A stretch of 64,000 bases of DNA, taken from positions 248,001-312,000 of the forward strand of contig NZ_JAODVR010000001.1 in NCBI RefSeq assembly GCF_025399835.1, in the 5' to 3' direction. The notes beneath the pieces were generated by a model. The model worked only from the letters and a program-made list of their open reading frames with translations. It did not search any database and had not been told where the DNA came from. The position numbers and the translations under genes are program-made. Shown here piece by piece: positions 1-64,000 of this stretch (the first letter of the stretch is position 1; the number at the start of each line of letters is the position of its first letter). The stretch comes from Haloarchaeobius sp. HME9146. GTDB lineage: Archaea; Halobacteriota; Halobacteria; Halobacteriales; Natrialbaceae.

Positions 1-426
1 GAGGCGGAGTGGTACGAGCGCTACTGGCACGTCCTGCAGTTCCTGCACGACAACGACCCGGAGGCCTGGCCCGAGGAGTTCCCGACCGACCCGGACCATC
101 ACCAGTTCGAGTACTGCTTCGGCGGGCACCCCATCTTCCCGACGGTCCGGGCCCCGAGCTACGAGCAACGCCACAGCCGCCACAACCCGCACGGGCTGGA
201 GGTGACGGTCCAGCCCCGGGCCGTCTTCGAGGGCGTCACCGGCGACACCGAAGCTGGACAGCGCGCCCGCGAGGTCATCCAGGGTCGCCTGGAGGACTAC
301 GATTCGGTCTGCCCGCACGCCCACCTCGGCGAGTGGGAGGACGACACGAGTCACGAGTGGAAGCAGTACATGCTGCCGGACGGTGAGGAGGAACTCGAAG
401 AGTGCCCGCTGGAGGTTCGGGCGTGA
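1..426 (+). CDS. YqcI/YcgG family protein, C-terminal part (5' end outside window)
   Basis: The frame is open from base 1 and ends in TGA at 424-426, giving the last 141 residues. A Trp/His-rich stretch with the pattern PTDPDHHQFEYCFGGHPIFP, followed by GLEVTVQPRAVFEG, matches my memory of the conserved core of YqcI/YcgG proteins, a family of unknown biochemical role. The end is acidic, as expected for a halophile. Its stop overlaps the GTG start of the next gene (GTGA), so the two are probably co-transcribed and translationally coupled. The N-terminal half cannot be judged. Confidence 0.75.
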   Translation, partial: EAEWYERYWHVLQFLHDNDPEAWPEEFPTDPDHHQFEYCFGGHPIFPTVRAPSYEQRHSRHNPHGLEVTVQPRAVFEGVTGDTEAGQRAREVIQGRLEDYDSVCPHAHLGEWEDDTSHEWKQYMLPDGEEELEECPLEVRA

Positions 427-986
427 GCGAGGACGAGGAGTCAGCGCGACCCGACGCCCTGCTCGTCATCGACGCCCAGTGCGGCTTCGACGAGCCCGGC
501 TGGGGCGAGGAGCGTTCGACGCCGGAGGCCGAGACGAACATGCAGCGCCTTCTCGAGACCTGGCGCGAGGAGGGCTGGCCGGTCGCCCACGCGAAACACG
601 ACTCGACCGAGGACGGCTCGCCCCTGCGGCCCGACACCGCCGGGAACGAATTCAAGGAGGGGCTGGAACCCGAGGGCGAGGAACCGGTGTTCGCGAAGAC
701 CGTCAACAGCGCCTTCATCGGGACCGATTTGGAATCCTGGCTGCGCGAGACGCCCCACGGTCGGGTGGTCATCTGCGGGCTCACCACCGACCACTGCGTC
801 TCCACGACGACCCGGATGGCCGAAAACCTGGGATTCGACCCCGTGCTGGTGGCCGACGCCACCGCGACGTTCGACCGGGCGATTCCCGGCGGCGGCCACC
901 TCTCGGCCGAGGAGAACCATCAGGCCGCCCTGGCACACCTCTCGGGCGAGTTCGCGACGGTCGTCGACACCGACGAGTTAGTCTGA
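423..986 (+). CDS. Cysteine hydrolase (isochorismatase-like)
   Basis: This 187-residue protein has the isochorismatase-like fold signature: Asp17 in LLVIDAQCGF, Lys92 in AKTVNSAFIG, and the nucleophile Cys125 in GLTTDHCVST, which together form the D-K-C triad of the family. Such enzymes hydrolyse amides or related bonds (nicotinamidase, N-carbamoylsarcosine amidase, isochorismatase); the substrate cannot be told from sequence. I chose the GTG at 423 because it overlaps the upstream stop (GTGA) and gives a family-like N-terminus; an in-frame start at 402 would only add seven residues inside the preceding gene. It converges with the next gene, with a 9-bp overlap of the 3' ends. Confidence 0.85.
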   Translation: MSEDEESARPDALLVIDAQCGFDEPGWGEERSTPEAETNMQRLLETWREEGWPVAHAKHDSTEDGSPLRPDTAGNEFKEGLEPEGEEPVFAKTVNSAFIGTDLESWLRETPHGRVVICGLTTDHCVSTTTRMAENLGFDPVLVADATATFDRAIPGGGHLSAEENHQAALAHLSGEFATVVDTDELV

Positions 987-1487
987 CGCCTCTGCCTCGG
1001 CGGTCGACCCGGCTTCCTTGTCCCCGGCGGTCCGTTCGATGTACAACAACACGCCGAGTCCGAGCAGGACGACCGTGTAGGCCGCCGCCGTCAGCAGCGC
1101 CTCGGTCTTGCTCGCGTACACGTCGGTTCGGAAGACGATTATCTTCCGGACCATCGCGATGACGCCGGTGTAGACGACGATGCGGACGATCTCGGTCGTC
1201 TTCGACTTCTGGGCGTAGGCGAGGACGGTCTGGTACACCTCGACGATGATGAACAGCAACAGCGCGGTGTCGATGAAACCGACCACCACGAGCGGGTCGG
1301 TGATGTCCCCGTTGCCGACCGCGCCGGCGATCTGCATCCCCAGATCGAGCACGCCGACAGCGAACAGGAACACCATCACGACCGCGGCGGCGAACTCGAT
1401 GGCCTGCATGACCACCTCCGTCAGTTCGACCCCGCGGTCGAGGGTGAAACGGGGTCGCTCGGGCGGGCGCGGCAGGTCAGTTGCCAT
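978..1487 (-). CDS. PsiE-like (phosphate-starvation-inducible) membrane protein
   Basis: A 169-residue protein with four hydrophobic helices (about residues 28-50, 66-84, 100-118 and 132-152) and the family-typical stretch TTEIVRIVVYTGVIAMVRKI between helices 2 and 3. The resemblance is to the PsiE family, whose Escherichia coli member is induced by phosphate starvation but has no settled function. The C-terminus is acidic and Ala-rich. A perfect 9-bp inverted repeat lies 2 bp upstream of its start codon. The complete pst operon lies 32 kb away, so a phosphate link here is only an inference. Confidence 0.75.
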   Translation of the reverse strand: MATDLPRPPERPRFTLDRGVELTEVVMQAIEFAAAVVMVFLFAVGVLDLGMQIAGAVGNGDITDPLVVVGFIDTALLLFIIVEVYQTVLAYAQKSKTTEIVRIVVYTGVIAMVRKIIVFRTDVYASKTEALLTAAAYTVVLLGLGVLLYIERTAGDKEAGSTAEAEASD

Positions 1488-1488
1488 A

Positions 1489-1513
1489 TCGTGCTAGAGG
1501 AAGGCTAGCACGA
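1489..1513. promoter_or_regulatory. Inverted repeat next to the PsiE-like start codon
   Basis: TCGTGCTAG and CTAGCACGA form perfect 9-bp arms around a 7-nt spacer. The repeat begins 2 bp before the ATG of the leftward PsiE-like gene. It could be a repressor site over the transcription start or a hairpin in a short leader. CTAG, present in both arms, is a rare tetranucleotide in such genomes, which makes chance less likely. Confidence 0.5.
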
Positions 1514-1666
1514 AGAAGGGGCAGAACCCTCATCGGGCGAGGTGGTCGGGAGTGCCGACTACACCCGTCGCACTGCACCGGTCGCGAACGTGCCATGCAC
1601 CCCCGAGCCACGCCGTCTCCATTTCGCACGCTTTTTCCCGTTCGGCCCGATTATACCGTACAACGA

Positions 1667-2662
1667 ATGATCTCCAAGGGCTGTGAGCAGTGCGCGGAAG
1701 GCGGAAAGATGGTCATGTTCGTCTACGGCTACTGTGACCAGCGCGACTGCTTCTACTGCCCGCTCGGTGAGAACCGCAAGAACGTCACCGACGTCTACGC
1801 CAACGAGCGCCTCGTCGAGTCCGACGAGGACGTTATCACCGAGGCCAAGCGCATGGACGCCCTGGGCACCTCCATCACCGGCGGCGAACCCCAGGAGGCG
1901 CTGGACCGCACCTGTCACTACCTCTCCCTGCTCAAAGACGAGTTCGGCGAGGACCACCACACCCACCTCTACACCGGCATCACCGGCGGCCGCGAGAACA
2001 TGCGCCGCCTCTCGGAGGCCGGCCTCGACGAGATTCGCTTCCACCCACCCCTCGAGTTGTGGGGCGACATGCACGGCACCGAGTGGGAGGAGATACTCTA
2101 CATCGCCCGCGAGGAGGGGCTGACCCCCGCCTTCGAGATTCCCGGGATCCGCCCCGAGAAGGAGTTCCTCGAGTTCCTCGACGAGGGGGCCGCCGAGTTC
2201 TGTAACATCAACGAGTTCGAGATGTCCGACGGGAACTACCGCCGGATGCAGGAGGAAGGCTTCGAGCTGAAGGAGGGCCACATGTCCGCGGTCGACGGCT
2301 CCCGCGATGCCATCCTCGACGTGATGGGTGACCACGAGCGCGTCTACTTCTGCACCAGCGTCTTCAAGGACGCCGCCCAGCACCGCCGCCGGCTGAAGCG
2401 CATGGCCCGGAACGTCCGCCGCGAGTTCGACGACGTGAGCGACGACGGAACCCTCGTCTACGGGAAGACCTACACCGACCCCGCCGTGTTCGAGGCGCTG
2501 GGCGTCCCCGAGGAGTTCTACACGGTCAAGGAGAACCACGTCGAGGTCGCCTGGTGGCTGCTCGAAGAGATGATCGAGGACGGTGACGTCGACGACGGCG
2601 AAATCGTCGAGCAGTACCCGACGTACGACGGGCAAGTGGTCGAGCGGACGCCGCTCGCGTAG
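1667..2662 (+). CDS. Radical SAM protein (COG2108-like, pyruvate formate-lyase activase related)
   Basis: 331 residues beginning MISKGCEQCAEGGK. The iron-sulfur cysteines are Cys23, Cys28 and Cys31 in YGYCDQRDCFYCPL, a CX4CX2C spacing rather than the usual CX3CX2C, and a further CxxC sits at residues 6-9. SITGGEP (about residue 66) matches the SAM-contacting GGE motif. The protein resembles archaeal COG2108 members of unknown substrate. The ATG at 1667 was chosen because the cysteine-rich start is conserved from this Met and because T-rich and TATA-like sequence at 1631-1656 fits a promoter; an open frame runs further upstream but is not protein-like. Confidence 0.85.
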   Translation: MISKGCEQCAEGGKMVMFVYGYCDQRDCFYCPLGENRKNVTDVYANERLVESDEDVITEAKRMDALGTSITGGEPQEALDRTCHYLSLLKDEFGEDHHTHLYTGITGGRENMRRLSEAGLDEIRFHPPLELWGDMHGTEWEEILYIAREEGLTPAFEIPGIRPEKEFLEFLDEGAAEFCNINEFEMSDGNYRRMQEEGFELKEGHMSAVDGSRDAILDVMGDHERVYFCTSVFKDAAQHRRRLKRMARNVRREFDDVSDDGTLVYGKTYTDPAVFEALGVPEEFYTVKENHVEVAWWLLEEMIEDGDVDDGEIVEQYPTYDGQVVERTPLA

Positions 2663-2986
2663 GCCGGTTCTGGTTTCTCGGTCGTTTCGAACGTTTTTGA
2701 CGAGGTCCCTTCTCAGAGCGGTCGGTCTGCGAACGTCTCGACTCGCCACTGGCAGTCGATCTGGTGCTGGTGGCGACGACCAGACCACTCGCGATAGCGT
2801 CTTTGACCGCGACCGCCCAGCACCGAACCACTTCCTCCCCAGCCGACTGCGATGCTCACTTCGCTCCGTTTCACTCCGCCTCGTTGCGCGTCTCATCCCT
2901 CGCGCGAGTTCGTCGGCGACCCCACGCGAGGCTCGGGGCGCCGACCGCGCACGCCGCCCGGTAGTCAGGCTCCAACGTCCCCTACC
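2663..2986. other. Gene-free stretch with a dispersed repeat
   Basis: I find no convincing gene here. Bases 2834-2903 carry blocks that recur in the gene-free stretch near 54.9 kb. Both neighbouring genes end at this region, so no promoter is required in it. The sequence is locally rich in CGC/GCG words and open in several frames only because of composition. Confidence 0.6.
2834..2903 (+). repeat. Dispersed intergenic repeat, copy A
   Basis: Contains CCTCCCCAGCCGA (2834-2846), CGATGCTC (2850-2857) and TCATCCCTCGC (2893-2903) in this order. The same three words occur in the same order and orientation at 54879-54932. It looks like a degenerate member of a haloarchaeal intergenic repeat; I see no coding capacity or terminal inverted repeats. 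Confidence 0.5.
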
Positions 2987-3673
2987 TTAGAACGCCTCAC
3001 GCGGCGGCACACCGGCCACCCGTGCGGCCACGATTCCCCCGAAGGCGACCGTGAGCACGGCGGCCAGCGTGGCGGTGGGGGAAGCAGCGACGCCGAGCCC
3101 GAACCCCACGACGGCCAAGGTCGCCAGCACGGTCGCGCCGAGCACCCACCGGGTGGGCAGCCGGTCGTTCGTCAGGTGGTCGTACATCCCCAGCGCCGGC
3201 AGGAACGCGAAGAGGGCGGCCAGGCCGCCGAGCCATGGCTGGCCGAGCACGAGGCCACCGGCCAGGCTGGCGATACCGAGGGCGGTGCCAGCCACCAGCG
3301 TGGGAACCGGTGGCGGCGAGACCGCGCCGAAGACGACGGCGTACACCGCGGCCGGGACGGCGACGCCGAGTCCGACCAGCAGCCCGAGCAGAGGTTCACC
3401 TCCCGCGAGGCCGAGAGTCACACACAGCAGGCCGACCGCGGCAGCGACCGCGAGGACCGGTCGGGGCGGGATGGTGTCGTCGGGGTCCGCTGCACGAGTA
3501 ACCGTGTAGGCCGCAAACGGGTAGAACAGGGCGGCCGCGACACCGACGTACCCGAGGAACGAGGCGGGGTCGGCGACGAGGTCGACCTCGCCGACGAGGA
3601 CGGGGAAGACGAGCCACGTCGTCGCGAACAGCACGCCGACGACGATGGCGGCTTCGGGGACCCGACGGGTCAT
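2987..3673 (-). CDS. Polytopic membrane protein, function unknown
   Basis: 228 residues, nearly all in hydrophobic segments: about six to seven transmembrane helices separated by very short loops, rich in Ala, Val, Gly and Leu. No catalytic or binding motif is recognisable. I set the start at the ATG giving MTRRVPEAAIVVG because it places a positively charged N-terminus directly before the first helix; a longer frame reaching 3757 adds a polar tail that reads like non-coding sequence. It is divergent from the TRAM gene. Confidence 0.65.
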   Translation of the reverse strand: MTRRVPEAAIVVGVLFATTWLVFPVLVGEVDLVADPASFLGYVGVAAALFYPFAAYTVTRAADPDDTIPPRPVLAVAAAVGLLCVTLGLAGGEPLLGLLVGLGVAVPAAVYAVVFGAVSPPPVPTLVAGTALGIASLAGGLVLGQPWLGGLAALFAFLPALGMYDHLTNDRLPTRWVLGATVLATLAVVGFGLGVAASPTATLAAVLTVAFGGIVAARVAGVPPREAF

Positions 3674-3835
3674 ACCGGCACTCGGGACGGGAGACGTGAA
3701 ACGGTGTCGCTCGCGGGCACCGGCGGTGGACGTGGGGCCAGTATGTGCCGTCATCACATACGAAACCGGGCGAGACAGTTCGGCTGATTCAGGGAAGGCG
3801 CAAGCGTTTAGATGTCTGCCTCGTTAGTCGTGTCC

Positions 3836-4282
3836 ATGTCGGACTGTCCACTCGCGGACGACTGCCCCAGATTCGAGGAACGTATCGCCGGAATGGGCTG
3901 TGCCCATTACGGGGACCGCGGGGGGATGGAGTGGTGCAAGAACTACGACCAGCCGATCTCGGACCTGAAGACCCAGCCGGTCAAGCCGGGCGAGCAGATC
4001 GTCGTCGACGTGACGGACATCCACGAGTCCGGTGCCGGTATCGGCCGCACCGACGAGGGCTTCATCATCTTCGTCGACGGCGTCCTCCCGGACGCCCGCG
4101 CCAAGGTCGAAGTCACCAAGGTCTACAACAACCACGCGCAGGCCGAAGAGGTCGAGCGGCTCCCGATGGAGGACGAAGACGAGGACGAGGAGGAACAGGA
4201 GCCTCGCACCTCCAGAAGGAGCAAGAGTGGCCGCGCCTCCCGCGAACGCCTCGGCAGCCGCGACAACTTCTGGGGCAAGTAG
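3836..4282 (+). CDS. TRAM-domain protein with N-terminal Cys cluster
   Basis: 148 residues. The N-terminus holds four cysteines (CPLADDC, then GMGC and WC) that could bind a metal. Residues about 48-108 (VKPGEQIVVDVTDIHESGAG and GFIIFVDGVLP) form a TRAM beta-barrel, an RNA-binding module found in tRNA-modifying enzymes and as small archaeal RNA chaperones. The rest is an acidic stretch (EDEDEDEEE) and a basic tail, probably disordered. A TTTA element near 3808 lies 27 bp before the ATG at 3836, supporting this start over one 24 bp upstream. Confidence 0.85.
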   Translation: MSDCPLADDCPRFEERIAGMGCAHYGDRGGMEWCKNYDQPISDLKTQPVKPGEQIVVDVTDIHESGAGIGRTDEGFIIFVDGVLPDARAKVEVTKVYNNHAQAEEVERLPMEDEDEDEEEQEPRTSRRSKSGRASRERLGSRDNFWGK

Positions 4283-4357
4283 CCGCCCCAGCCCAGCGAA
4301 CCGCACCCACGGACAGTCCACCGACCCTTTTTCGCGTGGCGGTTCCTACGCCGCCAT

Positions 4358-4834
4358 ATGGCCGACGAGTTGCCCGACGTAGACGACATCCTCGACGAGA
4401 CGGGATTCTCCGCCGCCGAGAGCGTCCTGACCCGCCGACAGGCCGAGGTGCTCGCGCTCCGGGAACGCGGCTTCGCACAGGCCGCCATCGCCGAGCGTCT
4501 CGGCACCTCGCGTGCGAACATCTCCAGCGTGGAATCGACCGCCCGCGACAACGTCGCGAAAGCCCGCGAGACCGTCGCGTTCGCGGACGCGCTGGCCGCG
4601 CCCGTCCGTATCACGGTCGAGGCCGGGTCGGACCTCTACGACGTGCCCCAGCAGGTGTACGACGCCTGTGACGCGGTCGACGTGAAGGTCCCCTACGCCG
4701 CACCGGACCTGATGAAGGTCGTCAACGACGACGCCGGCGACGCTGTCGACGGCCGAGAGATCGGCGACGACCTGCTCATCAGCGTCACCACGGACGGGAC
4801 CGTTCAGGTCCGCCGGCAGAAGGACACCGATTAG
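4358..4834 (+). CDS. Tfx family DNA-binding protein
   Basis: 158 residues. Residues about 24-62 (LTRRQAEVLALRERGFAQAA, then GTSRANISSVESTARDNV) form the helix-turn-helix typical of the Tfx family, named for a Methanothermobacter protein that binds downstream of the fmdECB promoter. The remainder (VRITVEAGSDLYDVPQQVYD and onward) is a conserved C-terminal domain that could sense a ligand. The target is unknown. It sits in a same-strand run from the TRAM gene to the SDR gene but with gaps of 24 to 75 bp, so it may have its own promoter. Confidence 0.88.
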   Translation: MADELPDVDDILDETGFSAAESVLTRRQAEVLALRERGFAQAAIAERLGTSRANISSVESTARDNVAKARETVAFADALAAPVRITVEAGSDLYDVPQQVYDACDAVDVKVPYAAPDLMKVVNDDAGDAVDGREIGDDLLISVTTDGTVQVRRQKDTD

Positions 4835-4857
4835 GCCGTCGAGTCGCTCTCTCAGGT

Positions 4858-5217
4858 ATGGGTCTCATCCTGCACATCGTCCCCGAATCCGACTGGGACG
4901 ACGACACCGACGAGTATCGCCCCGCGAGCCTCGACGACGAGGGCTTCATCCACTGCTCGAAACCCGAGCAGGTCGAGGACGTGGCGAACCACCCCGAGAA
5001 CGACTTCCCGGACGACTGCCTGCTCGTCTGTATCGACGAGTCGAAGGTCGACGCCGACATCCGTTACGAGAACGGTTTCCCGCACATCTACGGGCCGCTG
5101 AACACCGACGCCGTCGCGTCGGTCGTCGAGTTCCCCATCACGGACGAGGGGACGTTCGGGCTGCCCATCTCTGTCGCCATGGTAGAGGCAGACGTGGTGC
5201 GTAACTCAGGTACTTAG
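4858..5217 (+). CDS. DUF952 family protein
   Basis: 119 residues with the family hallmarks: LHIVPESDW near the N-terminus, SLDDEGFIHCSKPEQVEDVA, LLVCIDESKVDADIRYE, and FPHIYGPLNTDAV. DUF952 proteins are small cytoplasmic proteins of unknown function related in fold to ADP-ribosyltransferase-like domains. It follows the Tfx gene by 23 bp and precedes the SDR gene by 24 bp. Confidence 0.85.
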   Translation: MGLILHIVPESDWDDDTDEYRPASLDDEGFIHCSKPEQVEDVANHPENDFPDDCLLVCIDESKVDADIRYENGFPHIYGPLNTDAVASVVEFPITDEGTFGLPISVAMVEADVVRNSGT

Positions 5218-5241
5218 GGGGATGAGAACGTCTCTCCCGAT

Positions 5242-6027
5242 ATGGACCTGAACCTGGAAGGAGAGACCGCACTGGTAACGGCGAGCTCGTCCGGCCTCGG
5301 GCTCGCGAGCGCGAAGGCACTCGCCCGCGAGGGCGCGAACGTGACCATCTGTGGGCGTGACCGCGACCGCCTCGACGCGGCGGCCGAGGAGATAGAGAAC
5401 TACGGCTTCGGCGAGGTGCTCGCCCGGCCGGCCGACATCACCGACCCCGACGACATCAAGGACGTCGTCGAGACGACCGTCGAAGCGTTCGGGGGCCTGG
5501 ACCACCTCGTCACCTCTGCGGGCGGCCCGCCGTCGGGCCCGTTCCTCGACATGACGGAGAAGGACTTCTACGCGGCTTACGACCTGCTCGTGATGAGCGC
5601 CGTCTGGACCCTCAAGGAGGCGCACCCCCATCTGGCAGCGAGCGACTCGGGGAGCTGGGTCGCCATCACCTCGACCAGCGTCGTCGAGGCCATCGACGGC
5701 CTCGTGCTCTCGAACGCGGTCCGCCGGGCCGTCGTCGGCCTGGTGGACACCGTCGCCCGCGAGTGGGCACCCGACGTGCGCGCGAACGTCGTCATGCCCG
5801 GGGCCCACGAGACCAGCCGAATCAAGGAACTCATCGAACAGTCGATGGAGCGCGGCGAGTACGACAGCTACGAGGAGGGACTGGCCGACTGGTCCGCCGA
5901 CATCCCCATGAATCGTATCGGCGACCCGATGGAACTCGGTGACGTGGTGGCGTTCCTCGCCTCGGAGAAAGCGAGCTTCGTCACCGGGACGTCGCTCCCG
6001 GTCGACGGCGGGCGGACGCGGAGTTAA
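5242..6027 (+). CDS. SDR-family oxidoreductase lacking the YxxxK pair
   Basis: 261 residues with a Rossmann fold: TASSSGLGLASAKALAREGA replaces the classical TGxxxGxG motif, and SAGG stands where NAG normally is. Ser143/145 in ITSTS can serve as the catalytic serine, but the segment expected to hold YxxxK reads DGLVLSNAVRRAVVGL (about residues 152-167), with no Tyr or Lys. It resembles the branch of 3-oxoacyl-ACP-reductase-like SDRs known to deviate at the catalytic tetrad. Whether it is an active reductase is therefore open. The substrate is unknown. Confidence 0.82.
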   Translation: MDLNLEGETALVTASSSGLGLASAKALAREGANVTICGRDRDRLDAAAEEIENYGFGEVLARPADITDPDDIKDVVETTVEAFGGLDHLVTSAGGPPSGPFLDMTEKDFYAAYDLLVMSAVWTLKEAHPHLAASDSGSWVAITSTSVVEAIDGLVLSNAVRRAVVGLVDTVAREWAPDVRANVVMPGAHETSRIKELIEQSMERGEYDSYEEGLADWSADIPMNRIGDPMELGDVVAFLASEKASFVTGTSLPVDGGRTRS

Positions 6028-6045
6028 GGAAAACCAGACTAGCAC

Positions 6046-7023
6046 TCAGAACCGCGCTTGCTCGCGGAGTTCCGAAACGACCTCCCGCACCCGCTGTGCG
6101 TCAGACTTCGGAACCACGAGCACCCGGTCGTCGTACGCCGCGACGACCAGGTCGTCGACACCGACCAGCGAGACGTGTTTGCCGTCGCTGGCGACGACGT
6201 TCCCGCTCGAATCGATTGTCAGGGCGTCGCCCAGCACCGCGTTCTCACCCTCCAGCAGGCGCTCGAACGCGTCCCACGAGCCGAGGTCGTCCCACTCGAA
6301 GTCGGCCGGGACGACGTACGCGTCGTCGGTGCGTTCGAGGACAGCGTAGTCCACGCTGACCGACTCGGCACGCTCGAAGCCCGTTTCCGCGTTCTCGGCC
6401 GTCGCAATCGGTTCCAGTGGGGTCCCCTCGCACTCACGGAGGAAGGCGTCGGGGGTCCACGCGAAGATGCCGGCGTTCCACAGGAAGCTGTCCGCGACGA
6501 ACGTCTCGGCCGTCTCGGAATCGGGTTTCTCGCGGAACTGCCGGATGGTGGCAGCGCCGTCGGTGAACGACCCGGGTTCGATGTAACCGTACCCGGTGGC
6601 GGGCCGGGTCGGCTCCACGCCCATCGTCACCAGCCCCCCGGTTTCCACTGCAACCTGACAGGCACGGGTCGCGACCGTCGTGAAGTCACCCGTGACGTGG
6701 TGGTCGCTCGGGAGACACAGCAGGACGCAGTCGCCGACCTGCTCACGGATTCTGCGGGCCGCGTACGCGAGCGCGGGACCGGTGTCTTTGGGTTCGGGTT
6801 CGACGAGCACGCCTGCACTCGGCGCGTGCTCGCGGACCTGCTCGGCGTAGTCCGCTCCCGTGAGGACGTACGTCTCGTCGGCGAAGCTGGCACGTGAGAC
6901 GGTCCGGGCGAGCAGGGAGTCGTCACCGCCGAAGGCGTGGAACTGCTTGGGGCGGTCGCTGCGGCTCGCGGGGTAGAGCCTGGTGCCGGTCCCCCCGGCG
7001 AGCACCAGCGCGACGGTCGTCAC
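6046..7023 (-). CDS. Mannose-1-phosphate guanylyltransferase-like nucleotidyltransferase
   Basis: 325 residues. LAGGTGTRLYPASRSDRPKQ is the nucleotide-binding signature (GGxGTRLxPxSRxxxPKQF) of GDP-mannose pyrophosphorylases. LCLPSDHHVTG holds the metal-binding acid region, GYGYIEPG and FREKPDSETAETF follow in the family order, and the C-terminal part (about 265-320) is the usual beta-strand segment. It would make GDP-mannose from mannose 1-phosphate and GTP for glycan synthesis. I chose the GTG at 7023 because it overlaps the stop of the upstream gene (GTGA). The bifunctional isomerase domain of long ManC proteins is absent. Confidence 0.87.
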   Translation of the reverse strand: MTTVALVLAGGTGTRLYPASRSDRPKQFHAFGGDDSLLARTVSRASFADETYVLTGADYAEQVREHAPSAGVLVEPEPKDTGPALAYAARRIREQVGDCVLLCLPSDHHVTGDFTTVATRACQVAVETGGLVTMGVEPTRPATGYGYIEPGSFTDGAATIRQFREKPDSETAETFVADSFLWNAGIFAWTPDAFLRECEGTPLEPIATAENAETGFERAESVSVDYAVLERTDDAYVVPADFEWDDLGSWDAFERLLEGENAVLGDALTIDSSGNVVASDGKHVSLVGVDDLVVAAYDDRVLVVPKSDAQRVREVVSELREQARF

Positions 7024-7301
7024 CACGTCTCTATCTGCCCCTCCTGGATGTCCTCCAGGCAGCCCTGACAGTCGGGATTCTCCGGGTCGAAGCACTCGGG
7101 GACGCCGGCCTCGCTCAGGAGGACGGCGCGCTTCTCGGCGTAGCGCCGGCAGACGATTCTCGCCCGCCCGTACTCGTCACGGGGGAGCTTGCTCACCTGT
7201 CTTCCCGTCGTGAAGTTCTGGCGGGTCTTGGCGTACTGCCGGCCGGCCGAGCGGAACGTCTTGCGGATGAACCGGCCGACGCCGTCGTTCTGGTCGCTCA
7301 C
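7020..7301 (-). CDS. Small haloarchaeal protein with a Cys cluster, function unknown
   Basis: About 93 residues, basic in the first half (RFIRKTFRSAGRQYAKTRQN) and ending in a cysteine-containing segment, CRRYAEKR then CFDPENPDCQGC, that could hold a metal. I recognise it only as a conserved haloarchaeal type. GTG at 7301 (giving MSDQNDG) is preferred; a GTG at 7310 adds three residues. Its stop overlaps the start of the guanylyltransferase gene, so the two form an operon. Confidence 0.65.
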   Translation of the reverse strand: MSDQNDGVGRFIRKTFRSAGRQYAKTRQNFTTGRQVSKLPRDEYGRARIVCRRYAEKRAVLLSEAGVPECFDPENPDCQGCLEDIQEGQIETW

Positions 7302-7461
7302 CGGGGGCACCTCCCGGGCACGAACGGTCGCATTGTTGTCGAATCGTAGCGGCGCAGGGCACTAAGGTACGTCGGTGGGGTCCTCCCCCATGGCGTGCCT
7401 GCCGGATGGGGCCAAGCCTGAAGGAGCGCATGGCCCTATCACCGGCTGACCCCGCCAACCC

Positions 7462-7665
7462 ATGTCATCGACCGAGACGCCCTCCCTGTCCGACCGGAAC
7501 CGACTGCTCGCCGTGCTCGCCCTCGCGACGGTCTCGGCCGTCCTGAACTACGGCGACCAGGTCCAGTCACTTGGCGATGCAGTCGTCTGGTTCAGTCTCT
7601 TCGTCATCGTCGGGTATCCCCTCATGACCGTGCTCGCGTTCGGCCGCCAGCGCCTGGGCGTCTAA
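7462..7665 (+). CDS. Small two-helix membrane protein
   Basis: 67 residues with two hydrophobic segments (about 14-30 and 40-60), a polar acidic N-terminus and a short basic C-terminus (GRQRLGV). The start ATG fits, with coding-like third positions throughout. No family is recognised. It stands alone between a leftward operon and the rpa operon. Confidence 0.6.
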   Translation: MSSTETPSLSDRNRLLAVLALATVSAVLNYGDQVQSLGDAVVWFSLFVIVGYPLMTVLAFGRQRLGV

Positions 7666-7748
7666 CCGGCGACGGCGGCCGGCCGGTCGTCCAGTCACCA
7701 GCCCCTGCAATCGGGACCATTTTCACTTTCACTCTGCCCTTAGACTAG

Positions 7749-7756
7749 TTTAAATA
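7749..7756 (+). promoter_or_regulatory. BoxA/TATA element of the rpa operon
   Basis: TTTAAATA is a near-perfect archaeal TATA box in an otherwise GC-rich region. Its position predicts transcription from about 7780, leaving a leader of roughly 35 nt before the ATG at 7816. It would be too close to serve an ATG at 7759, which argues for the later start. Confidence 0.7.
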
Positions 7757-7815
7757 GGATGGCGCACCAATCCCGATACGTCTCCCACCGAAACACACGC
7801 GGAGACAGAGAGACC

Positions 7816-8751
7816 ATGACTGATGTGCGCCAGCACGCGGAAGACATACACGAACAGTTCTCCGGGCACGACATCGACGTGTCCGTCGACGACATCGAAG
7901 AGCGTCTCGACCGACTCGTCAACGAGTTCAAGGTCCCCATGGACGAGGCCACCCGCAGCGTCCGTACCCACTACCTCGACGAGGCGGGCATGGACCGCGA
8001 CGAGCTCGGCAGTGGCGGTGCCAACGACGAGATGCTCCTCGGTGACATCGACACCGACGAGCAGTGGATCGACGTGACCGCGAAGGTCACCCAGCTCTGG
8101 GAGCCCCGCTCCGACGCGGTCGCCCAGGTCGGCCTGCTCGGCGACGAGTCCGGGACGAAGAAGTTCATCTCCTTCACCACCTCCGAGCTGCCCGAGCTGG
8201 AGGAGGGGAAGTCCTACAACCTGACCAACGTCATCACCGACGAGTACGAGGGCAACTTCTCGGTCAAGCTCAACCGCACGACCGGCATCGAGGAACTCGA
8301 CGAGGACGTCGAAGTCGGCGACGACTCGACGACCGTCGAGGGCGCGCTCGTGGACATCCAGTCCGGGAGCGGCCTCATCAAGCGCTGCCCCGAGGAGGAC
8401 TGCACCCGCGTCCTCCAGAACGGCCGCTGTGCCGAACACGGCGAGGGCGAAGGCGAGTTCGACCTCCGCATCAAGGCGGTCGTCGACGACGGCGTCGACG
8501 CCCACGAGGTCATCTTCGACAAGGACGCGACCGAGTCCGTCGCGGGCATCACCCTCGACGAGGCCAAGCAGATGGCCATGGACGCGCTCGACACCACGGT
8601 CGTCGCGGACGAGATCCGCGACTCGATCATGGGCACGTACTACCGCGTCGAGGGCCCGACCTTCGGCCGGTACGTCCTCGTCGACGACCTCGAAGAGCTG
8701 ACGGACAGTCCGAGTGGAGAAGCGGCTCTCATCCGCGCGAGGTCGATGTGA
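7816..8751 (+). CDS. rpa3: Replication protein A, RPA3-type single-strand DNA-binding protein
   Basis: 311 residues. The N-terminal acidic helical part (MTDVRQHAEDIHEQFSGHDI) is followed by an OB-fold (about 75-170, IDVTAKVTQLWEPRSDAVAQ), a second beta-rich part, and a zinc finger with Cys191, Cys196, Cys205 and His208 in CPEEDCTRVLQNGRCAEHG. Length and single-OB-plus-zinc-finger layout match haloarchaeal RPA3 rather than the longer multi-OB RPA1/RPA2. It coats single-stranded DNA in replication and repair. The start was set by the promoter position. One base separates it from its partner gene. Confidence 0.88.
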   Translation: MTDVRQHAEDIHEQFSGHDIDVSVDDIEERLDRLVNEFKVPMDEATRSVRTHYLDEAGMDRDELGSGGANDEMLLGDIDTDEQWIDVTAKVTQLWEPRSDAVAQVGLLGDESGTKKFISFTTSELPELEEGKSYNLTNVITDEYEGNFSVKLNRTTGIEELDEDVEVGDDSTTVEGALVDIQSGSGLIKRCPEEDCTRVLQNGRCAEHGEGEGEFDLRIKAVVDDGVDAHEVIFDKDATESVAGITLDEAKQMAMDALDTTVVADEIRDSIMGTYYRVEGPTFGRYVLVDDLEELTDSPSGEAALIRARSM

Positions 8752-8752
8752 C

Positions 8753-9367
8753 ATGAGTCAGGCACCCACCCGCGAAGTCGCAAAGCGCGTCTTCGCACGC
8801 GAGTTCAACGACGCGACGTACACGTTCAAGGAATCCGACGACGAGCGCGCCCCCAACTTCGCGCTCCTGCCGACGGGCGACCGCGCCAACCGCGTGTTCG
8901 TCGTCGGCACCCTCACCGAGACCGAGGACATCGGTGACGACTCGGAGTACTGGCGTGGCCGCGTCGTCGACCCCACGGGCACGTTCTTCGTGTACGCTGG
9001 CCAGTACCAGCCCGAAGCGGCCTCGTTCCTGCGCGAGACCGAACCGCCTGCCTACGTCTCCGTCGTGGGCAAGCCGCGCACGTTCGAGACCGACGACGGC
9101 AACGTCAACGTCTCTCTGCGGCCGGAGTCCATCACGCCGGTGGACGAGGCCACCCGCAACCGCTGGGTCGTCGAAGCCGCCGAACGCACCCTCGACCGCA
9201 TCGAGGCGTTCGACGACGAGACCAACGAGTACGCCGCCATGGCCCGCGAGCACTACGACCCCGACATGCTCGGCATGTACCGGGACGAAGTGATCCAGGC
9301 ACTGGAGAGCATGGACGGCGTCAGCGGTGACGACGAGGAAGAAGACGAAGCGGAAGCCGCAGTCTGA
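8753..9367 (+). CDS. rpap3: RPA-associated protein (COG3390 type)
   Basis: 204 residues. The order TREVAKRVFAREFNDATYTF, an OB-like core (NRVFVVGTLTETEDIGDDSE, DPTGTFFVYAGQYQPEAASF) and an acidic tail match the RPA-associated proteins that are co-transcribed with rpa genes in Haloferax and bind the RPA subunit. The ATG at 8753 is 2 bp after the rpa3 stop, so the pair forms an operon. The acidic C-terminus (GDDEEEDEAEAAV) is typical. Confidence 0.85.
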   Translation: MSQAPTREVAKRVFAREFNDATYTFKESDDERAPNFALLPTGDRANRVFVVGTLTETEDIGDDSEYWRGRVVDPTGTFFVYAGQYQPEAASFLRETEPPAYVSVVGKPRTFETDDGNVNVSLRPESITPVDEATRNRWVVEAAERTLDRIEAFDDETNEYAAMAREHYDPDMLGMYRDEVIQALESMDGVSGDDEEEDEAEAAV

Positions 9368-9382
9368 GCCGACTGTACTTTT

Positions 9383-10030
9383 TTAGTCGAGTCGAGTCGA
9401 ACCGGCGACGAACAGCGATGCGACAGCCATCCCGAAAGGGCCTGCACCCCTGAAGCCACCGGCGACCGAGGCGACTATTCCGAAGACGACCGCTGCATAT
9501 CCGACAACTGCGAGGGCACCTCCGAGATCGCCCCGAAGTGCCTCTCGACCGTGGACGACAGCACCAGCGAGGAACACTGCGTGCGTGAACGCGAGGAGCG
9601 CGAAGTACGCGATTCCGGGTTCAGCAGAGAGCACGGTGTCTCCGTGGCGCGTCACGACGCTGGCCGACTGCCAGTACAGCCCGTGGAGCGAGTTCGTCGC
9701 CACCAACAGCTGCCCACCGGCCAGGACGAGTGCGACCGGTGCCAGGACGAGTGGCGACGGGTTCGCCGTCCGTCGGGACAGAGCGTACCAGAACCAGCAC
9801 CCGGCTGCGACGGCGAAGCCGAGGAACCCGGCGACGTGCAGCACGAGTAGCAGCGAGAACCCACCCGTGAACATCTCGAGGAGACTGGTGAGACTGAGGA
9901 CGGCGATGCCGGCGGCGAACCCGACCGCGCCTGTCGCCCTGTGACGGGGCGCGTGGCTGCTGGCCGCGAGGATGAGCGCGCTGCCGGCGACCAGCAGGGT
10001 CGAAAACGGGAGGAACGATTTCGGGACCAT
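9383..10030 (-). CDS. Orphan 7TM sensor-like membrane protein
   Basis: 215 residues with about seven hydrophobic helices and almost no soluble part. The spacing and words such as ATNSLHGLYWQSASVV before the last helices resemble the N-terminal seven-helix domain of haloarchaeal histidine kinases (TNPLHGLFW in my memory). Here no kinase, PAS or output domain follows: the frame stops right after helix seven. It could be a stand-alone sensor or a remnant. The 3' end converges with rpap3 at a distance of 15 bp. Confidence 0.65.
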   Translation of the reverse strand: MVPKSFLPFSTLLVAGSALILAASSHAPRHRATGAVGFAAGIAVLSLTSLLEMFTGGFSLLLVLHVAGFLGFAVAAGCWFWYALSRRTANPSPLVLAPVALVLAGGQLLVATNSLHGLYWQSASVVTRHGDTVLSAEPGIAYFALLAFTHAVFLAGAVVHGREALRGDLGGALAVVGYAAVVFGIVASVAGGFRGAGPFGMAVASLFVAGSTRLD

Positions 10031-10145
10031 ACTATCGGGTTTCGACAGGTCGGATGATAAACACCCAGCGTGCGAGCGAGCCCGTAGATTCCGACAATCG
10101 TCTGACGAAACTTCAAGTACGTCCGCTTCCCTATCCTACCACGAC

Positions 10146-10577
10146 ATGGGCAACAAGAACAAGACGATCTCCTTCCGCGTGAACGAGGACGCCTTCGACA
10201 CGCTCCAGGAGATCGCGGCTGAACGCGACATCTCCCTCTCGGCGGTCTTCCGCGACTACGTCGACATGCTCGTCGCCCACGACGGCCAGGTCGAGGTGCT
10301 CCCGGAACACGAAGTGCCCGAGCAGGACAGCACCGGCGAGGACGAGTGGCCACCGAAGGTCGAGGTCCCCAAGAGCTTCGTCCGCGAGCACGAACGCCTC
10401 GAACTCGAGGCCGACCACCTCCGCGAACAGCTCGACGAGTACAAACAGTACGTCACCCACCTCCGCGAGACCCTCGAAGACGCAGAGGACGGTGAGGAGG
10501 TCATCCACCTCGAAGACCTCGACCTCGGGAACGAGACGGAGCGCGAAGAAGACTCGAGCTACCGCATCCGCGACTGA
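10146..10577 (+). CDS. Ribbon-helix-helix-like protein with coiled coil
   Basis: 143 residues. Residues 4-45 (NKTISFRVNEDAFDTLQEIA, then ISLSAVFRDYVDML) fit a ribbon-helix-helix DNA-binding fold. A linker leads to a heptad-rich helix (about 78-118, HERLELEADHLREQLDEYKQ) and an acidic end. This layout suggests a dimeric regulator or nucleoid-associated protein. The ATG at 10146 begins exactly where protein-like sequence starts; the open frame further upstream is in the promoter of the divergent gene. Confidence 0.75.
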   Translation: MGNKNKTISFRVNEDAFDTLQEIAAERDISLSAVFRDYVDMLVAHDGQVEVLPEHEVPEQDSTGEDEWPPKVEVPKSFVREHERLELEADHLREQLDEYKQYVTHLRETLEDAEDGEEVIHLEDLDLGNETEREEDSSYRIRD

Positions 10578-10589
10578 GTTCTCGACTTC

Positions 10590-11048
10590 CTAGCCGGAGA
10601 GTTCGTCCTTCGTCTGTTTCGCTCGCTGGCGCATCTCCTCGTTGCCGTCGACCCGGGCCAGTTCCTCCATCGCCTCCAGGGTCCGGACCCCGTCGTCGAG
10701 GAACGAGAGGATGTCGCCCTCGTAGGCGTACACCATGTAATCGTCGCCCATCACGTCGACGATGGCTCCCGGGTTCAGCCCCTGTGCCCGCAGTTCGAGC
10801 AGGTACCCGATGAACTTCCGCTCCGGGTGCCCACAGTACGGCGCGTTATCACAGCCACAGTCCATGAAGTCCTTCGCGAAGTCCAGCACCCGCTCCCGGG
10901 TCGTCTCGTCCAGCTTGTCGAGGCTGTCCCCACCGTTGAACAGGATGTCCAGTGTCGCCCCCTTGAACGCCCCCTTCGGGATGTTCGTGTCCAGCTGGGA
11001 GCTGAGCTGGCGGTGGTTCTTGACGTATATCTTGTCCGTGATGGCCAC
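10590..11048 (-). CDS. Conserved cysteine-rich protein, possible detached helicase C-terminal domain
   Basis: 152 residues. A basic start (MAITDKIYVKNHRQLSSQLD) leads to an all-helical body with a probable metal site, DCGCDNAPYCGHPER (about residues 63-77), and GLNPGAIVDVMGDDYMVYAY. I recall a similar cysteine segment at the C-terminus of archaeal COG1202 helicases; the COG1202-like helicase of this window ends early (18763). This suggests a protein-interaction or nucleic-acid-binding domain now encoded apart. That link is inference from memory. Confidence 0.65.
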   Translation of the reverse strand: MAITDKIYVKNHRQLSSQLDTNIPKGAFKGATLDILFNGGDSLDKLDETTRERVLDFAKDFMDCGCDNAPYCGHPERKFIGYLLELRAQGLNPGAIVDVMGDDYMVYAYEGDILSFLDDGVRTLEAMEELARVDGNEEMRQRAKQTKDELSG

Positions 11049-11138
11049 GCTTGGAGATGGATAACGCCGTGGCGGGCAAAAACGCCCCGGTCTCGCCGCG
11101 CGTGTGTCTGTCTGTCGTGGGGAGGCCGAGTCGTAACG

Positions 11139-11148
11139 TATTTTTACG
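11139..11148 (+). promoter_or_regulatory. BoxA of tRNA-His
   Basis: TATTTTTACG lies 30-39 bp upstream of the mature tRNA 5' end, the usual place for an archaeal tRNA promoter. Confidence 0.55.
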
Positions 11149-11177
11149 CTGCTGGATTACCTGTGACTGCACACAGT

Positions 11178-11251
11178 GTCCGGGTTGGGGTAGTGGACTA
11201 TCCTTCAGCCTTGTGGAGGCTGAGACGCGGGTTCGATTCTCGCACCTGGAC
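11178..11251 (+). tRNA. tRNA-His (GTG)
   Basis: The cloverleaf closes cleanly: G-1 (11178) opposite C73 (11251), a 7-bp acceptor stem TCCGGGT/ACCTGGA with one G-T pair, D stem GGGT/ATCC, anticodon stem CAGCC/GGCTG with loop TTGTGGA (anticodon GTG), and T stem GCGGG/CTCGC with loop TTCGATT. The encoded G-1 and C73 are identity marks of tRNA-His. No intron and no encoded CCA. CTTTT follows directly as a terminator. Confidence 0.95.
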
Positions 11252-11256
11252 CTTTT
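11229..11256 (+). repeat. Att-like repeat, copy in the tRNA-His 3' end
   Basis: The last 23 bases of tRNA-His plus the CTTTT terminator recur at 11364-11391 with 26 of 28 bases identical. Integrases commonly use the 3' end of a tRNA gene as attachment site and leave such copies. Confidence 0.6.
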
Positions 11257-11334
11257 GCGGAACGTAACTGTCCGAGCGTGTGCTCCGGCAGGAGCACCGT
11301 GAGGAAGCATGAAGTGACGCAACGGTCGTCCTAA

Positions 11335-11376
11335 GAGAATTGAACCAGGGAGCGAAGCGACTAGGGTTCAATTCTC
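11335..11376. repeat. 12-bp inverted repeat overlapping the second att-like copy
   Basis: GAGAATTGAACC (11335-11346) and GGTTCAATTCTC (11365-11376) are perfect complements around an 18-nt loop. The right arm is part of the tRNA-derived repeat, so the left arm is an inverted piece of the same T-arm sequence. Confidence 0.65.
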
Positions 11377-11391
11377 GCACCTGAACCTTTT
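11364..11391 (+). repeat. Att-like repeat, second copy of the tRNA-His 3' end
   Basis: Matches 11229-11256 at 26 of 28 positions; the two differences (G to A) are in the T loop and the acceptor strand. It opens the AT-rich accessory region that carries the nuclease gene. Confidence 0.6.
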
Positions 11392-11515
11392 CACCCTCTA
11401 ACCCCCCTAATTAGTTTGTTTTATTGTTTATATATTATAATTGATACTGTGGTAAAAGCCACAAAGGAAGGGTTCGACGGGGGGAGATAGTCCCAAAACC
11501 CTCGAAGGGTGTTAC

Positions 11516-12859
11516 TTAGATGCCCAGTTCTTCCCGGATATCTGCCGCAGAAAGGATACCACTTTCAGCGAGGAAATCCTGTACACCAGGTCCTTCCGGG
11601 CCTCCTGGTCCCAAATCGAACTTTGGATCTCTGAGTCGGTTTTCGAGGAGTGCAAGGAGCGTATCCGCTTCGATTAACCGAACCTCTTGAACATCGGTCG
11701 AGATTTTTAGCGTCCGTATTGCTTCACGGCTCTCGTCGGAGAACTCGCCGGTGAATACAGCAAAGTAGACGTTCCTCAACCCCTGATTCCGTAGAGTTGG
11801 GACTTCTCGGTTGATATAGTCCTGAAACTGACGTTCGTCACCCGTATTAATCGTGTAGCCGTCACGACGAACTTTTGCGTCGTATATGATGGCATAGCTG
11901 TGCCGCTGACTGATTGCGATACCATCGGGATTGCGCCCCATTCCCTGCCCTCTTTCTTCGACCTCGAACCCGATCATGCGGAGGGCTTTTGCAAGTCGAT
12001 TCTCGAATAGCGTCTCTACCGCATTACCAGTCTCTTCGGCGAGCTCCTCGATTTCCTCAGTGTTTGAACCCAGCTCAGGCAGAATAGACACAATCGGGGG
12101 AATGTAGCTGTCAGGGAGGGTCTGGAGGACATCAGGCTTTGCGACCCTTTCATCCTCGAACTCATCCCGGTTTTGCCAATACCAGAACACGTGCTCGACA
12201 GTCCAAAGATCAACATCACGGTCAGTATACCCCTCAATCGCCTCTCTCATCTCCTCATTCAGTTCCCAGAACTTCCCGTAGCTCTCCGCAATGTCGTCAT
12301 TTGGCTCCCAGATGGCCAAATCCGAGAGTGCGTTGACCATCGAGGTGTAGTAGATGGGGTATCTCTCGGGGTCACGAATCTGCCAAAAGTAAGAAATAAA
12401 GTACGGAATCGAACCAGGTCGAGGGACTTTTCGTAGATCATCAGCTTCGTTTCGGAGACGTTCGACGAACCCTTCGATTGAACGAATCTTCTCCTTGGCT
12501 TCCGTTCGGTCTTCAGGCGGCTGAATGGCCTTCTGGAGAAGGGATGTTAATTCATCCTCGCGGGATTCGCCAGCCGAGCTATAAATCATATTGAAGAACA
12601 TCATCCCGTTCATGCCTTTGAATCCCCAGTAAGGGAACCGCTTGTTCTGGCTATCAATTGCAGACTTGAACTCGTCAAGTGGCAATTCTCCCCTGATGAA
12701 GTCATCAATGAGTTCGTTGAGAACTACTAGTCGTTCATTCCGTCTCTCATCCGCCTCTGCCATTGTCACGACCTCCCCCTGGCTATCCTTCATTCGAAAA
12801 TCATTGGCCTCGAACTCCTCCCAAGCCCGTTGGAGTTGCTGATCGTCAGAGAGCACCAT
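11516..12859 (-). CDS. FokI-like PD-(D/E)XK nuclease, probable restriction endonuclease
   Basis: 447 residues. The C-terminal third has GMGRNPDGIAISQRHSYAII followed by YDAKVRRDGY and GDERQFQDYI, closely parallel to the FokI cleavage domain (GRKPDG, DTKAYSGGY, QADEMQRY): Asp in PDG, then Asp-x-Lys of the active site. The N-terminal two thirds (for example PGSIPYFISYFWQIRDPERY) would recognise DNA; it has a vague McrB-like feel. No methyltransferase is adjacent, so it may cut modified or invading DNA. Codon use is less GC-biased than in the neighbours, suggesting acquisition. ATG 12859 is chosen over 12886 because TAATATATT at 12887-12895 sits about 28 bp upstream. Confidence 0.78.
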   Translation of the reverse strand: MVLSDDQQLQRAWEEFEANDFRMKDSQGEVVTMAEADERRNERLVVLNELIDDFIRGELPLDEFKSAIDSQNKRFPYWGFKGMNGMMFFNMIYSSAGESREDELTSLLQKAIQPPEDRTEAKEKIRSIEGFVERLRNEADDLRKVPRPGSIPYFISYFWQIRDPERYPIYYTSMVNALSDLAIWEPNDDIAESYGKFWELNEEMREAIEGYTDRDVDLWTVEHVFWYWQNRDEFEDERVAKPDVLQTLPDSYIPPIVSILPELGSNTEEIEELAEETGNAVETLFENRLAKALRMIGFEVEERGQGMGRNPDGIAISQRHSYAIIYDAKVRRDGYTINTGDERQFQDYINREVPTLRNQGLRNVYFAVFTGEFSDESREAIRTLKISTDVQEVRLIEADTLLALLENRLRDPKFDLGPGGPEGPGVQDFLAESGILSAADIREELGI

Positions 12860-13026
12860 AGAAAGAAACACCCAATCCACACCCATTAATATATTCGCAC
12901 AGGTAGCCTCGTTGAAACTCTAAGCCGGCGTCACGTTTCTCTGTCTATCGAGTAAATCTCACGAATCGTCTACACAGATTTGTGCTCAACAAAGTGTTAT
13001 GTGCCATCAGCAACGTTGACATATTC

Positions 13027-13377
13027 ATGCCGATTAAAAGCTACAGTGAAGCAACTGAAAAGCGGAAACTCGTAATCGATTACTGCGCCCGGTATGCCGT
13101 CGTTCCGAGGAAATCAGACGATTCCAATCTCCCAGAACCTTGGGAAGGCGTCTCCAGCGAGGAAATCCAGGCGGGAATAAAGGAGAAGTTCGGCAGAGAC
13201 GTTTCGAAGGGGATGGGAACTCTGACATGGGAAGAGCTGGGGGCTCGGGGAGAAGAAAACCGTGGTACAGTTCGGGTTACCGGCCACGATGTAGAAGAAC
13301 CTTTAGCTTTTTTACAGAAGAGACGGGAGGAGCTTCTGGATGCAGGTCTACGCCAGTTAGCTGAGTGGGAGGCATGA
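13027..13377 (+). CDS. Hypothetical protein of the accessory island
   Basis: 116 residues from MPIKSYSEATEKRKLVIDYC. Mixed alpha/beta, moderately charged; VSSEEIQAGIKEKFGRDVSK could be a winged-helix-like or saposin-like helical unit, and the end (LAFLQKRREELLDAGLRQLA) is a long helix. I recognise no family. Codon use is less biased than the chromosome average, as for the nearby nuclease gene, from which it diverges. An in-frame ATG at 12982 would add 15 residues; the later ATG is better placed relative to AT-rich sequence near 12998-13005. Confidence 0.55.
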   Translation: MPIKSYSEATEKRKLVIDYCARYAVVPRKSDDSNLPEPWEGVSSEEIQAGIKEKFGRDVSKGMGTLTWEELGARGEENRGTVRVTGHDVEEPLAFLQKRREELLDAGLRQLAEWEA

Positions 13378-13681
13378 ACGGGTAAAGATGCGCGTTCGGC
13401 TCGTCTAAATTCCCACAGGACAAGGCAATTCGAGACCTATCTTGCCCCAGAACAATGTGGGCTGATCGAGGCCTCAGCGAGGTGGCTGGTGGCAGAGCGA
13501 CTTGTGGTGCCCAAACAGGACAATTATTTTATAAGTATTTGCAATCAAGCGCTACATATCTTCAAATGGAAACCAAAGGCTTCCCATGGGGAAGACGGAG
13601 GTTCAAGGGGAGGTAAATACGCCAGGAGTCAAGCCTGGGTAGTGACAGCTCCATCCTTTCTCTTTCAAGGAGACACACAAC
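13378..13681. other. AT-richer gap in the accessory island
   Basis: No gene is supported. It includes an AT-rich run (13520-13538) that could be a promoter, and the short inverted repeat CTTCCC/GGGAAG around 13579-13593. The sequence looks like eroded island DNA. Confidence 0.5.
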
Positions 13682-13858
13682 ATGGAAGAAGATAACAGAG
13701 AGTACATTCTCGGACTCGTCGCTGGTGAAGAGTCGTTCTACATCACATTTGCAAAGAATAGCCGGTACAAACACGGCGTCGTCTCTGGTATCCGGTTCGC
13801 GATGGGAGCCGTTCATCGTGTGTCACCCAGTGATGCACTCGACCCGGATGAGCTATAA
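13682..13858 (+). pseudogene. Truncated LAGLIDADG homing endonuclease
   Basis: ATG to TAA, 58 residues. The first 40 (EDNREYILGLVAGEESFYIT and the stretch through GIRFAMGA) match the first LAGLIDADG helix and strand of small haloarchaeal endonucleases, with LGLVAGEES as the core motif; intact proteins are 150 residues or more. After GIRFAMGA the match stops and the frame ends 16 residues later, so the gene is cut short. GGAG at 13670-13673 may be a ribosome-binding site. It marks the right end of the island. Confidence 0.65.
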
Positions 13859-13872
13859 ACTATCAGCAGGTC

Positions 13873-15036
13873 TCAGTCCGCCGTTTCGGCCCGCGTCGCC
13901 GGGTTCGCCGAGCCGCTCTCCTGGATGATGTTGAACGCGGTCATGAGGTCCGAGCGGGAGATGAGGCCCACCAGGTCACCGTGGTAGTCGGTGACCAGCA
14001 GGCGGCCGACCCCCTTCTCTTGCATGGTCTGGAGGGCTTCCATCGCGTCGGCATCGGGGTCGATGGTGACGAGTTCCGTGGTCATGATCTCCTCGACGAG
14101 GTAGGCGTCGCGTTCGACCGACGGGACGCTGCGGGCGTCTTCGAGCGTCACCAGGCCGACGAGGGTGCCGTTCTCGAGCACCGGGTAGCCGGTGTGGCGT
14201 TCCTGGAACATGCGCTGGATGAGCGTGGCCACGCTCTGGTCGCGCTCGATGGTGTTGAGGCGCTCCCAGGGGGTCATGATGTCGCGAACGGTGACGTTCT
14301 GGAACGCCGCTTTCATCACGACCTGCTGGGCCTCGGAGGACGCCCCGATGTAGACGAAGAAGGCGATACCGATGAGCAGTATCTGGAAGGTGAACAGGCC
14401 GAACAGGCCGAGCAGCAGGGCGAACAGCTTACCGACCTCGGCCGCAATCTGCGTCGCTCGGGCGTACGGGCGGCGGCGCGCGAGCAGTGCACGGAGCACC
14501 CGGCCACCGTCCATGGGGAAGCCGGGGAGCATGTTGAACACGGCGAGCGAGATGTTCATCAGTGCGAGGTAGCCCACGACGAACCGTGCCGCGGGGTAGC
14601 CAGACGGGAGCGCGACGAACGCGACCGCGGAGGCGACGCCGACCAGCACGGACACGATGGGCCCGGCGAGGGCTATCTGCAGCTCCTCCTTCCAGTCCTC
14701 GGGCATCTCCGAGAGCGAGGCGATACCCCCGAAGATCCACAGCGTGATGGAGTCGATGGGGTAGCCGTACCGCATCGCGACGAGGGAGTGCCCGAGTTCG
14801 TGTAGGACGACCCCCGCGAACAGGCCGATGGCTGCGGCCGAGCCGACGATCCAGGGGGTCGGTCCGGAGGTGAGCGGGCCGATGGGGAGGCCCGCACCGA
14901 ACACCTGGTTCATCAGGTCGGCGACCGCCGCCACGCGGTCACCGATGAGGTAGGCGAACAGGGGAAGTACCAGCAGGAACGTCAGGTCCAGCTTGATCGG
15001 GATGCCGAAGAGCGACCCGATACGGAAACTTCGCAT
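13873..15036 (-). CDS. Site-2-type zinc metalloprotease with CBS pair
   Basis: 387 residues. Several membrane helices carry the zinc ligands: HELGH in VVLHELGHSLVAMRYG (about residue 90) and the distal Asp in NMLPGFPMDGGR. Residues about 255-375 form two CBS domains (VRDIMTPWERLNTI, VEEIMTTELVTIDP), which usually bind adenosyl compounds and regulate. It would cleave membrane-embedded substrates such as anti-regulators. ATG 15036 is supported by TTTTAATA on the coding strand at 15060-15067, 24-31 bp upstream; longer frames are not protein-like. Confidence 0.9.
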   Translation of the reverse strand: MRSFRIGSLFGIPIKLDLTFLLVLPLFAYLIGDRVAAVADLMNQVFGAGLPIGPLTSGPTPWIVGSAAAIGLFAGVVLHELGHSLVAMRYGYPIDSITLWIFGGIASLSEMPEDWKEELQIALAGPIVSVLVGVASAVAFVALPSGYPAARFVVGYLALMNISLAVFNMLPGFPMDGGRVLRALLARRRPYARATQIAAEVGKLFALLLGLFGLFTFQILLIGIAFFVYIGASSEAQQVVMKAAFQNVTVRDIMTPWERLNTIERDQSVATLIQRMFQERHTGYPVLENGTLVGLVTLEDARSVPSVERDAYLVEEIMTTELVTIDPDADAMEALQTMQEKGVGRLLVTDYHGDLVGLISRSDLMTAFNIIQESGSANPATRAETAD

Positions 15037-15106
15037 GGGAGACAGTAGCCGCGGGACGGTATTAAAAGGGAGGCCGTTTTTGTAGCCAGTCGCCCTACCG
15101 TCGGGC

Positions 15107-15478
15107 ATGAGCGACCCCGAACCACTCGTGCGACGCGCCGCAGACATCGACTACGAGGACGTGGACGCCGCCGCTGGCCTGCGCAAGGGCGTGCTGGTCT
15201 CCGAAGCGCAGGGTGCCCCGCACTTCGCCATCCGGCGGTTCACGCTCGACCCTGGAACCGAGGTCCCGAAGCACACCAACGCGGTCGAACACGAGCAGTA
15301 CGTGCTCGACGGCGAGTACGTGGTCGGAATTGGCGACGAAGAGTACCGCGTCGAAGCGGGTGACTCGCTGCTCATCCCCGCCGGGACCGTCCACTGGTAT
15401 CGCAACGACAGCGACACGCAGGGCGCGTTCCTCTGTGCGGTACCGAACGGAGACGACGAGATAGAGCTCCTGGAGTAG
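15107..15478 (+). CDS. Cupin-domain protein
   Basis: 123 residues. A single conserved beta-barrel cupin: motif 1 is PKHTNAVEHEQYVLDGEYVV (two His and one Glu as metal ligands), motif 2 is AGDSLLIPAGTVHWYRNDSD (His). The role is unknown; such small cupins range from isomerases to sugar or ligand-binding proteins. A T-rich element at 15077-15082 lies 25-30 bp before the ATG, so the transcript is probably leaderless. It is divergent from the site-2 protease gene. Confidence 0.85.
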   Translation: MSDPEPLVRRAADIDYEDVDAAAGLRKGVLVSEAQGAPHFAIRRFTLDPGTEVPKHTNAVEHEQYVLDGEYVVGIGDEEYRVEAGDSLLIPAGTVHWYRNDSDTQGAFLCAVPNGDDEIELLE

Positions 15479-15513
15479 TCGGCGAGACGACCGGTTCCGG
15501 TACACTTTTGACT

Positions 15514-15531
15514 TTTTAGGCAGACCTAAAA
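15514..15531. promoter_or_regulatory. DtxR-like operator, site 1
   Basis: TTTTAGG-CAGA-CCTAAAA is a perfect 7-bp inverted repeat with a 4-bp spacer, ending 3 bp before the ATG at 15535 and just after a BoxA-like ACTTTTGA. The TTAGG/CCTAA half-sites resemble those of DtxR-family metalloregulators, which haloarchaea use for iron and manganese control. Confidence 0.65.
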
Positions 15532-15534
15532 CAC

Positions 15535-15642
15535 ATGAGCAAGCGTCAGTCACAGCCTCGCACGACTCGTTCTCGCGCCGCCGTCGGCCTGTTCCGTGGC
15601 ATCTTCGGGACGCCCGAACCGGACGACGAGACCGAGGAGTAA
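15535..15642 (+). CDS. 35-residue peptide under a DtxR-like operator
   Basis: ATG to TAA encodes a 35-residue peptide: a basic, Ser/Arg/Gln-rich first half (MSKRQSQPRTTRSRAAVG), a short hydrophobic centre (LFRGIFG) and an acidic end (PEPDDETEE). Third positions are GC-rich as in real genes, and it sits exactly behind a promoter and a perfect operator, which argues for a true gene despite its size. If the operator reading is right, it would be made under metal limitation. Function unknown. Confidence 0.55.
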   Translation: MSKRQSQPRTTRSRAAVGLFRGIFGTPEPDDETEE

Positions 15643-15672
15643 CGGTCGAATAATCCGATTCCCGACCGACTC

Positions 15673-16134
15673 TCAGTCCGAGAGCTTCGCGTCCAGTTGT
15701 CGCGCCACTACGTCGTCGTCGAAGGGTCCGTCGTCGCGCGAGAGGTGGATGAGCGGCGCGTTCTCCATCTGTATCCACTCGCCGTCACGGCCGTTGCTCA
15801 GCGTCACGGACTCCTGGGTTCTCGGGAGGCCGTTCGAGCGCATCCCCTTCGTGCGGGAGCGGGTCGTCGCGACGTGCAGGGGCGTGTCGTCGTCCTCGTA
15901 GACGGTCGGTCGGTAGGTCGGATGCTCGGGGTCAAGTTCGCACATCGCGGCCTGGTACTCCTGGGTCGCTTCGGCGGCCTTCTGGGCATCGGCGCGGGAG
16001 TCGAACCGGGCGCCAGTGGCGGGCTCGGGGCGGTGGCCGGTGGTCGAACAGGCGACGATGAAACCGCCGTCGTCGCTGGCGAGGTCGGCGACGGTTCGGC
16101 GAGCGTTCGGGAGGCGCTCGGCGGGGTCGGTCAT
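15673..16134 (-). CDS. Haloarchaeal small protein, paralogue A, in the DtxR-like locus
   Basis: 153 residues. The N-terminal half (LASDDGGFIVACSTTGHRPE, then FDSRADAQKAAEATQEYQAA and DPEHPTYRPTVYED) is similar over about 60 residues to the protein encoded at 16303-16599, so the two are diverged copies. The C-terminal half (residues about 85-153) is unique. No catalytic motif is evident; the pattern of a short strand pair plus a helix suggests a small binding domain. ATG 16134 is chosen because a perfect operator with embedded BoxA lies 12-29 bp upstream. Confidence 0.7.
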   Translation of the reverse strand: MTDPAERLPNARRTVADLASDDGGFIVACSTTGHRPEPATGARFDSRADAQKAAEATQEYQAAMCELDPEHPTYRPTVYEDDDTPLHVATTRSRTKGMRSNGLPRTQESVTLSNGRDGEWIQMENAPLIHLSRDDGPFDDDVVARQLDAKLSD

Positions 16135-16145
16135 ACCAGCCACTA

Positions 16146-16163
16146 TTTTAGGCCATCCTAAAA
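16146..16163. promoter_or_regulatory. DtxR-like operator, site 2
   Basis: TTTTAGG-CCAT-CCTAAAA, identical in both arms and spacer length to the site at 15514-15531. Read on the minus strand, its TTTTAGG lies 24-29 bp before the ATG at 16134, so the operator overlaps the BoxA of that gene and binding should block TBP. Confidence 0.68.
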
Positions 16164-16211
16164 GAGTGCCGATTCGACCCGCAGCGACCCCAATTGTCTC
16201 GAATCCAACCA

Positions 16212-16229
16212 CTTTTGGGCAACCTAAAA
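16212..16229. promoter_or_regulatory. DtxR-like operator, degenerate site 3
   Basis: CTTTTGG-GCAA-CCTAAAA keeps a perfect right half-site and 5 of 7 bases of the left one. It lies about 75 bp upstream of the rightward paralogue gene at 16303, in the shared intergenic region. Confidence 0.45.
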
Positions 16230-16302
16230 ACATTGTATCGGTCTCGGCAGTATCTCGCGCAATCCATAACGATTTTTTATTCATAGGTCTTCGACACGAC
16301 TG

Positions 16303-16599
16303 ATGGCACGCTATCGCGACGGGTTCGGCGAGATTCGAGCCCACCTGGATGCCCTCCACGCCCCGGGTGGCCCGTACCACGTGGTCTGTGCGAAGACCGG
16401 CGAGACCCCGGCCCCACTGAAGGGGCTCCGGTTTGACGACCGCCAGACCGCCGCGGAGGCTACCGAGGTCGCAGCGACCTACCGTGCGTACCTGCGCCTC
16501 TACGACCCATCGGTCCCCTTCACCGACCTCATCGTCACCGAAGACGTCGAGGTCGAGGCAGAAGCGGGCCGACAGCCCGCCACGGTCAACCGGGACTGA
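16303..16599 (+). CDS. Haloarchaeal small protein, paralogue B, in the DtxR-like locus
   Basis: 98 residues. GGPYHVVCAKTGETPAPLKG, FDDRQTAAEATEVAATYRAY and LYDPSVPFTDLIVTED align with the corresponding parts of the protein at 15673-16134. It lacks that protein's C-terminal half. The gene is divergent from its paralogue and has its own promoter: TTTTTTAT at 16272-16279 is 24-31 bp before the ATG. Function unknown; the shared operators imply joint regulation. Confidence 0.72.
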   Translation: MARYRDGFGEIRAHLDALHAPGGPYHVVCAKTGETPAPLKGLRFDDRQTAAEATEVAATYRAYLRLYDPSVPFTDLIVTEDVEVEAEAGRQPATVNRD

Positions 16600-16654
16600 C
16601 CCGGGTCGGGCGGAACGCAGAACCCTGAAATACCCCACTCACGTATCGCCAGCC

Positions 16655-18763
16655 GTGTCTAAACAGGTCCAGCGCGTCGACACGTTGTTCCTCCACGAGA
16701 CCGGAGACACCTACCTCGCCGTCGTGGTGCGCGACGGCAAACGCGTCTTCCGCGCGAAGCTGGAGCTCAAAGAGACCAGCGCCGGGCCCCGTCCCGGCCG
16801 CTTCCGGGTCATCCGCGGCTCGTCCGAGGAGCCACGCAGTCCCGACGAGTTCGTCGAGATAGCTCGCCGAGCGAGCCGTATCCGCATCTCCGAGCAGACC
16901 ACGAAACCGGCTCGCGACGAGCTTCGCGAGATGCTCGGTGGCTACCAGCTGGACGCGAAGGTGGTCCGGACCTGTCGCTACTGCGCCTCCGACGGGCGCT
17001 ACTCCCCGATCACTGCAGACTCCGCGGTCAAGTCCGGACAGGACTACATCTGCGTCGACTGTGCGGTCACCGAGCTCGAACAGGAACTCGCCTACCACGG
17101 CGAGTTCACCGGGGCCGCACAGGACCGCCTCGAGGAGCTGATGCTCGAAGTGCAGGACATCGAGAAGATCAAGAACCTGCTCAAGGGCGAACTCGACCCG
17201 GACCTCACGAAGTTCGACGAGATTTCGTCGACGACCGACGACATCGAGCTCGTCCGGACGGATACCCTGAACCTCCATCCCGGGCTGCAGGGGATGCTCG
17301 AAGACCGGTTCGACACCCTGCTCCCGGTCCAGAGTCTGGCCGTCGACAACGGACTGTTCGATAGCGCGGAACGAAGTTCCGCGAAAGACGGGAGCGGGCA
17401 CGGCCCGCGACCGGGCGGAGCCGACCAGCTCGTGGTGAGCGCGACCGCGACCGGGAAGACCCTCATCGGCGAGATGGCCGGCATCAACAACGTCCTGAAC
17501 GGGAAGGGCAAGATGCTCTTCCTGGTGCCCCTCGTCGCGCTCGCGAACCAGAAGCACGAGGACTTCGAGGAGCGCTACGGCGACATGGTCGACGTGACCA
17601 TCCGCGTCGGTGCGAGCCGCGTCGCCTCCAACGGGTCGCGCTTCGACCCCTCCGCCGACGTCATCGTCGGCACCTACGAGGGTATCGACCACGCGCTTCG
17701 GACCGGCAAGGACCTCGGCGACATCGGGACCGTCGTCATCGACGAGGTCCACACGCTCAAGGAGGACGGTCGGGGGCACCGCCTCGACGGGCTCATCTCT
17801 CGCCTGAAGTACTACAGCGACAAGCGAAAGAAGCAGCGCCAGGACTACGGCGGGGCCCAGTGGGTGTACCTCTCGGCGACCGTCGGCAACCCCTCCGAAC
17901 TCGCCCAGAAGCTCCGCGCGAAGCTCATCGAGTTCGAGGAGCGCCCGGTCCCCATCGAGCGCCACGTCACCTTCGCCGGTGGGCAGGAGAAGCCACGCAT
18001 CATCAACCGGCTGGTGAAACGCGAGTTCGACCGGAAGTCCTCGAAGGGCTATCGCGGCCAGACCATCGTGTTCACGAACTCGCGGCGGCGCTGTCACGAG
18101 ATCGCCCGGAAGATGGAGTACCAGGCCGCGCCCTACCACGCCGGGCTGGACTACGGCCGCCGGAAGAAGGTCGAGCGGATGTTCGGCAACCAGGACATCG
18201 CCGCGGTCATCACGACCGCCGCACTCGCCGCCGGTGTCGACTTCCCGGCCTCGCAGGTCGTCTTCGACTCGCTCGCGATGGGTATCGAGTGGCTCTCCGT
18301 GCAGGAGTTCAGCCAGATGCTCGGCCGCGCAGGCCGCCCGGACTACCACGACCGCGGGAAGGTGTACATGCTGGTCGAACCCGACTGCAGCTACCACAAC
18401 TCCATGGAGATGACCGAGGACGAGGTCGCGTTCAAGCTGCTCAAGGGCCAGATGGAGCCGGTCATCACCCGCTACGACGAGGACGCCGCCATCGAGGAGA
18501 CGCTGGCGAACATCACCGTCGCGGGCAAGAAGGCCAAGAAGCTCAACGACCGGATGCTCGGCGAGATTCCGACGAAACACGCCATCGGGAAGCTGCTAGA
18601 GTACGACTTCATCGACGGCTTCGCGCCGACCGACCTCGGCCGCGTCGTCTGTACGCACTTCCTCACGCCCGGCGACTCGTTCACCATCCTCGACGGCATC
18701 CGCAAGGAGAAACACCCCTACGAGGTCGTCGCGGACATCGAGTTGAAAGACCAGGAGCTGTGA
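16655..18763 (+). CDS. Archaeal superfamily 2 helicase (COG1202-like)
   Basis: 702 residues from a GTG. A unique N-terminal domain holds a zinc site (CRYC about 107, YICVDC about 131). Then come Walker A (SATATGKT, about 263), DEVH (about 362), LSATVGNP (motif III), IVFTNSRRR (motif IV), ITTAALAAGVDFPA (motif V) and QMLGRAGRPD (motif VI). It would unwind nucleic acid using ATP; the precise role of this archaeal family is unsettled. It ends shortly after the winged-helix-like part. Residues about 238-257, just before Walker A, look inserted and are encoded by palindromic DNA. The GTG at 16655 begins the conserved start SKQVQRVDTLFLHET. Confidence 0.87.
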   Translation: MSKQVQRVDTLFLHETGDTYLAVVVRDGKRVFRAKLELKETSAGPRPGRFRVIRGSSEEPRSPDEFVEIARRASRIRISEQTTKPARDELREMLGGYQLDAKVVRTCRYCASDGRYSPITADSAVKSGQDYICVDCAVTELEQELAYHGEFTGAAQDRLEELMLEVQDIEKIKNLLKGELDPDLTKFDEISSTTDDIELVRTDTLNLHPGLQGMLEDRFDTLLPVQSLAVDNGLFDSAERSSAKDGSGHGPRPGGADQLVVSATATGKTLIGEMAGINNVLNGKGKMLFLVPLVALANQKHEDFEERYGDMVDVTIRVGASRVASNGSRFDPSADVIVGTYEGIDHALRTGKDLGDIGTVVIDEVHTLKEDGRGHRLDGLISRLKYYSDKRKKQRQDYGGAQWVYLSATVGNPSELAQKLRAKLIEFEERPVPIERHVTFAGGQEKPRIINRLVKREFDRKSSKGYRGQTIVFTNSRRRCHEIARKMEYQAAPYHAGLDYGRRKKVERMFGNQDIAAVITTAALAAGVDFPASQVVFDSLAMGIEWLSVQEFSQMLGRAGRPDYHDRGKVYMLVEPDCSYHNSMEMTEDEVAFKLLKGQMEPVITRYDEDAAIEETLANITVAGKKAKKLNDRMLGEIPTKHAIGKLLEYDFIDGFAPTDLGRVVCTHFLTPGDSFTILDGIRKEKHPYEVVADIELKDQEL
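17365..17408 (+). repeat. Palindromic insertion inside the helicase gene
   Basis: Two adjacent hairpins lie in the coding sequence: CGCGGAAC/GTTCCGCG around GAA (17365-17383) and GCGGGC/GCCCGC around ACG (17394-17408). They encode a low-complexity Ser/Gly/Pro stretch between NGLF and DQLVVSATATGKT, where I would expect a short direct link. This looks like an in-frame insertion of a palindromic element. Confidence 0.5.
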
Positions 18764-18966
18764 CGCCGACCCGCGTCCCCCCTCTCGGTCGACTCCACCC
18801 ACTTCTGTCTGACGGCCCGTGACAGCGGAAATCACCGTCTGCGCCGGCGAGAGGGGCCACAACGCTCATTACGAACCTTTCAATTGGCCAAAACTATCAA
18901 GAGCAATCCTGCCATCCCGTTCGATAACACCGGGGTCCGGCGGCAGACGACCGGCCCTCCACCATC

Positions 18967-19701
18967 ATGACTGGAATCGAAACCATCGGGGAGACCGGGA
19001 ACGTGTTGCTCACCGACCGCGAGCACGAACAGGAGTACTGTGGTGACCTGCTCGACGCGAGCGCGACCGACACTCGTGCGGAGCTGACGGTCTCGTTCCC
19101 GAAGGCACAGACGGAGAAGACCGGCTTCGGGAGCCTCTCGTCCAGCCAGCCGGCGAAGAAGGGTGTCATCTCGGTCGGCGACGTGATGCGGTCTGCCGCC
19201 TCGAGCAGCCCCGATTTCTCGGCTCCCGTGCCGATGGACGCCGTCGAGGACCCGGGCAACCTGCAGGCCATCGGGACCTCCATCAGCCGGTTCTGCGAGC
19301 AGTGGGACCGCCAGGCGTTCGACATCGTGGTGTGTTTCGACTCGCTGACCGAGCTACTCGAGCACGCGAGTACCGAGGCCGTCTTCCAGTTCTGCCACGT
19401 CCTCAACAGCCGTCTCGGGTCGGTCGACGCGCTGGCACACTTCCATCTCGACCCGGACGCACACGACGACGAGACGGTCGCCACCTTCCAGTCGATATTC
19501 GACGAGACCGTCGGTGAGACCACGGACGCAGACGTAATCGAGGAGTTCGCCCAGGCCACCGACGACGACATCGCCGCGCTCACCGACGGCTGGGGCGAGG
19601 AGGCACAGTACTCCATCGTCGGCGATGGCGACCAGGACCGCCCCGACGAGGTCACCGAGGCCTCCGACGAGGAGATCGCCGAGCTGCTCGACGGCTGCTG
19701 A
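18967..19701 (+). CDS. Putative degenerate RecA/KaiC-like signalling protein, copy 1
   Basis: 244 residues. NVLLTDREHE at the start, GVISVGDVMRS, then a conserved block FDIVVCFDSLTELLEHASTE, VFQFCHVLNSRLGSVDALAH and FHLDPDAHDDETVATFQSIF. The strand order and FDSLTxLL remind me of haloarchaeal RecA/KaiC-like signalling proteins lacking Walker A, but the fold assignment is inference. The acidic C-terminus ends in EASDEEIAELLDG. It is about 40% alike to the next gene. The promoter is probably the AT-richer stretch near 18870-18900. Confidence 0.65.
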   Translation: MTGIETIGETGNVLLTDREHEQEYCGDLLDASATDTRAELTVSFPKAQTEKTGFGSLSSSQPAKKGVISVGDVMRSAASSSPDFSAPVPMDAVEDPGNLQAIGTSISRFCEQWDRQAFDIVVCFDSLTELLEHASTEAVFQFCHVLNSRLGSVDALAHFHLDPDAHDDETVATFQSIFDETVGETTDADVIEEFAQATDDDIAALTDGWGEEAQYSIVGDGDQDRPDEVTEASDEEIAELLDGC

Positions 19702-19786
19702 CCGGCCAGAAATAATTAATAGTGAGGAATCTAACGATGGACGCAATAGCCTCGGTCGGTGAACCGGGGGGGGTTGGGTGTCAGGT

Positions 19787-20617
19787 ATGATGGACGACGG
19801 GAAGACAGCGGATGCACGAACAGTTCTCCTGCTCGACGAGACGACGGCATCGGAGTCCGGCGAGCACTGCGACGAGTTGATGCACGTCTGTGAGGCGAGC
19901 AGACGCGCGGAACTCACGGTGACGTTCCCGCAAGACGTGACCGATAGCGTCGACTTCGCGTCGCTCTCCGGCGGTCGCCAGCCCGCGAAACGCGGGGTCA
20001 TCACCGTCGGCGAGACGATGCGCGCCGTCGGTGCCGGCGAGCCCGATTTCGACGAACCACTCGTCGAGGACACCGTCGCGGACCCGGGCGACCTCCAGAG
20101 CCTCGGCCAGAAGATAAGCCGGTTCTGCAAGGTGTGGACGAACGCTGGCTACGAGATATCGGTCTGCTTCGACTCCCTGAGCGATCTCCTGGCCTCGAAC
20201 GACCCCGAAGTCGTCTTCAAGTTCTGCCACGTCCTCGCTGGCCGTCTCACCTCGGTCGGTGCTGTCGCTCACTTCCACCTCGACCCGACCGAACACAGCC
20301 AGCAGCTCCAGTTGACCTTCGAGCAGATCTTCGACGAGACCCTGCTCGAGGAGATCGACGTGGAACACCTCGTGCCGACACGGCGGTCGACCGCCAGCGA
20401 CACCGACGTGGCCCAGGGCACGGCCTCGCTGACCCTCGAGGACACCGACGACGGTGGCACAGCACCCCCCGACAGCGGCAGTTCCGCCGGCGAGTCCAGC
20501 CCCGAGACGGGGGGCGATACGGCCGACCCTGCAGGCGATGACCCCACCCGAGAGACCGGCGGAGAGGCCTCCGACGAGGAGATAGCCAAGCGCTTTTCAG
20601 CGATGAACGGACCCTGA
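19787..20617 (+). CDS. Putative degenerate RecA/KaiC-like signalling protein, copy 2
   Basis: 276 residues. The same blocks as its upstream paralogue occur in the same order: ARTVLLLDE, AELTVTFPQDV, QPAKRGVITVGETMRAVGAG, YEISVCFDSLSDLLASNDPE, VVFKFCHVLAGRLTSVGAVA, HFHLDPTEHS. A long acidic linker rich in Asp, Gly, Thr and Pro (about 205-260) follows, ending in the shared EASDEEIA. Tandem duplication is clear. AATAATTAATAG at 19710-19721 is a likely promoter for it. ATG 19787 is preferred; a second ATG follows directly. Confidence 0.65.
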   Translation: MMDDGKTADARTVLLLDETTASESGEHCDELMHVCEASRRAELTVTFPQDVTDSVDFASLSGGRQPAKRGVITVGETMRAVGAGEPDFDEPLVEDTVADPGDLQSLGQKISRFCKVWTNAGYEISVCFDSLSDLLASNDPEVVFKFCHVLAGRLTSVGAVAHFHLDPTEHSQQLQLTFEQIFDETLLEEIDVEHLVPTRRSTASDTDVAQGTASLTLEDTDDGGTAPPDSGSSAGESSPETGGDTADPAGDDPTRETGGEASDEEIAKRFSAMNGP

Positions 20618-20698
20618 CCGGGGTTCCTGGCTCTCGAAACGCCCGTCAGTCCTCCCGGTTTCCGTAGCCTTTTCTTGTGGCCAGCCGTTCCACGGCCT

Positions 20699-22603
20699 GT
20701 GGTCGCACTCACGCCCGAGATACTCTACGTCTTCGCGCTGGTCCTCGTTGCGCTGGTGTTCTTCGCGACCGAACCCGTCCCGGTCGACATCACCGCGCTC
20801 GGCATCATGGTGGTGCTACTCGCCACCGGACCACTCACCGAGCAACTCGCTCGGTTCGGGCTCATCGGCGGTCCGCTCTACCTGCTCGGCAACGCCGAGA
20901 CCGGCCCGGCACCGGAACTCGGCATCGCCGGCTTCGCCTCGACAGCGACCATCACCGTCCTCGCGATGTTCATCCTGTCGGACGGGGTCCAGCGGACCGG
21001 CATCATCCAGATTCTCGGGCGCAAGATCGCGGCGTTCACCCGGGACTCCGAGACCAGACAACTGAGTGCGACGATGGGCGTCGTCGCCCCGCTCTCGGGG
21101 TTCATCAACAACACCGCCGCGGTCGCCATCCTCCTCCCGATGGTGACCGACATCGCCCACAAGGGCAAGACCTCGCCCTCGAAACTGCTCATCCCGCTCT
21201 CGTATGCCTCGATGTTCGGCGGGATGCTCACCCTCATCGGCACCTCCACCAACATCCTCGCCAGCGAGGTCGCCCGCGACATCGCGACCCGCGCCGACGC
21301 TCCCGTCGGCTCGGCCCGGCTCTCCGACGGCTTCTCCATGTTCGAGTTCACCCAGCTGGGCATCGTGGTCGCCATCGTCGGCTTCATCTACCTCCTCGTC
21401 GTCGGCCGCTACCTCCTGCCCGAGCGCATCAAGGCCCGCGAGGACCTCACCGAGGAGTTCCAGATGGCGGACTACCTGACCGAGGTCGAGGTCCGCGAGG
21501 ACTCTCCCCTCATCGGCCAGACGGTGCGGGACGCCCTGGTCGAGACCGACTTCGACGTCGACCTCGTCCAGCTCGTCCGTGGCGAAGAGGTGTTCCTCGA
21601 ACCGCTCGGCCCGAAGGCCATCCAGGCGGGTGACATCTTCCTCGTCCGCACCGACCGCGATACCCTCGTCGAACTCATGGACGTGGAAGGGTTCGAGCTC
21701 GTCCCGAACTTCGAGGTCACCGAAGAGGAACTCGAGCTCGCCGAAGCCGACGAGAACCTCGTCGAGGTCGTCGTCGCCCCCGGCTCCGACCTCGTCGGCG
21801 AATCGCTCACCTCCATGAACTTCCGCCAGCGCTACGACGCCACCGTCCTCGCCCTGCGCCGCGGTGGCGAACTCATCCGCAAGCGCATGGACAACATCGT
21901 CCTCCGGGTCGGCGACACCCTGCTCGTGCAGGCGACCGCCGACTCCATCGAGCGCCTAGACTTGAACCGTGACTTCATCGTCGCCCAGGAGATCGAGCGC
22001 CACGATTACCGCGAAGAGAAGATTCCGGTCGCCATCGGCATCATCGGCGGGGTGGTCGGTCTCGCCGCACTGAACGTCCTCCCCATCGTCGTGAGCGCCC
22101 TCGCCGGGGCCCTCGCGATGGTGTTCACCGGCTGTCTCAAACCCGGTGAGGTGTACGACGCGGTCCAGTGGGACGTCATCGTCCTGCTCGCCGGCGTCAT
22201 CCCGCTCGGCACCGCCATGCAGAACACCGGTGCCGCGCTCTACATCGCCGAGGTCCTCGTCCAGAGCGCCGACGTGCTCCCCCAGATAGCCGTGCTCGGC
22301 CTGTTCTACGTCCTGACCGCGGCGCTCACCAACGTCATCTCGAACAACGCCAGCGTCGTCCTCATGATACCGGTCGCGTTCGACGCCGCCGCCCGACTCG
22401 GCGCGTCACCCTACGCGTTCGTGCTCGCGGTCACCTTCGCGGCCTCGACCGCGTTCATGACGCCGGTCGGCTACCAGACCAACCTGTTCGTCTACGGTCC
22501 CGGCGGCTACCGCTTCTCGGACTACGCCCGGATCGGGACCCCGCTCCAGCTCGTCTTCGCGGTCGTCACGACCGTCGGCATCGCCGCAATCTGGGGTATC
22601 TAG
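20699..22603 (+). CDS. SLC13/DASS-type anion transporter with two TrkA-C domains
   Basis: 634 residues. Two halves of membrane helices (about 1-235 and 440-634) each carry the DASS signature loop: GFINNTAAVAILLP in the first and NVISNNASVVLMIPV in the second. Between them are two TrkA-C (RCK-C) domains, EVREDSPLIGQTVRDALVET and EVVVAPGSDLVGESLTSMNF, probable regulatory ligand sites. Substrates of the group include sulfate and dicarboxylates, coupled to sodium. GTG 20699 is supported by CCTTTTCT at 20668-20675. Confidence 0.88.
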   Translation: MVALTPEILYVFALVLVALVFFATEPVPVDITALGIMVVLLATGPLTEQLARFGLIGGPLYLLGNAETGPAPELGIAGFASTATITVLAMFILSDGVQRTGIIQILGRKIAAFTRDSETRQLSATMGVVAPLSGFINNTAAVAILLPMVTDIAHKGKTSPSKLLIPLSYASMFGGMLTLIGTSTNILASEVARDIATRADAPVGSARLSDGFSMFEFTQLGIVVAIVGFIYLLVVGRYLLPERIKAREDLTEEFQMADYLTEVEVREDSPLIGQTVRDALVETDFDVDLVQLVRGEEVFLEPLGPKAIQAGDIFLVRTDRDTLVELMDVEGFELVPNFEVTEEELELAEADENLVEVVVAPGSDLVGESLTSMNFRQRYDATVLALRRGGELIRKRMDNIVLRVGDTLLVQATADSIERLDLNRDFIVAQEIERHDYREEKIPVAIGIIGGVVGLAALNVLPIVVSALAGALAMVFTGCLKPGEVYDAVQWDVIVLLAGVIPLGTAMQNTGAALYIAEVLVQSADVLPQIAVLGLFYVLTAALTNVISNNASVVLMIPVAFDAAARLGASPYAFVLAVTFAASTAFMTPVGYQTNLFVYGPGGYRFSDYARIGTPLQLVFAVVTTVGIAAIWGI

Positions 22604-22866
22604 GCCAGCGGGGCGGCGAGGAACGCCACGCCGAACACGTGCAAGAGGAGCACGAGCAATGCCCCCGGTGCGCCCCCGATGGCGACGACGAGCAACACGA
22701 GGGGCGTGACCGCGACACCGACGCCGAACCAGGCCGCCAGCAACAGCACGAGTAACCCGACGACCGTGTTCACGATGAAGGGCTTGACCGTGTCGACCAC
22801 CCGGCGTGCCCCGAGGAAGAACGCGACGACGAGGACGAGGATGGCGAGTTCGATGGTCGTGACCAT
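22600..22866 (-). CDS. BofA-like small membrane protein
   Basis: 88 residues, three hydrophobic helices. VKPFIVNTVVGLLVLLLAAW and VAIGGAPGALLVLLLHVFGV match the pro-sigmaK processing inhibitor BofA family, which archaea also carry although they lack sigma factors; the archaeal role is unknown, perhaps modulation of a site-2 protease such as the one at 13873-15036. The stop codons of this gene and the transporter share the palindrome CTAG (22600-22603). Confidence 0.72.
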   Translation of the reverse strand: MVTTIELAILVLVVAFFLGARRVVDTVKPFIVNTVVGLLVLLLAAWFGVGVAVTPLVLLVVAIGGAPGALLVLLLHVFGVAFLAAPLA

Positions 22867-22944
22867 GTTCGATACGAAGGGCGGCTAGCGAGATAAATCG
22901 AGAGGCGTGGTAACGGGTGGGACGAGGGGATGTGGAACGAAACG

Positions 22945-22951
22945 CTTTACA
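22945..22951 (+). promoter_or_regulatory. BoxA of tRNA-Pro
   Basis: CTTTACA lies 26-32 bp upstream of the mature tRNA-Pro start, the expected distance for an archaeal tRNA promoter. Confidence 0.55.
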
Positions 22952-22976
22952 TCGGACGGGAGAAAGGTCCGGGTAC

Positions 22977-23047
22977 GGGACCGTAGGGTAGTGGTATCCT
23001 CGGACGTTTGGGACGTCTGGACCTGAGTTCAATTCTCAGCGGTCCCA
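22977..23047 (+). tRNA. tRNA-Pro (TGG)
   Basis: Acceptor stem GGGACCG/CGGTCCC is perfect, D stem GGGT/ATCC, anticodon stem GGACG/CGTCT with loop TTTGGGA (anticodon TGG), T stem CTGAG/CTCAG with loop TTCAATT, discriminator A73. No intron, no encoded CCA. Confidence 0.95.
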
Positions 23048-23092
23048 TCCCCGATTTTCAGCCGCATAGAAAACTTTCTATTTCAGACAGTA

Positions 23093-23263
23093 TTGAGGCT
23101 ATTTCCTGTCGAAACCCCGGAGGCGGTCGTCGATAGCTCGCTCCGTGTCGAGCCGCCGAAGCAGACCCACGCCGACATCACCTGGGCAGACGGCTACACC
23201 TGGGCGGACAACTACACCTGGACAGACGGCTACACCTTCGCAACCAGCTGGCCGCCGGCCTGA
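23093..23263 (+). CDS. Possible micropeptide with TW(A/T)D(G/N)Y repeats
   Basis: An open frame ends in TGA at 23261. Its last 30 residues hold three tandem six-residue repeats, TWADGY, TWADNY and TWTDGY, then TFATSWPPA. The repeats differ at synonymous (GCA/GCG) as well as non-synonymous positions, as expected if the peptide is what is kept. The only possible start I see is TTG at 23093 (56 residues), which is weak; the region before the repeats is acidic and Pro-containing. The 3' end overlaps the convergent hydrolase gene by 34 bp. Tryptophan repeats of this type occur in secreted or cell-surface proteins. Confidence 0.35.
   Translation: MRLFPVETPEAVVDSSLRVEPPKQTHADITWADGYTWADNYTWTDGYTFATSWPPA
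23180..23233 (+). repeat. Three tandem 18-bp units
   Basis: Three directly abutting 18-bp units, each starting ACCTGG and ending in TAC, with 2 to 4 differences between copies. There are no spacers. They are in frame with the TW-repeat peptide. Confidence 0.8.
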
Positions 23264-24051
23264 ATATCGCCAGTCCTGCTCTCGCAGCCGACGGCTTCGC
23301 CTTCGGCACACAACCATTCGACCACGGCAGCGACGAACTGCTCGTGCGCTTGTGCAGTCGAAATCGTCCCCCGGTTGTCGCCCGACTGTCCGCCGTAGTG
23401 CCCGAACTGCGAGTGGTTCATGCCCTCGATGGCGACGAACGTCGCGTCGGCGGGGAGGTTCGACCGGCTCGACTCGAAGCGGTCACGGTTCAACACGCCG
23501 TCTCGGGTTCCGGTCACCGCGAGCACCGCCAGGTCCGAGTCCGCGATGGATTTGTCGCAGTACGACGCCCCGAGCACCAGCCCGTCGACGCGTTGCTGGT
23601 TGTTCGCCGCGTACCGGCAGGCCATCGCACCGCCGAGGGAGTGGCCGCCGACGTACCACGTCTCGACCGACTCGTCGCCCTCGATGACGGCGGTCGCCGT
23701 CCCCTGGTCCAGCACCGCGAGGTTGAGGGGCATCTTGGGGACGTACACCGTCACGTCGTGCTCGGCCGCCAGTGGCGCGAGCGTCTCGACGTAGGCATCT
23801 GGAGAGACTCGGCCGCCGGGGTAGTACACCAGTCCGACGGTTTCGGCCTCCGAATCCGGGTCGCGGATGACGTAGCCACCATGGGCGCGCTCGACCACCA
23901 CGTCGTGGTCGGCCTCGACCGCGGACATCGGCTCGACGGCGTCGTAGGCCAGCACATCGAAGTAGACGTAGGCCCCGATGGCCGAAAGCAAGAGCAGTCC
24001 GACCAGCGCGAGGGCGGCGTAGGGGGCATACCGGCGGAGCGTCGTTCGCAT
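23230..24051 (-). CDS. Alpha/beta hydrolase, membrane-anchored
   Basis: 273 residues. A single N-terminal transmembrane helix (about 10-30, YAALALVGLLLLSAIGAYVY) anchors an alpha/beta-hydrolase domain facing outward. Catalytic residues can be placed: Ser in VGGHSLGGAMA, Asp in GTRDGVLN, His in GMNHSQFGHYGG. VYYPGGRVSPDAY supplies the oxyanion region. It resembles the dienelactone-hydrolase-like PF12695 group; the substrate is unknown. ATG 24051 is placed just before the helix; a longer upstream frame is not protein-like. Confidence 0.82.
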   Translation of the reverse strand: MRTTLRRYAPYAALALVGLLLLSAIGAYVYFDVLAYDAVEPMSAVEADHDVVVERAHGGYVIRDPDSEAETVGLVYYPGGRVSPDAYVETLAPLAAEHDVTVYVPKMPLNLAVLDQGTATAVIEGDESVETWYVGGHSLGGAMACRYAANNQQRVDGLVLGASYCDKSIADSDLAVLAVTGTRDGVLNRDRFESSRSNLPADATFVAIEGMNHSQFGHYGGQSGDNRGTISTAQAHEQFVAAVVEWLCAEGEAVGCESRTGDIQAGGQLVAKV

Positions 24052-24188
24052 CGGGTCGGACTCGGCTCCCCGCGTACTTGTACGTTGGTACGCGCTGGAA
24101 TATTCACTGGCCTGAGGGTTACGCACAGGCACCCCCCTCCCACCCGGTAACCACGTTACGGTTCGAGAACGTTCAAGCCCGTGAGAGT

Positions 24189-24205
24189 ACTTTCATAAAT
24201 CTAGT
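24189..24205 (+). promoter_or_regulatory. AT-rich promoter-like element before the subtilase gene
   Basis: CTTTCATAAATCTAG is the only TATA-like stretch upstream of the subtilase gene. It predicts a leader of about 100 nt, unusually long for a haloarchaeon. Confidence 0.4.
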
Positions 24206-24319
24206 AGGTCGCCCGCTCGCGGACAGGCACATCCGGGGAGCAAGCGACCTGGGGGAGACGGACATCATGACACCAAAAGGGGACCACGGGGTGGCATCGC
24301 ACGGGAGAACACCGGAGCA

Positions 24320-26545
24320 ATGGCGGTGGTTACGGTGAACCGGCGCGCGCTCGCCCTCGCGCTGGCCGTCGTCGTCCTGCTCTCGGCCGTCGCGGGCACC
24401 GCGACCGGGAACGGGCACGGTGCCGGAGCCGCTCCTGGCGACGGGCCGGGAACCGCACCGGGCAACGGCCCCGGCGATGGGCCCGAAGCAGACCCTGGTG
24501 ACCGCCCGGATGACGGGCCCGGTGCCGGCGGACCGCCCGTCGGCGTCGGTCCCGACGACATGACCCGGGTCATCGTCGTCTTCACCGACCACGCCGCGCG
24601 CAGCGCCGCGCCCATCGAGGCGGCTGGTGGCTGGGTCACCGGCGGCGAGGACGTCGACCTCGTGCCGGTCGCGTTCGCGATGGTGCCCGAGCGGGCCGTC
24701 CGCGGCCTCGAACGCAACCCGAACGTCGCGGGAGTGTACCCCGACGCCATCGCAACCGTCGAGCCCACAGTCTCCGGACAGACCACGCCGTGGGGCATCG
24801 CACGCATCGACGCGCAGGCCGCTGGCGCGGCTGGCGTCGGCGCGGCCGACCAGTCGAACGTCCAGGTCGCGGTCATCGACACCGGTATCGACTACGACCA
24901 CGAGGACCTCCAGAACAACGTCGACTGGGGCGTACGCGTGACCTCCGGCCAGGAGTGCTGGTGGATCTTCTGCTGGCCGACCGAAGAACTGTCCTACGGC
25001 AAGCAGGCGGCCGACGACGACAACGGGCACGGGACCCACGTCGCCGGCACGGTCGCCGCCGAGGACAACGGCCTCGGCGTCGTCGGGGTGGCCCCGCACG
25101 TGTCGCTGTACTCCGTCAAGGTGCTCGACAGCTCCGGCAGCGCGCCCTACTCCGTCATCATCACCGGGATGGACGAGGCAGTCAAGGGCCCCGACGGGGT
25201 CATCGGCACCGCAGACGACGCGGACGTGCTCTCGATGAGCCTCAGCGGGCCGAGCGATGGCGGGCTCTGCGACGCGGTGAACAGCGCCACCGCCGCCGGG
25301 TCGGTCGTCGTCGCGGCGGCCGGCAACAGCGGCGACGGCGACACGTCGAGCGACGACGTGCGCTACCCGGCCAAGTGCGCCGGTGCCGTCGCGGTCGCTG
25401 CGACCAACAGCAACGACGGCACCCCGACGTGGAGCGCGGAAGGGCCCGATCTCGACGTCGCTGCACCCGGCGTCAGCGTCTACTCGACCGCCCGCGGGAA
25501 CGGCTACACCACCATGAGCGGCACCTCGATGGCGACCCCGCACGTCTCCGGCACCGTCGCCCTCCTGCTCGCGCAGGACCTGCAGGACGGGACGCGTGAC
25601 CTCTCGCCCGACGACGTCCGGACCAGACTCGTGCAGTCGACGGACGACCTCGGTGCGACCGGCTTCGACTACGACACCGGCTACGGCCTCGTCATGGTCG
25701 ATCAGGTGCTCGGCGTCGCCGACCAGGAGCCCGCTGCAATCGGCGAGACCGGTCGCGTGACCGTCTCGCAGTCGAGCCGTGACCAGTGGCACACCGTGTC
25801 GCTGGCGAACACCTACGCCAACCCGGTCGTCGTGATGGAGCCCCCGAGCTACAACGGCGACCACGCACTCCACGTCCGGGTCCGCAACGTCGGCCCGAAC
25901 AGCTTCGAGTTCCGGCTCGAGGAGTGGCTCATCGCCGACGGCAGACACACCACGGAGACCGTCTCGTACATGGTCGTCGAGGCGGGCACCCACACGCTCG
26001 CCGACGGCCGCCTCCTCGAGGCTGGCACCGTCGAGGTCGACGAAGCGAACGACTTCGTCGCGTTCGGCACCCAGTTCAGTTCGACCCCCGTCGTCCTGAG
26101 CCAGGTCCAGACCGTCGTCGAGGACGACCCGGTCGTGACCCGCATGAAGGACGTCTCGTCCGGCGGGTTCACCGTCCGCCTCCAGGAGGAGGAAGCCCGT
26201 GGCGGGCACGCGACCGAGACCGTCGGCTACGTCGCCATCGCGAAAGGTGACGGCCAGCTCGACGGCACCGCGATGCGGGTCGCCGCGACCCCGAACCAGG
26301 TGACCCACAACTGGTACCGCCTCGACTTCGGCGCACAGAACTACGGCGCGGCCCCGGTGCTCCTCGCCGCCCAGCAGACCACCGACGGCGGCGACCCCGC
26401 CGGCCTCCGCTACCAGAACCTCGACGGAACCGGCGTCGACGTGAAGGTCGAAGAGGAGAAGAGTGCCGACAGCGAGGTGAACCACACCTCCGAAGTGGTC
26501 GGCTACGTCGTCTTCGGGCAGTCCGGGACGCTGTACGGCTACTGA
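24320..26545 (+). CDS. Secreted subtilisin-like serine protease (S8) with C-terminal lectin-like repeats
   Basis: 741 residues. Signal peptide (ALALALAVVVLLSAVAGTAT), then a low-complexity Gly/Pro/Asp linker (about 33-75), an inhibitor-like propeptide (TRVIVVFTDHAARSAAPIEA) and the S8 domain with Asp187 (AVIDTGID), His237 (GHGTHVAG) and Ser403 (SGTSMATPH). From about 475 two copies of a beta-sandwich follow (WHTVSLANTYANPVVVMEPP and WYRLDFGAQNYGAAPVLLAA), each ending in TETVxYxVxExG-like or SEVVGYVVF, resembling H-type lectin domains. Probably an extracellular protease with carbohydrate-binding repeats, like halolysins in general layout but with a different C-terminus. Confidence 0.9.
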   Translation: MAVVTVNRRALALALAVVVLLSAVAGTATGNGHGAGAAPGDGPGTAPGNGPGDGPEADPGDRPDDGPGAGGPPVGVGPDDMTRVIVVFTDHAARSAAPIEAAGGWVTGGEDVDLVPVAFAMVPERAVRGLERNPNVAGVYPDAIATVEPTVSGQTTPWGIARIDAQAAGAAGVGAADQSNVQVAVIDTGIDYDHEDLQNNVDWGVRVTSGQECWWIFCWPTEELSYGKQAADDDNGHGTHVAGTVAAEDNGLGVVGVAPHVSLYSVKVLDSSGSAPYSVIITGMDEAVKGPDGVIGTADDADVLSMSLSGPSDGGLCDAVNSATAAGSVVVAAAGNSGDGDTSSDDVRYPAKCAGAVAVAATNSNDGTPTWSAEGPDLDVAAPGVSVYSTARGNGYTTMSGTSMATPHVSGTVALLLAQDLQDGTRDLSPDDVRTRLVQSTDDLGATGFDYDTGYGLVMVDQVLGVADQEPAAIGETGRVTVSQSSRDQWHTVSLANTYANPVVVMEPPSYNGDHALHVRVRNVGPNSFEFRLEEWLIADGRHTTETVSYMVVEAGTHTLADGRLLEAGTVEVDEANDFVAFGTQFSSTPVVLSQVQTVVEDDPVVTRMKDVSSGGFTVRLQEEEARGGHATETVGYVAIAKGDGQLDGTAMRVAATPNQVTHNWYRLDFGAQNYGAAPVLLAAQQTTDGGDPAGLRYQNLDGTGVDVKVEEEKSADSEVNHTSEVVGYVVFGQSGTLYGY

Positions 26546-26619
26546 GCGCGCTCCGGCGTGCATCACTTCCGGCCCGCTTTGCCAACCTTCTTAGGCGGAG
26601 ACGACTCTAGTCCAGTCCA

Positions 26620-28716
26620 ATGGCTCAAGGGGACAACGCCGAACTCGTCGACGCGTTTCTGGAGTTCTATCGGGACTACTACCGCGACGAAATCGGGGAG
26701 CTCGCACGCAAATACCCCAACGAGAAGCGCTCGCTCTATCTCGACTGGAACGACATCTTCCAGTACGACTCCGACCTCGCCGACGACTACCGCAACCAGC
26801 CCGAACAGCTCCAGGAGTACGCCGAGGAGGCGCTGCGTCTCTACGACCTCCCGGTCGACGTGAGTCTCGGGCAGGCCCACGTCCGCATCCTCCCGCTCCC
26901 GGACAGCACCGAGATCCGTGACCTCCGCTCGCGGCACGTCAACTCCCTCGTCACGGTCCGCGGCATCGTCCGCAAGGCGACCGACGTCAAGTCCAAGATG
27001 GAGGTCGCCGCCTTCGAGTGCCAGCGCTGTGGCACCCTCACCCGCATCCCGCAGTCCACCGGCAGCTTCCAGGAACCCCACGAGTGCCAGGGCTGTGAAC
27101 GACAGGGCCCGTTCATCCTCAACCACGACCAGTCCGAGTTCGTCGACGCCCAGAAGCTCCGCGTCCAGGAGTCCCCCGAAGGCCTCCGCGGCGGGGAGAC
27201 GCCACAGGCCATCGACATCCACATCGAAGACGACATCACCGGCGAGGTCACCCCCGGCGACCACGTCGCCGGCACCGGCATCCTCCGGCTCGAACAGCAG
27301 GGCAACCAGCAGGAGAAATCGCCCATCTTCGACCACTACATGGAGGGCGTCTCCGTCAAGGTCGACGAAGAGCAGTTCGAGGACATGGAGATCACCGAGG
27401 AGGACAAGAAAGAGATCGTCTCCCTCTCGAACGAACCCGACATCTACGAGAAGATGGTCGGCTCCATCGCCCCCTCCATCTTCGGCTACGACCAGGAGAA
27501 GCTCGCGATGATGTTGCAGCTGTTCTCCGGCGTGACCAAACACCTGCCCGACGGGTCGCGGATTCGTGGCGACCTGCATATGCTTCTGATAGGGGACCCC
27601 GGTACGGGTAAGTCCCAGATGTTGTCATATATCCAGAATATTGCGCCCCGGTCGGTGTACACGTCTGGGAAAGGTTCGTCCTCGGCCGGTTTGACCGCAG
27701 CTGCGGTTCGCGACGACTTCGGCGACGGCCAGCAGTGGACCCTCGAGGCCGGCGCGCTCGTGCTCGCCGACCAGGGCATCGCGGCGGTGGACGAGCTGGA
27801 CAAGATGCGACCGGAGGACCGCTCCGCCATGCACGAGGCACTGGAGCAACAGAAGATATCGGTCTCGAAGGCGGGCATCAACGCGACGCTCAAGTCGCGC
27901 TGTTCGCTCCTCGGTGCGGCGAACCCGAAATATGGGAGATTCGACCAGTACGAGCCCATCGGGGAGCAGATAGAGCTCGAGCCGGCGCTCATCTCCCGCT
28001 TCGACCTCATCTTCACGGTGACGGACAGCCCGGACCCCGAGAAGGACCGCGACCTCGCGGACCACATCCTGACGACGAACTACGCCGGTGAGTTGCACAC
28101 CCAGCGCAACCACATGACGAACCACGACGTGAGCGACGAGGAGGTCGCGAAGATGACGGAGTCGGTCGACCCGGACATCGACGCGGACCTGGTTCGCAAG
28201 TACATCGCCTACGCGAAGCAGAACTGCTACCCGCGGATGACCGAGGAGGCACGCGAATCCATCCGGGATTTCTACGTGGACCTGCGTTCGAAGGGGCAAG
28301 ACGAGGACGCGCCGGTGCCGGTGACGGCCCGGAAGCTGGAGGCGCTGGTGCGGCTCTCGGAGGCCTCGGCCCGGATGCGCCTCTCGGATACGGTCGAGGA
28401 GTCCGACGCCGACCGCGTCATCACCATCGTGCGCGAGTGCCTGCAGAACATCGGGGTCGACCCCGAGACGGGCGAGTTCGACGCCGACGTCATCGAGACG
28501 GGCCAGTCCAAGAGCCAGCGCGATCGCATCAAGAACCTCAAGGCGCTCATCAGCGACATCGAGGAGGACTACGACGAGGGTGCGCCGGTCGACGTGGTGC
28601 TGGAGCGGGCCGACGAGATCGGTATGGACCAGTCGAAGGCCGAACACGAGATAGAGAAACTGAAACAGAAGGGCGAGGTGTACGAGCCTCGCACCGACCA
28701 CCTCCGGACGACCTGA
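26620..28716 (+). CDS. mcm: Replicative helicase MCM
   Basis: 698 residues. The N-terminal domain has a zinc site (CQRC about 133, CQGC about 156) and the OB-fold hairpins; the AAA+ motor has Walker A GDPGTGKSQ (about 325), Walker B AAVDELDKM (about 390) and the arginine finger SRFDLIF (about 460). The C-terminus (about 620-698) is a winged helix. It is the hexameric 3'-5' replicative helicase. No intein is present, yet codons change abruptly to less biased ones at the common intein sites around Walker A. The downstream gene starts at the stop codon (TGATG). Confidence 0.97.
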   Translation: MAQGDNAELVDAFLEFYRDYYRDEIGELARKYPNEKRSLYLDWNDIFQYDSDLADDYRNQPEQLQEYAEEALRLYDLPVDVSLGQAHVRILPLPDSTEIRDLRSRHVNSLVTVRGIVRKATDVKSKMEVAAFECQRCGTLTRIPQSTGSFQEPHECQGCERQGPFILNHDQSEFVDAQKLRVQESPEGLRGGETPQAIDIHIEDDITGEVTPGDHVAGTGILRLEQQGNQQEKSPIFDHYMEGVSVKVDEEQFEDMEITEEDKKEIVSLSNEPDIYEKMVGSIAPSIFGYDQEKLAMMLQLFSGVTKHLPDGSRIRGDLHMLLIGDPGTGKSQMLSYIQNIAPRSVYTSGKGSSSAGLTAAAVRDDFGDGQQWTLEAGALVLADQGIAAVDELDKMRPEDRSAMHEALEQQKISVSKAGINATLKSRCSLLGAANPKYGRFDQYEPIGEQIELEPALISRFDLIFTVTDSPDPEKDRDLADHILTTNYAGELHTQRNHMTNHDVSDEEVAKMTESVDPDIDADLVRKYIAYAKQNCYPRMTEEARESIRDFYVDLRSKGQDEDAPVPVTARKLEALVRLSEASARMRLSDTVEESDADRVITIVRECLQNIGVDPETGEFDADVIETGQSKSQRDRIKNLKALISDIEEDYDEGAPVDVVLERADEIGMDQSKAEHEIEKLKQKGEVYEPRTDHLRTT

Positions 28717-28991
28717 TGGACCGGATCTCGGCACTCCGGAACGTCGAGGAGGTCCTCGGCGAGTTCGAACGCGGTGAGGTCGATCTGGCGGGGATGGAGC
28801 AGCGCGTCCAGGCCATCCTGCGGACCTACGTCAGCGAGTTCGACGTGCCCGAGCTCGCGGTGTACCGGGTGCAGGGTGACGAGCGTGGCGTGGTGGTCGT
28901 CGCCGAAGGGCCGACCGATGCCAGGGCGCGGGCGCGGGAGTTGTGGGCGGACGCGCCGCAGGCGCTGGACGTCGAGCGCGTCTCGGACTGA
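28716..28991 (+). CDS. Small haloarchaeal protein coupled to mcm
   Basis: 91 residues, acidic: MDRISALRNVEEVLGEFERG, then ALxAILRTYVSEF-like helical part and a beta segment (AVYRVQGDERGVVVVAEG). No known motif. ATG overlaps the mcm stop, so it is translated with mcm, which makes a replication-related role plausible but unproven. Confidence 0.7.
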   Translation: MDRISALRNVEEVLGEFERGEVDLAGMEQRVQAILRTYVSEFDVPELAVYRVQGDERGVVVVAEGPTDARARARELWADAPQALDVERVSD

Positions 28992-29050
28992 ACCGGCAGA
29001 CTCGACCCGTCCCCATCGCCGACCGAACAGTTTTTTACACCGATTCTTCA

Positions 29051-29398
29051 ATGAATATTGTGTTCCTCGTCATCACCTACTCGAAGGCGGCGCGACAGGC
29101 CCTGCGGAACGTCTGCAACCGCCACGAGGACGTGGTCGTGCGGCGGTTCGGGCGGGCAGCGCTGTTCGAGGCGACCGAGTTCGGGGCGTTCTGTGCGCTA
29201 CGACTCCGGGCGACGGGTGAGGGCGACGTGCAGGTCGAACGGACCGAGCCGCTGAACGAGTTCGAATCGCGGTTCGAACGGGCCCGGCGCGCCGCGGCTG
29301 CGTTCGAGGCACGGGAGTCGCCGTACACACCCTACGCGAAGTTCGCGGCGGGGACCGACCATCCCGCACCCGAGGCGATGCGCGACCGGGAGCTGTGA
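29051..29398 (+). CDS. Conserved haloarchaeal protein, function unknown
   Basis: 115 residues. MNIVFLVITYSKAARQALRN and RRFGRAALFEATEFGAFCAL are followed by a charged helix and the end TPYAKFAAGTDHPAPEAMRD. The strong local conservation I remember for this haloarchaeal type suggests an enzyme-like or nucleic-acid-related protein, but no motif is diagnostic. A T-run (29030-29036) lies near -18. The next gene starts inside its stop codon (GTGA). Confidence 0.7.
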   Translation: MNIVFLVITYSKAARQALRNVCNRHEDVVVRRFGRAALFEATEFGAFCALRLRATGEGDVQVERTEPLNEFESRFERARRAAAAFEARESPYTPYAKFAAGTDHPAPEAMRDREL

Positions 29399-30258
29399 AC
29401 CGGGACGACCCACGACGAGACGTGGTGAGAATCCAGGGAGAGGGATGGGTTCGCACCGGGCGGGAAATCGACCTCCGGGACCGGGCGGTCGAACCGACGG
29501 CCGTGGTGGCGGCCATCGCTGGCGAACCCGCCCACGAGCTGACCGTGGAGGCTCCGACGCCGGGGCCGGTCCACGAACACGTCGCTCATCTCGGACCGAA
29601 CACGGGATTCTCGCGTCGGCAGGCACTCGCCGCCGTCGCACGAGAGCGAGGCTTCGAGCCGCCACAGGCTGGTGCACTCCAGCGGGTCGAGGCTGCACTG
29701 GCCGACCCAGACACCCAGACCATCGACCTCCAGCACGCACGTCGGCAGGTCGCCGAGGTGGCCACGACCGAAGAACGACTTCGCGAGCGAGTCGCTACGC
29801 TCCAGGGCGAACTGCGGGCGCGCCGGGACGTCGGTTCCCCGGTCGCAGAGACGCAAGAAGCCCTGCAAGAGGCGCTGCAAGCGCTGACGGACACCGAGAC
29901 GGCCCGCATCGCCGCCGAGCAGACGCTCGTGCAGGCACGGCAGGCCGCCCGGTCGAACCGGGACGACCGCGAGCGACGGCTCCGGCTGGAGGACCGGCGC
30001 GACAACCTGCGCCGGGAGGCGACGGCGTGGCTGGTGCGCCAGCTGGATGCGGAGTTCAGGACGGCCCTCGATGCGGTTCCCGGCGCATCTGGACCCGCCG
30101 CTGGATCCAGGGCAGTCGCCGAGACCGACCAGCTGTCGGCCGCGCTCGCCATCGTTCGGCTGGCGTCCCTCGACGCTCCTGTCGTCCTCTCCACCGACCG
30201 GTTCGCCTCGGCCGCGGACGCTGCGCGGGTGCTCGACGCGCCCGTCGTCATCGTTTAA
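29395..30258 (+). CDS. Haloarchaeal coiled-coil protein, function unknown
   Basis: 287 residues from GTG. The first 100 residues are beta/alpha with VRTGREIDLRDRAVEPTAVV; residues about 110-215 form a long Arg/Glu/Gln-rich coiled coil (TEERLRERVATLQGELRARR); the end (AAGSRAVAETDQLSAALAIV and ASLDAPVVLSTDRFASAADA) looks like a small Rossmann-like domain. The layout could suit a structural or chromosome-associated protein. It is translationally coupled to the preceding gene. Confidence 0.7.
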   Translation: MNRDDPRRDVVRIQGEGWVRTGREIDLRDRAVEPTAVVAAIAGEPAHELTVEAPTPGPVHEHVAHLGPNTGFSRRQALAAVARERGFEPPQAGALQRVEAALADPDTQTIDLQHARRQVAEVATTEERLRERVATLQGELRARRDVGSPVAETQEALQEALQALTDTETARIAAEQTLVQARQAARSNRDDRERRLRLEDRRDNLRREATAWLVRQLDAEFRTALDAVPGASGPAAGSRAVAETDQLSAALAIVRLASLDAPVVLSTDRFASAADAARVLDAPVVIV

Positions 30259-30283
30259 ATCCGAACGCGCGGCCAGAGTGGGC

Positions 30284-30823
30284 ATGGTCGAGATACACGT
30301 CGAGACGGACAGGCGCGAGTGCGTGACGTTCGTGGCGGCGACGGTCGCGAACGACGGGACGAGACCGCGTGAAGTGACGCTCGAGACGGGGCTGGAAACC
30401 GTGTGGGCGCCACGTCGGCAGGGGCACCCCGAGGCAGGGTGGGACGGTGACGCGGTGACGCTGGTCGTCCCGGCTGGTGGGACCCGCGGCATCGGCTTCG
30501 CCAGCCCCGACGCGCCGGAATCCGTGCGCGATGCCGTGGGCATCCTCTCGGTTACGGCGGAAGCCCCGACGACACCAGCCGAGGCGGTCCTTCCGCACTC
30601 GGCGACCGGGCTGGTCCGGACGCTCGGAGACCCGACGCCACCCGGTGACGCCGTGCCGTCTGCCGAGACGCCTCCTGCCCCGTCGCCGAAGCCACCCCGT
30701 GCCGTCGCCGCCTGGTTCGACGCACTCGAAGCCAGGGACGACCCGGACGAGCGCGACCGGAAGCGGGCGCGGGCGGTCGCCGACCGCGCGGCGCGACTGC
30801 TGGCAACGCTGGAGGCGCGATGA
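30284..30823 (+). CDS. Haloarchaeal protein coupled to a ParA ATPase
   Basis: 179 residues. The N-terminal 90 residues are an Ig-like or CARDB-like beta-sandwich (VEIHVETDRRECVTFVAATV, LVVPAGGTRGIGFASPDAPE); a Pro-rich linker (ETPPAPSPKPPRAV) leads to a helical end rich in Arg and Asp. TTTAAAT at 30254-30260 places a promoter 24-30 bp before the ATG. Its stop overlaps the ATG of the ParA-like gene (ATGA), so the two are likely functional partners. Confidence 0.68.
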   Translation: MVEIHVETDRRECVTFVAATVANDGTRPREVTLETGLETVWAPRRQGHPEAGWDGDAVTLVVPAGGTRGIGFASPDAPESVRDAVGILSVTAEAPTTPAEAVLPHSATGLVRTLGDPTPPGDAVPSAETPPAPSPKPPRAVAAWFDALEARDDPDERDRKRARAVADRAARLLATLEAR

Positions 30824-31497
30824 GGCTCGCCGTCACCGGTGGGAAGGGCGGCGTGGGAAAATCGACGGTCGCGTACAACCTGGGGGCGGCGACCGGCGCG
30901 GTGGTCGTCGACGGGGACCTCGGGATGGCCGACCTGCCGACCGCGCACGGGCCGGACCTTCACGACGTGCTGGCGGGGCGAGCCGACCCGGTCGAAGCCG
31001 TGCGAGAGGATGGGCCCGTGAAGCTGTTGCCCTGTGGGCGGAGCCTGGCGGGTTCTCGTGCCGCCGACGTGACCGAACTCGTCCGGACCGCCGCGGCGGT
31101 CGAACACGCCTACGGGGACGTGATACTCGACTGTCCGGCCGGGATGGCCGCCGACGCGGGCATCCCCCTGCTGGTGGCAGACCGGTCCGTGCTCGTCGCG
31201 CTCCCCGATGCCTTCGCGCTCCCCGACGCGCTGCGGACGCGGGCGCTGGCACGGGAACTGGACGCTGGTCTGGCCCAGGTCGTCCTCAACAAGGTCGGCG
31301 ACCGGCCGCCCGCCGCGGCGGTCGAACGGGCGCTCGGTGCCCCGGTCACGACGATACCAGAGTCGGCGGCGGTCCGACGGGCCGGGAGAACCGGACAGCC
31401 GGTGCAGAAGGTGGCCCCGGACGGGCCGGTCGCCAGGGCGTTCGACTCGCTCGCGGCTGCGGTGTCGCCGCGGGACTGCCTCACTCCGACTCGGTGA
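30820..31497 (+). CDS. ParA/MinD-family ATPase
   Basis: 225 residues. The deviant Walker A GGKGGVGKST is intact (residues 7-16), followed by VVVDGDLGMADLP (Walker A' Asp) and VILDCPAGMAADAG (Walker B). The rest contains LVALPDAFALPDALR and VVLNKVGD, as in MinD. It could position or partition a protein or DNA. It is translationally coupled to the upstream beta-sandwich protein. The 3' end overlaps the convergent tfb gene by 17 bp. Confidence 0.85.
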   Translation: MRLAVTGGKGGVGKSTVAYNLGAATGAVVVDGDLGMADLPTAHGPDLHDVLAGRADPVEAVREDGPVKLLPCGRSLAGSRAADVTELVRTAAAVEHAYGDVILDCPAGMAADAGIPLLVADRSVLVALPDAFALPDALRTRALARELDAGLAQVVLNKVGDRPPAAAVERALGAPVTTIPESAAVRRAGRTGQPVQKVAPDGPVARAFDSLAAAVSPRDCLTPTR

Positions 31498-32356
31498 CCG
31501 TGTAGAACGCCGACCGGACCGTCACGGTCGAGACGTCGGCGACCTCGGCAGCCGCGGCCTGGGTGAGGTTCGCGTTCGTGTCCCTGGCCGCGGCGTACAG
31601 GCAGCCCGCGGCGAACCCGCTCGGGTTCCGGCCCGAGGCGAGCCCGTCATCCATCGCGTCGCCCGCGAGTTCCCTGGCCCGTCGCTCGACCGAGTTCGGG
31701 AGCTCGAGTTCGGTCGCGAAGCGCGCGAGGTACTCTCTCGGGTCGATGGGGCCGGTCGGCAGCCCGAGGTCGCGGTTCATCGCGTCGTAGGCGGCCTGCA
31801 GTTCCGCCTCGTCGGCCCGGGACTCGTCGACGACCTCGTCGACCGTCCGCGAGATGGACCGGACCCGGCAGGTCGCGTACACCGCGGCCGACGCGAACCC
31901 CTCGATGGAGCGCCCACGCAGGAGGTCCTCGTTCTGGGCGGACTCGAACAGGGTACAGGCCTGCTCGCGGATGCTCCGCGGGAGCGAGAGCGACCCGACG
32001 ATGCGACGGATTTCGGTGAAGCCGTACACCTTGTTCCGGTCGGTCTTGGTGGCGATCCGCGCCCGGTTGTGCTGGCGGCGAAGTCGCGTGAGGGTCCGAC
32101 GCTTGCGCCCGGTGAGGCGGGTGTCGGTGTTCCCGTAGCCGATCTCCGTCGAGAGCCCACGGTCGTGGCGCGACCGTGTGAGCGGTGCGCCGGTTCGCTT
32201 GCCGGAGGCATCGCCGTCGGAGAACGACCGCCACTCGGGGCCGCGGTCGATGCGGTCCGCGCCGACGACGAGGCCGCACTGGTCACAGACCGTCTCGTCG
32301 CGGTCGCGTTCGAGGGCACCACTGCACTCCGGACAACACTGCGTCGCTTTGCTCAT
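31481..32356 (-). CDS. tfb: Transcription initiation factor IIB
   Basis: 291 residues. Zinc ribbon CCPECSGALERDRDETVCDQ with CxxC pairs, a B-finger/linker (GPEWRSFSDGDASGKRTGAP), and two cyclin-like repeats (about 105-190 and 200-285). It recruits RNA polymerase to TBP-bound promoters. Haloarchaea carry several TFBs, so this may serve a subset of promoters. TTTAAATA on the coding strand at 32380-32387 is 24-31 bp upstream of the ATG. Two inverted repeats lie between it and the divergent gene. Confidence 0.93.
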   Translation of the reverse strand: MSKATQCCPECSGALERDRDETVCDQCGLVVGADRIDRGPEWRSFSDGDASGKRTGAPLTRSRHDRGLSTEIGYGNTDTRLTGRKRRTLTRLRRQHNRARIATKTDRNKVYGFTEIRRIVGSLSLPRSIREQACTLFESAQNEDLLRGRSIEGFASAAVYATCRVRSISRTVDEVVDESRADEAELQAAYDAMNRDLGLPTGPIDPREYLARFATELELPNSVERRARELAGDAMDDGLASGRNPSGFAAGCLYAAARDTNANLTQAAAAEVADVSTVTVRSAFYTVTESE

Positions 32357-32430
32357 ACTCGGAACTACGCGCCGACAGGTTATTTAAACGAGAGACGATT
32401 GCGACGAAAACCCGGAGTCGGGGTGGGTCG

Positions 32431-32453
32431 AACCGACCGGTCACCGGTCGGTT
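32431..32453. promoter_or_regulatory. Perfect 10-bp inverted repeat in the tfb divergent region
   Basis: AACCGACCGG and CCGGTCGGTT flank TCA. The site is 75 bp upstream of the tfb start and 163 bp upstream of the opposite gene, a good place for an operator shared by both. Confidence 0.5.
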
Positions 32454-32558
32454 TACGCCGAGGCGGGAGACCGGAGTGAAAGTAGTTTATGGAGCGACAC
32501 CAACCACAGAAAGCGGCCGACAGCGACGAATTCGTATCTCTGTTCGACTCGAAACGAA

Positions 32559-32579
32559 GGGGTTCGAGTGGCGAACCCC
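32559..32579. promoter_or_regulatory. 8-bp inverted repeat just upstream of the 32616 promoter
   Basis: GGGGTTCG and CGAACCCC flank AGTGG, directly before the BoxA-like TTTTTATT at 32584-32591. It could be an operator, or a hairpin insulating the promoter. Confidence 0.45.
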
Positions 32580-32615
32580 CGTGCTTTTTATTTCATGCAG
32601 CAGTAGCAGCCAACA

Positions 32616-33131
32616 ATGGCGCTGTCGGACATCGCGGACGGGTTGTGTGTGACGACGGAGCAGCGCGACCGCGGGGTCGCCTGCAGTGACGAGACCGACC
32701 GGACGCTCGCCGAGCGCCTGACCGAGTACGAGGCAGCCCTGCCCAGCAGTGCGACCGAGGCGGCCACCGTCGTGGATGCGTACGCCGGTGGGTCGGCCAT
32801 CGACGCCGCCGGACACGAGGCGGGCGTGGCACCCATGGAGGCCGCCAAGGTGCTCCACCTGCTCGGGCTGGACGGCGTCTCCCCGCTGGCCCCGCAGGGG
32901 CGTCGCATCGTCCGTGACTGGCTCGACGCGAGAGTCTCCCGTGCGGACGCCCGAGCGCTCACGGGCGCGGGCGAGACCGAGTTCGCCCTCGCCGCGTTCG
33001 TCGAGAGCCACGACCCACTCTCCGGGGCCGAGGATGTGGTCACCGGTGCACTCTCGCGGTCGGGCAACGCGGCGGTCCACAAGCGCGATGCACTGGCGGA
33101 GACGATGCGCGGCGCAGACGACTTCTTCTAG
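32616..33131 (+). CDS. Haloarchaeal protein with helix-turn-helix-like region
   Basis: 171 residues, nearly all helical. VVDAYAGGSAIDAAGHEAGV and APMEAAKVLHLLGLDGVSPL read like a helix-turn-helix; LLARVSRADARALTG-like and FALAAFVESHDPLSG segments follow, ending in DDFF. I know no function. TTTTTATT at 32584-32591 gives a leaderless transcript from the ATG. Its stop overlaps the stop of the convergent oxidase-like gene by 4 bp. Confidence 0.68.
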   Translation: MALSDIADGLCVTTEQRDRGVACSDETDRTLAERLTEYEAALPSSATEAATVVDAYAGGSAIDAAGHEAGVAPMEAAKVLHLLGLDGVSPLAPQGRRIVRDWLDARVSRADARALTGAGETEFALAAFVESHDPLSGAEDVVTGALSRSGNAAVHKRDALAETMRGADDFF

Positions 33132-33520
33132 TCGTAGGTCCGCAGGCTCGCCGAGCCGACCGCGATTCGGACCAGCACGTTCTCCGCCCAGGCGTCTTCG
33201 GGCATGCCGTATCTGCGATTGATTCGCGCGTTCGCTTCCTGGGTCAGTTCCCTGTCGTCGACGACCGTCGCGGTCCCCCGCAGGGTAACCGTCCACTCCG
33301 GGACGCCCCCGGTTTCGGCGCTAACAGCTAGCGACACGCGAGGGTTATCTCGAAGGTTCGCCAGCTTCCGGCCGGTCGTGACGATCTCGACCGTCCCATC
33401 CTCGTACCGGTACCAGACGGGCGCGACGTGGGGACGCCCTTCGGTGCACGTCGAGAGGTAGGCAGCGTGTGGCGGGTCGCTCGTGAGGAGCTGCTCGACT
33501 TCGGCGGAGACGGCGGGCAT
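33128..33520 (-). CDS. Pyridoxamine 5'-phosphate oxidase-like flavin/F420-binding protein
   Basis: 130 residues. The split-barrel signature is clear: AYLSTCTEGRPHVAPVWYRY, EDGTVEIVTTGRKLANLRDN and PRVSLAVSAETGGVPEWTVT, then LRGTATVVDDREL. Such proteins bind FMN or F420 and reduce various substrates, or bind haem. ATG 33520 (MPAVSAEVEQLL) starts the conserved domain; the frame continues 34 codons upstream but is not protein-like. Confidence 0.85.
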   Translation of the reverse strand: MPAVSAEVEQLLTSDPPHAAYLSTCTEGRPHVAPVWYRYEDGTVEIVTTGRKLANLRDNPRVSLAVSAETGGVPEWTVTLRGTATVVDDRELTQEANARINRRYGMPEDAWAENVLVRIAVGSASLRTYD

Positions 33521-33601
33521 GGTCGAGATACGTGCCGGGGCGGCATGAGCGGACCGAGCCAATGTCAGGAGTCCGGTAGACCAAGAGCACCCACCCACTA
33601 T

Positions 33602-33621
33602 ATATCCCTCAATATCCGTCA
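33602..33621 (+). promoter_or_regulatory. Tandem 10-bp repeat upstream of pstS
   Basis: ATATCCCTCA is followed at once by ATATCCGTCA, with 9 of 10 bases equal. One-helical-turn spacing on one strand is typical for a regulator binding as a tandem dimer. It lies about 80 bp before the pstS promoter and could be the phosphate-response (P-box-like) element. Confidence 0.5.
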
Positions 33622-33690
33622 TAGAGCCCTATTAGCGATGCGTAGCAGAGCGTATGGAACTATTCGATTATGTGTCGTAGTAGACACCTA

Positions 33691-33708
33691 TTATAAACAG
33701 GTTTTATG
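33691..33708 (+). promoter_or_regulatory. pstS promoter elements
   Basis: TTATAAA (33691-33697) and TTTTATG (33702-33708) are overlapping candidates. The second is 23-29 bp before the ATG at 33731, giving a leaderless transcript; the first would give a short leader. Confidence 0.55.
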
Positions 33709-33730
33709 AGTCTCACGAAGGTTTCTGGTG

Positions 33731-34936
33731 ATGACGCAAGACCTGACGCGTCTGGCTGACGGGGTATCACGGCGTAAGTTCCTGATGACATCCGGTGCGG
33801 TCGGCGCAGCCTCGCTTGCTGGCTGTACGGGGGACAGCAGCAGTGGGAGCGACGAGAGCGACACGCCCGCCGACGAGAGCGAGAACTCGGGCGAGGACAC
33901 GAGCGGAGACACGAGCGGCGACGAGTCCCAGGGCATGGACACGTCGATGCTCACCGCCGAGGGTTCCTCGACGGTCTACCCGATCTCCAACAAGGGTTCC
34001 TCCTACTGGAACTCCAACGCGCCGTCGAGCGACGGCGAGTACTGGGGTGCGAACGACGAGACGTCCGTCCCTGGCTGGGACGAACTCAAGAGCAACGGCG
34101 CCGAGGGCATGCGCCTCGCGGACTACTTCGCGAGCCTCTACGGCTTCGAGCCGACGGGTCAGCAGGCTGGCCCGCCGTTCGCGACCAGCATCGGCCTGAG
34201 CCACTCCGGGACGGGCTGTAAGTCCGTCCGCGACGGGCTCGTCGACATCGGTAACTCCTCCGGCCCCATCACGGCCGAACTCGGCATCAGCGAGTCCGAG
34301 CGCGACGAGAAGTACGTCGACCACGTCGTCGGTCGTGACGGCCAGCCGGTCTTCGTGAGCCAGGCCATCTACGACGCCGGTGTCGAGCAGCTCACCGGTG
34401 AGGAGGTCCGCGGCATCTACCAGGGCGACATCCAGAACTGGAGCGAAGTCGGCGGCCCCGACGAGGAGATCTTCGTGGTCGGCCGCGCAGAGGGCTCCGG
34501 GACGGACACCTCCTTCCGCCTGAACATGCTCGGCGACGCCGAGGCACCGATGGAGGTCGACACCCGGAAGGGCCAGAACCAGCAGGTCAAGACGGTCCTC
34601 CAGCAGAACGACAACGCCATCGGCTACATGGCGCTCGCGTTCCAGGGCTCCGGCATCGCGCCCATCGCCATCGACTTCGAGGGCACGCTCTTCGAGCCGA
34701 GCAAGGACGCGGAGAACACCATCTTCGACTCCGCGTACCCGCTCAACCGTGACCTCCACATGTACACGACCATCACCGACGACACGCCCAAGGGCACGGA
34801 CATGCGTGAGGCCGCATTCATCAACATGCACCTGACCACGTTCGGGCAGAAGGTCTTCGTCGAGGGTGTCGAGTACATCCCGCTCCCGACCAAGGACATC
34901 GAGAAGGAGAAGGGCAAGCTCCCGTCCCAGGCGTAA
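33731..34936 (+). CDS. pstS: Phosphate ABC transporter, substrate-binding lipoprotein PstS
   Basis: 401 residues. A Tat signal (SRRKFLMTSGAVG) ends in a lipobox LAGC, so the protein is exported folded and lipid-anchored. An acidic Ser/Asp/Glu/Thr linker (about 33-75) leads to the binding domain: AEGSSTVYPISNKGSS near the phosphate site, IGNSSGPI, LTGEEVRGIYQGDIQNWSEV and GRAEGSGTDTSFR, which are typical of PstS. It captures phosphate for PstC/PstA. ATG 33731 is used; a GTG one codon before is possible. First gene of the pst operon. Confidence 0.95.
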   Translation: MTQDLTRLADGVSRRKFLMTSGAVGAASLAGCTGDSSSGSDESDTPADESENSGEDTSGDTSGDESQGMDTSMLTAEGSSTVYPISNKGSSYWNSNAPSSDGEYWGANDETSVPGWDELKSNGAEGMRLADYFASLYGFEPTGQQAGPPFATSIGLSHSGTGCKSVRDGLVDIGNSSGPITAELGISESERDEKYVDHVVGRDGQPVFVSQAIYDAGVEQLTGEEVRGIYQGDIQNWSEVGGPDEEIFVVGRAEGSGTDTSFRLNMLGDAEAPMEVDTRKGQNQQVKTVLQQNDNAIGYMALAFQGSGIAPIAIDFEGTLFEPSKDAENTIFDSAYPLNRDLHMYTTITDDTPKGTDMREAAFINMHLTTFGQKVFVEGVEYIPLPTKDIEKEKGKLPSQA

Positions 34937-35028
34937 TCCCGCCTGACTCCCTGTCCACCGGTATCGCTTTTCGAACGTGATGCGATTCTGACCCGTCTCA
35001 GACTCTTTCAATACGTGACACCGATACA

Positions 35029-36150
35029 ATGACCGAACCTGATTCACCCGGATGGCAGACGGCCATCCAGCATCGGCTGACCGACGCCCGCGAGGTCGTC
35101 GAGGAGACAGAACCGCCCGTGCTCGCCGCGGGGGCGCTCGGCTTGCTGAGCCTGCTGGGCGCGTTCGTCGGCTTCATCGTGATGTCGCCCCTGACCGTCG
35201 TGCTGGCGGGGGTGTTCGCGCTGACCGTCGGCTACGGGTGGGTCAGACACCAGCCCAGAACCGCCCACGCCGTGACGCTGGTGATGACGGCCTCGACCAT
35301 CCTGATACTGGGCCTCATCACGGTGTTCATCTTCCTCGAGGCGTGGCCGATGATGGAAGCCGCGACCGGGACCGCGTTCGGGCTCCCGGTTCCCGGTCTC
35401 GAACTGTTCACCCAGACCGAGTGGGACCCGGTCGCGACCGAGACGTTCTCGATGGTCCCGATGATCCACGGCACCGTCATGGTGACCATCATCGCGACCC
35501 TAGTCGCCGGGCCACTCGGCGTCGGCACCGCGCTGTTCATCAGCGAGATGGCCCCACCGACGGTTCGTGAACTCGTCAAGCCGGGCATCGAGATCCTCGC
35601 TGGCATCCCCTCCATCGTGTACGGCTTCATCGGGTTCACCATCCTGAGCCCGTGGGCATCCGACGCGTTCGACATCAACGGCCAGGGGACGTACCTCTTC
35701 GTCGGCCTCGTGGTCGGCCTGATGGCGCTCCCGACGGTCGTCTCCGTCGCCGAGGACGCGCTCAACAGCATCCCCGAGTCGATGAAGAGCGGCTCGCTCG
35801 CGCTCGGGACGACCGACTGGCAGACCATGACGAACATCACCATCCCGGCGGCGTTCTCCGGAGTCTCGGCTGCCGTCCTGCTGGGCGTCGGACGCGCCAT
35901 CGGCGAGACCATGGCGGCCACCGTCATGCTCCGGAACTCCCCGGACATCGCGGAACCGCTCTACAACGTCTTCTACGGGTACGAGACGCTGACCTCGCTC
36001 ATCGCGTCGCGCTACGGTGACGCCCACGGCCTGCAGTTCAACGCGCTGTTCGTGGCCGGCGTCATCCTGTTCATCACGGTCCTGACCCTCAGCATCGGCT
36101 CGCAGTACATCGAGGCCCGCATGAAACGGAATCTCGGGGGTGAGGAGTGA
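35029..36150 (+). CDS. pstC: Phosphate ABC transporter permease PstC
   Basis: 373 residues. An N-terminal extension with three helices precedes the permease domain: HGTVMVTIIATLVAGPLGVG, then the coupling EAA-like loop SGSLALGTTDWQTMTNITIP and GRAIGETMAATVMLRNSPDI, a PstC hallmark. It forms the channel with PstA. It starts 92 bp after pstS, where part of the transcripts may end, and the stop overlaps the pstA start (TGATG). Confidence 0.94.
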   Translation: MTEPDSPGWQTAIQHRLTDAREVVEETEPPVLAAGALGLLSLLGAFVGFIVMSPLTVVLAGVFALTVGYGWVRHQPRTAHAVTLVMTASTILILGLITVFIFLEAWPMMEAATGTAFGLPVPGLELFTQTEWDPVATETFSMVPMIHGTVMVTIIATLVAGPLGVGTALFISEMAPPTVRELVKPGIEILAGIPSIVYGFIGFTILSPWASDAFDINGQGTYLFVGLVVGLMALPTVVSVAEDALNSIPESMKSGSLALGTTDWQTMTNITIPAAFSGVSAAVLLGVGRAIGETMAATVMLRNSPDIAEPLYNVFYGYETLTSLIASRYGDAHGLQFNALFVAGVILFITVLTLSIGSQYIEARMKRNLGGEE

Positions 36151-37760
36151 TGAGTACGATCGAACGCTCCGACCTGGTCCGTGACGGCACCTCGACGGTC
36201 GAACTCGTCGCGGGCGCGACGGTCGCCCTCACTGCCGTGGTCTTCACGCTCGGGCTGACCTCGCTGTTCGGCCTCGTCTCCGTCACCGGGACGGTCGGCG
36301 GGCTACCCGTCCCCGTCCTGCTCGGGACCCTGCTCTCGCTCAGCGGCCTGCTCGTCGTCGGCTTCGGCCTCGCGTCGTACACCGGGATGGTCGATACCGA
36401 CCCGCTCCCGACCGCCGGACTGGTCGCCGCCGTCGCGTTCTCCGGCGTCTGGTTCGTCATCGGCGGGCTGGTCGCCTCCCAGACGCTCGGCTTCGGCCTG
36501 GCGGGCTGGCTCGTCGCCGCCATCGCCACCGGTGGAGTCGCGTTCGCGGTGACCGTCTTCCCCCGCGAGGACATCGGGTCCACCGTCCCCGCTGGCGCGC
36601 TGTCGCTGCTCGCGGGCGTCGTGATGCTCACCGGCATCATCGGCCCCGGCTGGAAGTGGGCCCCGAACGGGCTCAACGCGGCGTTCTTCTACGACATCAC
36701 CGCCCCGGTCATCGTCATGTTCTGTGCGCTGTACGTCGGCTGGGCGGCCGCGAAGGCCTACGGCGGCTTCGGCGCGCGCGGTCGACACCTCGGCGCACAC
36801 GTCCTCGTCTACCTGACCGTCACGGCCATCATCGCGGTCCTCATCGGGCTCGTCGCCTTCGTGGTGATGAAGGGGATGCCCGGCGTCCTCCGGGGCGTCG
36901 AGGTCGGCCTCGGCGTCGGTCCCGCCTCGACCATCAACCTCTTCGGACTGAGCTACACCATCGTCTGGCCGCTCAACTGGCCCATCGTGATGAACGGTGT
37001 GGCGCTGCTCAACGACTACAACGGCGTCCTGCCGGCCATCGTCGGCACCATCTGGCTCGTCGTCGGGGCCGTCCTCTTCGCCGTCCCGCTCGGCATCGGG
37101 ACCGCCATCTTCCTCAGCGAGTACGCCGAGGAGGGCCGGTTCACGCAGGTCGTCGAGGTCGCGACGAACGCCCTGTGGAGCACGCCGAGTATCGTCTTCG
37201 GCCTGTTCGGCTACGCGTTCCTCCTGCCGCGCTTCGGCGGGCAGAAGTCGCTGCTCTCGGGCATGCTCACGCTCGGGTTCATGCTGCTTCCCCTGGTGGT
37301 CATCACGAGCCGCGAGGCCATGCTCGCCGTTCCCGACGAGTACCGTGACGGCAGCGCCGCCCTCGGCGTCTCGAAGTGGCAGACCATCCGGAGCGTCGTG
37401 CTGCCGGCCGCGCTGCCCGGCGTGGTCACCGGCGTCATTCTGGGCGTCGGCCGCATCGCGGGCGAGACCGCGCCCATCCTGCTGACCATGGCCGGCGGAA
37501 CGTTCGTGCCCGGGAGCCAGACCGCAGACGTCATCGGCGGCTTCCAGTTCACGGCCTCGCCGCCGTTCGTCACCAACCCCGAGCTGCTGCAGTCGACCAG
37601 CGCGCTCCCCTACCAGCTCTATGCCATCATCACGGCCGGGCTCAACAGCTCGAAGCTGGACCCGTGGGCGCTCGCGCTGGTGCTCCTCACCATCGTCCTG
37701 TCGTTCTACGCCATCGGCATCGTCACGCGCTACTACTTCCGCAAGAAACTGAACCAATGA
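36150..37760 (+). CDS. pstA: Phosphate ABC transporter permease PstA
   Basis: 536 residues, much longer than bacterial PstA (about 290). The first 240 residues add about seven extra helices; the permease domain follows ([40 protein letters not shown]) with the coupling loop [20 protein letters not shown] and [20 protein letters not shown] 36150 overlaps the pstC stop; GTG 36147 is an alternative. It overlaps pstB by 4 bp. Confidence 0.93.
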
Positions 37761-38668
37761 CAGAAACCACCACCCGAACGGAGCAGACGGAACAGCACGC
37801 GGCGTCGTCCACGACGACGACCGGCGAGACCGAAGAGGAGGTCCAGGACGAGTGGACCGACTACGAGTCCGAGAGCGAGACCAAACTCGCGGTCCGCGAC
37901 CTCGACGTCTACTACGGGGACGACCACGCGCTCAAGAGCGTCTCCATGGACATCCCCGAGAAGAGCGTCACCGCGCTCATCGGCCCCTCGGGCTGTGGGA
38001 AGTCGACGTTCCTCCGGTGTCTCAACCGGATGAACGACCGCATCAAGGCCGCGAGCATCGACGGCTCGGTCGAACTCGACGACCAGGAGGTGTACCAGGA
38101 CGACGTGAACCTGGTCGAACTTCGCAAGCGTGTGGGCATGGTGTTCCAGAACCCGAACCCGTTCCCGAAGTCCATCCGCGACAACATCGCGTACGGCCCG
38201 CGCAAGCACGGCGACCTCGAATCGGGGCTGCTCGCGCGCCTGACCGGCCGGTCGACACCCGAGAAGGAACTCGACCTGGTCCAGCGCTCGCTCGAGCAGG
38301 CCGCGCTCTGGGACGAGGTCAATGACCGCCTCGACGACAGCGCCCTCGGCCTCTCCGGCGGGCAACAACAGCGCCTCTGTATCGCCCGCTGTCTCGCCGT
38401 CGACCCCGAGGTCATCCTGATGGACGAGCCCGCGAGCGCGCTCGACCCCATCGCGACCTCGAAGATCGAGGAACTCATCGAGCAGCTCGCCGAGGAGTAC
38501 ACGGTCGTCATCGTCACGCACAACATGCAGCAGGCGGCGCGCATCTCCGACCAGACCGCGGTGTTCCTCACCGGCGGCGAACTCGTCGAGTACGACAAGA
38601 CCGAGAAGATTTTCGAGGACCCGGAGAGCCAGCGCGTCGAGGACTACATCACCGGCAAGTTCGGGTGA
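37757..38668 (+). CDS. pstB: Phosphate ABC transporter ATPase PstB
   Basis: 303 residues. A disordered acidic/Thr-rich N-terminus (1-40) precedes the ATPase: Walker [10 protein letters not shown] (about 77), Q-loop [10 protein letters not shown], signature [17 protein letters not shown], Walker [16 protein letters not shown] and the switch His in [18 protein letters not shown] is specific to PstB. It powers phosphate import. ATGA overlap with pstA. Confidence 0.96.
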
Positions 38669-38735
38669 CCGCCCGTGGCACGCCAGGTGGAGTGCACCGG
38701 ACCGAGCGAACGCAGCTGCGACCGACACCACCCAC

Positions 38736-39767
38736 ATGGAGACACGTAAACTGCAGACGGTCGGCGGCGGCACCTACACCGTGTCGATTCCGAAGGACTG
38801 GGCGCGGGAGAACTCCCTCGAATCGGGCACCGAGGTGTACCTGTTCACCCACACCGACGGCTCGATAATCGTCCGGAGTACGAAGCGAGACACCGACGAC
38901 CTAGCTGACGCCAGCATCGGTATCGACGGGACCGACCCCGCGCTCGTGACGCGAGCCCTCCGGGCCGCCCACGCCATCGGCTTCGAGACGGTGACGCTCA
39001 CGCCAGGCGAATCGTTCACCGACGAGCAGCGCCGGACAGCCCGCTCGCTGGTCGGCGACCTCGTCGGGACCGAGGTGCTCGTCGAGAGCGCCGAGGAGAT
39101 AACGGTCCAGAACCTGCTCAGCGCCGCGGACGTCTCCGTCCGGCAGTCGGTCGTCCAGCTCCAGTTCGTCGTCCTCTCCATCAACCGGACCGCGACGACG
39201 GCGTTCACCGACGGCCGGGAGGACGTCCACGACCAGCTTCGAGACCGGGCTGACGACGCCGAGCGCCTCGCCGGGATGGTCGCCCGGCACTTCAACCGGT
39301 CGCTCGTCTCCCTCGGCGAGGTCGACCGGCTCGGCATCTCCCGCCCCGAGTTGTTCGACTACTACGACACCGCCCGCCAGCTCGAATCCGTGGCGGCGAT
39401 GGCGGTCGACCTCGCTCGCGTCAGCGAACACCTCACCGAACCCCTGCCGGAGACGGTCGCCGCGGACGTCCACGACGTGGCCGACGCGACGCGGCAGGTC
39501 GTCGACGACGCCGCGACCGCCGTGCTGAAAGGCGGTCCCGACGTCGAGATGGCACACGAGGTGCTCGACAGGCACGACGACACCCTCGCCGACATCGCGG
39601 CGATGGAGCAGGCGGTGTTCGAGGCCGATACCGACGACATCGACCTCACCGCCACCGAGAAGTGTGCACTGGTCCGCGGCCTCGACAGCCTCGCCCGGAC
39701 CGCCGAGTGCGGTGGCGCGATCGCCGACGTGGCGGTGCGAGCCAGCACCCGGGCGGACCACCTCTGA
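38736..39767 (+). CDS. phoU: PhoU-family phosphate regulator with AbrB-like N-terminus
   Basis: 343 residues. Residues 1-45 (RKLQTVGGGTYTVSIPKDWA, GTEVYLFTHTDG) form an AbrB/SpoVT-like DNA-binding fold, and from about 120 two PhoU three-helix repeats follow. Archaeal PhoU proteins with this extra domain probably act as transcription regulators as well as modulators of Pst. The gene is 67 bp after pstB and completes the operon. Confidence 0.9.
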   Translation: METRKLQTVGGGTYTVSIPKDWARENSLESGTEVYLFTHTDGSIIVRSTKRDTDDLADASIGIDGTDPALVTRALRAAHAIGFETVTLTPGESFTDEQRRTARSLVGDLVGTEVLVESAEEITVQNLLSAADVSVRQSVVQLQFVVLSINRTATTAFTDGREDVHDQLRDRADDAERLAGMVARHFNRSLVSLGEVDRLGISRPELFDYYDTARQLESVAAMAVDLARVSEHLTEPLPETVAADVHDVADATRQVVDDAATAVLKGGPDVEMAHEVLDRHDDTLADIAAMEQAVFEADTDDIDLTATEKCALVRGLDSLARTAECGGAIADVAVRASTRADHL

Positions 39768-39821
39768 GAATCAGCTACCGTTCTCTCCTGTTCCCGTTCT
39801 CGTCCGAATCCGTCGAACGAC

Positions 39822-40781
39822 TCAGTTCGTGTCCTCGACCATCGACCGATGCTCGTCGAGCACCTGCTCGACCTCGCCCCACGGAATCGGCGGTTCGAGG
39901 TGGTCGCAGGCGGCTTCCAGGGAGTCGAGCACCTCGCCGAAGCGGTCGCGCCACGCCGAGCGGGCGACCTCGTCGAGTCGCTGGTCGAAGCTGGCGAGTT
40001 GGTCGTCGAGGTCGTCGAGAGTGGCCGCGACTCCGGGGTCGCGGTCGTCCCGGTCGAGGTCCTCGCGGTCGGCCCACGTCCGGAACTCCGCGAGGGAGGC
40101 CCAGAGGTCGGCCAGCACGAGGTCCAGCACCCGACGCTGGAACTGCATGTCCACCCAGTCGCCCGCGTCGTCGTCACTCCACTCGCGGTCGAGGGCGGCC
40201 GCCAGTTCGTCCAGTCGCTCCCCGGCAGCCTCGACCTCCTCGTCGAGCTGGCGGAACCGCACCGACTGACTGCCGACCCACTTCTCGAAGTCCTCGATGT
40301 CGAGTTTGAGGTCGTCGGCGACCTGCTGGGCGTTGTTCGCCAGCGAGGTGATACGGCGGACTTCACTCGCGATCTCGTAGATGTCGCCCGTTGCGCTCTG
40401 TTGGCCCACGGTGGTCTGGAGTTCTTCGCCAAGCTCGGCCGTTCTGTCTTCGACCGCCGACAACCGCGCCTCGAACTCGTCGAGGCGTGCCTGTACGGTG
40501 TCCAGATCGGCCACGTGGCTCGCCGTCTCGCGAGCCTCGGCGAGGTCTCTCGCGGCGAGTTCGACGCGCGTCTCCGGCGTGGCGACGACCTTCGACACCC
40601 GCCCGAGCGCGTCGTCGACCGCCTCCCGGGTGACGACGCCGTCGTCGGCGACTATCTGGAGTGTCCGCTCGACTTCGTCCCGGTCGCGCGACTGGTCTCG
40701 GTCGAGAACGACCTCGGCGGCGTCTGCAACCGGCATGCCGGCGAGGTCGTCGTCGGCAGCGTCGCGGGCGTGTTCGCGCAT
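39822..40781 (-). CDS. Halobacterial coiled-coil (halo-transducer-like) protein
   Basis: 319 residues, very acidic and helical. The N-terminus (DEVERTLQIVADDGVVTREA) looks like a winged-helix remnant; residues about 85-130 and 150-205 are long coiled coils (ETASHVADLDTVQARLDEFE). The end is a helical bundle (DLDDQLASFDQRLDEVARSA). I recall similar haloarchaeal proteins annotated as halo transducer proteins, but no signalling motif is visible here. Confidence 0.65.
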   Translation of the reverse strand: MREHARDAADDDLAGMPVADAAEVVLDRDQSRDRDEVERTLQIVADDGVVTREAVDDALGRVSKVVATPETRVELAARDLAEARETASHVADLDTVQARLDEFEARLSAVEDRTAELGEELQTTVGQQSATGDIYEIASEVRRITSLANNAQQVADDLKLDIEDFEKWVGSQSVRFRQLDEEVEAAGERLDELAAALDREWSDDDAGDWVDMQFQRRVLDLVLADLWASLAEFRTWADREDLDRDDRDPGVAATLDDLDDQLASFDQRLDEVARSAWRDRFGEVLDSLEAACDHLEPPIPWGEVEQVLDEHRSMVEDTN

Positions 40782-40895
40782 ATCCCACGCTTACCGAGAA
40801 ACCCGGTTATAGCTTCTGTAAGTTACGTATACAGTGATATTGACTCGCGTCGAGCGCACAATAGCGATATATAGCTCGCGCTCGCAGCCGGCTGC

Positions 40896-41657
40896 TCAGA
40901 ACCGGGACGCGAGGCGCTCGCGCAGGCCACCGCGGGGGAACTCGATGCCGAGTTGAGTGTTGAACACGGCCTCGGCCGCGGTGGCGACGGTCTGGGCGAA
41001 CGGGCCGGTCTCACCGGTGACGCACACCGGGGAGCCAGCCACGCCGGTCACCTCGGACCGGGGGATAGCCACGTCGGCCGACTCGACGGGGTGCTCGTCG
41101 AGGTCTGCCACCCGGTTCGCGAGCACGCGGTCCGCCCCGGCACCGATGTCCGTGAGGCGGTCCTCGGTGCGCCGGAGCGTGTCGACGCCGCGTTTCGACG
41201 GCGGGACGACCACGGCGACCCGGTCGGCCGCGTTCACCGCGGCGATGGAGGGGTTGTCCGCGACCGGCGGCGTGTCGACCAGCACGTGGTCGTAGCTCTC
41301 GGTGGCCCGGCGGATTATCTCGCCGAAACGGTCGGCGGCCTCCCCGGACTTGGCGCGGGCGAAGCGTTCGAGGGAGGCGTACGCCGGGCAGACCACGACC
41401 GGGGCGGGCGTGTCGAGACCGAGGTCGATCATGGCGGCGCGCTGGTGGACCGAGTCGTCGGTCAGCAGGCGCGTCACGTCGATGTCGATGCGGCCGTGGA
41501 CGTAGTGGCTGAGGCCCTGCGTGGCGAACGAGGCGTCGAAGACGGCGACGCTCCGGCCGTCGCGGGCGAGCGTCGCGGCGAGTTCGACGGTGAGCCGGGT
41601 CGCGCCCGCGCCGCCGGTCGCGCCGACGATGGCGGCGGAGCGCTCCTGATTCGTCAT
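40896..41657 (-). CDS. MinD/ParA-like protein lacking Walker A lysines
   Basis: 253 residues. The fold is that of MinD/ParA: AIVGATGGAGATRLTVELAA at the P-loop position, SVAVFDASFATQGLSHYV, and VLVDTPPVADNPSIAAVNAA at Walker B. However both signature lysines are replaced (GATGGAGAT instead of KGGVGKT), so ATP hydrolysis is doubtful. The C-terminal region VCVTGETGPFAQTVATAAEA is conserved in haloarchaeal relatives I remember. TTTTTTAAC on the coding strand about 25 bp upstream supports ATG 41657. Confidence 0.8.
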   Translation of the reverse strand: MTNQERSAAIVGATGGAGATRLTVELAATLARDGRSVAVFDASFATQGLSHYVHGRIDIDVTRLLTDDSVHQRAAMIDLGLDTPAPVVVCPAYASLERFARAKSGEAADRFGEIIRRATESYDHVLVDTPPVADNPSIAAVNAADRVAVVVPPSKRGVDTLRRTEDRLTDIGAGADRVLANRVADLDEHPVESADVAIPRSEVTGVAGSPVCVTGETGPFAQTVATAAEAVFNTQLGIEFPRGGLRERLASRF

Positions 41658-41717
41658 GCTAATTCCTCCGCCGTTTTCTGTTAAAAAATGTCCGGATTCC
41701 ACGGCCTGTCGCCCCGG

Positions 41718-42140
41718 TTACTCCGTCGCCGCGATGTCGTCGGCGATGCGGTCGAGTTCCTCGTCGGCCATCTCGCCCGGCCCGTCGAACAGGGCGTGGA
41801 TGGGGCCGTTCCCGTCGCCGTCGAAGCGCGGGACGATGTGGGCGTGGACGTGCGGGACCTCCTGGCCGGCGGCCTCGCCGTTGTTGAACGCGACCGTCGA
41901 GCCGTCGGCGTCGACCGCGGCCTCCACGCGCGGGACGAGGTCGTGGAGCGCCGAGAAGACGGCCGACCCCTCGTCGGCGGGCAGGTCGTTCAGGGTCTCG
42001 TGGTGCCCCTTCGGGATGACGAGGGTGTGCCCCGGCGCGAGCGGGTTCACGTCGAGGAACGCGAAGGCGTGCTCGTCCTCGTAGACGGTGCGGCTCGGGA
42101 TGTCGCCAGCGATGATCTGGCAGAAGATGCAGTCGTCCAT
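41718..42140 (-). CDS. HIT-family hydrolase
   Basis: 140 residues. A zinc-like CIFC start, FLDVNPLAPGHTLVIPKGHH and the histidine triad HVHAHIVPR (about residue 95) identify the HIT family, nucleotide hydrolases acting on AMP-linked substrates. ATG 42140 gives MDDCIFCQIIAGDIP, the classical beginning. The C-terminal 30 residues are acidic. It is divergent from the amidohydrolase gene. Confidence 0.92.
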   Translation of the reverse strand: MDDCIFCQIIAGDIPSRTVYEDEHAFAFLDVNPLAPGHTLVIPKGHHETLNDLPADEGSAVFSALHDLVPRVEAAVDADGSTVAFNNGEAAGQEVPHVHAHIVPRFDGDGNGPIHALFDGPGEMADEELDRIADDIAATE

Positions 42141-42229
42141 GTGCGGGGAGTCTCGTGGCTGGGGTATCAAGGTTTCCCGGCGAGGGCATCGGGACAAACC
42201 TCATGGTCGCAGGCCGAGCACCCTCGCAC

Positions 42230-43060
42230 ATGTCCTTCGCCCCCGCGACCGACGCCCACGTCCACCTCATGCCGGACCGCCTGATGGATGCGATTCGCGA
42301 CGCGCTCTCGCGGGACCTCGGCTGGACTATCGACCATCCGACCGAGCGGACCGCCATGGAATCGGTGCTTCGCCGGCAGGGCGTCGACCGCTACCTCGCG
42401 CTGCCCTACGCCCACGAACCGGGGCTGGCCGCGAAGCTGAACCAGTGGGTGCTGGAGCAGGCCAGGAAGTCCGAGATAGCCGTGCCCTTCGCCACGGTCC
42501 ACCCCGAGGACGACGTGCGGAGCGTGGTCAGGGACGCGCTGAACGGTGGGGCACGGGGACTCAAACTCCAGTGCCCGGTGCAGGATGCCGCGCCGAACGA
42601 CCCCAGACTGGACCCGGCGTTCGAGCTCTGTGCCGAGTACAACCGCCCGGTTCTGTTGCACGCCGGGCGTGCCCCGAACTTCGGAGACTCCGATGCTGTC
42701 GGTCTCGGGCCGTTCCGCGAGTTCGTCTCCTCCTATCCTGAGATTCGAGTCTGCTGTGCCCACATGGGCGCGCCGGACGTGGACGGGTTCGTCGCCGAGG
42801 CCCGCGCCCACGACCAGGTGTTTCTGGACACGTCGGTCGCGATGTCGGCGGCGATACCCGAGACCATGGACTTCGACCCGGGAAGCGTCGCGGACTCGGT
42901 GTTCGAGGAGCTGGCAGGCTCCATCATGTACGGCTCTGACTACCCGAACGTGCCGTACGAGTACGCGAGCGAGCGAGAGCACCTGCTCTCGCGGGAGCTG
43001 TCGGAGGAGGCACTGGAGGGGTTGTTTCGGGACGCCGCGGCGCGGTTCCTGGGAGAATAA
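42230..43060 (+). CDS. Amidohydrolase-family protein
   Basis: 276 residues, TIM barrel. The metal ligands are in order: HVH in ATDAHVHLMPD, LKLQCP (Lys about 120), LLHAGRAPN (His), CAHMGAPDVD (His) and YGSDYPNVPYEY (Asp). This matches amidohydrolase-2 type enzymes (decarboxylases and lactonases). The substrate cannot be inferred. ATG 42230 directly starts the domain. Confidence 0.88.
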   Translation: MSFAPATDAHVHLMPDRLMDAIRDALSRDLGWTIDHPTERTAMESVLRRQGVDRYLALPYAHEPGLAAKLNQWVLEQARKSEIAVPFATVHPEDDVRSVVRDALNGGARGLKLQCPVQDAAPNDPRLDPAFELCAEYNRPVLLHAGRAPNFGDSDAVGLGPFREFVSSYPEIRVCCAHMGAPDVDGFVAEARAHDQVFLDTSVAMSAAIPETMDFDPGSVADSVFEELAGSIMYGSDYPNVPYEYASEREHLLSRELSEEALEGLFRDAAARFLGE

Positions 43061-43082
43061 TCAAGATGCCGGAAACTAGAAA

Positions 43083-43111
43083 GTCGTCAAGACGACTCGC
43101 TGACTAGTCAG
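43083..43111. repeat. Two adjacent palindromes at the left edge of a lower-GC gene
   Basis: GTCGTC-AA-GACGAC (43083-43096) and CTGACTAGTCAG (43100-43111, perfect). They lie between the amidohydrolase stop and the nuclease gene, and may end transcription from the left or bind a regulator. Confidence 0.5.
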
Positions 43112-43150
43112 GCCCATTAGACAAATATAGGACGCAGCCAGACGTATCGT

Positions 43151-44260
43151 ATGCGAGTCTTCGACCAAGTCGAATCTGCTTCAACTCAGAGGACGGAGCA
43201 GTGCGACAGAGCGGCCGTTCAATCCGAAGAGGCGTTGGAGTCGCTCCTGCACGCGAATCCAGCGATGCTCCTCGACGAGGACGTGTTCATATTTAGTCGC
43301 CAACATCCACTCGAAGGCGGTATTCCGGATTTGCTGGCGCTCGATAAGTTCGGAAACGTTCAGGTGTTCGAACTCAAAGCTGGAAAGAGTGGCACAGGGA
43401 GTGCGAGCGAGGAAACGATTCTCGGTCAACCGCAAACCTACGCCCAATCGATTCACTCCTACGACTATGCTAGACTGAATGATCTGTACCAACGTTACAA
43501 ATCGGACATCGTTCAGGGCCGCTGGGACGTGCCCGAACGTCTGGCCCCTGCAGACGCACTCCGAGATGCTCACGAATCGGTATTCGGTGTCTCACTAAAA
43601 CCCGACGAGTTCAATTCAGAGCAACGAATGGTCGTCGTCGCCGAAGAGATAACAAGACAAACCGAACAAAATGCCCGTTACCTCCTAAACAACGGGATGA
43701 ACATCCAGTGTGTCGAGGTCCAATGTTTTGAGCGCGATGGATCCCAACATCGAACTGTCGCCACGAACACTGTCGTCGACTACGACCTGTCCCGTGTTCG
43801 GCCAGCGCGTGCAGCGAACCCAACGTACCCCGAAGTCGTCTCCGAACTCGTTGACCTAACCTTCCCGAAGGTACGACATCTGGTCGATTCAGGGTCGCCG
43901 GGTCTGGCTTTCGAGAACACGGATAGCTATCGGCCGAGACTCCAGTCAAACCATGCCGACCATCCAGATGGATTAAAATACGTGTTCTATCTTCGGCCAG
44001 CCGAGTGGAACTCGATCATCGTTGCTATGGACTATATGGACCAAGACAGGGACACGTTAGACACACTTCTTGCGAACGCCGAGGTCTTCGAGGCGCAGGG
44101 ATTCCACGTGAATCCGAATAGGTCGCGTGACAGAATCGTGGGATTCAGTTGGGATGTGGACTCCGCTGAAGTATTAGACGACGAGGAATTCCTCACCGAG
44201 GTTGCAGAGCGGTTCGTCACACTCGTCGAAACCGGCCACGACGTGTTCACCGCGGACTAG
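43151..44260 (+). CDS. NucS-like PD-(D/E)XK nuclease
   Basis: 369 residues. EEALESLLHANPAMLLDEDV, then GGIPDLLALDKFGNVQVFEL and KAGKSGTGSASEETILGQ give the Asp and Glu-x-Lys of a PD-(D/E)XK site as in NucS (DUF91) endonucleases, with an N-terminal helix and Q-containing motif QPQTYAQS. The remaining 200 residues (including RMVVVAEEITRQTEQNARYL) are unlike the mismatch nuclease NucS. Lower GC and relaxed codon use suggest transfer. ACAAATATAGG at 43122-43132 lies about 25 bp before the ATG. Confidence 0.75.
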   Translation: MRVFDQVESASTQRTEQCDRAAVQSEEALESLLHANPAMLLDEDVFIFSRQHPLEGGIPDLLALDKFGNVQVFELKAGKSGTGSASEETILGQPQTYAQSIHSYDYARLNDLYQRYKSDIVQGRWDVPERLAPADALRDAHESVFGVSLKPDEFNSEQRMVVVAEEITRQTEQNARYLLNNGMNIQCVEVQCFERDGSQHRTVATNTVVDYDLSRVRPARAANPTYPEVVSELVDLTFPKVRHLVDSGSPGLAFENTDSYRPRLQSNHADHPDGLKYVFYLRPAEWNSIIVAMDYMDQDRDTLDTLLANAEVFEAQGFHVNPNRSRDRIVGFSWDVDSAEVLDDEEFLTEVAERFVTLVETGHDVFTAD

Positions 44261-44323
44261 TCACGGCCGACGGCTGGAAAGCGTGCTTGTCTGCGCCAGC
44301 ACAGTGATTCGACCGCTTCCTCG

Positions 44324-44704
44324 CTACTTCATGATGACGCCGGTCACCTGGGCCCGCAGGACGACCTCGCCGGACTCGTCCCGGCACACCGCCCGGGCGG
44401 ACAGGATGTACCGCGATTTGCGCTCGGTGACGTGCTCGAACCGCCAGCGGCAGGTTATCTCCTCGCCGGTGTACACGGGGCGGGGGAACTCGAAGTCCAT
44501 CTCACGGGCGAGCACGTCGTAGTCGCCGCCGATCTTGGTTGGCAGGGTCGCCGTCAGGAGGCCGTGGACGAGCAGGCGACCGTCCTCGTCGGGCTCGACG
44601 TGGTGCGTGCCCTCGTCTCCGGAGAGGGCGGCGAACTCGCGGACCTCCTCGCGGGTGAACGTTCGCGTGAAGGTGTCCGTGTCGCCGGCTTCGGGGACTT
44701 TCAC
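44324..44704 (-). CDS. MaoC-like hotdog-fold protein
   Basis: 126 residues from GTG. FTREEVREFAALSGDEGTHH is the hydratase-type hotdog motif with the Asp/His pair, and LLVHGLLTATLPTKIGGDYD and ITCRWRFEHVTERKSRYILS complete the fold. Related proteins hydrate enoyl-CoA or bind acyl-CoA; this member has GDEGTHHVEPDED, close to the catalytic DxNPxH region but not identical. TTTTTG on the coding strand 25-30 bp upstream sets GTG 44704 as start. Confidence 0.78.
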   Translation of the reverse strand: MKVPEAGDTDTFTRTFTREEVREFAALSGDEGTHHVEPDEDGRLLVHGLLTATLPTKIGGDYDVLAREMDFEFPRPVYTGEEITCRWRFEHVTERKSRYILSARAVCRDESGEVVLRAQVTGVIMK

Positions 44705-44784
44705 AGGCGAGGGTGGGGATTCGACCGACAAAAAGCCACACCCCAAATCCGCGGTGATTACCAGTAACTGCACCGGATATCAGC

Positions 44785-45414
44785 CTACCCGACCAGTCTA
44801 TCCAGTTCGTCGCCGAGTGCCGTCACGTACTCGTCGGATTCGTAGCCCAGCCGTGAGACCCACACGTCCTGATAGGACGGATGCAAGATGGGCAGCACGA
44901 CACAGGCCAGTGCCGGCGATTCGACCGGTTCCAGCACCGAGTCGAGGAACCCATCGAGGGAGCGGTCGTCGAAGGCGAAGACGGTCTCGGTGGCGTGCTT
45001 TCCCGTCGGGACGACCACGGCGGGGTCGATGCGGGCGAGTTCTGTGTCGAGGTGGGCGCGACAGTTCGCGAGTTCCTCGGGGGCCGGTTCGCGGTTCGTC
45101 CCGCCCTCGGCCGCCTCGGGGAAGCACTTCACCGCGTTGGTGTAGTAGGCCTCGGGGTGGCCTGCTGCGGCGAGCAGGTCTCGCACCCGCCGGCCGGAGT
45201 GCTGGGAGGTGTACGCCAGCCCGGTCAGGTTACCGCCCTGCCAGCGGTCCGCGTCGGGGTCGCCGGCAGCCGGGGCTTCACCGACCACGACCACGTCGGC
45301 GTCGCGCGGGCCGTTGCCCCACGAGATGCGCTGTCGGCACTCGGCGAGTTTCGGACAGCGGGTACACCCCGGTTCGACGACGAGCGCGTCGTCGGCAGCG
45401 GGGAAACGGGGCAT
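44785..45414 (-). CDS. udg: Uracil-DNA glycosylase, iron-sulfur family
   Basis: 209 residues. The cluster cysteines CTRCPKLAEC (17, 20 and perhaps 26), C97 and C117 (VKCFPEA and LANCRAHL), GEAPAAGDPDADRWQG (uracil-binding motif A) and LHPSYQDV (motif B) are those of the family 4/5 archaeal glycosylases. It removes uracil from DNA in base excision repair. A gene of 74 residues starts upstream on the same strand; the pair may be co-transcribed. Confidence 0.88.
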   Translation of the reverse strand: MPRFPAADDALVVEPGCTRCPKLAECRQRISWGNGPRDADVVVVGEAPAAGDPDADRWQGGNLTGLAYTSQHSGRRVRDLLAAAGHPEAYYTNAVKCFPEAAEGGTNREPAPEELANCRAHLDTELARIDPAVVVPTGKHATETVFAFDDRSLDGFLDSVLEPVESPALACVVLPILHPSYQDVWVSRLGYESDEYVTALGDELDRLVG

Positions 45415-45415
45415 C

Positions 45416-45640
45416 TTACTCGATGAGCGGGAGGACGACGCCGAACACCGCCAGCGAGAAGAAGGCGGTCAGGATGCCCAGCAGGATAGAGTCGGTGAAC
45501 AGGGTATCCTCCCACGCCGGCAGCGTGTCGTACAGTGCGTGACCGACGACCTCGCCGCCCGCACCGACCACGAACAGGCCGAGACCGAGCAGGAAGCCGA
45601 GTTTCGCCAGTTCCGGATACGTTCTCGAACGAGTGCGCAT
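45416..45640 (-). CDS. Small two-helix membrane protein upstream of udg
   Basis: 74 residues. A basic N-terminus (MRTRSRTYPELAKLG) is followed by helix 1 (FLLGLGLFVVGAGGEVVGHA), a short acidic loop and helix 2 (LLGILTAFFSLAVFGVVLPL). No family function known to me. Only 1 bp separates it from udg. Confidence 0.65.
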   Translation of the reverse strand: MRTRSRTYPELAKLGFLLGLGLFVVGAGGEVVGHALYDTLPAWEDTLFTDSILLGILTAFFSLAVFGVVLPLIE

Positions 45641-45726
45641 AGCTGGGAGAGGCCGTTCCGTCGGCAAAATCGTTTCGTCACCGCCGTGGCGAAAGGTAGA
45701 TATTCGGCGAGGGATTCGAGACGGCT

Positions 45727-45975
45727 ATGTTGACGATACTCTCCGAACTGGTCCCCGAACTCCTGGCGATACTCGCGTACGCCGTGGTCGCGGTCGCACT
45801 CTCGGCCCTGGGCGCGGGCACCGAGCTGGCCGGCCTGCACAATCTCCTCACGGACGGCTTCAGCATCCTCACCCTCTGGTACGCGGGCATCGGTGGCCTG
45901 TTGCTCTACAGCGCGGTCTACCTCGTGGGCCAGAAGCGCCTGCTCCCCCGCGTGAAGCTTCTCCTCGCCGACTGA
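45727..45975 (+). CDS. Small membrane protein
   Basis: 82 residues with two hydrophobic segments (about 8-28 and 50-68) and a basic end (VGQKRLLPRVKLLLAD). Begins MLTILSELVPELLAIL. The gene is divergent from the udg-associated gene; GTAGATATT at 45697-45705 is 22-30 bp upstream. Unknown function. Confidence 0.65.
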   Translation: MLTILSELVPELLAILAYAVVAVALSALGAGTELAGLHNLLTDGFSILTLWYAGIGGLLLYSAVYLVGQKRLLPRVKLLLAD

Positions 45976-46083
45976 AGACCGTGAACCCGGCGGAACCGAC
46001 GACATAATTCTCGCGAGACCGCCTCGAAAATATCTCATTCGGCCAACAGCTTCATATCACACGGGTCTAATCGTCGGATTGAT

Positions 46084-46182
46084 ATGAGTGCAGGGGACGC
46101 TGGGAGTATCTTCGCCCACGAGAAACGAGAGCCGACGCACGAATTCCCGCAGAGTATCTTCGAGTCGCGAACCGACGAGTAG
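46084..46182 (+). CDS. SIF-motif microprotein 1
   Basis: 32 residues: MSAGDAGSIFAHEKREPTHE, FPQSIFESRTDE. It shares GSIF, a spacer, EPxHExPxSIF with the next small gene, showing a common origin and protein-level selection. No membrane helix and no known domain; probably soluble. Its short length explains why it would be missed in routine annotation. Confidence 0.62.
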   Translation: MSAGDAGSIFAHEKREPTHEFPQSIFESRTDE

Positions 46183-46192
46183 GGGCCGAACC

Positions 46193-46208
46193 GCCTGAAT
46201 ATTCAGGC
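46193..46208. promoter_or_regulatory. Perfect 16-bp palindrome between the microprotein genes
   Basis: GCCTGAATATTCAGGC is a perfect palindrome, 10 bp after the stop of microprotein 1 and 40 bp before the start of microprotein 2. It may be an operator or a terminator without a T-run; its AT-centred symmetry favours a dimeric repressor. Confidence 0.5.
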
Positions 46209-46247
46209 CGCGCCTTGATGTAATTCACCTATGATTTTCTAGACGAC

Positions 46248-46400
46248 ATGTCGGGGGACATGGGGTCGATATTCACGGACGAACCGGTGGAACCGTCGCA
46301 CGAACACCCGGAGAGCATCTTCCGACTGCCGCTCGACGACCACGTCATGACGGTGTTCGAGGACGACGGCTCGTTCTACCGGCTGCGGGTCGACGACTGA
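46248..46400 (+). CDS. SIF-motif microprotein 2
   Basis: 50 residues: MSGDMGSIFTDEPVEPSHEH, PESIFRLPLDD, then a beta-like tail HVMTVFEDDGSFYRLRVDD absent from copy 1. The conserved GSIF...EPxHExPxSIF core with silent and replacement differences shows a tandem duplication. The gene is 64 bp before ileS, same strand. Function unknown. Confidence 0.66.
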   Translation: MSGDMGSIFTDEPVEPSHEHPESIFRLPLDDHVMTVFEDDGSFYRLRVDD

Positions 46401-46464
46401 CGAGGTGGAATCGCCCACCTGCAGGACCGATTCCCATTTAATGACGGAGTGAGTCACTCCGCAC

Positions 46465-49400
46465 ATGGAACGATTCGGGGAGGTATCCGACCAGTACGAC
46501 CCCCACGACGTCGAAGACCGTATCTTCGACTACTGGGACGAGGTGGATGCCTACGAGCAGACGAAGATACACCGAGAGGACTGCGAGCCGTTCTTCTTCG
46601 TCGACGGCCCGCCGTACACCTCCGGCGCTGCCCACATGGGCACGACCTGGAACAAGTCGCTCAAGGACGCCTTCATCCGCTTCTACCGGATGCAGGGCTA
46701 CGACGTGACCGACCGGCCGGGCTACGACATGCACGGCCTGCCCATCGAGACGAAGGTCGAGGAGGAACTCGGCTTCGAGAACAAGAAGGACATCGAGGAG
46801 TACGGCGAGGAGAAGTTCATCGAGGCCTGCAAGGACTTCGCGAACCGCAACCTCGACGCGATGGACGAGGATTTCCAGTCCTTCGGCGTCTGGATGGACT
46901 GGGACGACCCGTACAAGACCCTCTCGCCGGAGTACATGGAGGCCGCCTGGTGGGGCTTCCAGCAGGCGCACGAGCGCGGGCTGGTCGAGCAGGGCAAGCG
47001 CTCAATCAACCAGTGCCCGCGGTGTGAGACCGCCATCGCCAACAACGAGGTCGAGCGCCACGACGTGCACAAGCCCGCTATCTACGTGAAGTTCCCACTA
47101 ACGGAGCGTGAGGGCAACCTCGTCATCTGGACGACGACCCCGTGGACCATCCCCGCGAACACGTTCGTCGCCGTCGAGGAAGACGCGACCTACGTCGGCG
47201 TTCGCGCCGAGAAGGACGGCGAGAGCGAGGTGCTCTACGTCTCCGAGCCGCAGGTCGAGGAGGTCCTGAAGGAGGGCCGCTACGAGGACTACGAGGTCGT
47301 CGAGGAGGTCTCGGGAGAAGAGATGGTCGGCTGGCCGTACGAGCACCCGCTGGCCGAGGAGGTCCCGGAACACCCCCACGGCGAGGGTGCCGGGCAGGTG
47401 TACACCGCCGAGTACCCCGACGCCAACGACAAGTCCGGGATGGTTCACTCCGCACCAGGGCACGGTGAGGAGGACTTCGAGCGCGGTTCAGAACTCGGCC
47501 TCGAGATCTTCTGTCCCGTCAGCGGCGACGGCACCTACACCGAGCAGGCCGGCACGTACGCCGGCCAGTTCGTCCGCGACGCGAACGCGAACGTCATCGC
47601 CGACCTGGAGGCGAAGGGCTTCCTGCTCGGCCACGACGAGAACTACCTCGTCGAGGGCGAGGGGCAGTGCTGGCGCTGTGACACGGACATCGTCCGCCTC
47701 GTCACCGACCAGTGGTTCATCACCGTCTCCGACATCAAGGAGGACCTGCTCGAGAACATCGAGGACAGCACCTGGTGGCCCCAGTCCGCCCGCGACGAGC
47801 GCTTTCGCAACTTCGTCGAGGATTCGCCGGACTGGAACGTCTCCCGCCAGCGCTACTGGGGCATCCCCATCCCCATCTGGGTTCCTGAAAACTGGGGCGG
47901 GAGCATGGACGACGTGGTCGTCGTCGGCACCCGCGAGGAACTCGCCGAGCGCGTCGACCAAGACGTCGACCCCGACGAAGTCGACCTGCACAAACCGACG
48001 GTCGACGACCTGACCATCACCGAGGACGGCACCACCTACACCCGCGTCCCCGACGTGTTCGACGTGTGGCTCGACTCCTCGGTCGCCTCGTGGGGCACGC
48101 TGGACTACCCGAGCGACGACAGCCAGTTCGACGAGCTCTGGCCCGCCGACCTCATCATCGAGGCGCACGACCAGACGCGTGGCTGGTTCTGGTCCCAGCT
48201 CGGGATGGGCTCGGCTGCACTCGACGAGGTGCCCTACGACGAGGTGCTCATGCACGGGTGGGCGCTCGCCGAGGACGGCCGCAAGATGTCCAAGTCCATC
48301 GGGAACATCGTCGAGCCCAGCGAGGCCATCGAGCGCCACGGGGCCGACGCGATGCGCCTGTTCCTGCTCTCGCGCAACCCGCAGGAGGAGGACATGCGCT
48401 TCTCGTGGGACGAGATGGAGAACATGCAGCGCGACCTCAACATCCTCTGGAACGTGTTCCGGTTCCCGCTCCCGTACATGCGGATGGACGGGTTCGTCCC
48501 GGAGCACAGTTCGCCCGAGGAGGCCGACACCGAACTCGTCGACGAGTGGGTGCTCGCACGCCTGCAGAGCGTCAAGGCCGAGATGGCCGAGCAGTGGGAG
48601 GACCACCGCCGCCCCGACCGCGCGCTGAACACGCTGCTCCAGTTCGTCGTCGAGGACGTCTCCCGGTTCTACATCCAGGTCGTCCGCGAGCGCATGTGGG
48701 ACGAGGAGGACAGCCCCTCGAAGGAGGCCGCCTACGCGACCTTCTACCGCGTCCTCACCGACGTGGTCAAGCTGCTCGCCCCCTACGCCCCGTTCGTCAC
48801 CGAGGAGATCTACAACACCCTCACCGGCGACGAGGGCCACGACACGGTCCACATGTGTGACTTCCCCGAGGTCGACGACTTCTGGGCCGACGAGCAGCTC
48901 GAGACGGACGTCCAGCTCCTGCGTGCCGTCGAGGAGGCCGGCTCGAACGCCCGCCAGCAGGCAGACCGCAAGCTCCGCTGGCCCGTCTCGCGCGTCGTCG
49001 TCGCCCCTAACGACCCGCGCGCCGCCGAGGCCGTCGAGCGTCACCGCGACCTACTCGCTGACCGCCTCAACGCCAGGGAGGTCGAACTCGTCTCGCCCGA
49101 GCAGGAGTGGGGCGAACTCCAGTACGCGGCCCGCGCCGACATGGGCAAGCTCGGCCCCGCCTTCGGCCAGCGCGCCCCCGAGGTGATGAACGCGCTCAAC
49201 GAGGCCAGCATCGACAGCACGGACCTCGACGCCCTGCGCGAGGCCGTCGGCGAGGACGACCTCACCGAGGAGATGGTCGAGTTCGTCACGCGCACGCCCG
49301 AGGGCGTCACCGGCAGCAGCTTCGCCGTGAAGGGTGACGAGAAGGGTGTCGTCTACGTGGACGCCACCCTCACCGAGGACATCGAGAGCGAGGGCTACGC

Positions 49401-49662
49401 CCGCGAGGTCATCCGCCGGGTGCAGGAGATGCGCAAGGACCTCGAGCTCGACATCGAGGCGCGCATCCGCCTCGAGCTCGACGTGGCCGACGACCGCGTC
49501 GCCGACCTCGTGCGCCGCCACGAGGACCTCATCGCCGAGGAGGTCCGGGCGACCGAGTTCGCGACCGTCGAGGACGGCCACCGCAAGGAGTGGGAGGTCG
49601 AGGGCGTCACGATGACGCTCGCGGTCGAGCCGCTCGCGGAGGCCGAGGCGTCGGACGACTGA
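46465..49662 (+). CDS. ileS: Isoleucyl-tRNA synthetase
   Basis: 1065 residues. Class I motifs: HMGTTWNKS (HIGH-like, about 57), WTTTPWTIPANT in the editing domain, and KMSKSIGN (about 607). The C-terminal part (about 690-1065) has the anticodon-binding domain and the archaeal/eukaryotic-like tail. It charges tRNA-Ile. Acidic surfaces fit a halophile. Good start at ATG 46465 (MERFGEVSDQYDPHD). Complete and intact. Confidence 0.97.
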   Translation: MERFGEVSDQYDPHDVEDRIFDYWDEVDAYEQTKIHREDCEPFFFVDGPPYTSGAAHMGTTWNKSLKDAFIRFYRMQGYDVTDRPGYDMHGLPIETKVEEELGFENKKDIEEYGEEKFIEACKDFANRNLDAMDEDFQSFGVWMDWDDPYKTLSPEYMEAAWWGFQQAHERGLVEQGKRSINQCPRCETAIANNEVERHDVHKPAIYVKFPLTEREGNLVIWTTTPWTIPANTFVAVEEDATYVGVRAEKDGESEVLYVSEPQVEEVLKEGRYEDYEVVEEVSGEEMVGWPYEHPLAEEVPEHPHGEGAGQVYTAEYPDANDKSGMVHSAPGHGEEDFERGSELGLEIFCPVSGDGTYTEQAGTYAGQFVRDANANVIADLEAKGFLLGHDENYLVEGEGQCWRCDTDIVRLVTDQWFITVSDIKEDLLENIEDSTWWPQSARDERFRNFVEDSPDWNVSRQRYWGIPIPIWVPENWGGSMDDVVVVGTREELAERVDQDVDPDEVDLHKPTVDDLTITEDGTTYTRVPDVFDVWLDSSVASWGTLDYPSDDSQFDELWPADLIIEAHDQTRGWFWSQLGMGSAALDEVPYDEVLMHGWALAEDGRKMSKSIGNIVEPSEAIERHGADAMRLFLLSRNPQEEDMRFSWDEMENMQRDLNILWNVFRFPLPYMRMDGFVPEHSSPEEADTELVDEWVLARLQSVKAEMAEQWEDHRRPDRALNTLLQFVVEDVSRFYIQVVRERMWDEEDSPSKEAAYATFYRVLTDVVKLLAPYAPFVTEEIYNTLTGDEGHDTVHMCDFPEVDDFWADEQLETDVQLLRAVEEAGSNARQQADRKLRWPVSRVVVAPNDPRAAEAVERHRDLLADRLNAREVELVSPEQEWGELQYAARADMGKLGPAFGQRAPEVMNALNEASIDSTDLDALREAVGEDDLTEEMVEFVTRTPEGVTGSSFAVKGDEKGVVYVDATLTEDIESEGYAREVIRRVQEMRKDLELDIEARIRLELDVADDRVADLVRRHEDLIAEEVRATEFATVEDGHRKEWEVEGVTMTLAVEPLAEAEASDD

Positions 49663-49704
49663 GCAGGCACAAGAGTCTTTTTCGCGGTCTCCGTTTTCGA
49701 GGAC

Positions 49705-51855
49705 GTGTACCGACGGCTCCTCGTCGCGCTGCTCGTACTCGTGTCGCTCCCTGCTGGCACCGCGATGGCGGCACCGACAGCGGACGGTGCTGTCGCGGCC
49801 GGGCAGGTGTTCGACCGTGACACGCTCGCCGACGGGGCCAGCCAGAACCGGACCACGACCGACATCCAGCGGACGGTTCGCCTCCACCTGACGCCGACGG
49901 AGAAGGGCTCGATACAGACCGACGTCGTCTACGACATCCCCAGCGACGTGACCTCGCTCACCGTGACGCTGCAACAGAACGCCGACGTGGTCGAGACCGA
50001 GCGGTTCAGACAGACCGGCCCTCGCGAGTACGAGTGGACCGGCAGCGGCGACACCGCGACCATCACGTTCGACGTCGACGCCAACGAGACCGAGGACGCG
50101 GGGCGGCGTGACGTGCAGTTCGCAGGCGGGGAACCCACAGCCGACGCCGCGACCGGACCCAACACCGCGACCGACCGGCCGGACGCGTCCCTCCCGATGA
50201 AGACGGCCGACGCGACGCCGGCAGCCAAAACCGACGAGGAGACGTACGCGTTCATCGACATCGGCCCCTGGGCCATCGTCCGCGTCCCGCAGATGGCGAC
50301 CTCCTGGAAGTGGGTCGGGGACGACCAGGTAGGCCTGACCAAGCGCACCGTCGTCGCCGGTGAGGGCGCGACCGGCGGCCAGCTGGCCTATCTGGGCCCG
50401 ATGACCGAGTACGACACGACGGTCCGCGAGCAGCACATCCGACTGATCGTGCCGCGGGCCGCCGAGATGCGCGAGAAGCCGACGGCCGTGTTGGACTCGA
50501 TGGCGGAGGCGAGCGGTCAGCTCCGGGTCGGAGCCCGCGACCCCTCCGTCATGGTGGTCGCCGCACCGACCAGTGTCCGCTGGAGCGTCGCGGGCCTGCA
50601 ACTGGGTGCCGACGACGCCTGGGTCACGGCGGACTCGCGACTCGACTCCGCCGACAACGTCTGGCTCCACGAGTACGTCCACACGCGACAGGCGTTCAGG
50701 CCGACCGACGACGGCCAGTGGCTCATCGAGGGGAGCGCCGACTACTACGCGGCCCTGCTCGCGTTCGACCAGGGCCACATCTCGTTCTCGCAGTTCCAGT
50801 CGAAGTTGGAGCGTGGCGAGAACGACCCGTACGCCGATTCGGTCCTGTCAGAGCCGTCGACGTGGACCAGGGGAGCGGTGTATCTCAAGGGGTCGCTCGT
50901 CACGGGTGCCATCGACCGCGAACTCCGGGACGTGAGCGACCAGACGAGCAGTTTCCAGAGCGTGTTCCGGGAACTGAACCGGCAGGACGGGAAGGTGTCG
51001 AACGCGGACATCCTCGCGGCCATCGAGGCCGAATCGACGACCGAGACGAGCGAACTCGCGGGGCGCTACACCACCACCTCGGCGACGCCCGACATGTGGA
51101 CGCGGCAGGTCCACGAGATCCTCTTCGGCGTCATCCCTGCCCTGATGCGGACGACCGTCCCGGCCGACGGCGTGACCGTCACGGGACCGTACCGGAACGA
51201 GACGGTCTCCTCGGAGCCGACGCTCGCGGTCGGCGAGCAGTTGCAGGTGAACGTCACCGTCGAGAACGTCGGCGGGCGCGCGGGCGAGTTCGAGACGACG
51301 TTCCGGGTCGACGGCGAGGTGACGCAGTCGAAGACCGGCAGCCTCGTCCCGGAGGAGACGGAGACGGTCACGTTCACCCGGGAGGCCACCGAACCCGGTA
51401 CCGCCCGGATTCTCGTCGGTGACCGGGTGCTGAACGTGACGGTTCGTGAGCCCGCGACGCCCACGGTCGCGAGCATCGACGTGCCGACCTCGGTCGCCCC
51501 CGGCGAGCAGTTCACCGTCCGTGCGACCATCAAGAACGGCGAGGACTGGCCGGGCAGCGCGACGGTTCCGTTCGTCCTCGACGGGGAGATGCAGTTCGAC
51601 CGAGCGGTCAAACTTCCCGCCCGGTCCGAACTCACCTACACCGCGACCGCGTCGTTCGATGACCCGGGCGAGCACACGATTCGCGTCGGCGACCAGCAGG
51701 TGACGGTGCTCGTCGAGCGTGAGCAGTCAGCGGGTGGGACCGGCACGGGCGACCCCGACTCGCTGGCGATTCCCGGCTTCGGGCCGACCGCCGCGCTCCT
51801 CGCACTGGCCGGGCTGGTCGGTCTCGGGGCCGTGAATCGGCGGCGACGAACGTGA
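49705..51855 (+). CDS. Secreted metallopeptidase-like protein with CARDB repeats and PGF-CTERM-like tail
   Basis: 716 residues from GTG. A signal peptide (LLVALLVLVSLPAGTAMAAP) leads to a beta-domain (60-125), then a gluzincin-type site HEYVHTRQ (about 328) with the downstream Glu in WLIEGSADYYAALL. Residues about 490-670 hold two CARDB-like beta sandwiches (LAVGEQLQVNVTVENVGGRA, SVAPGEQFTVRATIKNGEDW). The end, IPGFGPTAALLALAGLVGLG then RRRRT, is a PGF-CTERM-type archaeosortase signal, so the protein is surface-anchored. TTTTTCG at 49678-49684 supports GTG 49705. Confidence 0.85.
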   Translation: MYRRLLVALLVLVSLPAGTAMAAPTADGAVAAGQVFDRDTLADGASQNRTTTDIQRTVRLHLTPTEKGSIQTDVVYDIPSDVTSLTVTLQQNADVVETERFRQTGPREYEWTGSGDTATITFDVDANETEDAGRRDVQFAGGEPTADAATGPNTATDRPDASLPMKTADATPAAKTDEETYAFIDIGPWAIVRVPQMATSWKWVGDDQVGLTKRTVVAGEGATGGQLAYLGPMTEYDTTVREQHIRLIVPRAAEMREKPTAVLDSMAEASGQLRVGARDPSVMVVAAPTSVRWSVAGLQLGADDAWVTADSRLDSADNVWLHEYVHTRQAFRPTDDGQWLIEGSADYYAALLAFDQGHISFSQFQSKLERGENDPYADSVLSEPSTWTRGAVYLKGSLVTGAIDRELRDVSDQTSSFQSVFRELNRQDGKVSNADILAAIEAESTTETSELAGRYTTTSATPDMWTRQVHEILFGVIPALMRTTVPADGVTVTGPYRNETVSSEPTLAVGEQLQVNVTVENVGGRAGEFETTFRVDGEVTQSKTGSLVPEETETVTFTREATEPGTARILVGDRVLNVTVREPATPTVASIDVPTSVAPGEQFTVRATIKNGEDWPGSATVPFVLDGEMQFDRAVKLPARSELTYTATASFDDPGEHTIRVGDQQVTVLVEREQSAGGTGTGDPDSLAIPGFGPTAALLALAGLVGLGAVNRRRRT

Positions 51856-51884
51856 GTCGGTTGCAGAAATCGGGGTGGACCGGA

Positions 51885-52421
51885 CTACTCGAAGTCGACC
51901 GTCAGCTCGCAGTGGTCGTCGCCGGCATGCAGACAGACCTCCTCTGAGATCGTCACCTCGTCGCCGTACTCGGCGGCGATTCCCTCGATGATGCCCTTCC
52001 CGAGGTCACAGAGGCGCTTCTCCGAGCGGTACTCCAGCACGTAGGTGTCCGGGTCGAGGCGGGATGTCGCGACCGTGGGCAGGGCGGATTCGTCGTCCTG
52101 CTTCCGAATCTGCTTGTAGATACCGTCCAGCGCCGCGAGTATCTCGCGGGTCCCCCAGCCCTGCTTGACGTGGGCCTTGAACGTGTTCAGGATGTCCGGC
52201 GCGAGGAAGCGCCCGACGTCGCGCTGGATGGTCTCCTCGGAGTGGTCGGTCACCGCGGCGATGGCCGCGATGGCGTCCGTGAACTCCTCGTCCGGGTAGC
52301 GTGTCACCGGCAGATAGAGTTTCGGCTCGATACCCGCCGCGTCCATCACCTCGTTCCAGGTGGCTTCCGCGACGTTCTCCCCGACGTACCCCTTCAGCGA
52401 CTTGTGAAGTATCCCGTGCAT
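51885..52421 (-). CDS. H-NOX-like (haem NO-binding) protein with V4R-like cysteines
   Basis: 178 residues. MHGILHKSLKGYVGENVAEA then W and AGIEPKLYLPVTRYPDEEFT match the N-terminus of H-NOX domains. Two family features are altered: at the usual proximal haem His I read LAALDGIYKQI (Tyr), and the YxSxR motif is YRSEK. The end, CLHAGDDHCELTV, carries the Cys-GD-Cys pattern of V4R domains. It may sense a ligand without haem or with a different axial ligand. No output domain is attached and no partner kinase lies nearby. Confidence 0.65.
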   Translation of the reverse strand: MHGILHKSLKGYVGENVAEATWNEVMDAAGIEPKLYLPVTRYPDEEFTDAIAAIAAVTDHSEETIQRDVGRFLAPDILNTFKAHVKQGWGTREILAALDGIYKQIRKQDDESALPTVATSRLDPDTYVLEYRSEKRLCDLGKGIIEGIAAEYGDEVTISEEVCLHAGDDHCELTVDFE

Positions 52422-52496
52422 GGTCCCACCCGCTCTCGTATGCGGTATATAGCCTCTAGCAGCGAACTATCGTATAAATAATCCGTGTTTTAATTC

Positions 52497-53345
52497 CTAC
52501 AATTGTGCTGCGACAACTTTTGCCACAGACACCTCGGAGACGGGGCGTTCGAGCGTGTCCGTCCCGATGACGGTCTCGACGCCCGCCCGGGCGAGCTTCG
52601 TGACGGCGTTCTGGGCGAGCAGCGGGTGGACGCAGGTGACGAACACGCGCGCCGCGTCGCGGTCGTTCAGCACCGCGATGGACTCGCTCATGGTCGAGCC
52701 GGTGGCGATGATGTCGTCGACGACGACCACGTCCCGGCCGGTGACGTTCGCGTCGCTCGGGGAGATCTCGACCTCCGACCCCGAGAGGCGCTTCTTCTCG
52801 AAGTAGTCGGTCTCGCCCTCGCCGTAGGCGGCACAGACGGTCTCGGCGAGTTCGATTGCGCCGTCGTCGGGCGCGAGAAAGAGTGGTTCCGTGAGCGTCT
52901 CAGGCAGCGGCTCGGCGAGGACCGCGGCAGCGTCGACGGCTTCTGCCGCGGGGTCGAAAAACTCGCAGACGGCTTCCTCGTGCGGGTTCACCGTGATGAC
53001 CCGGTCGGTGTTGGCCGAGATGGCGCGGGCGACGGCCCGCGAGGAGACCGGCTCGCCCGGATTGAACACCTTGTCCTGGCGGGCGTAGCCCATGTACGGC
53101 AGGACGGTGACTATCTCGTCTGCGCCCGCCTCGCGGGCGGCGTCCTGCAGCTGGAGCAGTTCGAGATGTGCGTCACTTGTTGCGGTCGATGCCACGACGA
53201 CGGCCCGCTCGGGCGAGACGTCCCCGATGCGAGCCATCACCTCGCCGTCGGGGAAGCGCTCGAACTCGACCGGCGCGAGCTCCTCACCGAGCTCGGCGGC
53301 GAGTTCGGCCGCGAGCGCCTGCGACCCGGAGCCTGGGAGTATCAT
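52497..53345 (-). CDS. prs: Ribose-phosphate pyrophosphokinase
   Basis: 282 residues. FERFPDGEVMARI, VLPYMGYARQDKVFNPGEPV and the PRPP loop VVVVDDIIATGSTM are diagnostic. It makes PRPP for nucleotide, histidine and (in archaea) other syntheses. The hisI gene lies 7.5 kb away, so no operon. ATG 53345 (MILPGSGSQAL) gives the usual N-terminus; longer frames are not conserved-looking. Confidence 0.93.
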   Translation of the reverse strand: MILPGSGSQALAAELAAELGEELAPVEFERFPDGEVMARIGDVSPERAVVVASTATSDAHLELLQLQDAAREAGADEIVTVLPYMGYARQDKVFNPGEPVSSRAVARAISANTDRVITVNPHEEAVCEFFDPAAEAVDAAAVLAEPLPETLTEPLFLAPDDGAIELAETVCAAYGEGETDYFEKKRLSGSEVEISPSDANVTGRDVVVVDDIIATGSTMSESIAVLNDRDAARVFVTCVHPLLAQNAVTKLARAGVETVIGTDTLERPVSEVSVAKVVAAQL

Positions 53346-53382
53346 GTGCGATGGGTCACTCGCCGGGGTTATTCCAGTTTCG

Positions 53383-53847
53383 TTACGGGGCGGTTTCGGT
53401 TGGGCAAGTGTCGGGTGGGTCGACAAGGCCGACGAGGCGGAGAACAGAGTCCTCCTCGATGATGGCGTACGGTCGGAGTGCGCCCGACCGCTCCGTCCGA
53501 CTGTCCCACGCCTTCGTCTGTTCCCCGTCGAGCGTCACCGTCAAGACGAACTGCCCCGGGTCGGTCGGGAGGTTCTCGGAGACGACGAAGCCAGTGGGGT
53601 AGTTTCGGGATTCTCTCGCGTCGAGGTCGCGAGTCAGGTCTGTGAGAATTTCGCCATCCTGCTCGACGGTGACCGAGACGGTGTGGGCCTCGTCGTCCTT
53701 GTTCATGACTTCGAGTGAGCAGAGGACGGAGTCCTCAGGTGGTTCCTCACTGGTCGGCAGGTCCGGCCAGAGGTCGAATCGCGTGGCTGCGAGGCCAACT
53801 GCGCCAGCAGCAGCGACCGAGCCGAGGAGGTTGCGGCGGGAGACCAT
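53383..53847 (-). CDS. Tat-exported small protein, function unknown
   Basis: 154 residues. SRRNLLGSVAAAGAVGLAA is a twin-arginine signal peptide without a lipobox Cys. The mature part is a single beta-sandwich-like domain (VLCSLEVMNKDDEAHTVSVT, GQFVLTVTLDGEQTKAWDS) with two cysteines near both ends that could form a disulfide. The role is unknown. Confidence 0.75.
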   Translation of the reverse strand: MVSRRNLLGSVAAAGAVGLAATRFDLWPDLPTSEEPPEDSVLCSLEVMNKDDEAHTVSVTVEQDGEILTDLTRDLDARESRNYPTGFVVSENLPTDPGQFVLTVTLDGEQTKAWDSRTERSGALRPYAIIEEDSVLRLVGLVDPPDTCPTETAP

Positions 53848-53898
53848 TCGTCACAACTTCACCGCCAGCAGACATGAACTTTGTTAGAGAGTTCGAGG

Positions 53899-54699
53899 CT
53901 AGCGGGGAACTGCAACCGCTGCCACGTCGGGCATCCCCAGCAACTGGTGTCGCCAGCCGTCCTCGGCCTCGGCGAAGAACCTGCCATCCGAACTGACCGC
54001 GTAGGTCGTGTCGCCGTAGTCGAGGTCGGCGAACGCGCCAGCGGGCTGGTGCGGGTGGGCGGTCCAGCCGTCGTCGGTCAGCTGGTAGAGTTCGCCGTCG
54101 CCGAGGGCGTGGCTTCGCTCCCCGTCGCTGGCGACCAGTGTGAAGTCACCATCGAGGTCATCCATCCAACCGTTACCGAGGTAGTAGAGTCCTGAACCCG
54201 TGGCGGCTCGCGGGGTACCTTCAGTAGCCACGTCCCGGGCATCGTCCAGCCCGGCATGAGTCAGTTCGTCGGTGATGCGGTAGACGCCGTCGCTGGCGGC
54301 CACGAGGTCGCCGTCGATGGCACGAACGTCGCCTGCGCAGGTGCCGATGTCGTGCCAGTCGCCCGAGTCCTCGTCGTATCGGGCGACCCCGCCGTCCTCA
54401 CCCGCGGCGAGCAGGCCGTCTTGGGACAGGCCGACCGCGACCGCCGGGCCGAAGCCCGACGCCTCGAACTCGCCGGGGCCGATCAGCACGTCCTGTTGGG
54501 TTGCGACCGCGACCAGCCCGTCGCCCGCGGCCACGTCGCTGGCCTCGCAGCGGTGGGCGAGTTCGAACCCGCCGACGCGTTCTTCGACCACGTCGACCGT
54601 CACGACGCCCATCCCGCAGGCGACGTAGGCGGTCGTCTCGCGTTTGTCGCCGGAGTAGACCCGCTTCTCGTCGAGGCTGATGTCGTTGTCGGCGCTCAT
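53899..54699 (-). CDS. HVO_0234-family beta-propeller protein
   Basis: 266 residues of repeated short beta strands: TAYVACGMGVVTVDVVEERV, VLIGPGEFEASGFGPAVAVG, GVARYDEDSGDWHDIGTC, GLYYLGNGW, YAVSSDGRFFAEAEDGWRHQ. The pattern of blades and the haloarchaeal family name come from memory. Acidic, soluble, no signal peptide. ATG 54699 (MSADNDISLDEKRVYSG) is chosen; an open frame reaching 54876 has no protein-like character. Confidence 0.75.
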   Translation of the reverse strand: MSADNDISLDEKRVYSGDKRETTAYVACGMGVVTVDVVEERVGGFELAHRCEASDVAAGDGLVAVATQQDVLIGPGEFEASGFGPAVAVGLSQDGLLAAGEDGGVARYDEDSGDWHDIGTCAGDVRAIDGDLVAASDGVYRITDELTHAGLDDARDVATEGTPRAATGSGLYYLGNGWMDDLDGDFTLVASDGERSHALGDGELYQLTDDGWTAHPHQPAGAFADLDYGDTTYAVSSDGRFFAEAEDGWRHQLLGMPDVAAVAVPR

Positions 54700-55164
54700 A
54701 CGTGGAGATGTGTGTGGTGGGGTCGAAAACGATGCGGTCTGGTGCTGACAGTGGGTGGTGAATCGAGTCGGGTGGTTGGTAGGAAGAGGAGGGAACGTGG
54801 TGGTTCCTGTGACGACGAGCAGTTCACTCGCGCTGGTGGCGATGGCCGCACCCGCCCCGGACCGCCACCGCACCACACCCTCCCCAGCCGATTCCCTCCG
54901 TTCCGCGATGCTCCACTCCGGTCATCCCTCGCACGTCTACAGGCTGGCACGCTCGCTGTCGCTCACTGCCAGCCAAGCGTGCGCCGGGTGGCGAGACGGG
55001 TCTCAGGCGGCAGTGTATCCCCGCTCGCCTGCACGACGGAATCACGGGCGGCCACCGCGTCTCCGGGACGACCCATACTCGAAACGCCAGTTTCCGTGCC
55101 TGTCATCGCCTCGCCTGCGACAGTTCGGAACCACTTTTGTCTCGGACACCGCAGTATCGCTCGA
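54700..55164. other. Long divergent intergenic region
   Basis: 465 bp between the leftward propeller gene and rightward glmM. I see no gene. It holds a copy of the dispersed repeat (54879-54932), an inverted repeat GGCTGGCA/TGCCAGCC (54942-54974), and near its right end CCACTTTTGTC (55130-55140), the likely glmM BoxA. Confidence 0.6.
54879..54932 (+). repeat. Dispersed intergenic repeat, copy B
   Basis: CCTCCCCAGCCGA (54879-54891), CGATGCTC (54906-54913) and TCATCCCTCGC (54922-54932) repeat the words of copy A at 2834-2903 in the same order. Spacing differs, so the element is degenerate. Confidence 0.5.
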
Positions 55165-56532
55165 ATGAAGGTATTCGGTTCCAGCGGGACGCGCGGCGTC
55201 GCCAACGAGGAGTTGACGCCCGACTTCGTCCTGCGCGTGGCGAAGGCTGCCGGTACGGCGTGGAACGCCGACCGGGTGGCCATCGCCCGCGACACACGAG
55301 CGACAGGAGAGATGCTCGCCGACGCGGCCGTCGCTGGCCTGACCAGCGTCGGCGTCGACGTCGACCGCCTCGGGGTCGTTCCGACGCCCGGCGCGCAGGT
55401 GTACGCCGAGAGCGAGGGCGTGCCCGCGATGATGATAACCGCGAGCCACAACCCGCCGGAGTACAACGGCGTGAAGCTCATCGGCACCGACGGGGTCGAA
55501 CTCGCCGTCTCGGACCTCGAACGCGTCGAGGACATCCTGCTGACCGAGAAGTTCGAGGCCGCGTCGTGGGACGAGGTCGGCCACGTCACGACCGTCGAGG
55601 ACGCCTGTGACCGCTACGTCGACCAGCTGCTCGACGCCGTGGACACGGAGAAGATCGCCGACGCCGACCTGACCGTCGCACTTGACCCCGGCCACGGCGC
55701 GGGCGCGCTCACCTCGCCCGAGTTCTTCCGGCGCCTCGGCTGCCGGGTCGTCACGGTCAACGCCCAGCCCGACGGGCACTTCCCCGGGCGCGACCCCGAG
55801 CCCGTCCCGGAGAACCTCGAAGACCTCGGCCGCCTCGTCCGCGCGACCGGTGCCGACGTGGGAATCGCCCACGACGGCGACGCCGACCGCGCCATCTTCT
55901 ACGACGAAAATGGAGACTACGTCGAGGGCGACGCCACCCTCGCAGCGCTCGCGGCTGCCGAACTCGGCCCCGAGGACACCACGGTCTCGGCGGTCAACGT
56001 CTCCCAGCGCCTCGTCGACGTGGCGAACGAGACGGGCGCGACGCTGGAACTCACGCCCATCGGCTCGACCAACATCATCACCCGCATCGAAGAACTCCAG
56101 GCGAAGGGCGAACACGTCCCGGTCGCCGGCGAGGGCAACGGTGGCATCTTCTTCCCCGACTACCGGCTCACCCGAGACGGCGCGTACGTCGGCGCACGCT
56201 TCCTCGAACTCGTCGCCGACCGACCCGTCAGCGAGATCGTCGAGCCCTACAGCGGCTACCACAACGTCCGCCGGAACGTCGAGTACGACACCGAATCCGA
56301 GCGCGCCGCCATGCTCGCCGCCGCCGAGCAACGCGCCGAAGCAGACGACGAGGCCGACCTCGACACCAAGGACGGCTACCGCCTCGACTACGGCGACGCC
56401 TGGGTGCTCGCCCGCCCGTCCGGAACCGAACCGCTCGTGCGCATCTACGCCGAAGCGAAGGACGAGGACCGGGCCGTCTCGCTGGTCGAAGCGATGCACG
56501 ACGCGCTCGAAGCCGCGAAGTCCGGCAACTGA
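55165..56532 (+). CDS. glmM: Phosphoglucosamine mutase
   Basis: 455 residues. MKVFGSSGTRGVANEELTPD is the GlmM start; the phosphoserine loop is TASHNPPEYNG (Ser93), the metal loop GIAHDGDADR, the sugar-specificity loop GEGNGGIFFPD and the phosphate-binding RPSGTEPLVRIY follow. It converts glucosamine 6-phosphate to the 1-phosphate for amino-sugar synthesis. BoxA-like CTTTTGT at 55133-55139 supports leaderless expression from ATG 55165. Confidence 0.95.
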   Translation: MKVFGSSGTRGVANEELTPDFVLRVAKAAGTAWNADRVAIARDTRATGEMLADAAVAGLTSVGVDVDRLGVVPTPGAQVYAESEGVPAMMITASHNPPEYNGVKLIGTDGVELAVSDLERVEDILLTEKFEAASWDEVGHVTTVEDACDRYVDQLLDAVDTEKIADADLTVALDPGHGAGALTSPEFFRRLGCRVVTVNAQPDGHFPGRDPEPVPENLEDLGRLVRATGADVGIAHDGDADRAIFYDENGDYVEGDATLAALAAAELGPEDTTVSAVNVSQRLVDVANETGATLELTPIGSTNIITRIEELQAKGEHVPVAGEGNGGIFFPDYRLTRDGAYVGARFLELVADRPVSEIVEPYSGYHNVRRNVEYDTESERAAMLAAAEQRAEADDEADLDTKDGYRLDYGDAWVLARPSGTEPLVRIYAEAKDEDRAVSLVEAMHDALEAAKSGN

Positions 56533-56900
56533 GCGACTGTCACCGTTCTCCGCGTCGAATCGAGGATTCCTGTCGACGACTGACACCACCAGTAGCCATT
56601 GGTGGACCACCAGTAGCCATCGAAGAATTGTCCGGGCGAAGTGTTCTCCCATATTCGATACACTTCAGGATAGTTCCCACTGTCGGGAGAATACGTGTAG
56701 ACCAGCCAACTCGAACAGCGGCCGTCAGAGTGGCCGCCCTCTCTGGGCAGAACTTCAGTTTTCGAGGCATTTTCGAATATCTATCAGATATCTCCAAAAG
56801 TAATTATCGGGTCGTTTTGTATAAATCATACCTTATCAACTAATATCTAATACTTTTATATATTAAGATTTATGTATTAATATAGTGGAATCTAGCTCGC
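56533..56900. other. AT-rich promoter region before the Tat/ABC unit
   Basis: 368 bp without a gene. The left part has the 15-bp repeat ACCACCAGTAGCCAT at 56585-56599 and 56606-56620. The right third (56795-56900) is exceptionally AT-rich for this genome and holds several TATA-like words (TTTTGTATAAATC, ACTTTTATATATTAAG), so strong or complex control of the downstream gene is likely. The low GC also suggests foreign origin. Confidence 0.65.
56585..56620 (+). repeat. Direct repeat, 15 bp twice at 21-bp spacing
   Basis: ACCACCAGTAGCCAT occurs at 56585-56599 and 56606-56620, exactly two helical turns apart. This spacing fits binding of one protein to one face of the DNA, far upstream of the AT-rich promoter. 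Confidence 0.55.
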
Positions 56901-57650
56901 ATGTCTGACCAATCCCGGAGGAAGTTCCTCCGCAACGGTAGCATCGCAATGGGTTCACTGGCGCTTCCCGGCGCTGCATCCGCCGCGACCGGCGAAGCGG
57001 ACCCTGGTCCAAAGTTGTCGCTCGCCGACAGGACCGTCCTCGCTAGTACAGACGACACCACCGTCGTCGCGGTCAGTATCGCAAAGAACGGCCGAGGGCA
57101 GTCCGTCTCTCCGAGAGACGCCGCGGCCGACAACTACGTCTACGACATCGACACCGAGACTGGCTCCGTCTCCTTCGCCGAGGTCGATGGCAAGAAGTAC
57201 GAGGCACTGACGAACGGTCCCTCGACCATGACCGTCGAGAGCGCGAAGGACGAGGTCTCGACCATGGGCGATACCGATATCGTCCAGCGGTCCACGACCT
57301 GGGGCTACTACGTCGGTGGCTGTGCAGCCTACAGCGGCCACAACCACCGGTTCCAGGCGATCAGTGCGGAGTTCAACCAACGCGTCAACGACTACAGCTG
57401 GACGGCCATCGCGGGAGCACTTACCACACTCACGTCGTCGGCACTGCTCACCGGTGGCATCTTGCTGGTCGGCGGTATCGCAGCCATCGTGAGCGACACG
57501 GACACCATCACGTTCGGTGCCGAAGAGTACGACGTCAGCCAGTGGGGCTGGAACCAGACCATGTACAAGGCGTCCGTCGCCGCAGGCTGGGAGCGTTCGC
57601 GCGGCGCGCTCACCACCATCTCGTCCGCACCCACGCACCCGACCCGCTGA
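56901..57650 (+). CDS. Tat-exported protein with one hydrophobic helix, halocin-like candidate
   Basis: 249 residues. SRRKFLRNGSIAMGSLALPG then AASAATG is a Tat signal with a cleavage-like AxA. The next 100 residues are acidic and beta-rich (VVAVSIAKNGRGQSVSPRDA). The last 110 residues contain a Trp/Tyr/Gly segment (TTWGYYVGGCAAYSGHNHRF) and a long hydrophobic helix (ALTTLTSSALLTGGILLVGG, then IAAIVS). A Tat leader plus inhibitory-like part plus membrane-active C-terminus recalls the layout of halocin C8 precursors, but there is no sequence match I can vouch for. Membrane and ABC genes follow. Confidence 0.7.
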   Translation: MSDQSRRKFLRNGSIAMGSLALPGAASAATGEADPGPKLSLADRTVLASTDDTTVVAVSIAKNGRGQSVSPRDAAADNYVYDIDTETGSVSFAEVDGKKYEALTNGPSTMTVESAKDEVSTMGDTDIVQRSTTWGYYVGGCAAYSGHNHRFQAISAEFNQRVNDYSWTAIAGALTTLTSSALLTGGILLVGGIAAIVSDTDTITFGAEEYDVSQWGWNQTMYKASVAAGWERSRGALTTISSAPTHPTR

Positions 57651-57691
57651 GACCCTAAATTCAATACACCAACTACGTATTTTTACATACA

Positions 57692-58075
57692 ATGGAGAAT
57701 ACCGATAGTCACGGTGCCACGGACTCACGCGGTTCGTGGGTCGCCGTCGCCCTCCTCGTCGGCTTCGCTGCGGCGCTCGGTGCAGCGGGGTACCTCCAGA
57801 CCACATCGTACCAGTTCGAGAACCTCCCCGTGATGTTCGCGCTCGCCGGTGTCGTTGTCGGAGGCGCGCTCACCCTCGTCGAGGCCGACACTCCCCTCTC
57901 CGCCCTGGTCGAACGCGTCCCCAGTGGGTTCCGTACCGCGGCCTACATCCTGGCCATGCTCGCCGTCGTGACCTTCCTGACCGAGCGGGAAGGCCTGACC
58001 CTCGTGCTCGGCTTCGGCGGCGGTATCCTGCTCACGACAGCCCTCCTCCTGTCGAGTTCGAGGCTGCGGTCATGA
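57692..58075 (+). CDS. Four-helix membrane protein of the Tat/ABC unit
   Basis: 127 residues with four hydrophobic helices (about 16-34, 46-62, 84-100 and 104-121), and only short loops. The stop overlaps the ATG of the ABC ATPase gene (ATGA), so it belongs to the transporter or its immunity function. GTATTTTTACAT immediately before the start (57678-57689) might be a second promoter but is too close for a leaderless start here. No family recognised. Confidence 0.7.
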   Translation: MENTDSHGATDSRGSWVAVALLVGFAAALGAAGYLQTTSYQFENLPVMFALAGVVVGGALTLVEADTPLSALVERVPSGFRTAAYILAMLAVVTFLTEREGLTLVLGFGGGILLTTALLLSSSRLRS

Positions 58076-58989
58076 CACGACCGGTCGTCGAAGCGACCGA
58101 CCTGACGAAACGGTTCGACGACACGCTTGCAGTCGACACCGTCTCGCTCGACGTCCATTCAGGAGAGGTCCTCGGCCTGCTCGGGCCGAACGGAGCGGGC
58201 AAGTCGACACTACTCGACATGTGCGTCGGCTACACCCGGCCGACCAGTGGAACCGTCCGCGTGTTCGACTCCGACCCAGTCACCGGCGGTGCGGCCATCC
58301 GCGAACGCGTCGGTATCGTCCCGGACGGCTACGGACTCTACCGGGACTGGACCGGGCGAGCCCATCTGGACTACTTCATCGAGTCCAACGACCTCGACGT
58401 CGACCCGGAGGAGGTCCTCGACCGGGTCGGCCTCCTCGACGCGATAGACCGCCCGGCTGCCGAATACTCCGCAGGGATGCGAAAGCGACTGGTGCTGGCG
58501 ACAGCGATCGCCGGCGACCCACCGCTGTTGCTCCTCGACGAGCCCTCGGCCGGACTCGACCCGGAAGGCATGCGACGCCTCAGGGAGATCGTGTCGACGC
58601 AGGCGAACCGCGGGACGACGGTCGTCGTCTCCAGTCACCAGCTCGGCCAGCTGGAGAGCTTCTGTACGCGCGTCGCCGTGATGCGAGATGGCGCGATTCA
58701 GCGCATCAAAGACGTCGATGCGTTCGACACCGACGAGCAGTCGACGAGCGTCCTTCGACTCCTGGTCGAGGCCGTTCCCGCCGACCTCGGGACGACCGTG
58801 GAATCGCTCGACGGCGTCGAAGACGTCCAGGTGCAGGGGTGTCGTGTCTCGGTGACCTGCGTCGGTCGCAGCAAGAAAGCCGTCCTGGACGCCGTCGAGG
58901 CGACCGGGACCACCATCCGCGACTTCGACGTCGACTCCCGGACGCTGGAGTCGCTGTTCTTCGAAGTCACCGAAGAGGGGACCGCATGA
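58072..58989 (+). CDS. ABC transporter ATPase
   Basis: 305 residues. Walker A GPNGAGKST (about 39-47), a variant Q-loop region VPDGYGLYRDWTGR (Asp instead of Gln), signature YSAGMRKRLVLATAIAGDPP in place of LSGGQ, Walker B LLLLDEPSAGLDPEGM and the switch His in VSSHQLGQLE. The 90-residue C-terminal domain (VEDVQVQGCRVSVTCVGRSK) is common in drug- and bacteriocin-immunity-type ATPases. It is coupled by overlaps to both neighbours. Confidence 0.9.
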   Translation: MTRPVVEATDLTKRFDDTLAVDTVSLDVHSGEVLGLLGPNGAGKSTLLDMCVGYTRPTSGTVRVFDSDPVTGGAAIRERVGIVPDGYGLYRDWTGRAHLDYFIESNDLDVDPEEVLDRVGLLDAIDRPAAEYSAGMRKRLVLATAIAGDPPLLLLDEPSAGLDPEGMRRLREIVSTQANRGTTVVVSSHQLGQLESFCTRVAVMRDGAIQRIKDVDAFDTDEQSTSVLRLLVEAVPADLGTTVESLDGVEDVQVQGCRVSVTCVGRSKKAVLDAVEATGTTIRDFDVDSRTLESLFFEVTEEGTA

Positions 58990-59762
58990 GCCGTCTCTCG
59001 GCGGTTCGACACATATTCCGCGCAGAACTCTCCAGGGAGTTCGATCCGGAGACACTGGTCGGTATCGCGGGCGTACTGCTCACGGGCGTCGCGCTGCAGT
59101 TCGCGACGTTCGTCATCCGGAACGGCCAGCCCGGGACCGACCTCCACCCGTCCGCAGCAGATTTCCTCCTGCCGTTCCGCCTGTTCGTCCCGATATCGGC
59201 CGTCCTGTTCACCTACGCCACGGTCGCCAGTGAGCAGACCGGTGGGACGCTCCGACTACTGCTCGCCGCCCCCTACGACCGCGAGGAGGTGCTGCTGGGG
59301 AAGCTAACCAGCCGACTCCTGTTGACGGTCGTACCCGCGAGCCTCGGCGTGGTCTCGGTCGCCGCCGCCGTCGCGTACTTCGGTCCGGTCGACCCGAAGA
59401 CGTTCGTGCTGTTCGCCCTCGGGACACTCGTACTCGGTGCCACGTTCGTGAGTACATCGCTGTTCTTTTCTGTGACGTATGCCGAGGACACGAAGAAAGC
59501 GCTGGTCAACGCGGCGGGACTCGTGGTCGTCTCCGTGTTCGTGTGGCCGGTCCTCACGAACGTCCTCACGGTCCTCCTGGGCCTCCCGAAGACCGCGAAC
59601 GCTGCGCTCTCGGTGACGATGCCGACGAGTGCGTACGAGCATCTGGTCACGGCGGCGAGCCCGTCGCTCGTCACTGCCGTGGCCGTCGGCGCGCTCGGGT
59701 TCTGGTGTCTCGCCCCCTTCGCATACGCCCGAACCGCATTCGACGGACTCGACCTCGCCTGA
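58986..59762 (+). CDS. ABC-2-type permease
   Basis: 258 residues with six membrane helices in the ABC-2 layout; RAELSREFDPETLVGIAGVL at the start, ASEQTGGTLRLLLAAPYDRE EVLLGKL-like loop after helix 2, and the second-half loop YAEDTKKALVNAAGLVVV. The order ATPase-permease with ATGA overlap indicates one exporter. The substrate may be the Tat-exported peptide or another membrane-active molecule. Confidence 0.85.
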   Translation: MSRLSAVRHIFRAELSREFDPETLVGIAGVLLTGVALQFATFVIRNGQPGTDLHPSAADFLLPFRLFVPISAVLFTYATVASEQTGGTLRLLLAAPYDREEVLLGKLTSRLLLTVVPASLGVVSVAAAVAYFGPVDPKTFVLFALGTLVLGATFVSTSLFFSVTYAEDTKKALVNAAGLVVVSVFVWPVLTNVLTVLLGLPKTANAALSVTMPTSAYEHLVTAASPSLVTAVAVGALGFWCLAPFAYARTAFDGLDLA

Positions 59763-59766
59763 CCGG

Positions 59767-60864
59767 TTACGACAGCGCCGCCCGTAGTTCCTGTCGTTCA
59801 GCACGTAACTCCTCGAGTTCGTCGGCGACGGCCCCCGACGCGAGCCGGTCCCGTTCCTCGTCGTCCAGTTCCGCCAGTGCGACCGCGGCGGTCCGCAGCC
59901 GCTCGTAATCGTCGCGCCACGTCAGCTCCCGGACCGTCCGGAGCGTCGCGACGACATCCTCGTCGGCGAACCGCGAGACCAGCGAGATGCGCTCCTCACA
60001 GCGCCGACGAAGCTGCTCGGCCGGGCCCGGCGGCCAGCCCAGTTGCAGGGCCGAGCCGTCGAGGCGGTCGAGGTAGGTCTGGCGGGTCGAGACCGCCCTC
60101 GTGAGTTCGACCGGGTCGTCGACGTAGTGCTCCAGCTTCGAGCGCGAGTAGTCCGCGAGTTCGAGCAGTCGCGGGATGGTCTCGGTGCCCGCCTCGTGGG
60201 TTTCGACGTAGTCGGCCAGCTCGGCGGGCGGCTCGCGCACGTCGACCAGCGGGTACTCGGCCGCGTCGGCCGCGGAATCGAGGACCTCCCGGGCACTCGC
60301 GTCGAGCCGGTAGTCCAGAAACGCCTCGACCACCGCCTCGTCGTACGCCTCGACGGGCTCGCGGAGGTCCTCGACCGGTGCGTCGAGGTCCGCGTCGCCG
60401 AGTTCCTGCAGGCGCTCTGCGTCCTCGATGCGGTCGCGTACCGTCGAGAGGCGCTTCTTCGCGGCTTTCTCGGCGTCTCTGTACGATTCCTCGGCCTCCC
60501 GCTCGGCATCGAGCAGGTCGACCGCATCTTTCGCCGGTTCGAGTGCCTGTCGGGTCGCCTCGAAGTCGGACTCGCTCAGTCGGCGCTTGTCGGTCCGGTC
60601 CAGCGCCGTCCCGAAGGCGTCCCGGTGTGCCACGTCCTCGGGCAGCCCTTCGACCAGGGTGGCGAAGCGCTCCTGGAACTCGACGTAGGCCTGGAAGTCG
60701 CCCGACCCCGTCGCGGTGTCGACGTAGTCGTCGAGCAGTTTCGTCGCCTCGTGGTACGCCTCGGCGACCTGTTCGAGGCCGTCTCGACCCTGCTCTTCGA
60801 CCGCCTGACGGGCCTGCTCGCGCTGGCTGGCTGCCTCACGGAGCCGGGCCGCGGCCTCACTCAT
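59767..60864 (-). CDS. Haloarchaeal coiled-coil protein, function unknown
   Basis: 365 residues, almost fully helical and acidic/basic-rich: [60 protein letters not shown], ending [16 protein letters not shown]. No catalytic motif. It overlaps hisI by 8 bp at its 5' end and is thus co-translated with it. ATG 60864 is used; the frame upstream lies within hisI. Confidence 0.72.
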
Positions 60865-61222
60865 AGACGTCGTCCGGGTCGAAGACACGCTCTCCCACCT
60901 CCTCGCCGTCGAGGGTCCGGTAGAAACAGGAGCGATAGCCGGTGTGGCAGGCCCCACCCGTCTGGTCGATTCGATAGAGGAGGGCGTCGCCGTCGCAGTC
61001 CACCCGGACCTCCTCGACGGCCTGGGTGTGGCCGCTGGTCGCGCCCTTCTCCCAGAGCTCGTCGCGCGACCGGGAGTAGTAGTGCGCCCGCCCCGTCTCG
61101 CGGGTCTTCGCGACCGCCTCCTCGTTCGCGTACGCGAGCATCACCACGTCGCCGGTTTCGACGTCCTGGGCGACCACGGGAACCAGCCCATCGTCACCGA
61201 AATCGAGCGAGACTGCTGTCAT
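60857..61222 (-). CDS. hisI: Phosphoribosyl-AMP cyclohydrolase
   Basis: 121 residues. [60 protein letters not shown] and TGYRSCFYR are the HisI signature, with Cys and Asp metal ligands. Third step of histidine synthesis. Stand-alone, without the HisE pyrophosphohydrolase part seen in bifunctional proteins. Confidence 0.95.
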
Positions 61223-61436
61223 TACCTCACACGTCGGTTGTTCGCGCTATGTGTCTTTTGCTGCGGGTAGTGTGGTGTAGAGATTCGCCGATGTTCCGAG
61301 ACAGTTGCGTTGGTTCCTGTGAAAACGACACCACCCACACCGAAACTCCACCCAACCCAACGCGAGCCGAGCCACGACTCACCACCCGATAGCAGCGACA
61401 CGCCTAAGCCACCGGCAACACCACACAACAACACGA

Positions 61437-61661
61437 ATGGCAAGCATCGCAGAGCAGTTCTCGCAGGCCCCGGTCCTCGTCTCCCTCTCGCTGGCGAGCC
61501 TCGTCGCGAGCGTCCTCATGTTCGGCGGAACCCTCGCCTTGCTCCCGACCGGTCTCTCCGATTCGACCGAACCCTTCTGGCTGGCCATCGTCGTCGTCGG
61601 CGTCGCTATCACGGTCATCTGGAACGTGCTGTACCCGCTGTACGAGAACTTTCTCGCCTGA
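61437..61661 (+). CDS. Small two-helix membrane protein
   Basis: 74 residues. Helix 1 about 13-36 (VLVSLSLASLVASVLMFGGT) and helix 2 about 47-65 (FWLAIVVVGVAITVIWNVLY). No known family. It stands alone; convergent with the prepilin peptidase gene (3-bp gap). Confidence 0.62.
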   Translation: MASIAEQFSQAPVLVSLSLASLVASVLMFGGTLALLPTGLSDSTEPFWLAIVVVGVAITVIWNVLYPLYENFLA

Positions 61662-61664
61662 GCC

Positions 61665-62786
61665 TCAGATTAATCCGAGCGCCCGCAGCGCCCCGATGAG
61701 GATGTCACCGTAGACGAACGCGACGAGCAGGCCGAAGAACACCGGCACCAGGAACGGGATGCCGGGCGTGACCCACAGCTCTTCCTCGGTGACCAGCCGG
61801 TCCAGCCCGTCGCGTAGGCGCTCGGGGGAGGTCCCGTAGGCGTCGCCTTCGATGTCGTCGAGGAAGGCCGCCGCGCCCCAGGGGTCCTCCGTCTCTTCGT
61901 CGAGGTCCCCTTCTTCGGGCGATTCCGCCGTCACGTCAGCCACGGCGTCTTCCGACTCGTCCACCCCGCCGTCGGTCGCCACGTCCGCGTTCTCGGCCGT
62001 CGATTCGGGTCCGAGGTGGACCGCGCCGTCGGTCGGGTCGTGCGTCTCGTCCGGGAGGCTCTCGGGGTCACGGTATCGGTCGGGGTCGGCCCGGGCCTCC
62101 TCCAGCGTGAGGCCGCGCCAGCGCAGGTACATCCGGACCGCGTCAAGGTCCAGCCCGGACTGGCGGGGGTACAGCAGGCTCTTGAGGCGCTCGCCGATGC
62201 CCGCATCAGAGTCTGAAAGGAGCTTCCCGTGGGTAGTCGGGATGGCGTCCCAGCGGACCGGAATCCCGACGAACATGCGCCGTCCCTGCTGGCCCATCGC
62301 CGTGTTCCGCAGGGCGAGCAGCCCCGGGTAGGCGATGCCCCAGACCACGGCGTTCGTGAGGATGGTAAAGGAGAACACCCGCATCGGGGCGGGGTCGGCG
62401 ATGGGGAAGGTCGTCCCGGCGAGTGTGATGGCCGGCCACGTGGGATAGAGCACCGCCATCGTCATCAGCGCCCGGGCGTCCGCGCCGCCGAAGGCACCGA
62501 GGAAGTGAAACAGGTACGCCATCGAGACGACGAAACCGACGCTGATGGTCGTCGTGATGACGAACAGCCGCCACTCGCGGCCCCCGGCTGCCACCGCGTC
62601 CTGGTAGTCCAGCGCGAGCAGCGCGACGCCGAGCGCCGTGAGGGGAACCCACGTCAGGTTGTCGACGCGGCGCGTCTGGATGTCGGTGTACGCCAGATAG
62701 GCGAAGACGGGGACCGTCAGCAGGCGCAGCAGGTCTGGAATCGTCGCGGAGAGGGGGCCGACGTCTACCACTGGAAAGAGAGGCAC
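61665..62786 (-). CDS. A24-type prepilin/prearchaellin peptidase
   Basis: 373 residues. Aspartates of the catalytic pair: YTDIQTRRV (about residue 35) and GGADARALMTMAV (GxGD-like, about 99-102). About eight membrane helices, with a long acidic cytoplasmic loop (about 240-330, AENADVATDGGVDESEDAVA) typical of halobacterial members. It would process type IV pilin-like leader peptides (PibD-type). Confidence 0.85.
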   Translation of the reverse strand: MPLFPVVDVGPLSATIPDLLRLLTVPVFAYLAYTDIQTRRVDNLTWVPLTALGVALLALDYQDAVAAGGREWRLFVITTTISVGFVVSMAYLFHFLGAFGGADARALMTMAVLYPTWPAITLAGTTFPIADPAPMRVFSFTILTNAVVWGIAYPGLLALRNTAMGQQGRRMFVGIPVRWDAIPTTHGKLLSDSDAGIGERLKSLLYPRQSGLDLDAVRMYLRWRGLTLEEARADPDRYRDPESLPDETHDPTDGAVHLGPESTAENADVATDGGVDESEDAVADVTAESPEEGDLDEETEDPWGAAAFLDDIEGDAYGTSPERLRDGLDRLVTEEELWVTPGIPFLVPVFFGLLVAFVYGDILIGALRALGLI

Positions 62787-63196
62787 CGGGAAGGGAGGTA
62801 ACAGTTACGGTCAACTCGGTGCGCGATACGCGATGCCGGACGGGGGGTGAAAACGGATGTAGGTGAGAGTCCGTCTCAATGACGCGGTTCTGTAGTTCAG
62901 GCCCACGTTCATCTCCCCAACCTGCTCGTCCGAGCGGGTCTCCTGACCCCGGTTGACTACCGAAGTCGCCAACTTCCACCCTCTCTGACGAAGCCGGTCT
63001 TGGACCACGTGACCTCCCACATCGAAGCTGTCTTCGAACGGGCCGCCGCTCATGCGAATCCAGTGACATCTTCCATACAAGTATGCCAACATCGTGAATC
63101 AATCACAGTGAAAGATCAACGTTATTTGTACTCAGGAATAGTCCGACCGCACCGGAATGAGAAGAGCTAATAACCGATAAAAATCACTATTGGTTA
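62787..63196. other. Gene-poor stretch before the last Tat protein
   Basis: 410 bp. A leftward open frame, ATG 63053 to stop 62811 (80 residues, MSGGPFEDSFDVGGHVVQDR and so on), has no recognisable domain and may be spurious or an eroded gene. From 63100 the sequence turns AT-rich (TAACCGATAAAAATCACTAT before the next ATG), the probable promoter of the following gene. Confidence 0.5.
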
Positions 63197-64000
63197 ATGT
63201 CAGATGAAAATCCGACACGTCGAACGACGCTGAAGACCCTGTCGAGCCTCGGAGTCGCCGGAGCAGGACTGGCCACAGCCAGCTCTCACGTCACCGCAAC
63301 GCCGGAGACGGAACTCCCGTACGAACCCGACAAGAAGTGGGGAACGTCTACTATCGTCACGGACGGGGTCCTCGAAGACTCGAACCCGTTCGGACAGGCC
63401 TGTGCCCTGGGCTGGTACGGTGCGACCGACGAGTTCAACGACGACCAGTGGGTTCACGAACTGGTGTTGTTGAACCTCGCGACCGTGAATCAAGACCTCG
63501 GTGCACCTGGTATCGACTCCATCGTGAGTACCATCGAACCATCCAGCTACTCCAACGTGACAATCACTGGGAACATCACTGGTGCGCACGACCAGGCGTT
63601 CCCGAACACGACAGGCGATCTCGTCCCCGATTGGCTCGAAGTACCCGCCAAGTTCGTCCTCGGTCTCATGCGGACGTCTCTGTCCGTGGCCTTCGGCATT
63701 GAGGGGATGATCGAAAAGTTCTCGCCGAAAAACGGCTGGCAGTCGACCTCCAACGGATACAAATTCAGGCACGGAACGCCCTGGTACGCGACCTGGAACT
63801 GGGGGAGTGCTGGCACCGCGCTCCGCTTCCAGGTTCGTGTTCCGAAAGGCGGCCAGCAGGGTGTCACCCTTAACACCAAGACCCACCGCGGGGAGATCTG
63901 GGCCGACGAGCCACAGAGTGATTTCGATATCACGTTCTTCGGCGACGGGAGCCAACCCTACGTGAGCACCGACGGGTCCTGTTTCGACGGCAGCAGCTGC
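63197..64000 (+). CDS. Tat-exported protein, C-terminus outside window
   Basis: 268 residues are visible, with the frame open to the last base. TRRTTLKTLSSLGVAGAGLA is a Tat signal (ATASSHVTAT region for cleavage). The mature part contains LLNLATVNQDLGAPGIDSIV, a hydrophobic helix (about 150-170, FVLGLMRTSLSVAFGIEGMI) and Trp-rich beta segments (FRHGTPWYATWNWGSAGTAL). In overall style it is like the protein at 56901 but not clearly homologous. Function unknown. Confidence 0.75.
   Translation, partial: MSDENPTRRTTLKTLSSLGVAGAGLATASSHVTATPETELPYEPDKKWGTSTIVTDGVLEDSNPFGQACALGWYGATDEFNDDQWVHELVLLNLATVNQDLGAPGIDSIVSTIEPSSYSNVTITGNITGAHDQAFPNTTGDLVPDWLEVPAKFVLGLMRTSLSVAFGIEGMIEKFSPKNGWQSTSNGYKFRHGTPWYATWNWGSAGTALRFQVRVPKGGQQGVTLNTKTHRGEIWADEPQSDFDITFFGDGSQPYVSTDGSCFDGSSC

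Follow-up and report, generated by a model that had tools for sequence, protein, structure and literature searches.

Between a cupin gene and a helicase gene, the window (by which we mean the whole 64,000-nucleotide stretch of DNA analysed) carries a gene for a 35-residue micropeptide, a divergent pair of genes for DUF7552 proteins and three copies of the palindrome TTTTAGG-N4-CCTAAAA, here called the box (Table 1). An initial sequence-only reading placed perfect boxes at 15514 and 16146 and a degenerate one at 16212, and these positions are correct. With up to three mismatches allowed, the window contains four matches to the motif against 0.13 expected from dinucleotide shuffles, two of the four being overlapping registers of the degenerate site at 16212, and none of 100 such shuffles reached four matches. 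All three box positions are retained in the sister species, where they depart from the inner sequence TTTAGG-N4-CCTAAA at 0, 1 and 1 positions, and the counterpart of the 16212 box reads TTTTGG-N4-CCTAAA. The suspected paralogy of the divergent pair also holds: both proteins match the Pfam DUF7552 profile (82.8 and 100.2 bits against a curated cut-off of 27) and are therefore paralogues. Another apparent pair of paralogues, in tandem, is formed by two adjacent same-strand ORFs of 244 and 279 residues with similar sequence elsewhere in the window (18967-19701 and 19778-20617).

Table 1. Features of the locus (window positions), boxes at other sites of the genome and the DtxR-family regulators encoded by it
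Feature	Position	Strand	Remarks
TATA-like stretch	15501..15511	+	directly upstream of the 15514 box; expected core promoter of a leaderless gene
Putative iron box, perfect (TTTTAGG-CAGA-CCTAAAA)	15514..15531	.	upstream of the micropeptide gene, 3 nt short of the ATG
35-residue micropeptide gene	15535..15642	+	family with PRxxRAxxWAxVYxxLFG and acidic tail
153-aa DUF7552 protein gene	15673..16134	-	ATG at 16134; Pfam PF24422, E=2e-23
Putative iron box, perfect (TTTTAGG-CCAT-CCTAAAA)	16146..16163	.	11 nt upstream of the minus DUF7552 gene; over its likely TATA/start region
Putative iron box, degenerate (CTTTTGG-GCAA-CCTAAAA)	16212..16229	.	between the divergent genes; 2 mismatches
TATA-like stretch of the plus gene (attttttattc)	16270..16280	+	identical in the sister species
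98-aa DUF7552 protein gene	16303..16599	+	Pfam PF24422, E=7e-29
Tandem boxes	contig 2, 648409/648445		5' of siderophore-type ABC substrate-binding protein gene
Tandem boxes	contig 2, 654330/654366		5' of second siderophore-type ABC substrate-binding protein gene
Box	2167521		5' of another glycosyltransferase-like gene
Box	2174552		5' of Fe(III)-type ABC binding protein gene
Box	2175793		5' of glycosyltransferase-like gene adjoining the Fe(III)-type binding protein gene
Box	C1:2370709		downstream of dpsA, upstream of macrodomain gene; target less clear
Box	2749055		5' of Rieske-type protein gene
Tandem boxes	C1:2981627/2981662 (L008:4128-4180)		target less clear; nearest is an ORF of 113 aa whose N-terminal extension contains Cys
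Box	3345215		5' of ZIP-family transporter gene
SirR-like regulator			229 aa
Idr-like regulator			about 141 aa; beside ferritin-like gene
TroR-like regulator			237 aa; after metal ABC permease gene

The boxes had also been thought to stand at or near promoters, and here the placement is less uniform than proposed. Those at 15514 and 16146 cover the position where a leaderless transcript would be expected to begin, whereas the one at 16212 overlaps no core promoter, the TATA-like element of the plus gene lying about 40 nt downstream of it. The TATA-like stretch ahead of the 15514 box was placed on the basis of other members of the micropeptide family, most of which, when their own box abuts the ATG, have cttttg or ttaagt 2-8 nt 5' of the box. 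In many of these self-boxed copies the ATG follows the box by 1-8 nt, with the TATA-like sequence just before it, and the box would therefore cover the start region of the expected leaderless transcript. The position of the 16212 box upstream of, rather than over, a TATA-like element, as well as its retention in degenerate form in the sister species, would suit a regulator that activates, or that both activates and represses, with 16212 as an activator site for the plus gene. We hold this to be rather unlikely, however, because the perfect boxes overlap start regions, as repression predicts.

The peptide, the DUF7552 pair and the boxes are all present between the cupin and helicase genes in the window genome and in its sister species. 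Four of the six genomes available for the genus have these two flanking genes side by side, and peptide, pair and boxes are all missing from between them. Since its components are present or absent as one, the block was presumably either cleanly inserted or cleanly lost, and because the whole of it is missing from four of the six genomes, it is, by this comparison, dispensable. In another genus of the family (G011), a boxed peptide occupies the same slot and a different gene replaces the pair. Presence or absence as a unit between these two genes in one genus could also point to a selfish or stress module, encoding for example a small toxic peptide, with a borrowed iron-type promoter; but relatives of the peptide are found within siderophore-uptake operons together with regulators (see below), and a match to known families is absent, which makes such a module highly improbable.

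Boxes and DtxR-family regulators

Across the whole genome (4.19 Mb), 15 sites match the box with at most two mismatches, against one for the reversed pattern, and two of the four perfect sites fall within the 0.7-kb interval of the window. The motif is thus rare, and most of its sites stand just 5' of genes for siderophore, iron or ZIP transport or of other iron-linked genes, at distances from a few bases to a few tens; the names given to these genes are inferred from a by-eye reading of the translations, made without a family search. In this genome dpsA was struck from the boxed genes, since the box in its vicinity lies downstream of it and 5' of the macrodomain gene; a boxed dpsA is present in another haloarchaeal genome (locus L168). 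Beyond this genome, 289 of the 292 haloarchaeal genomes scanned have the inner box in exact form, with up to 24 copies per genome, the reversed control giving mostly 0. TTTTAGG-N4-CCTAAAA is therefore most likely a haloarchaeal DtxR-type iron box. Tandem boxes, with starts 34-36 bp apart, are frequent 5' of binding-protein and DUF7552 genes, here and in many relatives, and this spacing suggests that two dimers bind cooperatively. Many haloarchaeal genomes also have an iron-boxed glycosyltransferase-like gene (M..DICVIVPTIREYE; L007:4116-5276), for which an obvious role in iron metabolism is absent.

Three clear DtxR-family regulators are encoded in the genome, one SirR-like, one Idr-like and one TroR-like. 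They were aligned with MntR, whose metal ligands include H77, E102 and H103 (B. subtilis numbering). The SirR and TroR proteins have H, E and H at these positions, and the Idr-like protein departs from the MntR ligands at two of the three. The short DtxR-like proteins encoded beside the micropeptide in other haloarchaea show a clear match to the DtxR N-terminal domain and a weak one to the metal-binding domain, and are closest to the Idr-like protein of this genome (35% identity). Among 32 of them, the residues aligned with H77, E102 and H103 are Y in 31, A in 27 and G in 29, respectively. With the canonical ligands replaced, canonical metal sensing seems to have been lost in the short proteins; since the Idr-like protein also departs at two ligand positions, however, they may use a different metal site. 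In haloarchaea, including Haloferax, the DtxR-family proteins Idr, SirR and TroR are reported to regulate iron homeostasis (PMC11349517).

The suggestion that the boxes are under DtxR-type metal control thus appears to be largely right, as judged from sequence: the motif is rare, its targets include iron-uptake genes and three DtxR-family regulators are encoded. What proved too narrow is the notion of a "microregulon", because the three sites of the locus belong to a genome-wide and class-wide iron regulon; the peptide, however, is a component absent from every family library searched. A regulon that senses manganese or zinc, with a TroR-like or SirR-like protein as the sensor, could be read from the boxed ZIP-family transporter gene (L011), from the location of the TroR-like gene after a metal ABC permease gene (L015) and from the canonical MntR-type ligands kept by SirR and TroR. 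We consider it improbable, because most boxed genes are for siderophore or ferric iron uptake, and because relatives have the peptide in siderophore ABC operons and a box before the DpsA gene. Regulation of the block by iron is likely.

The micropeptide family and the DUF7552 proteins

Over its 35 codons, the differences between the micropeptide gene and its copy in the sister species number 4 at first codon positions, 1 at second and 13 at third, and it is this bias of substitutions to third positions that makes the ORF look truly coding. A search with the single sequence returned the sister copy (80% identity) and two weak matches in other genera, each with a box 3-4 nt before the ATG; outside the one sister species the hits were mostly noise, and remote members were recognised by the box in front and then by a profile, built first from four sequences and afterwards extended to 20 rows. 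The 20-sequence profile (E up to 1e-3) picks up members of the family in 63 of the 391 haloarchaeal genomes searched, spread over 29 genera. The window peptide scores E=1.5e-12, but is itself one of the 20 rows of the profile; independent support for its membership comes from the weak pairwise matches in other genera that carry a box. A pattern combining the box, an ATG and TTCGG was tried as a peptide finder and discarded, as it retrieved mostly binding-protein genes and the glycosyltransferase-like gene rather than peptides.

The layout of the family is constant: a basic N-terminus with PRxxR, the core WAxVYxxLFG (AVGLFRGIFG in the window peptide) and an acidic tail, within 33-62 residues. 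No significant match to the micropeptide was found in Pfam, NCBIfam, PHROGs or PDB sequences, and AlphaFold2 predicts, with modest confidence, a single helix at residues 10-24. The idea of an amphipathic helix was dropped and membrane binding is not claimed, because the family shows hydrophobic moments that do not clearly exceed those of shuffled sequence. Taken on its sequence, the micropeptide is a real protein of a family that has no name or description.

Among 60 micropeptide loci, 17 have a box no more than 80 nt ahead of the peptide's ATG; in 32 the very next gene is that of a short DtxR-like regulator, and DUF7551/DUF7260 genes accompany the peptide, also in 32. At least one of these three ties to the iron regulon (box, DtxR-like gene or DUF7551/DUF7260) is found in 58 of the 60 loci, and one of the two untied loci (L313) has a box with three mismatches 11 nt before the ATG. 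For loci outside the set used to build the profile, the figure is 40 of 41. The window micropeptide has its own box and stands alone, with neither a DtxR-like neighbour nor DUF7260. A representative of the operon type occurs in Halobellus limi, where genes for an iron ABC permease, an ATPase, two SBPs, an FAD protein, a DUF7552 protein and a DUF7260 protein are followed by that for the micropeptide (WP_160113943.1, annotated as hypothetical only). Haloferax mediterranei has, on its plasmid pHME505, a related, weak-scoring and unannotated ORF that runs into the start of the regulator gene.

Copies of the micropeptide in operons carry a GGAGG-type ribosome-binding site, and there the ORF ends at, or runs into, the beginning of the DtxR-like gene. 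This arrangement, which is like that of a translational coupler, and the very short length of the ORF might be expected if the ORF were not a functional protein but served as a leader peptide, or came about as a by-product of a regulated small RNA. We regard that origin as quite unlikely, since families that share the basic-W/F-acidic layout have also kept the amino-acid sequence, the substitutions are biased to the third position, and many copies stand alone with a box of their own and no downstream partner.

Other small boxed ORFs were also seen. A protein of about 55 residues (PELSVCESAPGKAVFIECENSDGWIA), with no match in Pfam or NCBIfam, is boxed in other haloarchaea (L164:3562-3729, L168:1793-1960 and L171:3341-3508), where its gene comes after a short DtxR-like gene and before that for an Amphi-Trp-like protein. 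A boxed ORF of 46-48 residues (MSSDSSDGSFGSFLGRFRSRRTRLRVSACVAASRSIAV...) recurs in one genus (L115, L116; G148, G284) and is, by eye, unrelated to the micropeptide.

DUF7552 is haloarchaeal in our sample, being present in 125 of 194 genomes, and among 14 control genomes only Haloferax volcanii has it. Unlike the window pair, whose proteins are short and lack DUF7551 (PF24420), members from other genera usually have the domain at the start of a protein of about 305-315 residues, with DUF7551 after it in the same chain and a DUF7260 gene next in line. Within 350 nt upstream of the DUF7552 gene, 34 of 80 named loci contain an inner box with at most one mismatch (33 an exact one); two permuted motifs gave 0 of 80, as did a search for the box within the gene itself. 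Among the 30 best-scoring DUF7552 loci of a second sample, a box was found within about 320 nt in 23 and 1-1.3 kb upstream in four more. The AlphaFold2 model of the 98-residue protein has a pLDDT of 79, and the predicted DUF7552 structure gave no significant fold match in the PDB. A literature search found no paper naming DUF7552, DUF7551 or DUF7260.

Proposed role and parallels in known systems

We think it probable that the block forms a minor, outlying part of the haloarchaeal iron regulon, repressed when iron is sufficient, and that its peptide helps the uptake-and-control system. With iron sufficient, a DtxR-family repressor (SirR-, Idr- or TroR-like, one of the three) would occupy TTTTAGG-N4-CCTAAAA; because the box lies over the leaderless start region, just 3' of the TATA-like element, its occupation would block initiation at the peptide and minus DUF7552 genes. 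When iron is scarce, the repressor would leave, and the micropeptide and the DUF7552 proteins would be made alongside the siderophore and iron transporters. The micropeptide would then use its short W/F-rich helix to bind a protein partner and so aid the siderophore-uptake/control operon. In this scheme the box with its regulon context, the peptide family, its gene linkage and its coding signature are observed, and we infer the identity of the repressor, the metal, the direction of control and the function of the peptide. The presence of the micropeptide in a minority of haloarchaeal genomes, the lack of the block in four of the six genomes of the genus, the solitary position of the peptide gene in this genome and the third box, degenerate and off the core promoter, count against it. 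As the micropeptide is regularly found elsewhere in siderophore-uptake operons (DUF7552-DUF7551 / DUF7260 / micropeptide / short DtxR-like regulator), it is most likely a helper of the siderophore uptake-and-control system that acts via a protein partner, which is a reasoned guess. A bolder proposal, which we find distinctly unlikely, is that the micropeptide, made under iron starvation, binds the metal-blind DtxR-like regulators through the W/F-rich helix and replaces the metal as their switch, stand-alone copies such as that of the window acting in trans on the Idr-like regulator.

No part of an archaeal genome is annotated as sparsely as its small proteins. With its iron-box address, its occurrence in 29 haloarchaeal genera and its steady operon context beside DtxR-like regulators that seem unable to bind metal by the canonical route, the micropeptide is a good candidate for, and offers a testable case of, a small-protein layer in archaeal iron control. 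Moreover, the DUF7552, DUF7551 and DUF7260 proteins gain a first functional context, which is siderophore-iron uptake.

The micropeptide recalls E. coli MntS (42 aa, encoded beside mntR) in being a very small protein with a basic N-terminal part and a hydrophobic middle, and, at 32 of the 60 family loci though not in the window, in having its gene next to that of a DtxR/MntR-family regulator. MntS is repressed by MntR. It serves manganese rather than iron, however, and the haloarchaeal peptide gene, unlike that of MntS, is co-directional with the regulator gene and usually part of a siderophore operon. Because sequence similarity between the two is absent (hmmsearch score -2.2), the micropeptide at most works like MntS, its nearest functional parallel, and cannot be said to be an MntS. 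FbpB and FbpC of Bacillus, Fur-regulated small basic proteins that are very small and induced by iron starvation, differ in regulator family and lineage, and are likened to the micropeptide by description and not by sequence. The closest setting is the Idr/SirR/TroR iron regulon of Halobacterium and Haloferax, a likeness drawn from the regulators, of which this genome encodes the same three types, and from the targets, its rare perfect palindrome standing before siderophore and iron-uptake genes. The account of that regulon consulted here lists neither the micropeptide nor DUF7552 among the targets. What is new at this locus is the peptide.
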